This document shows, in pieces, positions 1-39,469 of a DNA stretch of 39,469 nucleotides. Source of the stretch: Bacteroidota bacterium (GTDB taxonomy: Bacteria > Bacteroidota > Bacteroidia > B-17B0 > Aurantibacillaceae); the NCBI GenBank assembly GCA_013297775.1, contig JAAFIL010000031.1:1-39469 (forward strand). Direction: 5' to 3'. How positions within the stretch are numbered: position 1 is the stretch's first letter; each line of letters starts with the position of its first letter. Position numbers and translations under genes: made by a program. The notes beneath the pieces were generated by a model. It was not told the origin of the DNA. It made no database searches and saw nothing but the letters and a program-made list of their open reading frames with translations.

Positions 1-9
1 TGAGAGGTG

Positions 10-106
10 AAAGCCCAATAAAACAGGCACTTTTTCGACTGAGGCATAGTGTTGCTATGGTGAAGAAGAAAAAGTGACGAAGTTTACTGTTTTGAAGGGA
101 TTTCGA
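10..106. repeat. Nested imperfect inverted repeat (structured element)
   Basis: Nested complementary arms are visible: AAAACAG (20-26) with CTGTTTT (87-93), CACTTTTTC (28-36) with GAAAAAGTG (68-76), and CATAG (45-49) with CTATG (55-59). An outer weak pair, GAAAGCCC-like with GGGATTTC, extends it. The whole would fold into one long hairpin with a side bulge. Short open frames run through it on both strands but none has a convincing start. It could be a structured RNA, a terminator of a gene left of the window, or a dispersed repeat. The rest of 1-306 is AT-rich and shows no gene. Confidence 0.45.
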
Positions 107-306
107 CTCGTAATAGATTCCTATTGTATAATCTAGGTTAAACGAGCTAATTGATAAAACAAATACGTGTTATAAATTAGATAAAACCTATCCATGACTC
201 AATTACTGTAAAATTTCATTTACATCAATTGGACTTTTTTGATTATAAATTGGATATGATTATATTTGTTTAGATTGTTTTTCTAGTCTTTTAAAATCCA
301 GTTAGC

Positions 307-927
307 ATGAATGGTAATGCCGAAAAAAAACCTAACCGAAAAGGAACCGTAATAGCCATTTGTGTATTCGTTTTAATGATTCCTGGCGTTGCTTTACTGA
401 TGCGTATTTTTGCTTCTGAAACAGTAATAACCCATATTCCTGTAGATTTGAATGGCACAAAACGATGTATTATTCTGAGCGAAAAAACGGGATCTAAGAA
501 TAATCAAAATAAAAATAATCTTCATAACGGAGAAATAGGAACAACGCATTTTGGTTATTTTTTAGAATTGTACGACAGCACTACTAATACCTCATTAGAT
601 AAGATAGCAATTGATGCGCCTGTTAAACACATTCAACACCAGCCCGAATTAAGAGTTTTTTCTGATGGAACTATTTGGATGATTTCAACTACCACCAGTG
701 CAGATGAGGATAGGCGTGGTTTCATTTTAAAATTTGTAGTGGATAAGTCTAAAATTTTGATGAAAGATTTTGACTTAGATAAAAAGTATAAAATTTATAA
801 CTTAAATGGGAATGCTGTTGTTATGGGCGAGAACAACGATTTTGCAGGTGTTTATGGCGATACTGTATTTGGATGTGTTTACCTTGATTTGGAAACAGGA
901 AAGATGATAGATACCCGAAAACATTAA
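307..927 (+). CDS. Hypothetical protein with N-terminal membrane anchor
   Basis: This 206-residue protein has a basic N-terminus (KKPNRKG) and one strong hydrophobic segment at about residues 15-36, fitting a type II single-pass anchor or an uncleaved signal. The remaining 170 residues would face the periplasm. They are polar, rich in Asn, Asp and Lys, and look beta-rich, with phrases such as FSDGTIWMIS reminiscent of a propeller blade. I do not recognise the family. The ATG at 307 is the first in frame, and a stop-rich AT-rich stretch precedes it. No partner gene lies close by, so the context gives no hint of function. Confidence 0.65.
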   Translation: MNGNAEKKPNRKGTVIAICVFVLMIPGVALLMRIFASETVITHIPVDLNGTKRCIILSEKTGSKNNQNKNNLHNGEIGTTHFGYFLELYDSTTNTSLDKIAIDAPVKHIQHQPELRVFSDGTIWMISTTTSADEDRRGFILKFVVDKSKILMKDFDLDKKYKIYNLNGNAVVMGENNDFAGVYGDTVFGCVYLDLETGKMIDTRKH

Positions 928-1417
928 ATGCGGTTTAAATTTTTGTTGATGATTAACACCTAATAATTAGATTCGCCGTTTTAGCTGATACCAAAGGATA
1001 AACAAATCTACAACCTACACTTAACCCATTGAGAAGTAATTAAACAAAAAATTATTGGTAAAAGTATCCGAATTAAAAAATAGTTACCTTAGTTTTTTAT
1101 AGGCTAATGTTAACAATCACTGTAAAAACGGCATCTTGCAAATGAATAAACTAAAATTAAAAAAATCGTTTGACCAATATTTTGATGCGCCTCCATACCA
1201 AAATGATTGGTATTGTTCAATACTTCTTTAATAACTACAAAAGCCTATTTTATTTTTATACCATCCATAATTCACTATTTTTTAAACAAAAATTACTTGT
1301 ATCTTTAGCATCGAAAATTAAGAACAGATTACAAAAAATCCCTAATTATAGTCAATAAACAAAAAACAGATTTATTTATGCCAAGGCATAAGCAAGTGTA
1401 TTAATTTATTCAAAAGT
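928..1417. other. Intergenic region, no supported gene
   Basis: This AT-rich stretch of 490 bp holds no supported gene. A 29-codon frame starting ATG at 1142 (MNKLKLKKSFDQYFDAPPYQ...) and a 62-codon frame at 1170-1358 overlap in different frames. Both have low-complexity composition. The first might be a remnant of an old coding region, but nothing supports expression. No clear hairpin or promoter was found. Confidence 0.4.
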
Positions 1418-3061
1418 ATGGTTGATATTTTTAAAAACGAATCCGTTAAAACAGTAAATAATTCACATCTGCGGGGTGTTTCATTGCAACATGTACTTAT
1501 TTTTTGTTTGTGGATGTTGGCACTATTTATTATCCAACCTTTTGGCGAGTTTCCTATTAACGACGATTGGGCTTACACCAAAAATGTATATAACTTAACG
1601 GAGAACGGTAAGTTTGTGATAGACCTTTGGCCTGCCATGAATTTGGTTTCGCAGACCTTGTATGGTAGTTTATTCACTTTTATTTTTGGGTTTTCGTTTA
1701 CCGTTTTACGCTTATCTATTTTTTTATTAGCAATTATTGCTTCCATTACCTTTTACGAAATTGTGTTAAAACTTGCTAAGGATAATAAATGGTTAGCGTT
1801 TTACATCACCATTAGTTTCTGTTTTAGTGCTTTATTTTGTTCGCTATCATTTACGTTTATGACCGACATTTTTTTTATAGCATTTCAAATTTTCGCTATT
1901 TATAACTGGATGCGTTATGCGCAAAAACCCTCTTGGCGAGCTTATAGTTTATTTATTTTATTTTCGATTATAGCCATATTAAACCGTCAAATGGCTTTGG
2001 TTTTCCCGCTGTTAATGGCTGGATTAATTCTTCAGCAAGAGGGTTTTTCGATTAAAGTTATTATAAAAGCTATTTTGCCAATTGTATTGGGTTGGTTGGC
2101 TCATCATCAATTTCATCGTTATATAGAAGAACACCATATTTCAAACCAAATTCAAAACTTAGATAACCTTTTCAACCATTTGAAAAAAACGCGTATAGAA
2201 ACACATTTTCACAACGGTGGAAATAGTTTATTTGTTGCGGGCTGGCTATTATTTCCTATTTGTTTATTAAAATGGTTTCACTATAAAGGATTGAAATGGT
2301 TCGATGTCGCCTTATTGATTGGTATAGCTGGCTTAGCATGGCTTATGTTTCAACAATCGTTTTCGACTTTCCCAATGCCAAATGTTATGGGTATTTGGGA
2401 AGTTGGTCCTCACCTTGTAAAAGGTTATTTACATCAACGAGCACATTCTGGAAATTATTCCTTTCTCAAATATTCGGAGGCAATTATAGCTTACCTTGGA
2501 TTATGTAGTACCTTGTTTTTCCTTATAAAAAAATCCAACCGAACTGATTTTTTCTCGAACAAATCCATAGCTTGGATTTCGTTTTTAGGAGTTATTACCA
2601 TTTACTTCTTGTTTATTGCTGTTAATATTTCGTCTTTCGATAGATATGTATTGCCCCTTTCGCTTTTGTTAATACTTGCCATTATTCCAAAGGTATTAAA
2701 TACCAGTCTTAAAAGTGTAAAAATTACACTAATAGTCATCCCTTTATTTACTTTTCTGTTTAGTGTAGTCGAAACCCGCGACTTTTTTATGTTTCAAAAA
2801 GTTCGCTGGCAAAGTGCTGAATTTCTCCATTCAAAAGGAGTTAAACCAAATAAAATGGATGGTGGGTTTGAATACAATGGTTGGTACAAACCAACAGAAA
2901 GTTACCCTACCGACTCACGAAGTTGGTGGTGGGTAGAAAACGATGATTATGTAATTACAAACCGACCATTATTAGGATACGAAATTTATAAAACCTATAA
3001 ATACCAACGTTGGCTTCCTCTCCAAAAAGAAAAATTTTATATTTTGAGACGTAAATATTAA
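1418..3061 (+). CDS. GT-C fold membrane glycosyltransferase (GT39/PMT-like)
   Basis: This 547-residue integral membrane protein has about 11-13 hydrophobic segments. After the first segment (about 23-42) comes the loop FGEFPINDDWAYTKNVY, with an Asp pair at 49-50. In GT-C enzymes of the ArnT/PMT type, an acidic residue in the first extracytoplasmic loop is the catalytic base or metal ligand. A soluble C-terminal tail of about 80 residues (RWQSAEFLHSKG...) is also typical. By analogy it transfers a sugar from a polyprenyl-phosphate donor at the periplasmic face; donor and acceptor cannot be told. The ATG at 1418 gives a short polar N-terminus before the first segment. It is monocistronic and convergent with the gene at 3083-4144. 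Confidence 0.7.
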   Translation: MVDIFKNESVKTVNNSHLRGVSLQHVLIFCLWMLALFIIQPFGEFPINDDWAYTKNVYNLTENGKFVIDLWPAMNLVSQTLYGSLFTFIFGFSFTVLRLSIFLLAIIASITFYEIVLKLAKDNKWLAFYITISFCFSALFCSLSFTFMTDIFFIAFQIFAIYNWMRYAQKPSWRAYSLFILFSIIAILNRQMALVFPLLMAGLILQQEGFSIKVIIKAILPIVLGWLAHHQFHRYIEEHHISNQIQNLDNLFNHLKKTRIETHFHNGGNSLFVAGWLLFPICLLKWFHYKGLKWFDVALLIGIAGLAWLMFQQSFSTFPMPNVMGIWEVGPHLVKGYLHQRAHSGNYSFLKYSEAIIAYLGLCSTLFFLIKKSNRTDFFSNKSIAWISFLGVITIYFLFIAVNISSFDRYVLPLSLLLILAIIPKVLNTSLKSVKITLIVIPLFTFLFSVVETRDFFMFQKVRWQSAEFLHSKGVKPNKMDGGFEYNGWYKPTESYPTDSRSWWWVENDDYVITNRPLLGYEIYKTYKYQRWLPLQKEKFYILRRKY

Positions 3062-3082
3062 TTAATTAAATATTAGAACTGT

Positions 3083-4144
3083 TTACCAATTAAAATAAGC
3101 GGTAATGGGGTAATGGTCTGTAACGGTTTCATCGTGCCGCCTAAATTGTAAACAGTTTAATTGCGGAGAATGTAAAATATAATCTATTCTAAATTGTGGC
3201 CAACTACCAGCATAAGTGCGTCCAAAACCTTTTCCTTTTTCGATAAAACTGTCGTTTAATTTTTTACTTAACTGTTCGTAAGCATAAGAGGCTGGTGTAT
3301 CATTAAAATCGCCACATAAAATAATTGGATAGCGACACGTTTCCATGCTTTGCTGAATCATTTGCACTTGCTCGGCACGTTTTATAAAAGCCCGTTTAAT
3401 GCGTCGTAAAATACTTTTCCCATTCTCCATCTCATCTTTTGCATCTTCGGCCGACACCACATCCTTCAAAAACTTGGCATCACTTTTACTAAAGCTAATG
3501 GATTGTAGGTGTATGTTATAAACTCGAATAGTATCTTTTCCAACTAAAATATCGCTATAAATGCAAAGGTTGTTAGAAGTAGTATTAAATAAAATTTTTC
3601 CTTTATTAATAATGGGGTACTTCGAAAAGAGGGCTATGCCCCAATGGTCTGTGGTACGCAAGGTAGTTGTGTATTCTACATGACTATATTTTAAACGGAG
3701 TAACCGCTTTAATGTATCGCTGTTATGAAAATCACCGACCTCTTCGCTATTGTAAAACTCTTGTAAACATAATATATCTGAATTTATTTCAGCTAAACTT
3801 GTTAAAATTAAATTACGACTATCCTTATTTTTTGTCCAATTATACAAATCGAACAGCATACTATTGTACGAGGTTACTTTAAGTTTGACTGCTTTTTTGG
3901 TGGGAACACTAAATTGTAAAAAACGGTAACAAGTTGGCAGCGCTATGGCCAGGGCGATGATGGTAAAAACAGCCGTTCGCTTCCCAATCAACATCCAATA
4001 CACCACAAATAAAAAATTAAAGAGTACAATAAACGGAAAGGCTAATCCAAAAAAAGCAAGTAGCCAAAACAACTGTGGCGAAATGTATTTGGCAATAACC
4101 GATAGCAATAAAGCCACAATGGCGGCATAATTGACCCAAAGCAT
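3083..4144 (-). CDS. Membrane-anchored endonuclease/exonuclease/phosphatase family protein
   Basis: The 353-residue protein has about three hydrophobic segments in its first 75 residues, followed by an EEP (DNase I/sphingomyelinase-like) domain. The family motifs appear in order: a catalytic Glu in ILCLQEF, YNIHLQS, the GDFND motif with the metal-binding Asp and Asn, and the terminal TDHYPI with the catalytic His. The substrate could be a nucleic acid, phospholipid or other phosphodiester, and the sequence does not decide. The membrane anchor with the catalytic domain at the C-terminus is a common Bacteroidota arrangement. It lies 105 bp downstream of map in the same direction, so it may be co-transcribed or have its own promoter. 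Confidence 0.8.
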   Translation of the reverse strand: MLWVNYAAIVALLLSVIAKYISPQLFWLLAFFGLAFPFIVLFNFLFVVYWMLIGKRTAVFTIIALAIALPTCYRFLQFSVPTKKAVKLKVTSYNSMLFDLYNWTKNKDSRNLILTSLAEINSDILCLQEFYNSEEVGDFHNSDTLKRLLRLKYSHVEYTTTLRTTDHWGIALFSKYPIINKGKILFNTTSNNLCIYSDILVGKDTIRVYNIHLQSISFSKSDAKFLKDVVSAEDAKDEMENGKSILRRIKRAFIKRAEQVQMIQQSMETCRYPIILCGDFNDTPASYAYEQLSKKLNDSFIEKGKGFGRTYAGSWPQFRIDYILHSPQLNCLQFRRHDETVTDHYPITAYFNW

Positions 4145-4249
4145 AAAGTAGTTAAACTTCGATAACTGGCGCGAGGCTCTTAGGTCAACTAATTGCCTTA
4201 GTTCGCGAAAGGAGATATGTGAAAATCGTCCCGTACTTTTGTGAGTCGT

Positions 4250-5059
4250 TTAAAGGTTAACAGTAGGCAAGATGCCTAACGCTTCTTCAATGTAGTGGTA
4301 GCTACTTAATATTTCGGGTTTGCCATCTACAATGGCTACATCGTGTTCAAAATGCGCACTGGGTTTGCCATCGGCCGTTACAATAGTCCAACCATCGGGT
4401 AAATATTTTATGTTTTTTGTACCCATATTAATCATGGGTTCAATAGCTAACACCATGCCTTCTCTTATTTTAGGCCCATCGCCACGTTTGCCGTAATTGG
4501 GTACTTGTGGGTCTTCGTGTAGTTTGCGCCCCAAACCATGCCCCACTAATTCGCGTACCACGCCGTATCCAAAACTTTCAGTGTAAGTTTGTATCGCATA
4601 ACTAATATCGCCAATGCGATTGCCACTTATACATTGTTCGATGCCGCGGTATAAACTTTCTTTTGTAACTTCTAATAATTTTTTTACTTCGGCACTAATT
4701 TCTCCTACTCCAAAGCTATAGGCGTGGTCGCCAAAATAGCCATTTTTTTCTACGCCACAATCCACGCTAATAACATCGCCTTCCTTTAATGGCTGTTTGG
4801 TTGGAATACCATGCACCACCGCCGCATTAATCGAAATGCAAAGCGTTGCCGGAAAATTGGAAACTCCTCGCCCGCCCGGGTAGCCTTTAAATGCGGGTCT
4901 TCCACCATTATCACGTATGTATTCTTCTGCTAACTTATCTAAATACAAAGGAGTAACACCTGGTTTTATTTCTTTCGCTATTAAGCCCAATGTGCGCGAT
5001 ACCATTAAGGCCGATTCGCGCATAATTTCTATTTCCTCGCGGGTTTTAGTTATAATCAT
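4250..5059 (-). CDS. map: Methionine aminopeptidase, type I
   Basis: MetAP removes the initiator methionine from nascent proteins in the cytoplasm. The 269-residue protein has the five ligands of the dinuclear metal site: Asp100 (SVDCG), Asp111 (FGDHAYS), His174 (GHGLGRKLHE), Glu207 (IEPMIN) and Glu238 (HFEHDVAI). The substrate-binding His83 (VVHGIP) is also present. No N-terminal zinc-finger extension is seen, as expected for bacterial type I enzymes. Its ATG overlaps the stop codon of the upstream HAD gene (ATGA), which suggests translational coupling in the gpmA-HAD-map cluster. All key residues are intact. Confidence 0.95.
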   Translation of the reverse strand: MIITKTREEIEIMRESALMVSRTLGLIAKEIKPGVTPLYLDKLAEEYIRDNGGRPAFKGYPGGRGVSNFPATLCISINAAVVHGIPTKQPLKEGDVISVDCGVEKNGYFGDHAYSFGVGEISAEVKKLLEVTKESLYRGIEQCISGNRIGDISYAIQTYTESFGYGVVRELVGHGLGRKLHEDPQVPNYGKRGDGPKIREGMVLAIEPMINMGTKNIKYLPDGWTIVTADGKPSAHFEHDVAIVDGKPEILSSYHYIEEALGILPTVNL

Positions 5060-5517
5060 TTCTTTGAAAATAATTTTTTAAAGAAGCCACCTTCTTCGTG
5101 TTTGTAATTGTGATGCGCCTCTTCGTTTCGTAATTGATGTAAAAAAGCCCCCCCATCAGGATGCAGGGTTTGCCAAATTTCGCTCCATCCTAAAAAACCA
5201 CCCACATTGCGGTCGTCAATAAACACATCGGCATTTACCTTGCGGGCTACCGACTCGTCCCATTTTTCTTCTGGGTAATTTCGATTTACAGCATAAAATT
5301 CAACGCCATTGGCTTTACAATAGGCCACAGCTTCTTCTAGCATAGCACCATGGCGATACGTCCATAAAATTAATTTATGACCTTTTTGCTGCAACGCCTT
5401 TATGGTAGCAAAAGCAAACAACATTTCCTTACCTATTTTGGGGTAGGCATGTTCTACAATGGTACCGTCAAAATCTACCGCAATTACTTTACTATCTTCC
5501 GAAAGGAGGGTATTCAT
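5056..5517 (-). CDS. HAD-superfamily phosphatase, BT0820-like
   Basis: This compact 153-residue hydrolase has HAD motif I (VDFDGT, nucleophile Asp15 and Asp17), a motif II Thr in LWTYR (Thr53), and motif IV IDDRN (Asp101-Asp102). It lacks a large cap domain. It resembles small Bacteroidota HAD proteins of the BT0820 type, whose substrate I do not know. The start at 5517 (MNTLLSEDSK) is preferred over an upstream in-frame start at 5574. The longer form would overlap gpmA by about 55 bp and adds an unrelated leader. It sits 2 bp after the gpmA stop and shares an ATGA overlap with map. The tail (KHEEGGFFKKLFSKK) is basic. Confidence 0.82.
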   Translation of the reverse strand: MNTLLSEDSKVIAVDFDGTIVEHAYPKIGKEMLFAFATIKALQQKGHKLILWTYRHGAMLEEAVAYCKANGVEFYAVNRNYPEEKWDESVARKVNADVFIDDRNVGGFLGWSEIWQTLHPDGGAFLHQLRNEEAHHNYKHEEGGFFKKLFSKK

Positions 5518-5519
5518 CG

Positions 5520-6125
5520 TTATAAATTTTTTACAGTGGTAACGTTCAAATCCTTGTCTAATTCGTACAAGCAAGGTTGAGCCGTTCCTATTTCAAATTC
5601 TAAAATTTGTTCCGGACTCATTTTTTCTAAGTGCATGATGAGTGCGCGCAAACTATTGCCATGTGCCACCATCACTATATTTTTTCCAGCTTTTAATTGA
5701 GGCGCAATTTCCGATTCAAAATAAGGAATAACACGCGCTGCCGTATCTTTTAAACTCTCGCCATTAGGAGGAGCAATGTCGTAACTGCGTCGCCAAATTT
5801 TAACCTGCGCTTCGCCATACTTGTTAGCCGTATCGGTTTTGTCTAAGCCCTCTAAATCGCCATACATGCGCTCGTTAAGTGCTTTGTTAGTAATAGTCGT
5901 AATAGGTGCATGACCCGAATTGTTGAGTGCCAACGTTAAAGTATGTTGTGCCCGCTTTAAATTAGAGGTGTAAGCCACATCAAATGTAAACGCTTTTAAC
6001 TTTAACCCGGCTTGTTTCGCCTCCTCTACACCCTTTGCGCTCAGTTCAACATCTACCCAACCCGTAAATTTATTTTCCAAATTCCATACACTTTGCCCAT
6101 GACGGAAAATCACCAATTGTGCCAT
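5520..6125 (-). CDS. gpmA: 2,3-bisphosphoglycerate-dependent phosphoglycerate mutase
   Basis: The enzyme interconverts 3- and 2-phosphoglycerate in glycolysis. It shows the histidine-phosphatase signature FRHGQSVWN with catalytic His9, the TGWVDVELS segment, Arg residues of TSNLKRAQHT, Glu85 in NERMYGDLEG, and the second catalytic His155 in VAHGNSLRAL. At 201 residues it is shorter than the E. coli enzyme (about 250) and lacks the C-terminal extension, a variant common in Bacteroidota. It is the first gene of the cluster with the HAD phosphatase and map, 2 bp before the HAD gene. The ATG at 6125 lies directly before the first beta strand of the fold. Confidence 0.93.
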   Translation of the reverse strand: MAQLVIFRHGQSVWNLENKFTGWVDVELSAKGVEEAKQAGLKLKAFTFDVAYTSNLKRAQHTLTLALNNSGHAPITTITNKALNERMYGDLEGLDKTDTANKYGEAQVKIWRRSYDIAPPNGESLKDTAARVIPYFESEIAPQLKAGKNIVMVAHGNSLRALIMHLEKMSPEQILEFEIGTAQPCLYELDKDLNVTTVKNL

Positions 6126-6149
6126 ACATTAATCTTATAAATAAACTTT

Positions 6150-6157
6150 TAAAGATA
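6150..6157 (-). promoter_or_regulatory. Possible -7 box upstream of gpmA
   Basis: Read on the minus strand this is TATCTTTA, close to the Bacteroidota -7 consensus TAnnTTTG, about 25 bp before the gpmA start codon. No good TTG -33 box is seen at the expected distance, so support is weak. Confidence 0.22.
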
Positions 6158-6360
6158 ACGATTAAATTGGATAACGAGATGTATAAAATAGTGTCTTTAC
6201 TAAGGTAAATCCAGAAAATTTTTTGGGCTTTACGAAAGTGGCAACGGCTGTGGTTTACTGAGTAATCCCAAACTTCAAGAAAGAAAAACGTTCTATTAAA
6301 AATGAGTCGGGGTGTATTAAGGTTTGGTAACCAAATAGTAGATAACACGTAATTTGTTTT

Positions 6361-6630
6361 GGGCATGCCCCCTCGTTTATTCAAATAGGTTGGTTTTATG
6401 AATAGCCTGTTGCTTAATTGAAACGTTACTCTTAACGTTGTGTCGGGGTCGGGCTATCGGCTCTAGCCAATGCGGCTTTGGCGGCTTTTGTTGCGGTCTG
6501 CGCTGAGCCTGCCGAATTCGCTGCGGGTGTCTTCGTGCCTCAGCCCCCTCGCTCACTCAAAAGCACGCCAACGCCTGCATTGGGCTGCCGCCTCATTTGT
6601 ATTGAGCGAAGTCGAAATAATCCCTCATGC
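6361..6630 (+). repeat. Dispersed hairpin element, copy 1 (covarying stem)
   Basis: This is one of four copies of an element that starts with GGGCATGCCCCCT (6361-6373). After a variable spacer it continues with GGGGTCGGGCT at 6445, a long hairpin, then a conserved right end (TTGTATTGAGCGAAGTCG to TCCCTCATGC, ending 6630). The stem arms are CCAATGCGGCTTTGGC (from 6467) and GCCAACGCCTGCATTGG (to 6583), extended by GCTTTTG (to 6490) and CAAAAGC (6558-6564). The loop shares TCTTCGTGCCTCAGCC with copies 2 and 3. No transposase is nearby. It occupies the gap between divergently transcribed gpmA and the adhesin gene. Confidence 0.8.
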
Positions 6631-6670
6631 AAAAAGAGTTCCATTTAAAATTTTGCGAAAATCTTGCTTC

Positions 6671-6902
6671 TATATAACTTAACTCCTAATAATAAATAAC
6701 AGCAATCATTTATCCTAAAATTCCTTTTCAAAATTTAATTTCTGCCTCTGCGCCCTCCTTGCGTGCTATTTTAAATACAGTCTATTGAGTTACAGATTTA
6801 ATTTATTCTAAAATCCTTTTTCAAAATTTAATTTCCATCTTTGCGCCCTATGCGCCTTTGCGAGCCTTATCTAATCGAGTTATAACCGTTATTCTAAAGC
6901 CC
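6671..6902 (+). repeat. Second dispersed repeat family, two tandem copies
   Basis: Two related units lie head to tail: about 6671-6770 and about 6801-6902. Each has TTATTCTAAAAT-like sequence, then CTTTTTCAAAATTTAATTTC-like sequence, then a run resembling CTTTGCGCCCTTTGCGNG. A third, inverted copy lies at 29573-29715, including the flanking ATATAACTTAACTC. The second unit and the inverted copy share a further ATCGAGTTATAA-like extension. Nothing here looks coding. The rest of 6126-7007 outside this and the hairpin element shows no gene. Confidence 0.6.
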
Positions 6903-7006
6903 TCCTTCTTAAAACTTGGTATAAGAACACCTTATTCTAAAAAGTTTCCAAACATCTAACGAAAATAAATTAACAACTAAATACATAATTTAGACCAATC
7001 TTTTAT

Positions 7007-7039
7007 TTTGTTAGCCGAATTATTTTTTTATTATATTTA
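7007..7039 (+). promoter_or_regulatory. Putative promoter of the adhesin/T9SS module
   Basis: TTTG at 7007-7010 and TATATTTA at 7032-7039 are separated by 21 bp. This fits the Bacteroidota pattern of a TTTG -33 box and a TAnnTTTG -7 box, with the last base changed. The ATG at 7062 follows 22 bp later. This location makes the alternative TTG start at 7008 unlikely, because it would lie inside the promoter. Confidence 0.4.
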
Positions 7040-7061
7040 TACTATTGTTAAAATTAAAACC

Positions 7062-9737
7062 ATGGTTAAACCATTACGCTTTATCACCTTAGTTATTAGC
7101 TTACTATTTAACTATTTAGCTTTAGCACAAGCTCCATCAGGCATTAATTACCAAGCCGTGGCACGCGATGCAAACGGACTACCCTTAAAAGGAGTACCCA
7201 TCAATTTACTATTTGAAATCTACGACACAGGCGGCTCGGGTGGGCAATTGTTATATGCCGAGGCTACCTCTAAAACAAGCGATGCCCAAACTGGTTTATT
7301 TACCCATGTTTTAGGAAGCGTTAACACCGCAAGTTTTTCAACCTCTTTAAACTGGGCCATTGGTACTAAATTTTTACAAGTTACCATCAATGGTAATACT
7401 TTAAACAGACAACAATTAATGAGCGTGCCTTACGCCCTATACGCCAATTCATCGGGAAACACCGCTAACACGCCCTCTTTGGGCATCAACGGTTCTAATT
7501 TATTTATTGTAGGCAGCAACACCGTAACTTTACCAAGTGCCACGCCTTACAACGCTGGTTCAGGCATTTCTATAGTGGGCAATACTATTTCAGCCCTTTC
7601 TACATTTACAGGTTATACTTCTAGTTCAAACATTACCGTAGGCAGCAATACCCTCGACCTCAGTGCTACGGGTGTCAATGCGGGTATATACGGCGGTAAT
7701 ACAAGCACCTTATCTTCAATCCCGTTTTTTTCGGTAGATGCCAATGGCCGATTAATGTCGGCGAGTGCATATACCGCCAATACATTAGGAGACGTTAGTG
7801 GACCATTGGATAACCAAACGGTTACTAAACTAAGAGGTAATAACCTAGCATTAACAACACCAACAACGGGGCAGGTTTTACAATACAATGGAAGTGCTTG
7901 GGCGCCTGCAAACGTGGCTACGGGTGGTGTAACCAGCGTTGTAGGGGTAGCCCCTTTAAGTGGTACAATTACATCGAGTGGTGCCATTAGTATGCAAACC
8001 TTGGCCGTAGCGGGTAACTATGGCAATGCCGCTAACTTATCCGTCCCCACTTTAACACTCGATAATTTTGGCCGCGTTACCAATGCGAGTAGCTACACAC
8101 TTAGTAGTTTAAACTTAAATGGAGATGTAGTTGGCAGCACAGGAGCCAACACCGTACAAGCCTTACGCAGTCGTCCTGTTTCAACGCTTACCCCTTTGGG
8201 TGGCGATGTTTTACAATACTTTACAACACCTGGCGAATGGCGTCCTGCTGCAACTGGGGTTAACACTTGGTCGAGTTCTGCTAATTTAGTTTACCCGAGC
8301 AACCTTCTATCTGCCGTAGCCATTGGTACTAACACCGCTAGCTTTAATAGTACTAATTATTCGTTGGCTGTAAATGGTGCGCAGTATAATGCTTCGTTTA
8401 CCAATTTTGCTGGGCTTGCAAGTTCACCTTCGGTAGCAGGTAATAGTAATGGACGTATTTTTTTCGATGCGGCCAGTAACCGTTTTATGGCTTCGGAGGG
8501 AGTTGGTGCTTATGTACCATTAATACCTGTTATACCCACTGCACAATGGGTTAAATCACTAAACACCGTTACATTAAGTTCAAACGCCGATTTGGTTGGC
8601 ATTGGCGTAGGTTCGCCTTTGGCTAAGTTAGATATAGCTGGCTCTAGCACTCTAACAAACGCTATTTTAAGGGCCATTAATTCTAATTCAAATAATACCA
8701 GTAACACGGTTTACTTCGAATCGAATGGTAATGGTCCTGTATTAAACATTAACCAATTAGGATTAAATTCGGCAACATCGGGTATAAAAGTTAGTTCAAC
8801 GGTTAGCAAAGGGATAGATGTAATAACAACGGCTAACAATGCTTTGGATGTAAGCAGTAGTTCTATTACTCACAATGCGTTTGAAGCCACACACAGTGCA
8901 GCTACACCCTCTGTTTATGCTGGCTATTTTGATGGTGGTCTAAACGTTCGATCGAAAGCTGGTGGCGCAGGAACGAATGCCCTAGAAATTTTAAACAATA
9001 CAAATGCTTCTATATTTAGAGTTTTAGAAAGTGGACGGGTAGGTATCAATGTTATATCGCCAGGTTACCGTTTGGCCGTTTCCGATAATGGAACAAATGC
9101 CACTATTTATGGCACCAATACGTCTGTTACCAGTTTTTCTACAGCACATGGATTATTTGGTGTAACATCTAATCCAAATACCTTTGCTTCGGGTGTGTAT
9201 GGCACCAACACGAGTAGCTCGGGGGCAGGTGTGCAAGGTTATACAGGTGGCACCTCTATTGGGGTATTGGGGTATAGCAATGGCTCGGGGGCAGCTATAC
9301 AAGCCTCTTGTAGCACTTTATCGTCGGCAGCAGTTGCTTTATTATTAAGTAACGGACACATTAAAACATCGGGTGCAACACCAGCCATAAATACAGGAAC
9401 ATCTTCTCTTTATGTTGGCGGTGGGTTTACGATACCAACCAGTTTAGGCATATCAGGAAATGATATTTCGGGAACTGTATCATTTAGCACAAGCGCAACA
9501 GGGCTAACAGTTGGTGCGTATTGCCGTGTAGAAATTACGTTTGACAAAGCCTATACTTCTACGCCTCAAGTCATTTTAACGCCAACATCCGATACATTTG
9601 GTTTACATTACACCGTATCATTAACCAATAATCAAAAATTTTATATCATGATTTATAGACCCAATAATACAACGGTGTCTGGACCTACGACGTTATCAGC
9701 AAATCTTTTTTCATTTAATTACATTGTTATCGAATAA
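7062..9737 (+). CDS. Secreted beta-repeat adhesin-like surface protein
   Basis: This 891-residue protein has a signal peptide (MVKPLRFITLVISLLFNYLALAQ). The N-terminal domain begins APSGINYQAVARDANGLPL, a conserved opening of large Bacteroidota surface proteins. The rest is dominated by Ser/Thr/Asn/Gly repeats like those of phage tail fibres and trimeric adhesins, with recurring phrases such as SVPYALYANSSG and the GTNTS motifs. The last 80 residues (from about SATGLTVGAYC) look like a small beta-sandwich. No type A or B T9SS signal is seen at the C-terminus. The ATG at 7062 is chosen because it starts the signal peptide; a TTG at 7008 would add 18 residues. It is first of five co-directional genes, so a role in surface attachment is likely. 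Confidence 0.75.
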   Translation: MVKPLRFITLVISLLFNYLALAQAPSGINYQAVARDANGLPLKGVPINLLFEIYDTGGSGGQLLYAEATSKTSDAQTGLFTHVLGSVNTASFSTSLNWAIGTKFLQVTINGNTLNRQQLMSVPYALYANSSGNTANTPSLGINGSNLFIVGSNTVTLPSATPYNAGSGISIVGNTISALSTFTGYTSSSNITVGSNTLDLSATGVNAGIYGGNTSTLSSIPFFSVDANGRLMSASAYTANTLGDVSGPLDNQTVTKLRGNNLALTTPTTGQVLQYNGSAWAPANVATGGVTSVVGVAPLSGTITSSGAISMQTLAVAGNYGNAANLSVPTLTLDNFGRVTNASSYTLSSLNLNGDVVGSTGANTVQALRSRPVSTLTPLGGDVLQYFTTPGEWRPAATGVNTWSSSANLVYPSNLLSAVAIGTNTASFNSTNYSLAVNGAQYNASFTNFAGLASSPSVAGNSNGRIFFDAASNRFMASEGVGAYVPLIPVIPTAQWVKSLNTVTLSSNADLVGIGVGSPLAKLDIAGSSTLTNAILRAINSNSNNTSNTVYFESNGNGPVLNINQLGLNSATSGIKVSSTVSKGIDVITTANNALDVSSSSITHNAFEATHSAATPSVYAGYFDGGLNVRSKAGGAGTNALEILNNTNASIFRVLESGRVGINVISPGYRLAVSDNGTNATIYGTNTSVTSFSTAHGLFGVTSNPNTFASGVYGTNTSSSGAGVQGYTGGTSIGVLGYSNGSGAAIQASCSTLSSAAVALLLSNGHIKTSGATPAINTGTSSLYVGGGFTIPTSLGISGNDISGTVSFSTSATGLTVGAYCRVEITFDKAYTSTPQVILTPTSDTFGLHYTVSLTNNQKFYIMIYRPNNTTVSGPTTLSANLFSFNYIVIE

Positions 9738-9738
9738 A

Positions 9739-10524
9739 TTGATTAAGACATTATATAAGATTTTAGTTGGTTGCATTTGCATAAGCCACTTATGCCCTGC
9801 ACAAAGTACCACTCCTTGGGTTATTAATGCTGCCGGAAAAACAGCAACATTAGCCACAGGCGGCAGCTACGCCGATAATATTGGCGAAGTGTTCATTGGC
9901 ATTAAAAGTTTTAGCAATCAATTATTCACCGAAGGTTTTTTGCAACCCGAAGTACAAACCAATGCTGGTGTTTTTAATGTGGCTTTTACGCCTTTCATAA
10001 CGCCATTAAGCTGTAATAAAAGCGATGGAAAAATTACTTTAAATGTAACCACCTCGGGGGCATCCGTCATTTATTACGTTTGGTCGCCGGCAAGTATTTG
10101 CCCCGATAGCAGTTGCAACAGTGTTGCTAATTTAAAATCGGGCAGCTATCAAGTAAGTGTGAAAGCCAAATTTACGCGCCCTGCAAAACCCGATACACTT
10201 GTGGTGGTAAGCAGTTCACTAATCACTATTGCCGATAATACCAATCCATGCAAAATAACCGCTTACAACGCCATCACTTTTAACAACGATAATACCAACG
10301 ATTTTTTCTTTATCGAAAACATTGAAGAGTTTCCTGAAAATACGGTAAGTATTTATAACAGGTATGGGGTTTTAATAAGAACTATTGAAGGCTATAACAA
10401 TAAAGATAAAATTTGGCCTGAAAAAGAGCAAAATAACTTAACTTCGGGTACCTATTTTTATAGCATTCGTTTAAATGAAAAAGAAGAACCTATAAAAGGG
10501 TGGGTAGAATTATTAAAAGATTAA
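9739..10524 (+). CDS. T9SS type B cargo protein (gliding-motility-associated C-terminal domain)
   Basis: The 261-residue protein has a signal peptide ending near CPAQ. A central region (about 30-150) has four cysteines and resembles a small Ig-like/PKD module (SCNKSDGKITLNVTTSG). The C-terminal domain from about residue 165 matches the type B sorting signal: ITFNNDNTNDFFFIENI, TVSIYNRYGV, SGTYFYSIRL and KGWVELLKD. This domain directs secretion across the outer membrane by the type IX system. No ATG exists near the start. TTG at 9739, one base after the preceding stop, gives a clean signal peptide, while TTG at 9724 would overlap the upstream gene. It is followed 2 bp later by another type B protein. 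Confidence 0.82.
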   Translation: MIKTLYKILVGCICISHLCPAQSTTPWVINAAGKTATLATGGSYADNIGEVFIGIKSFSNQLFTEGFLQPEVQTNAGVFNVAFTPFITPLSCNKSDGKITLNVTTSGASVIYYVWSPASICPDSSCNSVANLKSGSYQVSVKAKFTRPAKPDTLVVVSSSLITIADNTNPCKITAYNAITFNNDNTNDFFFIENIEEFPENTVSIYNRYGVLIRTIEGYNNKDKIWPEKEQNNLTSGTYFYSIRLNEKEEPIKGWVELLKD

Positions 10525-10526
10525 CG

Positions 10527-13298
10527 ATGAAACGAATAGTAGTTATATTTTTAAATGTTGCACTCTTTGCAACGTTTATTACTACAAAAGCACAAACCTC
10601 TATTAGAAGTGATGCCGGGTTTTGTTTAGGCTCTATTCAACCCATTTCGGGAACAACCTTCGATTTAACGCAAGGGTTAGCCGTGGCAGATTTTAATGGC
10701 GATGCGTATAAAGATATTGTTTATTTAAGAGCCAGTTCCACCAATTATGGTCTTCAATGCTTTAGAAACGATTACCCTAACAATGGTTCGCACGCTAGTG
10801 CATTTGTCGGTAATTTTGTACCACCATCATTTTTATGTGGGCAATTTGATCCTGAAGAAGAAAATGCGTTAACGGCTGGCGACTTTAACGGCGATGGAAA
10901 ACCCGATTTAGCCATCGTGGATGACATTAGGATAAATATACTGTTAAATACAACCCTATCTAACACTGCTGCCATAAGTTTTAGCTGTGGTGCCAGTTAT
11001 AGTTTAACAACAACTAATAATGTGTTTAGCAATGAAAACTACCTCGATGCCGTAGATTTTAATGGCGATGGCTTCAACGATTTAATAGTGATTGGAAGCA
11101 ATGTAACTGCTGCCAACAACGAAGTGTTAGCTATAGAATTTTTTAAAGGCAATGGTTCTGCCAGCTTTACCTCCCTTGGGGTAACAACAGTAACAACCCC
11201 TTCAGGTATCCCTGTTGAAAATTTTGCAGAATTTCAATATCAAATTGTAGATTATGATAAAGACGGACGCTTAGATTATTTAATGAATATCCAAAATACA
11301 ACGGGTCAAATGCTGTTATTAAAAAATACAAGTGTTGGTAATACCTTTAGCATTCAGCCAATTTTACTGCCTACTCCAATACCTGTTGGCTCATTCATTA
11401 GTGCATTTCAATTTACCGATTTGAATGCCGATACTTATAATGACTTAGTGGTTACGGCATTTGATGGCATTGATTATAACACCATTTCATTTTTAAATTC
11501 GGTTACAACACCCTCTGCCCTACCCGCCTATAATGTTTCTCAAAGTTCAACCGTAACGGCTAGTTTTGATAAACATTTTATTGTTGAAGATTTTAATAAC
11601 GATGGAAAAAAAGATTTTTATGGCAACAGTGGTTCCAATTTTAAATTAGTAAAAGGCGATAACTCCCCTTTAAGTTATATACCCACCACTATTAATATGC
11701 TTTATGGCAATGCCTCAGTTTATCAACTAAAAACAGCCGATTTTGATAACGATGGTTTACTAGATATGGTTAGCTTACCCCAACGTGGTTCTTTAAACAT
11801 ACTGGATGTTATTTTTAATTTCTCTTACAATCCCATTCTTAATCCCTCTAACTTAAACATTGTTTTATGCAACGGTGGTAGTTTACCAGTTAGTGTACAA
11901 TTTACACCAACCCCCATAGGTTTCGCATCCATCAACTACACTTGGATAGAAAACGGACTCAACGTGATTAGCACCACATCCACTGCTACAATAAGCACGA
12001 GTGGCTTTTTTTATAGTAAGGTAAATACCACATTAACGACTAACGCCAGCCAAGCCTGCCTATTTAGCCCTCCTATCTATACACTTGCATCGTTTTCCAG
12101 TCCAGTTATAGTGGCTAACATTACTCCGTCTGCACCTTGCGCCGGAAGCACGGCTACCGTTAATTTAAGTGGAGGTGTTAATTATACTGTTAATGGTACG
12201 GCTCTGCCACTAGCGAGTTCTGTTTACACCTTTGTAGCTACTAATACACTTACCAACATTGTAAGTATTGGGCAAGATGCCAATACCTGTTCGGGTACAA
12301 CTATTAATAACTTATTAATTAGCCCACAACCTACTTTAGCTTTGGCAAGTTCTAATGCCTCGGCTTGCCCCAATAGTGTAGTAAGTTTCAGTGCCACTAG
12401 TTTTTACCCACCCCAAACTTTTTACAGTTGGAATGGTTCGCCTTTTTCTACGCTTCCTATTTTTACGATAAGTGCCACCGCATCAACGGTTATAAGTTTA
12501 GCGATTAAAACAAGTAGTGGTTGCCTATCGCCAACAATAACTCAAGCACTCAACGTGTTAAATGTATTGCCAATTGGCATAACAGGTAATAGCACGGTTT
12601 GTGCCAATGCAAATGCCACTTTTACGTTTAATGCGGGTTCAACGTATTCCTTTAACCCACCCACAGGCATTACCTCTGCTAATACCTACAGTATTTTTGT
12701 TCCACCAAGTGGTGCGCAATTTTCGGTAACAGCTATTGATAATAACAATTGTGCCAATGATTCTGTAGTTCTTATAAAAACATATCCCGATGTTACAGAG
12801 GTTATTACTGCATCCAACACCAAAGTTTGCCAAGGAAATCCCACAACCCTATCGTTTAGCGGCAACTACACTTTTGATTGGTTACAATTTGGAGGAAGTA
12901 CAGACCCTTCCAGTATTACCGTTAGCCCAACTGTGGCAACTACTTATAGTTTAGTAGTAACAGATATTACTACTAGTTGCGCTTATCTTAAAACTGTTTC
13001 GGTAGATATTGATCCTACTTGCACAATCAGCATTAGCAATGCGCTTACCCCTAATAACGATAACGTGAACGATGTTTTTCTTATCTCCAACATTGAAAAA
13101 TACCCCAACAATACCGTTAGTATTTATAACCGTTACGGGGTAGAACTTTCAAAAATTAAAGGTTATAATAACGCCTCTAACTCTTGGCCTCGCGAAGCAG
13201 ATGTGAACAAACTTAATGCAGGTACTTACTTTTATGTGATTGAACTAGGCGATAACTCTACCCCTTTGAAAGGTTGGGTTGAAGTGCTAAAAAATTAA
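10527..13298 (+). CDS. FG-GAP repeat surface protein with T9SS type B C-terminal domain
   Basis: This 923-residue protein has a signal peptide (MKRIVVIFLNVALFATFITTKAQ). About seven FG-GAP/VCBS blades follow in residues 45-420, each with the calcium-binding pattern DFNGDGxxD, for example AGDFNGDGKPDLAIV and AVDFNGDGFNDLIVI. They predict a seven-bladed propeller. Residues about 430-830 form several Ig-like/PKD repeats (SACPNSVVSF, TVCANANATF, KVCQGNPTTL). The C-terminal domain from about 835 (LTPNNDNVNDVF, NTVSIYNRYGVEL, GTYFYVIEL, KGWVEVLKN) is the type B T9SS sorting signal and is nearly the same as in the upstream gene. The ATG at 10527 starts the signal peptide. It is probably a surface adhesin or a structural filament. 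Confidence 0.87.
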   Translation: MKRIVVIFLNVALFATFITTKAQTSIRSDAGFCLGSIQPISGTTFDLTQGLAVADFNGDAYKDIVYLRASSTNYGLQCFRNDYPNNGSHASAFVGNFVPPSFLCGQFDPEEENALTAGDFNGDGKPDLAIVDDIRINILLNTTLSNTAAISFSCGASYSLTTTNNVFSNENYLDAVDFNGDGFNDLIVIGSNVTAANNEVLAIEFFKGNGSASFTSLGVTTVTTPSGIPVENFAEFQYQIVDYDKDGRLDYLMNIQNTTGQMLLLKNTSVGNTFSIQPILLPTPIPVGSFISAFQFTDLNADTYNDLVVTAFDGIDYNTISFLNSVTTPSALPAYNVSQSSTVTASFDKHFIVEDFNNDGKKDFYGNSGSNFKLVKGDNSPLSYIPTTINMLYGNASVYQLKTADFDNDGLLDMVSLPQRGSLNILDVIFNFSYNPILNPSNLNIVLCNGGSLPVSVQFTPTPIGFASINYTWIENGLNVISTTSTATISTSGFFYSKVNTTLTTNASQACLFSPPIYTLASFSSPVIVANITPSAPCAGSTATVNLSGGVNYTVNGTALPLASSVYTFVATNTLTNIVSIGQDANTCSGTTINNLLISPQPTLALASSNASACPNSVVSFSATSFYPPQTFYSWNGSPFSTLPIFTISATASTVISLAIKTSSGCLSPTITQALNVLNVLPIGITGNSTVCANANATFTFNAGSTYSFNPPTGITSANTYSIFVPPSGAQFSVTAIDNNNCANDSVVLIKTYPDVTEVITASNTKVCQGNPTTLSFSGNYTFDWLQFGGSTDPSSITVSPTVATTYSLVVTDITTSCAYLKTVSVDIDPTCTISISNALTPNNDNVNDVFLISNIEKYPNNTVSIYNRYGVELSKIKGYNNASNSWPREADVNKLNAGTYFYVIELGDNSTPLKGWVEVLKN

Positions 13299-13311
13299 AC
13301 TGTTTTTAACT

Positions 13312-14235
13312 ATGAAAAAATATTTAGTATTCTTTTTGGGATTTATACAAACGGTTTTGCTGGCCCAGCAAGATCCGCAATATAATCTCTACCAATTTAA
13401 TCAAATGATTATTAACCCAGCTTATGCAGGTGCTAGAAATGCGTTAGCTGTTATTGCAAGTGCCCGCAACCAATGGGTTGGTTTAGAGGGTGCTCCTAAA
13501 ACCAATTGCTTTAGCATTCATGCGCCAGTGGCTAATAACAAATTAGGGATTGGGCTTACGCTTGTAAACGATGTACTTGGCCCACGCACTAACAATGCGG
13601 TTTATGGTAATATTGGCTATATTTTAAAATTAAATAATCAATGGAAATTAACAGCGGGATTAGGCGCAGGTTTATCTATGTTTCGGTTTAATTTTAATCA
13701 ATTAAATTTTAAAGCTGCTGAAGTTAACACGCAACTTTACGAAAACCAACGCATGTCGGTACTCGATTTAAGCAGTGGTTTGTTTTTAAGAAGTAATTCG
13801 TTTTTTCTAGGCATTAGTGCTACTCACCTCAACTCGCCTTTTGTTTATAAATACAACTCTACCATTAACGCGGTTACCAGCACACTCAGCTATCAATTAA
13901 GGCGGCACACCTTTATTACCATGGGTAAATCGTTTATGCTCAACGAAAATGTGGTGTTTGCCCCTTCTGTTGCTTTACGCATTATTCAATCGGGAAATAT
14001 GGATTTAAACTTAAATTTTTTTCTGTTTAAAAAAATATGGTTAGGTTGCTTTGTGCGTTCGCAATATGGGGCAGGTCTTTTAATGCAATATTATATAACC
14101 AATCGCTTTCGGGTAGGCTATTCGTACGATACGGGCGTAAACGATGCGCGCCAGCTTGGGCCTAGCCACGAAGTGATGCTTGGTTTTGATTTTAATACCA
14201 AAAAGGCAAAAATTATTTCACCACGTTTTCTCTAA
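13312..14235 (+). CDS. PorP/SprF family type IX secretion membrane protein
   Basis: The 307-residue outer-membrane beta-barrel protein has a signal peptide ending LLAQ and the family opening QDPQYNLYQFNQMIINPAYAGAR. Further hallmarks are NQWVGLEGAPKT, LGIGLTLVNDVLGP and the glycine-rich strands toward FRVGYSYDTGVND. Genomes carry many paralogs, each usually adjacent to a type B cargo gene. SprF is needed for the SprB adhesin to reach the surface. The gene lies 13 bp after a type B cargo gene and 19 bp before the OmpA-family gene, so it is probably the dedicated partner for the two upstream cargo proteins, not the core PorP. Confidence 0.92.
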   Translation: MKKYLVFFLGFIQTVLLAQQDPQYNLYQFNQMIINPAYAGARNALAVIASARNQWVGLEGAPKTNCFSIHAPVANNKLGIGLTLVNDVLGPRTNNAVYGNIGYILKLNNQWKLTAGLGAGLSMFRFNFNQLNFKAAEVNTQLYENQRMSVLDLSSGLFLRSNSFFLGISATHLNSPFVYKYNSTINAVTSTLSYQLRRHTFITMGKSFMLNENVVFAPSVALRIIQSGNMDLNLNFFLFKKIWLGCFVRSQYGAGLLMQYYITNRFRVGYSYDTGVNDARQLGPSHEVMLGFDFNTKKAKIISPRFL

Positions 14236-14254
14236 CACTAACGCTACTCATCTC

Positions 14255-16924
14255 ATGAAATTTTATACCTATATCTTATCTATTTTTCTACTTTTAGTGA
14301 GCAGCTTAAACGTGGAGGCACAATTTAAAAAAGCCGATCGCCTTTATGCCAACAATCAATTTGTAAAAGCTCTCAAAAAATATAAATCGGCAACACACCG
14401 TTCGGATACTAAAGCCTTGGCACAAGCCAAACTTGGGCATTGTTACTTGGCATTAAACGATTATTTAAACGCCGAACTGGCTTACCGAAAAGCTTTTGAA
14501 ACCGATCCCAATCAAAGCAGCGAAACCATTTATAACTATGGACAGGTATTAAAAGTAATGGGCAACTACCCTGAGGCACTTAAACAGTTTGAATCGTTTT
14601 TAAAAAACAATCCAAACGAGACTAAAGCCAAAAATGCCGTTAAATCGTGTCGCGAAATAAAATTGTATTTGAGTAAAGCCACCGAATACGAAGTTAAAAA
14701 TGTAAGTCAAATTAACACCCAACGCTCTGAGTTTTCGCCATTTTATATGAACGAACAATTGGTGTTTGTAGGCGAAAAGCAACACGACCCTAGCGAATAT
14801 GAAGTAACCGAAAGCAATGGTCAACCCTTTATGAACGTTTATGTTTCGAGTGTTAAAGGCAGCCAAGCCGAAAAGAGTAAACGTTTTAGCAAGACTATTA
14901 ATTCAAACGCTCACGATGGTCCCATTACTGTAAGTAGCGATGGTAGTACTTTGTATTTCACCCGCACTAAAAACGAGGTGAAGCGGCCATATATTAACAC
15001 GGCTAAAATATATTGGGCGCAGGGCAAGAACCGCAGTTGGCACCACATCAATTCCTTTGCCTACAACAGTGATACTTACTCGGTGGCTCATCCATCTATT
15101 AGCAACGATAATAAAACACTTTTCTTTTGCAGCGATATGCCCGGCGGCTATGGTGGTAAAGATATTTGGATGTGTTCGAGAAATGGCGAGGCTTGGTCGA
15201 AACCCGTTAACTTAGGGCCAGATATTAATACCTCGGGTAACGAAATGTTTCCTTACATACGCAAAGATGGCTTGCTCTATTTTTCTTCGGATGGTTTACC
15301 GGGTTTTGGAGGATTAGATATTTACTCTGCTAGATTAAATAACGGACAATGGGTTTTGTACCGCAACGAAGGTTTAAATCTTAACACCAGTTTCGACGAT
15401 TTTGCACCTTGCTTTATTAACGATAGCATGGGCTACTTTTCTTCTAATCGCTTGGGTGGAAAAGGGAAAGACGATATTTATTATTTTAAATACACTAATA
15501 AAAACATTTCGGTTAATGGTACTATTTACCTTACCGATAACACCAATCAACCTGCGCAAAATTTAAAATTATATTTAGCCGATAATAGCGGCAAACGTCT
15601 CGATAGCACTAAAACAAACGATAAAGGTTTTTTTGAATTTAAAAACTTAGATGCCGATAAAACTTATTTAGCAATTGTTGACGAAAACGATCCTCGCTTT
15701 GAAGGAAAAGCACGCTATTATTTAGCTAACGATTACAACGTTATTGCTCGCTTAACTAACAAAAGAGAGAAAGATAAATTTGTTTTTAAAAACCTTCCCG
15801 TTGATAAAAACGCCCTCCCCGATTTAGAAGTAGATGATCAGTTAACTTTAGCCGGAAATTTATTGTATGGCGAAAATCCGAGTATGCCCTTGGCTAACAC
15901 GCGCCTTAAATTGATGAGTACGAATGGCGATGTAGTTGAAGAAACCACTTCTAATGCGTTTGGTGCCTTTGCCTTCCGAAGTTTGCCCACCGATCAAAAC
16001 TATATTGTTACCGTTGAAGATTCGGAAATTCAATTACCACCCAAAACCAAAATAACGCTTACCAATAAAAGCGGTAAAACTCTCAAAACATTTTACACGG
16101 GCAATGGTAAATTCAAATTCGAATTATTAAAAACCGAAAAAGAACTATTAAGTGAACTAAACGTAGAAGACGATAATTTGATTATGGAATTGTTTGGTTA
16201 TGCTTACGATCAAAATAAAAAGCCAATTTCTAATGCGCAATTAATGGTTTACGAAACCGCCAACAAAACGGCTAATCAAGTTATTAAAACTGCCGATAAT
16301 GGAAAATTTAATTTTAAAAACCTGAAAGCAGATAAAAGTTATATGTTTGCCGCCGAAGACGAAGACCCAGCTTTTAAAGGCGTTAACCGTATCTATTTAG
16401 CAGATAGCAAAGGGCGTATTTATAAAACCATTGTTCGCGATGGGAAAGGCCGATTCGAATTCAAATTATTAGAAACGGATAAAAATGCTATGGGCGAGTT
16501 TGTGGTAGATGACCCGTGGTTGGCGGTTTTAGAAATGAAAAACAAAAAAGAAAAAGAACAACTGACCATTATTGAAAACATTTATTATGCCTCGGGCGAT
16601 TTCAAATTTGATGCTGACGGACAACGCATTTTAGATAAAGTTATTAATGTTTTAAATGGAAATCAAAAATTATTAATCGAGTTAAGTTCGCACACCGACT
16701 CGCGTTCGAGCGATGACTTTAATAAAAAACTTTCGCAAAAACGGGCACAATTTGCGGTTGATTACATTGTAAGCAAAGGCATTGACAAAAAGCGGTTAAA
16801 GGCTATTGGCTATGGCGAAACCAAACTTTTAAACCGATGCGCCAATGGGATAGATTGTGCCGACGAAGAACATAAAATAAACCGACGCTCTGAGTTTAAA
16901 ATTACGGAAGCGACACCTTTATAA
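14255..16924 (+). CDS. PorE-like protein: TPR, PD40 propeller, CarbD-reg-like and OmpA domains
   Basis: This 889-residue periplasmic protein has a signal peptide (MKFYTYILSIFLLLVSSLNVEAQ). TPR repeats follow at about 25-130 (ADRLYANNQFVKALKKYKSA), then a PD40-type propeller at about 140-400 with blades such as FFCSDMPGGYGGKDIWMCSR and LYFSSDGLPGFGGLDIYSAR. Several carboxypeptidase-regulatory-like repeats come next (GTIYLTDNTNQPAQNLKLYL, ...FFEFKNLDADKTY). The C-terminal OmpA peptidoglycan-binding domain ends the protein (IELSSHTDSRSSDDFN, NRRSEFKI). This is the domain order of PorE, which anchors the T9SS to peptidoglycan. Together with the SprF-like neighbour it would support export or display of the module's cargo. 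The ATG at 14255 is used; longer reading overlaps the upstream gene. Confidence 0.87.
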   Translation: MKFYTYILSIFLLLVSSLNVEAQFKKADRLYANNQFVKALKKYKSATHRSDTKALAQAKLGHCYLALNDYLNAELAYRKAFETDPNQSSETIYNYGQVLKVMGNYPEALKQFESFLKNNPNETKAKNAVKSCREIKLYLSKATEYEVKNVSQINTQRSEFSPFYMNEQLVFVGEKQHDPSEYEVTESNGQPFMNVYVSSVKGSQAEKSKRFSKTINSNAHDGPITVSSDGSTLYFTRTKNEVKRPYINTAKIYWAQGKNRSWHHINSFAYNSDTYSVAHPSISNDNKTLFFCSDMPGGYGGKDIWMCSRNGEAWSKPVNLGPDINTSGNEMFPYIRKDGLLYFSSDGLPGFGGLDIYSARLNNGQWVLYRNEGLNLNTSFDDFAPCFINDSMGYFSSNRLGGKGKDDIYYFKYTNKNISVNGTIYLTDNTNQPAQNLKLYLADNSGKRLDSTKTNDKGFFEFKNLDADKTYLAIVDENDPRFEGKARYYLANDYNVIARLTNKREKDKFVFKNLPVDKNALPDLEVDDQLTLAGNLLYGENPSMPLANTRLKLMSTNGDVVEETTSNAFGAFAFRSLPTDQNYIVTVEDSEIQLPPKTKITLTNKSGKTLKTFYTGNGKFKFELLKTEKELLSELNVEDDNLIMELFGYAYDQNKKPISNAQLMVYETANKTANQVIKTADNGKFNFKNLKADKSYMFAAEDEDPAFKGVNRIYLADSKGRIYKTIVRDGKGRFEFKLLETDKNAMGEFVVDDPWLAVLEMKNKKEKEQLTIIENIYYASGDFKFDADGQRILDKVINVLNGNQKLLIELSSHTDSRSSDDFNKKLSQKRAQFAVDYIVSKGIDKKRLKAIGYGETKLLNRCANGIDCADEEHKINRRSEFKITEATPL

Positions 16925-17050
16925 AACGGTGCGGGTATATTTTAAGAGATGTTTAAGTTTAGAGATTTTAATAATAAAAATGGAGTGGGTTAAAGCGGTA
17001 ATTGTAGATTTAGTGCAAGGAGGTTAGACAACACACTAGTTAGGTGCAAG

Positions 17051-17080
17051 TTTAAAAAACGACTGTAATCGCTAACTTTG
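17051..17080 (+). promoter_or_regulatory. Putative promoter of the restriction-modification operon
   Basis: TAACTTTG at 17073-17080 matches the Bacteroidota -7 consensus TAnnTTTG exactly. An upstream TTTA at 17051-17054 is separated by 18 bp and could be a degenerate -33 box. Transcription would begin near 17088, about 20 bp before the nuclease start codon, so the host machinery can probably read the acquired operon. Confidence 0.5.
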
Positions 17081-17106
17081 CAAGAGTATAAAATAGAATT
17101 AATAAA

Positions 17107-17556
17107 ATGGCTAAAAAGAACCAATCAACAAGATTGACAAACCAACATAAAAAGTCGCAAGGAGTGGTAGGCATCTTTGGTGAAGGGGCAAAGTTGCACG
17201 ACTTAACTGTTGGACAAATATCGAATCTTGTAATTAAACAACTTCAAGAAGAATATCCGCAATTGACGTTTCAATATAAAACGAGCCTACGAAAAGAAGA
17301 AATAAACGAAGCCTTAAAGAAAATTGACTCAGGATTAGGGCAAACTCTTTTTGTTCCAAATTCAAGTATAAAACCCGATGGTGGAATCATTGAAGTAAAA
17401 GATGATAACGATGAATGGAGAATAGTTTTAGTGTCAGAAGCTAAACATCAAGGAAAAGATATTGTGAACATAAAAAAAGGGAAACAAGTAGGCAAGAAAA
17501 ATAATCAAGACTTAATGGCTGCGGGAAATGCAATTGAAAGGTCGCATAAAATATAA
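17107..17556 (+). pseudogene. ecoRIR: EcoRI-like restriction endonuclease, N-terminal part (frameshifted)
   Basis: I recognise this as a close relative of R.EcoRI: QHKKSQGVVGIFGEGAKLHD, EYPQLTFQYKTSLRK and NSSIKPDGG align without gaps as I recall that protein. The catalytic residues fall at the EcoRI numbers Asp91 (PDGG), Glu111 and Lys113 (SEAKHQGKD). The frame is lost after NAIERSHK. The short run AAAA at 17548-17551 needs one more A to read on as NITEIANFMLSES into the downstream frame at 17574. With that base restored the protein would be 277 residues, the length of EcoRI. As sequenced, the product lacks the C-terminal half needed for the fold and dimer, so the nuclease is probably inactive. 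A sequencing error remains possible. Confidence 0.9.
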
Positions 17557-17573
17557 CAGAAATTGCTAACTTT

Positions 17574-17939
17574 ATGCTTTCTGAGTCTCACTTCCCTTAC
17601 ATCCTGTTCTTAGAAGGCTCAAACTTTTTGACAGAAACCATTTCGATTAAACGACCTGACGGAAGGATTGTAACACTTGAATATAACTCGGGGATGCTAA
17701 ATAGATTAGATAGATTGACTTCGGCAAATTATGGAATGCCGATTAACACAAATCTGTGTGAAAATAAATTTATTAAGCATAAAGACAAAGCAATTATGCT
17801 TCAAGCTACTTCCATCTATACGCAGGGGAAAGGCGAAAAGTGGAACAACAAGGAAATGTTTGATATTATGATTGAAATTTCAAAAACCTCTCTTAAAATG
17901 TTGGGAAGTGATTTGTTCAATCAAATAACTAAAAAGTAA
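17574..17939 (+). pseudogene. ecoRIR: EcoRI-like restriction endonuclease, C-terminal part
   Basis: This 121-codon frame continues the nuclease after the frameshift. MLSESHFPYILFLEGSNF, then RPDGRIVTLEYNSGMLNRLD, NYGMPINTNLCENKF and QATSIYTQGKG correspond to the recognition and C-terminal segments of EcoRI, including the region around Asn141-Arg145 and the extended chain that reads GAATTC. The ATG at 17574 is an internal methionine of the parent protein. It carries no catalytic residues and would not act alone. The stop at 17937-17939 is 2 bp before the methyltransferase, so the gene order nuclease then methylase matches the EcoRI plasmid system. Confidence 0.88.
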
Positions 17940-17941
17940 TT

Positions 17942-18994
17942 ATGGCAAGAAACGCATCAAATAAATTACTGCAAAAGGCCAAGAAATCGAAAAGTGATGA
18001 GTTCTACACACAGCTTTCCGATATAGAAAGTGAATTGCAACATTATAAAAATCACTTTAAAGATAAGGTGGTTTTTTGTAACTGTGATGATGCTCGCATT
18101 AGCAACTTTTTCAAATATTTTTCATCTAACTTCAAGGAATTAGGGTTAAAAAAATTGATTGCGGCTTGCTATCAAGAAAAAAAGAATGATTTGTTTAATA
18201 CTGGAGAGTCTGAAAATGGCTTTTTCTTTGAATATACAGGTAAAGAGAGTGAAACGGACAAACCAATTTCTAATGATATTATTTACTTTAAAGATGATGG
18301 CGATTTTCTTAGTCTTGAAAGTATTGAACTATTAAAGCAATCAGATATTGTAGTTACAAATCCACCATTTTCGTTGTTCAGAGAATATGTTGCTCAATTA
18401 GTAAAGTATGACAAGAAATTTTTGATTATTGGTAATATAAACGCAATTACATACAAAGAAATTTTTAAACTTATCAAAGAGAATAAAGCTTGGTTAGGAA
18501 TAAATCTTGGAAGAGGTGTTTCAGGCTTCATTGTACCTGATTACTACGAGCTTTATGGCACAGAAGCAAGAATAGATAGTTTTGGAAATAGAATAGTTTC
18601 ACCAAACAATTGCTTATGGCTAACAAACTTAGATAACTTCAAGCGACATGAAGATATTGAGCTAACAAAAAAATACTTTGGAAACGAAAGTAACTACCCA
18701 AAATATGACAATTATGAGGGCATAAACGTTGACAAAACAGAAGACATACCATTGGACTTTGGTGGATGTATAGGAGTTCCAATAACATTTCTTCATAAAT
18801 TTAATCCTGACCAATTTGAACTAATTAAATTCAGGAAAGGAAACGACGACAAAGACTTATCAATAGATGGAAAATGCCCATACTTTAGAATATTAATCAA
18901 AAATAAGCGAGCAATAAAGAACCCACAAGAAGACAGAGAGAAAGCCAGCACCCAACAGCAACTGCACGCAAGTGGGGATTCAGTACTTCTGTGA
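17942..18994 (+). CDS. ecoRIM: EcoRI-like adenine-specific DNA methyltransferase
   Basis: The protein methylates adenine in the cognate site, expected to be GAATTC, using S-adenosylmethionine. The 350-residue sequence is recognisably M.EcoRI: MARNASNKLLQKAKKSKSDE, FCNCDDARISNFFKYF, the catalytic motif IV NPPF at about 140-143 (DIVVTNPPFSLF), LGRGVSGFIVP, SPNNCLWLTNLD and GKCPYFRILIKNK. M.EcoRI is about 326 residues. The last 25 or so here (AIKNPQEDREKASTQQQLHA...) are extra and read into the left arm of an inverted repeat. It follows the nuclease by 2 bp. All visible catalytic motifs are intact, so methylation may persist although the nuclease is broken. Confidence 0.92.
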   Translation: MARNASNKLLQKAKKSKSDEFYTQLSDIESELQHYKNHFKDKVVFCNCDDARISNFFKYFSSNFKELGLKKLIAACYQEKKNDLFNTGESENGFFFEYTGKESETDKPISNDIIYFKDDGDFLSLESIELLKQSDIVVTNPPFSLFREYVAQLVKYDKKFLIIGNINAITYKEIFKLIKENKAWLGINLGRGVSGFIVPDYYELYGTEARIDSFGNRIVSPNNCLWLTNLDNFKRHEDIELTKKYFGNESNYPKYDNYEGINVDKTEDIPLDFGGCIGVPITFLHKFNPDQFELIKFRKGNDDKDLSIDGKCPYFRILIKNKRAIKNPQEDREKASTQQQLHASGDSVLL

Positions 18995-19075
18995 AAGTGA
19001 AGTGCTAAATTCAAGTTCTGTTCTTCTAAAGAAGTTCAGTGCTAAAAACCCCACCTGCGTGTAGCTGCAACCCGC
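18951..19075. repeat. Long imperfect inverted repeat at the end of the R-M operon
   Basis: The left arm is GCAACTGCACGCAAGTGGGG (18958-18977) followed by a CAGTACTTCT segment. The right arm runs about 19030-19070 with GAAGTTCAGTGCT, then CCCCACCTGCGTGTAGCTGC. The two arms pair over more than 30 bp with a few mismatches, and the middle holds the small palindrome CTTCTAAAGAAG. The structure could be a terminator, a mobile-element end or a folded recombination site. It overlaps the 3' end of the methyltransferase gene. It lacks a T-run, so a simple terminator is not obvious. Confidence 0.6.
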
Positions 19076-19278
19076 CTATTTTCTCTAGCGAAAATTAGCA
19101 ACGAAAACTGTACTCATTTTTATCAAAAGATGAATCTATATTTCAAATCCAATGCGTATAAACCCTAATTTTGAACCGACCAACAATTTATAAATATCGG
19201 TCAAATCCACAATTGGTTATTTTTCGTTAATTTTATATAGATTTTATGCTCTTGCATGAGGTTTGCTAATCTTACCGT

Positions 19279-19977
19279 ATGAAATTAGTTTTCGCTATAT
19301 ATTTACTAGTTCTTATCCATCTTAGCTATGGCCAACGCTTTGCCGACCAAATCCCACAAATTAAACGCTACAAACAGGCTGAGGTTATAGACTCCTCTAA
19401 AGGTATTATTCTTTTCGACCGATTAATTGAAGTTTTAGGTGGCGACTCTGTAAAATACAACAAACAAGGCTATAACCTACAAGGTTGGAACGAAGAATAT
19501 TATCAAAATGGAACTATCCTTCATAAAGGGTATTATGTAGATGGCAAGATAAAAATTTTTAAAAACTATTACGAAAACGGGCAACTCGAACGTTCGTTTA
19601 TTAGTCCTGACCCCTTACACGCTATTTTAAATTTGTACTTTGAAAATGGACAACCCCGTCAAAGAATAACCTATTACGATGGCAAACCTCAAAAAGTTTA
19701 CGAATATTACGAAAGCGGATTGCCCAAACTAGCCGAAGAAAAAGAAAAAAATTTAAAATACGCCATTAGCCGAAAAGAATGGTTTATGGGGGGGCAATTA
19801 TTTAAAGAACTCGAAATGACCGATTTAAAAGAAAAGCAATTTAAAGCCTCAGAATATTACCCTAACGGTCAGCTTAAAGAGCAAGGGCAATACCGTTTAT
19901 CTACCGACGGGCTTAAACTCGAAAAAACTGGAAACTGGCAATATTTTGACGAAAAAGGCAAAAAAATAAAATCTTAG
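19279..19977 (+). CDS. MORN-repeat protein, YwqK-like family
   Basis: This 232-residue secreted or periplasmic protein has a signal peptide (MKLVFAIYLLVLIHLSYGQ). The body contains MORN_2-type repeats: EYYQNGTILHKGYYVDGK, NYYENGQLERSF, LYFENGQPRQRITYYDGKPQ, YYESGLPK and EYYPNGQLKEQGQY. Such proteins are often labelled YwqK-family antitoxin, but in Bacteroidota they are mostly free-standing envelope proteins of unknown role. No toxin partner is adjacent, so an antitoxin function is not supported here. The ATG at 19279 begins the signal peptide. The 284 bp upstream hold only the end of the inverted repeat and AT-rich sequence. Confidence 0.78.
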   Translation: MKLVFAIYLLVLIHLSYGQRFADQIPQIKRYKQAEVIDSSKGIILFDRLIEVLGGDSVKYNKQGYNLQGWNEEYYQNGTILHKGYYVDGKIKIFKNYYENGQLERSFISPDPLHAILNLYFENGQPRQRITYYDGKPQKVYEYYESGLPKLAEEKEKNLKYAISRKEWFMGGQLFKELEMTDLKEKQFKASEYYPNGQLKEQGQYRLSTDGLKLEKTGNWQYFDEKGKKIKS

Positions 19978-20060
19978 CGTTTTGTAAAAGAACACACAAT
20001 ATTTTAAAATAAGGGGCGTTATAGTTTAAATACTAATAATTTAAAAATCATCCCTTGCCT

Positions 20061-20252
20061 ATGACACATGTTTCTACACCTCTTCTTTTAACGCCAACAC
20101 CTCAGGAAAAACAAGAGCAACAGGTTAGCAGCCTGCCCGATTTTGCCGAACCAAGTAACACTTGCATAAGCACTATTTTAAACTTCAGTAAAAACCTCGA
20201 AGTAAAACAATCAGCCTTGTTTAACGACACCATTGATCTTATCAAGTCGTAA
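20061..20252 (+). CDS. Small conserved Bacteroidota protein
   Basis: This 63-residue protein has a Pro/Gln-rich N-terminus (STPLLLTPTPQEKQEQQ), then PSNTCISTILNFSKNLEV and a final IDLIKS. The pattern of PS followed by TI-x-x-ILNFSK-x-L-x-V and a short hydrophobic C-terminus recalls many small Bacteroidota proteins that are annotated as hypothetical. I know no function for them. No signal peptide or membrane segment is visible. The ATG at 20061 is preferred over a TTG two codons upstream. It stands alone in a 470-bp gap; the sequence after it up to 20448 shows no gene. Confidence 0.6.
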   Translation: MTHVSTPLLLTPTPQEKQEQQVSSLPDFAEPSNTCISTILNFSKNLEVKQSALFNDTIDLIKS

Positions 20253-20448
20253 CCCAAAGGTTCACCTTCACTTTAGAGCAAGCGCAACTTGAAAACATTT
20301 GTTTTCTCGGTTAGCTGTATTCCTGTTTCTTAATTGAACTTGAATGGTTCATAAGTTGCCTTAGAGCTAACTTATTCTATTGATTACTTGTTTATGAATT
20401 ATCGAAATTTGGAATAGTACCATTTGTAAACATTCAAATGATTCAAAA

Positions 20449-21408
20449 TTATTTTGCCATGGCCCGCTTTAAACGGTCGTTAATAGCCAAACCCAAACCC
20501 TCATTAGGTAAAAATTGAGTAACAATGTGCTTCACATGGCTTTCATCTAACAAACGGAGGTAATTAAACAAATTAGTAGCTGCTTCTTTTAATTGCCCTT
20601 GCGGCGATAAGTTATAATGCGCACTGGCCTTTTCTAACACCGTTAAATGCGGTTCTCCAAAACTTAAATACCCAAAGTTGGCAGCCGCTAACACCTCATT
20701 GGGCGCATCTTCAATCAAATAAATTGGTTTTCGTGGGGCATAATGGCTTTTTAATTGCCCAGGCGTTTTCGGATTATCCGATTGATTCAATTGAATACTT
20801 ACTGGCCCTACTACTGCCTCTAAATCAGCAACCGTTAAACCACCCAAACGGTACACGCAAACCTCTCCCGCTTCTACCCCAACAATGGTTGACTCTAGTC
20901 CCAAATGGCAATGCCCACCATTTAAAATATAACCTAACTTATTTCCCAATTGCTTTTCCACATGAATGGCACTTGTTGGACTAATGTAACCAAACGGATT
21001 TGCGCTCGGTGCCGCCAACGGAAATTCCAATTCTTTTAATAAACGTAAAGTAAGTGCTTGGTTAGGAACACGCAAAGCCACCAAATTTGAGCCAGCCGTT
21101 ACCAAATCGGGAACCACCTTATGCCTGGGTAACAACACCGTTAAAGGCCCTGGCCAAAACCGTTCGGCTAATGTTTTCAAACGTGAGTCGTGCCAATGCG
21201 CATACGTTTCAACTGCTTCAATGTTCTTAATATGTAAAATGAGGGGGTCAAAAAAAGGCCGCTGTTTGGCTTCAAAAATAGAAACGATGGCTTGCTCGCT
21301 TAACCCGTTGCCAGCTAGGCCATAAACCGTTTCGGTGGGTATAGCCACCAATTGATGTTGACGCAATAACTCAGCAGCAAAAGAAATATTTTTACCAATT
21401 AACGACAC
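20449..21408 (-). CDS. sua5: L-threonylcarbamoyladenylate synthase (Sua5 type)
   Basis: The enzyme makes threonylcarbamoyl-AMP from threonine, bicarbonate and ATP, the first step of the universal tRNA t6A37 modification. The YrdC-like domain covers about residues 5-195: IPTETVYGLAGNG, the nucleotide-binding KQRPFFDPLILHI, FWPGPLTVLL, VALRVPNQ and LAAPSANPFGYISPT. A linker and the Sua5 C-terminal domain follow (TPGQLKSHYAPRKPIYLIED to the end), so this is the long form of 319 residues. GTG at 21408 gives MSLIGKNISFAAELL, which matches the usual start of the family; an in-frame TTG at 21423 would add five residues. It is an essential housekeeping gene, monocistronic. Confidence 0.92.
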   Translation of the reverse strand: MSLIGKNISFAAELLRQHQLVAIPTETVYGLAGNGLSEQAIVSIFEAKQRPFFDPLILHIKNIEAVETYAHWHDSRLKTLAERFWPGPLTVLLPRHKVVPDLVTAGSNLVALRVPNQALTLRLLKELEFPLAAPSANPFGYISPTSAIHVEKQLGNKLGYILNGGHCHLGLESTIVGVEAGEVCVYRLGGLTVADLEAVVGPVSIQLNQSDNPKTPGQLKSHYAPRKPIYLIEDAPNEVLAAANFGYLSFGEPHLTVLEKASAHYNLSPQGQLKEAATNLFNYLRLLDESHVKHIVTQFLPNEGLGLAINDRLKRAMAK

Positions 21409-21423
21409 TAGACAAATATACAA

Positions 21424-21704
21424 AAAGCAAAGGTGCTAAGAGGCTGTTTAGATTCTATTTAAAATGTTTGTTATGTGTATTTTTTCACGATACTTCGTTG
21501 TATTATAAACTGCTTAATGTTTTAGGGAGGTGCAATATGAAAATATGTATTTTCATGTTGAAGTTGTTTAAAGTTACTTTTTTAAAATCCTTGAGTTGGT
21601 AGCATTTTAATAAAGACTGAAGCAAGCCTGTAAGCAAATCTCATTAAGAGAATACGACTATTCGTTTAATAATGAAAACAAACCTATTTATATAAATTAC
21701 CCTT
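21424..21704. other. Intergenic region upstream of Sua5, no supported gene
   Basis: No supported gene. An AGGGAGGTG just before an ATG at 21538 opens a 21-codon frame (MKICIFMLKLFKV...), with a small palindrome ATGAAAATATGTATTTTCAT at the same place. The Shine-Dalgarno-like run is unusual for this phylum, but the frame is too short to call. Confidence 0.3.
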
Positions 21705-21922
21705 CCGTGAGGGATGGAGGCAACAGCCCCCGCCGTTGGTGTGGCGCATTTTGCACGAGCGGCGGAGGCTGAGGCACGAAGACCCCGCACGCCGCAGCAA
21801 AATGGCAACACCAACTAGGGGCTAAAGCCGACAGCCCGACCCCTCATTGAAACATCAATCCTCAAAAACAAAATTAGTAAGGTATGCGCTTTTACCTTCA
21901 TTCACTTAATAGGGGGTACGGC
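21705..21922 (-). repeat. Dispersed hairpin element, copy 2 (inverted, shortened right end)
   Basis: On the minus strand it starts with GCCGTACCCCCT (21922-21911). GGGGTCGGGCTGT follows (21843-21831), then the hairpin, ending at TCCCTCACGG (21705). In plus-strand terms the arms are GTTGGTGTGGCGCATTTTGC (21735-21754) and GCAAAATGGCAACACCAAC (21797-21815). The loop carries the same TCTTCGTGCCTCAGCC as copies 1 and 3. The TTGTATTGAGCGAAG segment of the other copies is missing. The stem sequence is unrelated to that of copy 1 yet still self-complementary. Confidence 0.78.
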
Positions 21923-22019
21923 ACCATAATATCCGTTCGACCTTATGAGTTAACCTCTTGTTTTAAAGTGTTTACTCTAAAAAAATTGAATCGAAAAAAT
22001 CGGATAATTATTTAATTTG

Positions 22020-22703
22020 ATGTTTCTTTACGTTATGGGCTTTACACGCAGTTTAACTTATTTTTTAGTGCATACGGCTAAACTCACCAACAAAGCTGCT
22101 AAAGAAGCCATTGCGCAAGGTCAAGTAAGCATTAATGATACTCTTGTTACCAACAACTGCCTATTAACTGGATACGAAAAAATTCAACTTAACGGCTTGG
22201 TGTTACAAACAAAAATTAATTTTCGTTATTGGAAATTTTATAAACCCAAAGGTTACCAAAGTTCGTTAAACCTTAACGTTCCCCATAACCTCCATTCTTT
22301 TTTTGATGCATTGCACCCATTAGCCATAGCAGGCCGGCTCGATAAGGCCAGCGAAGGCTTACTATTATTAAGTAACGATGGCAAATGGATTCAATCCTTA
22401 TGCCACCCCCAATTCGAAAAAGAAAAAGAATACCTTGTGCAAGTTGATACCCCGCTTAGCGAAACGTTTTTTGAACACATCCGCAAAGGCATTCGCTTTT
22501 GGAATTACACCACCAAACCCTGCCAAGCCGAGCAATTAGACCCCTACCACTTTCGCATTTGGCTCACCGAAGGTAAAAACCGTCAAATTCGTAACATGTG
22601 TCATCACCTTGGTTACACGGTTACCCGCTTGTTACGCACGCGCATCCACCAGTGGGAATTGGGCGTTTTACAACCCGGAGAATTAGAAGAATTTACGGTT
22701 TAA
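22020..22703 (+). CDS. Pseudouridine synthase, RsuA/RluB/E/F family
   Basis: The enzyme isomerises specific uridines in rRNA to pseudouridine. The 227-residue protein has an N-terminal S4-like RNA-binding region (AKLTNKAAKEAIAQGQVSIN, about 20-60). The RsuA-type catalytic domain follows with KFYKPKGYQ, the catalytic Asp108 in AGRLDKASEGLLLLSNDG, the conserved EKEYLV and EGKNRQIRNMCHHLGY. The target could be 23S (RluE/RluF-like) or 16S, and I cannot tell which. ATG 22020 is used; ATG 22035 (MGFTRSLTYF) is equally possible, and TTG 22017 is less likely. It is convergent with the permease gene across a large palindrome. Confidence 0.88.
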   Translation: MFLYVMGFTRSLTYFLVHTAKLTNKAAKEAIAQGQVSINDTLVTNNCLLTGYEKIQLNGLVLQTKINFRYWKFYKPKGYQSSLNLNVPHNLHSFFDALHPLAIAGRLDKASEGLLLLSNDGKWIQSLCHPQFEKEKEYLVQVDTPLSETFFEHIRKGIRFWNYTTKPCQAEQLDPYHFRIWLTEGKNRQIRNMCHHLGYTVTRLLRTRIHQWELGVLQPGELEEFTV

Positions 22704-22744
22704 CACAGCTTATGGAATAGAAACCTATTGCATAAACGGGTCTT

Positions 22745-22906
22745 ATACCAACATCATTTCTAAAAGATACGTTGACCCAGTTTCTTTTTCTCTTATACTT
22801 CCTCAAAAATTATACCCGTAGGCCTTGCTACGCCTATAATTTTTTCGTCGCCTAAAAGAAAAATAATTCTGGTTCAACTTGTATCTTTTAGAACCGATAT
22901 TGGTAT
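22745..22906. repeat. Large palindrome between convergent genes
   Basis: The arms run inwards from ATACCAACATC (22745) and GATATTGGTAT (to 22906). They match in TTCTAAAAGATAC/GTATCTTTTAGAA, GTTGACCCAG/CTGGTTCAAC, TTTCTTTTTCT/AGAAAAA and AAAAATTATA/TATAATTTTT, with GTAG/CTAC at the centre. About 160 bp can fold into a single long hairpin. The AT-rich central part with flanking T/A runs could end transcription in both directions. The right arm overlaps the stop codon of the permease gene. Its size suggests a dispersed palindromic element, not a plain terminator. Confidence 0.7.
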
Positions 22907-24174
22907 TAACTAAAACGTAAGGTTTTTATTGGGGTTAAACGGGTTACCAGTAAAGTTGGAAAAATAAGTAAAACCAAACACGCTAGCAGGGTTAATGTAT
23001 TGACACCCAAAATATAGCCCCAATTGAACGCAATAGCCACATAGCCTACATAATAAGTAGCACTATCTAATTTCACTAGATGCAAAAAATATTGCAACGC
23101 ACACAAGCCTAATCCAACGGCATTGCCCCACAACATGCCGCGCACTAATAATTTAAACGCAATGTTTAAAAAAATACGTCGCACCCCTACATTACTCATG
23201 CCCAAGGCTTTTACTAAGCCCACCATATTGGTACGTTCTAAAATTAAAATCAACAAAGCGGTAATCATGTTAATGCCCGCCACCACAATCATAAGGGTAA
23301 TAATGATAACGCCATTTACATCTATCATATCTAACCAACTAAACAAGGCACTTTGCGCCTCCACAATGCTTTCTACTCGGTAACCATAGCCTACTGTTTC
23401 TTGGGTTTCGCTTAACGCCCCGTCCAAATCATCGAACTGTGCTGTACTAATTTCATAGGCCCCTACTTGGTTGGCTTGCCAATAATTTAAACGACGTATT
23501 TGGTTTAAATCAATAAAACCCAAATTACGATCCACATCGCTAAAGCCTGTGTTAAAAATACCGACAATTTTAAACTGCCGCGAGCGTTGCTCAAACTTTG
23601 TGTAAGGCGTATTGGTTAAGCTGTCTAAAGCCGCCCGTTGCACCACAAAATACACCAACATGTTTTTATTGACCTCTAAGTGCATGGCGTTGGCTAACAC
23701 TTCCGAAATCATAATTTCGGGTTTGCCCAAGCTGTTTTCTAGGTTTAATAAACGTCCCTTTTTTAAATACTGTTTAATAAATTGAAAGGAATAGTTTTTT
23801 TCGACACCTTTTAAAACAATGCCTTCGTTTTCTGCTTCGGTTTTAACAATGCCATTTTTGTAGGCAATACCTTGCACTTGCACAATTTTATCTTGATTAA
23901 CCAAGCCTTGCAAAGTATCTTCGCTAATGGCAATAGGCGTTTGCTCTTGACTATTATTAACCGTGGTACTGCTAATGGTAATAGAGGCACTTAACCCAGT
24001 TAACTTATTTTGTATTTCGCGCTTAAAGCCAAGCATAATGCAGATGGTGAGTAACATAATGGCCATTCCTAAAGCAACCGCCGTTACCCCAATTTTTACA
24101 ATTGGCTTAGAGATTGTACTTTTGTTTTGTATGCCTTCTGTTATGCGATTAGCTATAAAACGTTCTGCCGACAC
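22906..24174 (-). CDS. ABC transporter permease, LolC/LolE-like (FtsX/MacB family)
   Basis: This 422-residue inner-membrane protein has the MacB/FtsX layout. One segment lies near the N-terminus (IGVTAVALGMAIMLLTICIML), followed by a large periplasmic domain of about 200 residues. Three further segments follow (VNGVIIITLMIVVAGINMITAL, MLWGNAVGLGLCALQYF, GYILGVNTLTLLACLVLLIFP). The first cytoplasmic motif FKREIQNKL and the NMITALLILILERTNMVG turn are typical of lipoprotein-releasing permeases that work with a LolD-like ATPase. No ATPase gene is adjacent. GTG 24174 (MSAERFIANR) fits the usual start of the family. ATG 24246 would add 24 residues that are merely antisense to the NamZ signal peptide and overlap that gene. 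Confidence 0.82.
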   Translation of the reverse strand: MSAERFIANRITEGIQNKSTISKPIVKIGVTAVALGMAIMLLTICIMLGFKREIQNKLTGLSASITISSTTVNNSQEQTPIAISEDTLQGLVNQDKIVQVQGIAYKNGIVKTEAENEGIVLKGVEKNYSFQFIKQYLKKGRLLNLENSLGKPEIMISEVLANAMHLEVNKNMLVYFVVQRAALDSLTNTPYTKFEQRSRQFKIVGIFNTGFSDVDRNLGFIDLNQIRRLNYWQANQVGAYEISTAQFDDLDGALSETQETVGYGYRVESIVEAQSALFSWLDMIDVNGVIIITLMIVVAGINMITALLILILERTNMVGLVKALGMSNVGVRRIFLNIAFKLLVRGMLWGNAVGLGLCALQYFLHLVKLDSATYYVGYVAIAFNWGYILGVNTLTLLACLVLLIFPTLLVTRLTPIKTLRFS

Positions 24175-24244
24175 TTTACTTTTTTCAGGAAGTAAAAATA
24201 CACATTTCGTTGGCTTCACCTTAAGTTTGTTGCTAAGTTTAAAC

Positions 24245-25390
24245 ATGCTTGGTCAAACACCCCAAATGAAGCCCTACAATAGTGTAAATTGTGGCATTGA
24301 ACAAACTAAATTGTATTTACCTCTCCTTAAAAATAAAAAAGTAGGAGTGGTTACCAATGTTTCGGGGCAACTGAAAGGGCAAAGCTGTGTAGATGTTTTA
24401 ATTAAACTTGGCGTTAAGGTTAAAAAAATATTTGGTCCCGAGCATGGCTTTAGAGGCACCACCGAAGCGGGCGAAAAAGTAAACTCGCAACGCGATAAAA
24501 AAACAGGGCTTCCTATTGTTTCGCTTTATGGCAAAACTAAAAAACCTAGTAAAGATGATTTAAAAGATTTGGATGTTTTGGTTTATGACATTCAAGATAT
24601 TGGGGTGCGTTTTTATACTTACATTTCGACGATGACTTATGTGATGGAAGCCTGCGCCGAAAACAAAAAGCAACTGCTTATTTTCGATCGTCCCAATCCC
24701 AATGGCTTTTATATAGATGGCCCTGTGTTGGAGAAAGAGTGGAAAAGTTTTTTAGGTCTTCATCCAGTACCTATTGTGTATGGCATGACCTGTGGCGAGT
24801 ATGCTCGCATGGTTAATGGCGAAAATTGGTTAAACCAAGGGTTAACTTGCTCGCTCACGGTTATTCCGCTTAGCAACTACGACCGCTGCGCCACCTACGA
24901 ATTACCCATTAAACCCTCGCCCAACATTCCTAATAGCAAAGCCGTGCTCCTCTACCCCACTTTGGGTTTGCTCGAAGGTAGCATTGCCAGTTTAGGACGT
25001 GGCACCGATTTCCCGTTTCAAATGATTGGTTACCCGAGCTACACTAGTAAAACATTTAGCTTTGAGCCCAAACCCAACGCATTAAGCCTAACGCCCAAAT
25101 ACGTGAACCAAACTTGCTATGGCTTAGATTTGAGAACCGACTCATTCTTGCTACAACACCCCAAAACCCTTCAATTAGATTGGATAAAAAACTTATTACA
25201 GGCTTGCGCTCACGATACATTTTTTGATAAAAATTTTAATTACCATGCGGGCAATGCCAGTTTAAAAGCCAATTTACTAGCTGCTCAAACGGCCGCTTCC
25301 ATTCGGAATAGTTGGGAAAAAAACTTGACTACCTTTAAAAAAATCCGAAAAAAATATTTGCTCTACCCAGATGTGGATAACTGTAAATAA
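24245..25390 (+). CDS. namZ: Exo-beta-N-acetylmuramidase NamZ (DUF1343, GH171)
   Basis: NamZ-type enzymes release N-acetylmuramic acid from the non-reducing end of peptidoglycan fragments and serve cell-wall recycling. The 381-residue sequence has the family signatures KNKKVGVVTNVSGQ, KIFGPEHGFRG, the DVLVYDIQDIGVRFYTYIST block, IFDRPNPNG, YGMTCGEYARM and EGSIASLGRGTDFPFQMIG. The N-terminus is uncertain. ATG 24245 begins at MLGQTPQ, but the codons just before it encode a hydrophobic stretch (VGFTLSLLLSLN) that looks like a signal-peptide core without an in-frame ATG close upstream. A start at an internal TTG near 24228, or a lost start codon, is possible. Confidence 0.85.
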   Translation: MLGQTPQMKPYNSVNCGIEQTKLYLPLLKNKKVGVVTNVSGQLKGQSCVDVLIKLGVKVKKIFGPEHGFRGTTEAGEKVNSQRDKKTGLPIVSLYGKTKKPSKDDLKDLDVLVYDIQDIGVRFYTYISTMTYVMEACAENKKQLLIFDRPNPNGFYIDGPVLEKEWKSFLGLHPVPIVYGMTCGEYARMVNGENWLNQGLTCSLTVIPLSNYDRCATYELPIKPSPNIPNSKAVLLYPTLGLLEGSIASLGRGTDFPFQMIGYPSYTSKTFSFEPKPNALSLTPKYVNQTCYGLDLRTDSFLLQHPKTLQLDWIKNLLQACAHDTFFDKNFNYHAGNASLKANLLAAQTAASIRNSWEKNLTTFKKIRKKYLLYPDVDNCK

Positions 25391-25399
25391 AAATCTTTG

Positions 25400-25436
25400 T
25401 TTTAAAAGGCTTGGCTTGTTTTAAAAGCCTTTAAAA
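25400..25436 (+). terminator. Hairpin after namZ (possible terminator)
   Basis: TTTTAAAAGGCTT (25400-25412) pairs with AAAAGCCTTTAAAA (25423-25436), with one bulge and a 10-base loop. It lies 10 bp after the namZ stop codon. No T-run follows directly, so termination strength is doubtful. The hairpin sits just before the alaS promoter candidate and could also belong to it. Confidence 0.4.
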
Positions 25437-25448
25437 TCTGTAACTTTA
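25416..25448 (+). promoter_or_regulatory. Possible alaS promoter
   Basis: TTG at 25416-25418 and TAACTTTA at 25441-25448, 22 bp apart, approximate the Bacteroidota -33/-7 pattern. The alaS ATG is 20 bp downstream, leaving a short leader without a Shine-Dalgarno sequence. Confidence 0.33.
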
Positions 25449-25468
25449 AGGCTCATTTTTTAATTTTT

Positions 25469-26983
25469 ATGGAAGCGCATAAAGTACGCCAAACATTTTT
25501 AGATTTTTTTAAAAGCAAACAACATCACATTGTGCCAAGCGCGCCCATGGTTGTAAAGGGCGACCCTACCCTCTTGTTCAACAACAGCGGCATGGCTCCC
25601 TTTAAAGATATTTTTTTAGGCAATGCCCCTATTAAATGGGCGCGTGTGGCCGATACCCAAAAATGTTTGCGTGTAAGCGGTAAACACAACGATTTGGAAG
25701 AAGTTGGCGTGGACACCTATCACCACACCATGTTTGAAATGCTTGGCAACTGGAGCTTTGGCGATTACTTTAAAAAAGAAGCCATTACTTGGGCTTGGGA
25801 ATTACTGACCGAGGTTTATAAAATTGATAAAAATCGTTTATACGTTACTGTGTTCGAGGGCAGTAAAGAAGACGGTTTGGCATTTGACCAAGAGGCCTAC
25901 GACACTTGGAAACAATTTATTGACCCCTCGCGCATTTTAAACGGCAATAAAAAAGATAACTTTTGGGAGATGGGCGATACGGGGCCATGTGGTCCTTGCA
26001 CCGAAATTCATTACGATGGGCGTAGCGATGAAGAACGCCAAACCGTTAGTGGTGCTTTACGCGTTAATAACGACGACCCTTTGGTGATCGAAATTTGGAA
26101 CAATGTATTTATGGAATTTGAACGCCGTGCCGACGGTTCACTCATCAAACTACCCAAACAACACGTTGATACAGGCATGGGATTTGAACGCTTAGTGCGT
26201 GTGTTACAAGGCAAATCGAGCAATTACGACAGCGATGTGTTTAGCCCACTCATTAATAAAATTGAAGAGTTAAGCGGGCATCGCTACAAACCCGAAGATG
26301 AGGCGCATCATAAAAAACAACAATTGGTTAACATTGCCATGCGGGTTATAGCCGACCACATCCGAACCATTTCGTTTAGCATTGCCGATGGTCAACTGCC
26401 AGCTAATACTGGTGCAGGCTATGTTATACGTCGTATCTTACGCCGTGCCATCCGTTACGGCTACCAATCGTTAAACTTAAAAGAACCTTTTATGTACCGC
26501 ATTGTGCCTACTTTGGCGCATCAAATGGGCGAGGCTTTTCCTGAACTCCAGGCACAAAAATTACTTATCGAAAAAGTGATTAAAGAAGAAGAAAGTAGTT
26601 TTTATAAAACCCTCGAAATTGGTTTAAAACGCATAGATCAAATTTGTATAGACACCACTACGGCCAAAAAACAAGTTGTAGATGGGAAACAAGTTTTTGA
26701 ACTTTATGACACCTTTGGTTTTCCGATTGATTTAACCAGTTTAATTGCCCGAGGCTATCAACTCAGCATTGATGAAGTGGCGTTTAATAAATACTTAGAT
26801 GAACAAAAAAATCGTTCGCGGGCGGCTACCGCTGCCGATACCGACGATTGGGTGTATGTAGGCATTACCCGCCAAGAAGCCGAAAAAACACAAGATAAAG
26901 AAACCGATTTTGTGGGCTACGATGCCTTAGAAAGAGAAACAAAAATTGTGCGCTACCGAAAAGTAAAACAAAAAAACAAATAA
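25469..26983 (+). CDS. alaS: Alanyl-tRNA synthetase, N-terminal part, ended by an in-frame TAA
   Basis: The 504-residue product carries the class II catalytic core and tRNA-recognition region of Ala[22 protein letters not shown], motif 2 around [56 protein letters not shown], and motif 3 [17 protein letters not shown]. Translation ends at TAA 26981-26983 after VKQKNK. The same frame continues without shift as QFHLVL... into the editing domain. One base change from GAA (Glu is common at this site) explains the stop. In E. coli a fragment of about 460 N-terminal residues can charge tRNA, so this piece might work alone. The stop may be a real mutation, a recoded codon or an assembly error. Confidence 0.92.
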
Positions 26984-26992
26984 CAATTTCAC

Positions 26993-28141
26993 TTGGTATT
27001 ACGAACCACGCCATTTTATGCCGAAAGTGGCGGGCAGGTGGGCGATACAGGCACGCTCGAAAACATTAACGAACGCTTAATGATTACCGATACGAAAAAA
27101 GAAAATGGTGTTATCATTCATTACTGCGATCGCCTCCCCGATAATTTAGAAGCAACCTTTATAGCTAAAGTTAATGCACTTAAACGGCAATTAACCAGTA
27201 ATAACCACAGTGCTACACACCTCATGCACGCTGCCCTGCGAGAGGTATTGGGTAAACACGTTGAACAAAAAGGAAGTTTAGTTAACGACGAACACTTACG
27301 TTTCGATTTTTCGCATTTTGCTAAAATGACTCCCGAAGAATTGCAACACATCGAAAAATTAGTGAACACCAAAATACGTCAAAACATTACTTGCGCTATT
27401 GAAGCAATGGCCATTGAAGATGCCAAAAAAACGGGTGCTATGGCTCTGTTTGGCGAAAAATATGGCGATATTGTGCGTGTTATTACCTTCGATAAAAACT
27501 ATTCGGTTGAACTGTGCGGCGGCACACATGTAAAGGCAACAGGCGAAATTGGTTTCTTTAAACTACAAAGCGAAAGTGCGGTGGCGGCTGGCATTCGCCG
27601 TATAGAAGCCATTACCAGTTTAAAGGTAGAAGACTTTTTTGATCAACAATTGCAAACCATTGATACCTTAAAAACCATTTTAAAAGGCAGTAAAGATATT
27701 GTAAAAAGTGTGAACGATTTAGTGGAGCAAAACACTGCTTTGCAAAAAGAGTTACAGCACATCATGCACGAAAAAGCAAGAGAGCTTAAAAAAATACTAC
27801 TCACCAAAGCCCAACACCAACAAGGTCTTACGAGTATTATTGAACGGGTAAATTTCAATAGCCCCGAAGAATTAAAAAATATGCTCTTCGAACTTAAAAA
27901 CGAAGTGGCCAATTGTTTTGCTGTGTTGGCGGGCGAAGTAAATGGTAAACCTAGTATTTCTATTGTTATTAGCGATAATCTTGTCAAAGAAAAAAATTGG
28001 AATGCTGGTCATATTATTCGCGAACTGGCTAAAGAAATTAATGGCGGAGGCGGTGGTCAGGCATTTTATGCTCAAGCTGGAGGCACGCATTTAGAAGGGA
28101 TAGAAAACGTACTTATAAAAGCAAAAGCACTCATCGTTTAA
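26993..28141 (+). CDS. alaS: Alanyl-tRNA synthetase, C-terminal part (editing and C-Ala domains)
   Basis: This is the continuation of alaS in the same frame, beginning at the first possible start (TTG 26993) after the internal TAA. It encodes TTPFYAESGGQVGDTG, the editing-site zinc ligands His72 and His76 (NHSATHLMH) with Cys175 and His179 (CGGTHVKATGEIG), a coiled-coil stretch (DIVKSVNDLVEQNTALQKEL), and the C-Ala domain with its GGGGGQA loop. The first nine nucleotides after the TAA (QFH) belong to the parent protein. Both parts together give a full-length AlaRS of about 890 codons. Expression as a separate chain would need reinitiation or readthrough. Confidence 0.9.
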   Translation: MVLRTTPFYAESGGQVGDTGTLENINERLMITDTKKENGVIIHYCDRLPDNLEATFIAKVNALKRQLTSNNHSATHLMHAALREVLGKHVEQKGSLVNDEHLRFDFSHFAKMTPEELQHIEKLVNTKIRQNITCAIEAMAIEDAKKTGAMALFGEKYGDIVRVITFDKNYSVELCGGTHVKATGEIGFFKLQSESAVAAGIRRIEAITSLKVEDFFDQQLQTIDTLKTILKGSKDIVKSVNDLVEQNTALQKELQHIMHEKARELKKILLTKAQHQQGLTSIIERVNFNSPEELKNMLFELKNEVANCFAVLAGEVNGKPSISIVISDNLVKEKNWNAGHIIRELAKEINGGGGGQAFYAQAGGTHLEGIENVLIKAKALIV

Positions 28142-28220
28142 TTAAACCGAAAATAGATGGTTGAACCGTATATCTAAGTAAAAATATTGTACATTTAATT
28201 TTCCAAAAAAACCAATTGTT

Positions 28221-29471
28221 ATGAGAACACTTTTAACCTTTGTATTAATAAGTAGCACCTTAGTAAGTGGCGCACAAATTTTTGATGCCAATGGTCGCGA
28301 AGTAAAATTAACCCCCAATGCCGCGCCAGTAAGCCACACCGCAAACATTGTTTTTAATACGGGTAATTTCAAAACGCTTCTCGAAACGGCACGAAAAGAA
28401 AATAAACTTATTTTTATTGATGCCTTTACGACGTGGTGCGGCCCTTGCAAAGCCATGGCTAAAGAAGTATTTACGCAAGATGATGTCGCCAATTTTTATA
28501 ACGCTACATTTATAAATGCTAAAATAGATATGGAAAAAGGCGAAGGCATTGAAATTGCCAAACAATACGAAGTCAATTGTTATCCGAATTTATTATACAT
28601 AGATGGGAATGGTAAACTCATCCACCGCAGTGCAGGTTTCCAGGAAGCCGAACCGTTTATAAACTTAGGTAAAATAGCCTCTAATGGAAAAGAAACCTTT
28701 CCCATTAAACGCAGTCAGTTTGAAGCCCAAGGCATCCATTCGGGTAATATTGAGCCGTACCTCGATTTATTACGCTCGGGCTGTATGGACGCATCAAGCA
28801 GTTTAGATGGTTACTTTGCCAATCTTAACGAACAAGAATTAATAGAGCCTATTAACTGGACTATTTTGGTAAACGAACGCGAAGACTTTAAGTCGAGAGA
28901 ACTGCAATACCTCTATAAAAATTACAAACGCTTTGAAGAAAAACATGGCCAAAAAAACGTTGAAGATAAAATTGTAACAAGCAGTTTAAGTTACTTTAGC
29001 GATTTGTTAAGTCAAAATCCGATACCAGCCGATGCACTTAAACAACGTAAAGAATCATTTAAAAAAGAAGGCATTCCTTACCAAGCCCGCACAATATGGG
29101 AAATAGACGTAATGGCGGCCAAAAAAACGAACAACACCCTAGCTTTAAATAAATTATTAGTCGCCGATTTATTAACCTATTCGGGTAACGATGCCCAACG
29201 TTTAAACCGTTATGCCTGGCGATTTTTTGAAAATGAAACCGACAAAACTCTTTTAGCCAAAGCCGAGGAGTGGGCCAAAGCATCGGTGAATGCCAAAAAA
29301 GAATCTGCAAATACTGATACTTACGCCCATTTATTATTTAAAAATGGAAAAGTAGCCGAAGCTAAAAAAATGGCCGAAGAGTCTATTGCCCTTGCTAAAG
29401 CCGCTAATTACAAAGAAGACGACTATGCAGGAACCGTCCAACTTCTCGAAAAAATTAAAGAAGGGAAATAG
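28221..29471 (+). CDS. Thioredoxin-like periplasmic protein
   Basis: The 416-residue protein has a signal peptide (MRTLLTFVLISSTLVSGAQ) and a thioredoxin-fold domain at about 45-155 with the active-site motif TTWCGPCKAM (Cys73, Cys76), as well as a cis-Pro candidate in VNCYPNLLYI. The C-terminal 250 residues are alpha-helical, Lys/Glu/Ala-rich and resemble TPR-like repeats (WAKASVNAKKESANTDTYAH). The CGPC motif is that of thioredoxins, so a disulfide reductase or isomerase role in the envelope is likely. The substrate is unknown. It follows alaS by 79 bp with no clear terminator between them. Confidence 0.85.
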   Translation: MRTLLTFVLISSTLVSGAQIFDANGREVKLTPNAAPVSHTANIVFNTGNFKTLLETARKENKLIFIDAFTTWCGPCKAMAKEVFTQDDVANFYNATFINAKIDMEKGEGIEIAKQYEVNCYPNLLYIDGNGKLIHRSAGFQEAEPFINLGKIASNGKETFPIKRSQFEAQGIHSGNIEPYLDLLRSGCMDASSSLDGYFANLNEQELIEPINWTILVNEREDFKSRELQYLYKNYKRFEEKHGQKNVEDKIVTSSLSYFSDLLSQNPIPADALKQRKESFKKEGIPYQARTIWEIDVMAAKKTNNTLALNKLLVADLLTYSGNDAQRLNRYAWRFFENETDKTLLAKAEEWAKASVNAKKESANTDTYAHLLFKNGKVAEAKKMAEESIALAKAANYKEDDYAGTVQLLEKIKEGK

Positions 29472-29572
29472 AAGTTTAGGCTCGTAACCTATAACACTAA
29501 ACGTTGAAAAAATAAATCCTTACCCATTATTAGTTGGAATAGGAGCGCATTAGTTGTGAACTTAGATTTTAA

Positions 29573-29715
29573 AAGATAGACTTTAGAATACCTTATACTC
29601 GATAAAAGTTTAGCACGCAAAGTTCGCAAAGGACGCAAAGGCGGAAGTTAAATCTTGAAAGAGGATTTTAGAATAAATCAATACCGTTATTAACTACTAT
29701 GAGTTAAGTTATATG
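29573..29715 (-). repeat. Second dispersed repeat family, inverted copy
   Basis: Read on the minus strand, this matches the two units at 6671-6902: ATATAACTTAACTC, TTTATTCTAAAATCC, CAAGATTTAACTTC and CTTTGCGTCCTTTGCGAA are all found, followed by the ATCGAGTATAAGG-like extension. It lies between convergent genes (28221-29471 and 29743-30789), and no hairpin terminator was seen besides it. Nothing else is visible in 29472-29742. Confidence 0.6.
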
Positions 29716-29742
29716 GGATGTAATTTTCACTTGAAGTAACGT

Positions 29743-30789
29743 TTAATCTACCCAATCGGCAATAAACAAATTGGTATCGCGCGAGCCGTGATTGTTGCGG
29801 TTAGATGAAAAAATAAGGTGCTTGCCATTGGGGCTAAACATCGGGAAGGCATTAAAAACACTGGTGTCTGTTATCTTTTCTAAACCTGTTCCATCGGCAT
29901 TAATCATAAATAGCTGAAAATCGTAACCGCGTTTGCTGTGGTGATTACTCGAAAAAATAATTTTTTTGCCAGAAGGATGAAAAAAGGGTGCCCAATTGGC
30001 TTTTCCTAAGCGGGTTACTTGTTTTAAATTACTTCCATCCACATTACACGTATATAACTCCATAGCGGTAGGCGCAACTAAGCCTTGTTTTAGCAAAGTT
30101 GTATAATCTTCTAACTCCTCGGGGTTTTGCGGGCGCGAAGCCCTAAACACTAAACGTTTGCCATCAGGCGAAAAAAAAGCACCACCATCGTAGCCTAACC
30201 CAAAAGTGATTTGCTTTTGATTACTGCCATCTATATCCATCGTCCACAGTTCTAAATCGCCACTTCTATCGCTTGTAAATACAATTTTATCGCCTTGTGG
30301 CGAAATAGTAGCTTCGGCATCGTAGCCGGGCGAGTTAGTGAGTTGCTTTACTATTTTACCTTTAGCATCGGCAACAAAAATATCAAAACTTTTATACACC
30401 GCCCATAGGTACTTGCCGTTGGTTTGAGGGGCAGGCGGACAGCTATCGCTCGCTAAATGAGTAGAGGCATACAAAAACGTTTTGCCATCGGGCATCACAT
30501 AGCTGCACGTTGTGCGACCTTTGCCCGTGCTAATTAAACGAGGTTTATAAGTGGTATCTTTAGCCGCCTTGGCTATGTTTAAATGAAAAATTTGATCGCA
30601 CTTTAAACCCCAAGCCGCATTGTTACTTTGAAACGAAACGCTTTTTCCATCGGGCGAAAAATAAGCCTCGGCATTATCGCCACCAAAAGTTAATTGCTTT
30701 AAATTTTTTAAATGCGTTTCAGTTTGCCCAAAACTGATGCTTGTTAAGCCAAGCCAACCCATTTGAAAGAGGAGCGTAAAATATTTCAT
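29743..30789 (-). CDS. TolB-like PD40 beta-propeller protein
   Basis: This 348-residue periplasmic protein starts with a signal peptide (MKYFTLLFQMGWLGLTSISFGQ). Six or so PD40 blades follow: AEAYFSPDGKSVSFQSNN, AEATISPQGDKIVFTSDRSG, GGAFFSPDGKRLVFRASRP, APFFHPSGKKIIFSSNHHS and AFPMFSPNGKHLIFSSNRN. Several carry the DGSNxKQIT spacer seen in TolB and in dipeptidyl-peptidase-like propellers. No catalytic domain is attached, so it is probably a binding or scaffold protein. ATG 30789 is preferred, since a longer frame up to 30879 overlaps the upstream gene and adds a leader without a signal-peptide pattern. It lies 34 bp downstream of the GT-C gene. Confidence 0.85.
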   Translation of the reverse strand: MKYFTLLFQMGWLGLTSISFGQTETHLKNLKQLTFGGDNAEAYFSPDGKSVSFQSNNAAWGLKCDQIFHLNIAKAAKDTTYKPRLISTGKGRTTCSYVMPDGKTFLYASTHLASDSCPPAPQTNGKYLWAVYKSFDIFVADAKGKIVKQLTNSPGYDAEATISPQGDKIVFTSDRSGDLELWTMDIDGSNQKQITFGLGYDGGAFFSPDGKRLVFRASRPQNPEELEDYTTLLKQGLVAPTAMELYTCNVDGSNLKQVTRLGKANWAPFFHPSGKKIIFSSNHHSKRGYDFQLFMINADGTGLEKITDTSVFNAFPMFSPNGKHLIFSSNRNNHGSRDTNLFIADWVD

Positions 30790-30823
30790 AACTAAGAAAG
30801 CACAAAAATACAAATATTCTTTT

Positions 30824-32353
30824 TTAGCGCAGAAACAGAGTCGTGTTATAGTACAATTCAAATTGTTGGGTAACGGCATTCACCTTTACAAAACCAAAAG
30901 GTATTGGCGCGTTATTGGCTTTATCGTGTAAATAATAGCGATGGGTGGTATCACATTCTAAACTTATTTTTTGTTTTTGGTATAACGCACTTTGTAAGGC
31001 TATATCGTTCCATGTTAACGCATGGATAGACAAAGTATCGCCTTGGGGTAAAAAAGGTAAAAGGACATTCACATCGTTATAAAGCCCTTCATCGCGCCTA
31101 TAAAAGCTGGGCGAGCAACACCAATACACCAAAGCAGCAATTACTAATACATAACTGCAATACCGTGCTATTTGAGTTGTATCCACCTTTTGTATAATTT
31201 TTAAACCGAGCACAAACTGAGGTTTAAATGCTAACACGCCTCCAATTATAAAAAACGAAAACGAAGGACTTAAATAAAAACCGCGTTGCTCCAAAGTAAT
31301 AGCAAAAGGTAAACTGCCTACTAAAGCCGTTATTAAAAACAACATGGCATATTGAGTTTTACGGAGGCGTTTAAATTGTAACGAAAGTGGATATTGCCAT
31401 TTTTTAGTTAAGAACAAACTTAATACCAAAACAAGTAAGATAGGCCCAATTAACTCTGTAAAAAGTCGGAAGATAATATCGAAATGCGATTGGGTGGTAG
31501 CCCCAACTTGGTTTAAAGAAGCCAACAAACGTTTGTGCATGTAGGTATTAAACCAATAGCTTCCGCCGCTGTGTATGAGTAATGTATAAACTAAAAGTGC
31601 GGCCAAACTCAAATAAGTAACCATGCAAAACAATAGGTTTTGTTTTCTGTTTGGAAATAAAATAAGAGCCACTAAAGGCAAACAAGCTATGAAAACCGAT
31701 TGAAAGCCTTTGGTTAAAAACAATGTATAACTTACAAATGTAAAACTAAAAGCGGCTAATAAAGTAGAGTAAAGCCGCTTCGGTTTTTTTTGCCAAAGTA
31801 TAAACACATAAACGCCTAATACACTAAGCGGCACTACTAAGGTTTCTATCACCTGATTCGCAAAAGTCCAGCACCACACTTGCACCGATAGTAATAAAAA
31901 AAGTACCACATAAAAAAAAGGAAGTGCAGGTTTAAATAAAAGCTGACTCAGTTTATAAAGCACCACTAAAAAAAGAACGAACAACGTTAAGGTAAATAAT
32001 TTTTCGGATAAAAATGAAAGGCCAAACCCTTTTAACCAAACGCCATACATTGCAAAAAATAAAGGAGGTTGTTCAAAAAACTGCGGCATATTTATATTGG
32101 TAAATTTCATGTACCAAAAACTAGATTGGTTTTCCGAAAAATTAAAGGCAACGGTTCTATACAAACACCCATCGGTAAACAAACCCTGTTGAAAAAGCGG
32201 AGCAATAATAAGCACCACACATGCACTCCATACCAGCAGAGCACTTGGGCTTAATAGCCTACGCAAGAAAAGGCGTTTAAAAGACACGTTTAAATATACA
32301 ATTCTTTTTAAAGGTCTAATAAATTTTGTTTTGGAGTTATATTCTTTGAACAA
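30824..32353 (-). CDS. GT-C fold membrane glycosyltransferase (ArnT/PMT-like)
   Basis: The 509-residue multispanning protein has about 11 hydrophobic segments. The first periplasmic loop has GLFTDGCLYRTVAFNFSE, with Asp61 as the candidate catalytic acid. A second loop motif FFEQPPLFFA (Glu94 to Pro97) follows; a Glu/Asp followed by two prolines is typical of ArnT and PMT family proteins. The C-terminal 90 residues form a soluble tail. The expected donor is a polyprenyl-linked sugar; the acceptor is unknown. It shares the fold but not obvious close similarity with the protein at 1418-3061. The N-terminal 35 residues are basic; later starts are possible. Confidence 0.75.
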   Translation of the reverse strand: MFKEYNSKTKFIRPLKRIVYLNVSFKRLFLRRLLSPSALLVWSACVVLIIAPLFQQGLFTDGCLYRTVAFNFSENQSSFWYMKFTNINMPQFFEQPPLFFAMYGVWLKGFGLSFLSEKLFTLTLFVLFLVVLYKLSQLLFKPALPFFYVVLFLLLSVQVWCWTFANQVIETLVVPLSVLGVYVFILWQKKPKRLYSTLLAAFSFTFVSYTLFLTKGFQSVFIACLPLVALILFPNRKQNLLFCMVTYLSLAALLVYTLLIHSGGSYWFNTYMHKRLLASLNQVGATTQSHFDIIFRLFTELIGPILLVLVLSLFLTKKWQYPLSLQFKRLRKTQYAMLFLITALVGSLPFAITLEQRGFYLSPSFSFFIIGGVLAFKPQFVLGLKIIQKVDTTQIARYCSYVLVIAALVYWCCSPSFYRRDEGLYNDVNVLLPFLPQGDTLSIHALTWNDIALQSALYQKQKISLECDTTHRYYLHDKANNAPIPFGFVKVNAVTQQFELYYNTTLFLR

Positions 32354-32397
32354 ATAAAATAGATCAAAAATTTGATTTATAGAAATTACAGTTTAAG

Positions 32398-32650
32398 GCC
32401 GTGCCCCCTATAAAGTTAGTTGGTAGCTTAGTGTATTATTTACACTATTCATTTAAGTTAATAAAGTGTTCTACTAAGGGGTCGGGCTGTACGCTTTAGC
32501 TGCTCGGGCTTTTGCTACATCTGCTGCGGCGTGCGGGGTCTTCGTGCCTCAGCCTCCGCCGCTCGCGCATCTGTTAGCAAAAGCCCTTCGCAGGCTGCCG
32601 CTGCTTTTGTATTGAGCGAAGTCGAAATAATCCCTCACGCGGAGGGTATA
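32398..32650 (+). repeat. Dispersed hairpin element, copy 3
   Basis: It begins GGCCGTGCCCCCT (32398-32410) and continues with GGGGTCGGGCTGT (from 32478), the hairpin, the right end TTGTATTGAGCGAAGTCG, and TCCCTCACGCGGAGGG (to about 32646). The arms are GGGCTTTTGCTA (32506-32517) and TAGCAAAAGCCC (32575-32586), perfect complements. The loop has GCGGCG/CGCCGC and TCTTCGTGCCTCAGCC. A shared stretch (AATAAAGGGTTCTATCTATT, 32673-32692) links it to the 21-bp array, exactly as in copy 4. Confidence 0.8.
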
Positions 32651-32716
32651 ATTTAATATTGAGTGTTAATTTCAATAAAGGGTTCTATCTATTAAATGTA
32701 CTAATTATTGGTTCAT

Positions 32717-33030
32717 CTATACTCTAGCTACTTTACTTTATACTCTAGCTACTTTACTTTATACCCTAGCAACTTCACTTTATACTCTAGCAACTTCACT
32801 TTATACTCTAGCAACTTCACTTTATACTCTGGCAACTTTACTTTATACTCTGGCAACTTTACTTTATACTCTAGCAACTTTACTTTATACTCTAGCAACT
32901 TTATTCTTCCCACTAGCAACTTCATTCTATACTCTAGCGACTTCATTTTACCCACTAGCAACTTTACTTTATACTCTAGCTACTTTATTCTTTGCACTAG
33001 CAACTTTACTTGCTGCACTAGCAACTTTTT
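32717..33030 (+). repeat. 21-bp tandem repeat array 1 (about 15 units)
   Basis: The units follow the consensus CTTTATACTCTAGCAACTT plus two bases and repeat every 21 bp without spacers. CTAGCAACTT is nearly constant, while the preceding 6-9 bases vary among TATACT, TTCCCAC, TTTGCAC and GCTGCAC types. Two plus-strand frames and one minus-strand frame stay open because 21 is a multiple of three, giving heptapeptides such as SNFTLYS (plus) or KLLEYKV (minus). None has a convincing start or signal, so the repeat is not called as a gene. The period equals two turns of B-DNA. Confidence 0.85.
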
Positions 33031-33096
33031 GATATTTTTTGCCTCAAACTATCTCAAAAAACAGCAAAATGTGTCAAGTTTTTCTAGGAGAAGATA
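33031..33096 (+). repeat. Conserved array tail, copy 1
   Basis: This stretch follows the array directly and is repeated after array 2 (36691-36753). It starts GATATTTTTTGCCTCAAACT, continues with CAGCAAAATG, and ends with TTTTTCTAGGAGAAGA. In the plus direction ATG-TGT-CAA opens a short frame (MCQVFLGED). The final part occurs a third time at 37571-37605. Confidence 0.75.
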
Positions 33097-33136
33097 ATTT
33101 AAGTTTTTTGATGCGTTTCGACACTTTATCAAATCT

Positions 33137-33574
33137 TTATTCGCATAGTTGAAAAGCAGCTTCTAACGCACAAAAAAATGCTTCTGATGTTACGTTTATT
33201 TCAACTTCTAATCTTTTATCATTTAAGTGAGTCCAGAGTTTTCTCGATACATTATTTTTACAAGGTATTATACAGTATGATGTATTGCCTAACTCAATGA
33301 GACAATACGCAAAGTTTTTATGTAATTTTTGCCAACTATATCCTATCCCCTTTTGGAAATTACTTGCAAAACCATCCCAATTTTTTGGATGTGGTACATT
33401 AAATTCAACTGCTCCAAAAACTTTATAAATTAGATTAACGATTTCCTCTGGTTCAGAAAGAATATTAATCCTAAGATAAGGTTCCCCAGCAATATTCAAA
33501 CCAACATCGGTTACATTATTAGGGTGAAAAATATATGTACCTAGACCTCTATAAACAGCAATACTTTTTTTCAT
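33137..33574 (-). CDS. CdiI-like immunity protein, paralog 1
   Basis: The 145-residue cytoplasmic protein is one of three paralogs. Shared features are a Y-x-x-IFHPNNVTDVGLNIAGEPYL opening, VPHPKNWDG at about 75-83, a GYSWQKLHKNFAYCLIEL segment, and IIPCKNN before a Trp. This pattern resembles the contact-dependent growth inhibition immunity family (CdiI_N type), whose members neutralise cognate toxin domains. Its own toxin is not seen next to it. It is the last gene of the toxin locus, 80 bp downstream of paralog 2. The sequence has diverged from the other two, as expected for immunity to different toxin variants. Confidence 0.62.
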   Translation of the reverse strand: MKKSIAVYRGLGTYIFHPNNVTDVGLNIAGEPYLRINILSEPEEIVNLIYKVFGAVEFNVPHPKNWDGFASNFQKGIGYSWQKLHKNFAYCLIELGNTSYCIIPCKNNVSRKLWTHLNDKRLEVEINVTSEAFFCALEAAFQLCE

Positions 33575-33654
33575 ATTTAGCTTTTTCTTAAAATATCTAC
33601 CGATTTTAATGGAATTTCAAAGTACTACTTTTGATAAAAGTAATTTGTACTACA

Positions 33655-34101
33655 TTACCAAACTTCACAATCTTCAAAAGCTTTGTCTATAGCTTCAACT
33701 AAGTCTTTATCATCTGCGTTTCTTCCAATGAGTATCTTCTTATTTATTAGATGTATCCATCCATTTTTTGAACCTTTATTCATTGTAGGTATAACTGTAA
33801 TATTCATGCCATCATCTTCCAATGCGCAGCACATAAAAGCATCATGCAATTTTTTAACCGTACACCCCATAGATTTTGCATACTGACTTGCAGACCCATT
33901 AAAATTTGTAGGATGCGGTATATTATCTTTTGATGCGCTAATCACTAATTTTATTGCTTCCGATAGTTCAGCTTTTTCAGAGGAAACTTCAAGTTTCAAA
34001 AACGGCTCTGTAGCTAATAAGACACCAACGGTGCTATAAGAATCAGAATGTAATATATACATATCCTTACTTTTATATATTGTAGCGTATTTACTTTTCA
34101 T
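33655..34101 (-). CDS. CdiI-like immunity protein, paralog 2
   Basis: This 148-residue protein is homologous to 33137-33574 and 34430-34876: MYILHSDSYSTVGVLLATEP, NIPHPTNFNGSASQY, MGCTVKKLHDAFMCCALE, ITVIPTMNKGS and a C-terminal CEVW. It follows a toxin remnant (34140-34388) by 38 bp in the same direction, the usual toxin then immunity order. The family assignment rests on pattern recall of the PHPxNxxG signature, so the immunity role is an inference from family and context. Confidence 0.64.
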   Translation of the reverse strand: MKSKYATIYKSKDMYILHSDSYSTVGVLLATEPFLKLEVSSEKAELSEAIKLVISASKDNIPHPTNFNGSASQYAKSMGCTVKKLHDAFMCCALEDDGMNITVIPTMNKGSKNGWIHLINKKILIGRNADDKDLVEAIDKAFEDCEVW

Positions 34102-34139
34102 TTATTATATTCTAACGTTTATTAGTAGCAAAACCAAGA

Positions 34140-34388
34140 TTATTTTATTTTTACAATATTAACTTTAACGTCTAATGATTTTGCATATTTAGTTACATTT
34201 CTAATCACTCTTGATTGAGCAAATGTCATTTTACCGGGTTGTACCGCAATGGTCAAAACTTTTGATTGAATCATATTAGTATTTACTTCAACACCCTGTA
34301 AAACACCTCTCTCAAAATTAGCGAGTTTATTAACATACGATTTCATTAAACTACCAAACGCTGATGCGTTTTGTGCGGTTTGACACGA
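34140..34388 (-). pseudogene. Toxin C-terminal remnant upstream of immunity paralog 2
   Basis: The open frame reads SCQTAQNASAFGSLMKSYVN and later GVLQGVEVNTNMIQSKVL, then TIAVQPGKMTFAQSRVI and VKVNIVKIK. It is a C-terminal end as seen in Rhs/CdiA-type toxins. The frame is closed at its 5' side by TAA (34389-34391) and has no delivery domain. The ATG at 34346 gives a 68-codon fragment. The last residues are almost identical to those at the end of the next remnant (34891-35097). The ORF is best viewed as a displaced, decaying toxin tip. Confidence 0.6.
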
Positions 34389-34429
34389 TTAATCGACCAA
34401 TATTTTTGCCTTAATGGTAACTTTATAAT

Positions 34430-34876
34430 TTACCAAATGGTGCATAAACTAAACATTGCCATTAGTTTCTCATAAATATCATCATTCGTTGCATTTAAAT
34501 TTACAGTAGTTTTTAAGCTTTCTAATTGACGCCAACCTTCTCTATTTCCTCTATTTTCATTAGGTATAATGGTTAATTGACCATCTTTTAACTCAATAGT
34601 GCAACATTGAAATTTTTTATGTAATTGTAATATTGTATAGCCTAAAGCATTTGTGTAACGGCTAACTTGGCCGTCAATATTTTTTGGATGTGGTATATTT
34701 TCCTTTACAGCTAATAGTGCTGACTTTATGTTGTTAACAATTAAATCTTTATCGTTTAAATCTTTAACATTAAAAAAGGGTTCTGATGCCATTAATAAAC
34801 CAACATCAGTATACGAGTAAGAATGAATAATTATTTCATTTTTACTCCTAAATATATCAACAGTTTTTAGTTTCAT
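34430..34876 (-). CDS. CdiI-like immunity protein, paralog 3
   Basis: This 148-residue paralog contains EIIIHSYSYTDVGLLMASEP, NIPHPKNIDGQVSRY, ALGYTILQLHKKFQCCTIEL, LTIIPNENRGN and a C-terminal CTIW. It lies 14 bp downstream of a mosaic toxin remnant that ends VGVKVNIVRIK. It is closer to paralog 2 in its N-terminal and C-terminal motifs. Three copies in tandem with divergent surfaces suggest the cell retained immunity to successive toxin variants. Confidence 0.64.
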   Translation of the reverse strand: MKLKTVDIFRSKNEIIIHSYSYTDVGLLMASEPFFNVKDLNDKDLIVNNIKSALLAVKENIPHPKNIDGQVSRYTNALGYTILQLHKKFQCCTIELKDGQLTIIPNENRGNREGWRQLESLKTTVNLNATNDDIYEKLMAMFSLCTIW

Positions 34877-34890
34877 GCTTTTAGTTTATA

Positions 34891-35097
34891 TTATTTTATT
34901 CTGACAATATTTACTTTGACTCCAACACTATTACTTTGCTCCAACCTAACCAACGAGAATCCTTCATTCCTTCCATTACAACTTTACCTAAGGTTGGATT
35001 TGACATTACATTCTTCATTGCCATTTGTTCTACAAGATTTCCTGCTACTGTCCTTCCCGTAGAACCCAAACCAAGTGGGGCTAATTGACTTCCCCCC
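34891..35097 (-). pseudogene. Mosaic toxin remnant upstream of immunity paralog 3
   Basis: Directly after the stop of the next gene, the minus strand reads GGSQLAPLGLGSTGRTVAGN, then LVEQMAMKNVMSNPTLGKVV and RWLGWSK. This is a phrase typical of Rhs-type toxin C-termini. It stops at TAA 34911-34913. In another frame the last 36 bases read VGVKVNIVRIK and stop at 34891, matching the end of the toxin remnant at 34140. So two different toxin ends have been joined out of frame. No start codon or delivery domain is present. Confidence 0.6.
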
Positions 35098-35571
35098 TTA
35101 GCGGCTTATGTACAAACATCTAAAATATTCTTGGTCAGTCTCTTTCTCTTCTTTAAAAAAAACTTTATATCCAATTTCTCCACTTAAACTTTCAACATAT
35201 ACCAAATTCATTATAGTTTTTTCATAATTAACATTTCCCTTTGGAAAAAGATAAAATGAAGGAGGTGTCAAATCCATTTGATTTCTTATATAGTCTAATT
35301 TCAAATTATTAAGATTTGTCTGGGAGTCTGAATAAGTTAACTGAATTAATAAAAAACAATTATAAGGTGTTCCATAAATAATTTCTAATATTATTTTGTA
35401 TATACCTAGACTTCCATTTACCCAATTTTCTTTCTTCTTAAATTCAATATCAATCTCATCTAGGTGTAAATCCTTGTGATTTTCCCATGAATTGTTCTTG
35501 ATTGTTATATCAATCCAATCAGATAAAAATTTATTGTAATTATTTTTTTTATTTAGGTAGCGTCCATCCAT
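35098..35571 (-). CDS. Putative immunity protein for the overlapping toxin
   Basis: The 157-residue cytoplasmic protein begins MDGRYLNKKNNYNKFLSDW, rich in Asn and Lys, then VNGSLGIYKIILEIIYGTPY, and ends YFRCLYISR. I do not recognise the family. Its ATG lies inside the last codons of the toxin gene, with a 23-bp overlap in another frame, an arrangement common to toxin-immunity pairs. The charge, size and position support an immunity role, but that is inference. It may need coupled translation from the toxin frame. Confidence 0.58.
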   Translation of the reverse strand: MDGRYLNKKNNYNKFLSDWIDITIKNNSWENHKDLHLDEIDIEFKKKENWVNGSLGIYKIILEIIYGTPYNCFLLIQLTYSDSQTNLNNLKLDYIRNQMDLTPPSFYLFPKGNVNYEKTIMNLVYVESLSGEIGYKVFFKEEKETDQEYFRCLYISR

Positions 35572-36046
35572 TTTCTTGTAAAAATTTTATTTCACTATTC
35601 GTTAGTATTTTACTTCCGTGTTTCCATGTCCCATCTATGTTTAGGGCAGAACCGTTTTCAAAATGAACATGGTCTAATTCTCCAAAGATTTTTCCTTTAT
35701 CAAATCTGACTATTGTTTTTGGAGCTTTCCCTATTTTTATAAGTTTATTCAGTTGATTTAAACTCTTGCCTACCGCCTTAGCCCCCCTTGCAATTATTGG
35801 ACACAAACTAGCCCCTGTAAAAATTTTTGCCGCTGCTTTAAACGCAACTCCACCAACCAACCCAAGTCCCGATGACACATAATCACCCGAACTCATTTCA
35901 CGTCCAAAGATATTATTTCCTGTCGTAATTCCATTCGTAATATTACTAGCGGCAACCAATGGGTTCATTTCTGCAACTACCTCCATATAAGGCTGTGCCG
36001 CCTTCTCAAAATTCCTATCCGCATCCTGTCCTTCGGTACTGCGCAT
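35549..36046 (-). CDS. Truncated Rhs-type toxin fragment (C-terminal nuclease-like domain)
   Basis: The 165-residue frame starts MRSTEGQDADRNFEKAAQPY, a phrase usually found inside Rhs/polymorphic toxins after the core. A Gly/Ala-rich linker (SSGLGLVGGVAFKAAAKIF) follows. The C-terminal domain has ELDHVHFENGSALN, DGTWKHG and FLQENGWTLPK. This end recalls a family of polymorphic toxin nuclease domains, with His residues as possible catalytic groups. I cannot name it securely. No Rhs core precedes it. The reading frame is cut about 12 bp upstream of the ATG by the left end of hairpin copy 4, so this is a displaced tip. It overlaps its putative immunity gene by 23 bp. Confidence 0.62.
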   Translation of the reverse strand: MRSTEGQDADRNFEKAAQPYMEVVAEMNPLVAASNITNGITTGNNIFGREMSSGDYVSSGLGLVGGVAFKAAAKIFTGASLCPIIARGAKAVGKSLNQLNKLIKIGKAPKTIVRFDKGKIFGELDHVHFENGSALNIDGTWKHGSKILTNSEIKFLQENGWTLPK

Positions 36047-36057
36047 TGTTTTCTTTT

Positions 36058-36330
36058 GGGCGTGCCCCCTGTAAGGTTAACGTTACTAAACAGGTTAACA
36101 CAACCAGTAAAGTTAACTGCAAAACCAAGTTCCGCTTAGGGGTCGGGCTGTTCGCTTTAGTCGCTTGGGCGTTTGGCCATTTTGCTACAGCCCGCGCAGA
36201 GCCTGCCGAAGTCGCTGCGGGGGCTTCTAAGGTCGCCGCCTCGCTCGTGCAAAATTGGCCAACGCCCGTCGCTCGCTGCCGCTGCTTTTGTATTGAGCGA
36301 AGTCGAAATAATCCCTCACGCAATGAGGAT
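36058..36330 (+). repeat. Dispersed hairpin element, copy 4
   Basis: It begins GGGCGTGCCCCCT (36058-36070), continues with GGGGTCGGGCTGT at 36139, and ends with TTGTATTGAGCGAAGTCG and TCCCTCACGC (36321). The arms GGGCGTTTGGCCATTTTGC (36167-36185) and GCAAAATTGGCCAACGCCC (36249-36267) match at 18 of 19 positions. The loop shares GAGCCTGCCGAA and TCGCTGCGGG with copy 1. The left end lies about 12 bp from the start of the truncated toxin frame, and the right end joins the 21-bp array through the stretch shared with copy 3. Confidence 0.82.
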
Positions 36331-36393
36331 AACTTAATATTTAGGTTTAACTTCAATAAAGGGTTCTATCTATTAAATGTACAAAAATGAGTT

Positions 36394-36690
36394 CATTCCA
36401 TACTCTAGCAACTTCATTCTTCCCACTAGCAACTTTACTTTACCCACTAGTAACTTCATTCTTTGCACTAGCTACTTTACTTACTGCACTACCAACTTTA
36501 CTTTATACACTAGCAACTTCATTCTTACCATTAGCAACTTCATTCTTCCCACTAGCAACTTCATTCTTACCATCAGCAACTTCATTCTTACCATCAGCAA
36601 CTTCATTCTTACCATCAGCAACTTCATTCTATACTCTAGCAACTTTATTCTTTGCACTACCAATTTTACTTGCTGCACTACCAACTTTTT
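36394..36690 (+). repeat. 21-bp tandem repeat array 2 (about 14 units)
   Basis: It has the same unit as array 1, CTAGCAACTT with a variable 9-11 base part. Near 36580-36630 three consecutive units of TTCATTCTTACCATCAGCAAC are identical, suggesting recent slippage or expansion. A plus-strand frame with an ATG at 36377 stays open to 36745 and another with ATG at 36387 to 36692, but neither has typical codon variation. The flanks on both sides match array 1. The array sits between the truncated toxin cassette and the next immunity gene. Confidence 0.85.
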
Positions 36691-36753
36691 GATATTTTTT
36701 GCCTCAAACTATTTAAAAACAGCAAAATGTATCAAGTTTTTCTAGGAGAAGAC
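36691..36753 (+). repeat. Conserved array tail, copy 2
   Basis: It matches 33031-33096 apart from a few substitutions and a short deletion. The order is GATATTTTTTGCCTCAAACT, AACAGCAAAATGTATCAAG, TTTTTCTAGGAGAAGAC. The plus-strand frame again reads MYQVFLGED. It ends 10 bp before the stop codon of the membrane protein gene. Confidence 0.75.
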
Positions 36754-36762
36754 ATTATCTCC

Positions 36763-37224
36763 TCACCACCCAGGACCATATAATTTCTTCTGTGTTTGTT
36801 TAATTACAGAATATAGTTTTAACATAAAAAAAATAATTATGATCAAAATATACCAAACAAAGGCGGCTTTTAACAATATAAGAACAGGTAAGGAGAATAT
36901 AAATATGTACAAAAGTACAAACCACGATAAATTTGCTTTAAAGCCAAGCGGCAAATAAAATTTGATAATAGGATAAATAGCCAACATGTAAAGTTCATTC
37001 GTAGCTTTATATGAATTTGGTACTTCCATTTTTTTTATAGAGAACAAATAGTTTATTAAATTATCATGCACTTGAGTTAAACAATCATCATCTAACTGAT
37101 CAAAGTAATAAACTAAATTTTCAATTGTGTTTAAGTTATAACTTTTCCTTTTATTCTTATCAATTTCTTGTAACACCTCTTTTAAGACAAGTGATAATTC
37201 TGATTTAAGCTGATATTTATTCAT
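36763..37224 (-). CDS. Small membrane protein, putative immunity protein
   Basis: The 153-residue protein has a soluble, charged N-terminal half (MNKYQLKSELSLVLKEVLQE; DQLDDDCLTQVHDNL). Two strong hydrophobic segments follow at about 101-120 and 121-140 (FVLLYIFIFSLPVLILL, FVWYILIIIIFFMLKLY), ending in a short basic tail. I do not recognise the family. It starts 6 bp after the end of the decayed Hint-toxin (37231-37624), which is the immunity position. A membrane immunity protein would fit a pore-forming or envelope-acting toxin, but that is a guess. Confidence 0.55.
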   Translation of the reverse strand: MNKYQLKSELSLVLKEVLQEIDKNKRKSYNLNTIENLVYYFDQLDDDCLTQVHDNLINYLFSIKKMEVPNSYKATNELYMLAIYPIIKFYLPLGFKANLSWFVLLYIFIFSLPVLILLKAAFVWYILIIIIFFMLKLYSVIKQTQKKLYGPGW

Positions 37225-37230
37225 AGTAAA

Positions 37231-37624
37231 TTAATCTCCTACTTTTCCCATTTTATCCATTTTACGGTACATTTCAATTATCTTTTTACCATCCTTTACT
37301 AAATCTCTAGTCTTACTTTCATTTTTAACCAAATAATCAAACAAACCTTTTCAAAGTTATTGTTGCCCATTGCGCTTATTATTTATTATGAACCAATATT
37401 TTAGATTTACTGATAAAGTAATTGTGGTTACCTTCTACTTCAATATTATAAACCTTTTCTTCTTTGACTAAAACAGTTGTTTTTATTAATTCTGTTTTAC
37501 TACCTTCAGTTTTTAATACATAGTTTGCTTGTAAATCTTTTACTTTAATCCAACCTTTATCTTGAACGTAAAAGCAAAATGTATCAGGTTTTTCTAGGAG
37601 AAGACAAGGAGAAGACAGACTCAC
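37231..37624 (-). pseudogene. Decayed Hint-toxin cassette of an Rhs protein
   Basis: The 5' part (37379-37624) reads FYVQDKGWIKVKDLQAN and then KVYNIEVEGNHNYFISKSK followed by ILVHNK. This is the second half of a Hint (pretoxin Hint) domain, which normally cleaves off a C-terminal toxin after an HN motif. Directly behind HNK are two stops (TAATAA), then AQWATITLK, a frameshift, and KGLFDYLVKNESKTRDLVKD to MGKVGD with a stop at 37231. So Hint end, toxin and immunity order are preserved but the gene carries nonsense and frameshift lesions. Its 5' edge is replaced by array-tail sequence (37571-37605). The cassette cannot be functional as it is. Confidence 0.68.
37571..37605 (+). repeat. Array tail, copy 3 (partial)
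   Basis: AAAGCAAAATGTATCAGG followed by TTTTTCTAGGAGAAGACA repeats the end of the tails at 33096 and 36753. It is followed by a second AGGAGAAGACA, a short tandem duplication. The array and hairpin element are missing here. On the minus strand it forms the 5' edge of the Hint pseudogene. Confidence 0.65.
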
Positions 37625-37633
37625 AAAATAACC

Positions 37634-38200
37634 TTACCATACATTTGAAGTAAACAAACAATCAAAAAATGTAGCCTCGCCAAATGACTTTAACCCAACA
37701 GACACGTCAGGGATAACCTTATCCACAAGTACTTTTGGGAAAATCCTGTACTCTTTAAAAGATCCTTTTATTTCATCTATAACTATTTTTACAAGTTCTT
37801 TTGGTACTTTATTAAAATCTCTATCAATGATCGAAGGCATATACAAATCACCTACTCTTTCCTTTGTGGTCTGATATATACTGAAATAATTAGATATAAC
37901 GCTTATATTAATTACTAGCTGAATATCTTCATTTTCAACTTTTGAACAATCTAATCTGCAAATATAAGCTGCATCGTAATAAAAGAATTGAGTCCAATCT
38001 ACTATTTTATAATTATTAAATACTTTAGCTCTAAGAAATTCTATAAAATTAAGCCACCTTACAACTTGCTTTTCTTCATTCTTTAGCAAAATTTTTAAAC
38101 GATTAAACTCTACTGTTTCATAATAGCTATCCGTATAAGTCAATTTATTTTTCGGATAATATTTATAAATTATTTTTAATATTTCGTTTTCTTCATCCAT
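37634..38200 (-). CDS. Putative immunity protein of the Rhs toxin
   Basis: The 188-residue cytoplasmic protein begins MDEENEILKIIYKYYPKNKL, is rich in Lys, Glu, Ile and Tyr, and ends FFDCLFTSNVW. No family is recognised. Its ATG lies 4 bp after the stop of the Rhs gene, so it is the immediate downstream gene of an intact-looking toxin C-terminus. The lack of a signal peptide or membrane segment fits a cytosolic partner that binds the toxin domain. The immunity role is inferred from position only. Confidence 0.6.
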   Translation of the reverse strand: MDEENEILKIIYKYYPKNKLTYTDSYYETVEFNRLKILLKNEEKQVVRWLNFIEFLRAKVFNNYKIVDWTQFFYYDAAYICRLDCSKVENEDIQLVINISVISNYFSIYQTTKERVGDLYMPSIIDRDFNKVPKELVKIVIDEIKGSFKEYRIFPKVLVDKVIPDVSVGLKSFGEATFFDCLFTSNVW

Positions 38201-38204
38201 AATT

Positions 38205-39469
38205 TTATCGCCAATGTGCTGGGGTTGGTTTAATCTTTTTAGTCATTATAAAAGGAGTAACTCTAGCTCCTGATATCTCCATATTCAAAAATACTTGCAT
38301 TACAGTTGCAAACTCACGTTTGAATAATCCTTGAGGCAACAAATAAGCTTCAAATTTTACTGTTTGAAAATATGAAGCGGCCAAATTTGCCGCATTAGCG
38401 GATTTTTCTGCTGCCATATCAGGACGAATGTACATATCTTTATTGATAACTGGTAAGCCAACTTCTATATCAAATTTATGTATTATATTTTCATGAGGTT
38501 GTCCTGGTATGTGAGAAACGTTAGCCGTAAACATTAAATCTTTAACAGCTGCAACCTGCCAATTTGAATTTATTTTTTCAAATTGAAAAGAAGTAGAAAG
38601 TAAACTTAAAGAACCACTTAAACTATTCTCTTTTGACTCAGCGTTTAATTCTTCTTTGAATGTATTAGTTTTTAGTTCTGAACTCACCATTTTAAAAAGA
38701 TTGTCTATTACACTTTTACCAGATAAAGAACCAAGTAACTTTTCTCTCGTTGTCGCAAAATAAAAATCCGAAGTATTCATAATCACATCCCTTGTAGTTT
38801 GATATAAGCCACCCTCCTTAATATTATAAACACTTCCATCCTTTGATTTGTACCCCCCCATACTCGCATTCGTATAATTTCTATCTGCATAAAAATCATT
38901 ATAAGAAGAACTACCTCCACTATTAAACATATTGGCACTTAATTGATTCATAAGGCTACTAGCTAACTTAAAAGCATCCGCAAGCTCCATACCTTTTATA
39001 ATCATTCCTAAGTAATCTTCACTTCCATCCCACCCCCCATCCGGGTCCACATAATTCACCGGATTATTACTCATCGCCAAATACGGGCTATGGTGCTGCC
39101 CATAAGGGTCTGGGTTAAACCACCTCCCCAATCGCCCATCATACTGCCGCAACTCAAAATTCACTAAGCCCGTTTCCCTATCCTGCTCCTGCCCTTGATG
39201 CCCATACCTATACCCACTCCCACTCGCCACATAGCGGCTATGCGGCATCACCCCACCATGCGGGTAATAATCCGCCAACTCCACCACCTCAACCCCACTC
39301 CCCGTGCCAGTAGCCGCTGCCACCACCGCCCGCACATTACCCAACTCATCACTCAACTCAAAAAAACTACGGTTACTCGCCGCATCCAATAGCCCCACCC
39401 GCTCGCCACCTGCCCCATACAACACATACTCCTTAACCCCTAGCACCTGCCCCGCCAACTGCTCATACA
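38205..39469 (-). CDS. Rhs-family protein, C-terminal part with unknown toxin domain (partial)
   Basis: The frame is open to the window edge (YEQLAGQVLGVKEYVLYGAG), so the gene starts outside. The first 140 codons encode the end of an Rhs core: SFFELSDELGNVRAVVAA, YRYGHQGQEQDRETGLVNFE and LRQYDGRLGRWFNPDPYGQH, with the hallmark DPYGQHHSPYLAMSNNPVNY and VDPDGG. This shell encloses the toxin. The next 280 residues (WDGSEDYLGMIIKGMELADA to IKPTPAHWR) have no similarity I recognise. They are Ser/Asn/Lys-rich and the DNA changes from GC-rich to AT-rich at this boundary, which is typical of exchangeable toxin tips. The putative immunity gene follows at 4 bp. A TTG at 39458 is an internal Leu and not the start. 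Confidence 0.88.
   Translation of the reverse strand, partial: YEQLAGQVLGVKEYVLYGAGGERVGLLDAASNRSFFELSDELGNVRAVVAAATGTGSGVEVVELADYYPHGGVMPHSRYVASGSGYRYGHQGQEQDRETGLVNFELRQYDGRLGRWFNPDPYGQHHSPYLAMSNNPVNYVDPDGGWDGSEDYLGMIIKGMELADAFKLASSLMNQLSANMFNSGGSSSYNDFYADRNYTNASMGGYKSKDGSVYNIKEGGLYQTTRDVIMNTSDFYFATTREKLLGSLSGKSVIDNLFKMVSSELKTNTFKEELNAESKENSLSGSLSLLSTSFQFEKINSNWQVAAVKDLMFTANVSHIPGQPHENIIHKFDIEVGLPVINKDMYIRPDMAAEKSANAANLAASYFQTVKFEAYLLPQGLFKREFATVMQVFLNMEISGARVTPFIMTKKIKPTPAHWR

Follow-up and report, generated by a model that had tools for sequence, protein, structure and literature searches.

A lone in-frame stop codon in an otherwise intact, single-copy alaS gene of a Bacteroidota genome assembly

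The window analyzed here, i.e., the whole stretch of 39,469 nucleotides, is contig C54 (JAAFIL010000031.1) of a 99.99% complete assembly of a Bacteroidota bacterium, which comprises 4,345,052 bases in 128 contigs. Its plus strand carries alaS, the gene for alanyl-tRNA synthetase (AlaRS), at 25469-28141, running in one frame from an ATG at 25469 to a TAA at 28139-28141 (891 codons including the final stop). The sole internal stop of this frame is a TAA at 26981-26983, codon 505; the same frame is open on either side and continues through to the normal end, which leaves open frames of 504 aa (25469-26983) and, counted from a TTG, 382 aa (26993-28141). A gene for a NamZ-like exo-beta-N-acetylmuramidase (24257-25390, plus strand) lies directly upstream of alaS, and a PF13651 match (5.9e-127) links the plus-strand gene at 17942-18994 to the adenine methyltransferases of EcoRI type. 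The features of alaS are as follows:

25469..26983, + strand: first part of alaS (504 aa), with the catalytic and tRNA-recognition domains and, according to the model strands, the predicted first editing strand; PF01411 at 5-501, TIGR00344 profile positions 1-466
26981..26983, + strand: in-frame TAA inside the gene (codon 505); GAA or GAG at this codon in same-genus relatives (frame reading, alignment, relatives' codons)
26984..28141, + strand: remainder of alaS in the same frame (385 codons plus stop), with most of the editing domain and C-Ala; PF07973 at 164-208 and PF02272 at 289-384 of that part
26993..26995, + strand: TTG, codon 509, the first possible restart codon after the TAA and hypothetical start of a second chain; TTG there in 7 of 21 intact relatives

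Judging from their profile matches, both parts are clearly AlaRS: residues 5-496 of the first part align with positions 1-466 of TIGR00344 (NCBIfam), residues 4-367 of the second with positions 484-847, and the second part further matches the remainder of PF01411, tRNA_SAD and DHHA1. Taken as a single chain, the gene thus follows the bacterial AlaRS profile along its length, in order and in frame, with its editing and C-terminal motifs kept; it differs from bacterial AlaRS by the TAA at codon 505, which interrupts the reading frame. A frameshift was rejected as the cause, since the frame is identical on both sides of the stop and the shifted frames close. A slippery-looking A-rich stretch (A AAA AAC) before the stop was likewise rejected, because a shift there would leave the AlaRS frame. 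This bears out the first-pass annotation, in which alaS was described as intact save for this codon. That annotation had offered four explanations, namely a true split enzyme, stop-codon readthrough, a second alaS elsewhere, or an assembly error, and this fourfold interpretation is partly supported by the evidence below.

Close relatives were searched in 60 genomes including the window's own. An alaS match was found in 54 of the 59 relatives, and none of the 56 matches listed contains a stop; the match crosses the stop site in 52 of the 54 (exceptions: G026 and G059). A class-wide search gave matches in 282 of 295 genomes, own genome included, and among the best of these that are listed, where the window's own gene does not appear, no alaS has a stop inside. 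For alignment, 111 loci were pooled, the window's own among them; besides the window, L045, truncated by a contig edge, and the shorter L059 and L085 were set aside. Glutamate occupies the codon-505 column in 61 of the 107 aligned sequences, some of which may be one genome present in two collections. At the DNA level, fetched for 21 same-genus genes (36 same-genus genomes were searched), the codon at this site is GAA in 14 and GAG in 7. One base change from GAA therefore explains the TAA, and the origin proposed at first sight, a single substitution in GAA, fits these codons. On this comparison the stop is private to the assembly. Artefact-like breaks of alaS were seen in 2 of 80 public loci, L085 and L059, neither being a lone mid-gene substitution. 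In L085 (Hymenobacter lapidarius draft, NZ_MDZB01000109.1) the alaS match shifts frame near residue 717, and in L059 (5870-5932; uncultured Rikenellaceae, CAMQVM010000075.1) the alaS frame stops 27 bases short of the contig end, after adapter-like letters, which we take to be translated sequencing adapter.

The whole assembly yields one PF01411 match, the one containing the TAA, and no second copy of the second part was found elsewhere in it. The genome search invited by the first reading thus gave no second alaS, and a pseudogene accompanied by a working paralogue was rejected at this level of completeness. It is highly improbable that the organism has an intact second alaS that was left unassembled or unbinned: the assembly is indeed split into 128 contigs and lacks some tRNA genes, but its completeness is 99.99%, both the PF01411 match and the second-part match are single, and a second copy would be unusual, with single matches in 52 of the 54 matched relatives. 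The two relatives with two matches are G047, in which both lie in one open frame, and G059, in which they are two pieces on two contigs. A free-standing, AlaX-like editing protein was not found in the assembly either. Apart from alaS, tRNA_SAD was matched once, in a frame of 656 codons; this frame also bears the PF00587 core and is, from these two matches, probably ThrRS.

On a fixed tree, the tip branch leading to the window has a length of 0.2107 in the first part and 0.3719 in the second, a ratio of 1.77 compared to a pooled ratio of 1.99 for the 21 same-genus genes; because the window sits at the base of this unrooted tree, its tip branch may include a stem. In either part no other tip is as long as that of the window: the gene is diverged, but not to a greater extent downstream of the stop. 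Each part departs from otherwise invariant columns three times, which is within the range of the other sequences. An old pseudogene was rejected, as there is no acceleration after the stop. Since the second part evolves at a normal pace relative to the first, the lesion is either recent or not real, and selection has thus maintained the second part within AlaRS up to a short time ago, if not to the present.

The place of the cut was examined in a structure model of the read-through AlaRS (31 sequences, mean pLDDT 82.7, pTM 0.57). The model predicts one strand at 488-501 and another at 504-511, separated by a turn of two residues, codon 505 being the second residue of the second strand. The stop would accordingly fall at the hairpin formed by strands one and two of the editing domain rather than at a boundary between domains, and strand 488-501, taken as the first of this domain, would precede it. 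The alignment of the second part with the AlaXM model (NF040865) begins at model position 26, which fits the absence of the first editing strand from the second part; together, strand positions and alignment place the cut within the editing domain. The second part resembles AlaXM in matching positions 26-230 of the 234 in the model; it differs in scoring 96.9 bits, below the cut-off of 300, in missing the model's first 25 positions, and in running on into C-Ala. Residues H580, H584, C683, H687 and G861-G863, presumably the editing and C-Ala motifs, are retained after the stop. The initial assignment of all catalytic motifs to the stretch before the stop, and of the editing and C-Ala motifs to the stretch after it, holds for these residues, but not for the predicted first editing strand, which belongs to the upstream side.

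A natural split AlaRS exists in Nanoarchaeum equitans, and as a kind of enzyme the parallel drawn in the first-pass annotation is real. That AlaRS is given as NEQ 211-547 (PMC3655853), from whose numbers, 211 and 547, the two genes are presumably far apart, and its split is reported to lie within the tRNA-recognition domain (PMC10036535). In the window, by contrast, the parts are contiguous, in one frame and separated by one stop, and the cut lies outside the recognition domain, at codon 505 in the predicted hairpin (turn 502-503, strand 504-511) of the editing domain. The AlaRS gene is reported to be unsplit in Nst1, which is related to Nanoarchaeum (PMC3655853). Titles and abstract openings in the open-access literature gave no bacterial split AlaRS.

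A two-chain AlaRS might nevertheless be made from one mRNA, if ribosomes stopped at the TAA at 26981 and in part restarted at TTG 26993, 12 bases further on, and if the resulting chains of 504 and 382 residues assembled and paired their strands so as to complete the editing barrel. Several observations are consistent with such a restart. The 20 bases upstream of TTG 26993 score higher than 98.2% of 2489 internal TTGs and higher than 72% of 334 putative starts, the RNA around the stop is hardly structured (z 0.12), and constraint on the second part equals that seen in intact relatives. In addition, the two-chain AlaRS of N. equitans is reported to be functional, with the second chain boosting the activity of the first (PMC10036535). 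However, the same place reaches the 65th-99th percentile in 21 intact relatives, with L009, L025 and L030 above the window and L015 slightly below, and 7 of the 21 also have TTG at codon 509. The start-like stretch before TTG 26993, a putative start signal for the second chain, thus has similar counterparts in intact relatives, which weakens the case for a restart; the A-rich stretch upstream of the TTG encodes the lysine-rich turn and is common to the relatives. Moreover, the break cuts a predicted beta hairpin, a start at codon 509 would drop most of strand 504-511, and the stop is absent from every listed relative match. A true split is therefore weakly favored by the start-like stretch and disfavored by its counterparts in intact genes and by the position within a hairpin, and we consider a two-chain enzyme unlikely. 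The fuller claim is distinctly unlikely, namely that a bacterium with a normal-sized genome has its sole AlaRS in two chains from one mRNA, ribosomes terminating and restarting almost at once at TTG 26993 and the editing beta-barrel being made whole in trans across the cut hairpin, so that a split synthetase would have been born by one point mutation.

Alternatively, the nonsense mutation might be real and recent and the cell might live on the first part, a mini-AlaRS devoid of editing and C-Ala, the rest being a fresh remnant. Catalytic and recognition fragments with solved structures fall within the first part, the matches reaching residue 456. Two papers provide precedents: Tupanvirus has a natural mini-AlaRS that rescues yeast (PMC10036535), and E. 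coli still grows, though with a marked defect, when its AlaRS is editing-dead (C666A; PMC6918089). Like the first part, the Tupanvirus enzyme has the catalytic and recognition domains but lacks complete editing and C-Ala domains (PMC10036535); in the window, 385 further constrained codons are kept and the first part would end in a dangling editing strand. The comparable E. coli fragment N461, on the other hand, is reported to bind tRNA poorly and to fail in yeast rescue (PMC10036535), and no AlaX-like protein was found that could take over editing. By analogy with these cases, a cell could conceivably survive on the first part, though at a cost, and we regard this as unlikely to nearly the same degree as a two-chain enzyme.

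Full-length AlaRS could also arise if UAA were read through often enough, by a near-cognate tRNA, through local context or by a suppressor tRNA. The full frame is kept and constrained, and a C, which makes for a weaker termination context, follows the stop. However, none of the 33 tRNA genes detected in the assembly, as named by ARAGORN, has a stop-reading anticodon, UAA included; this list is incomplete, being without tRNA-Ile(GAU) and tRNA-Ala(UGC). These two tRNAs are usual in rRNA operons and were probably lost together with unassembled ones. UAA is moreover the main stop, since TAA terminates 262 of 345 frames of at least 300 codons in a sample covering 20.6% of the assembly, and release factors of the RF-1 family are encoded without interruption: PF00472 gave three matches, two of them in release-factor-sized frames (345 and 369 codons), and all three are free of internal stops. 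Synthetase searches with PF00133, PF00587 and PF00152 gave 5, 4 and 3 matches, again with no stop inside. A changed genetic code was rejected on the grounds of the TAA usage and of the stop-free synthetase and release-factor matches, and a downstream structure driving readthrough was rejected because the RNA fold after the stop is not significant (z -1.19).

The same sample of 895,301 bases, window included (372,595 bases in a first pass), was scanned for further interrupted genes by codon bias, with at least 60 codons required before and at least 50 after the stop, a design that misses near-end stops and all frameshifts. It produced 43 candidates: 29, in which an ATG is found within 10 codons, were interpreted as neighboring genes, and the 14 judged by eye consist of alaS, five anticoding or short frames and eight cases deemed adjacent genes. 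No second gene cut by a lone stop was thus recognized in this 20.6%, although by the rule of three about 15 further cut genes would still be allowed genome-wide. The scan speaks against general readthrough, no other readthrough gene having been recognized, and against a very poor assembly generally full of false stops, but not against a handful of errors. Readthrough, for which neither the tRNAs nor the RNA fold gave a supporting sign, is very unlikely.

The reading that best accommodates these observations takes the TAA for a lesion of one base, confined to this assembly, within an otherwise intact and constrained alaS. Either the consensus or the assembly would be in error at this base, or the base would come from an allele carried by a minority or short-lived lineage; the living population would make an ordinary single-chain AlaRS from this gene. 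alaS is essential, and its fixed loss should be lethal or severe. Because the stop is private, the gene single-copy, constrained and essential, the site a poor one for a split, and no recoding machinery was found, the base is most likely wrong or not fixed; that it does not represent the living population, as an error or as a minority or transient allele, has in our estimate a probability of roughly two in three. Among the four explanations first offered, the assembly error appears to fit best, but it shares this place with a rare allele, and a real recent mutation would look identical in the assembly. In favor of this reading, 358 of 8010 single substitutions in alaS would create a stop, and artefact-like breaks of the gene occur in the two public loci named above; against it, substitution errors are less usual than indels in long reads.

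As it stands, the finding mainly calls for caution: when a stop in an essential gene is private to one uncultured assembly, reads are needed before any biological meaning is claimed for it. If, however, the TAA were fixed and the cells thrived, an essential synthetase would prove to be splittable by one substitution and kept working via restart, which would offer a testable first step for the origin of split synthetases.
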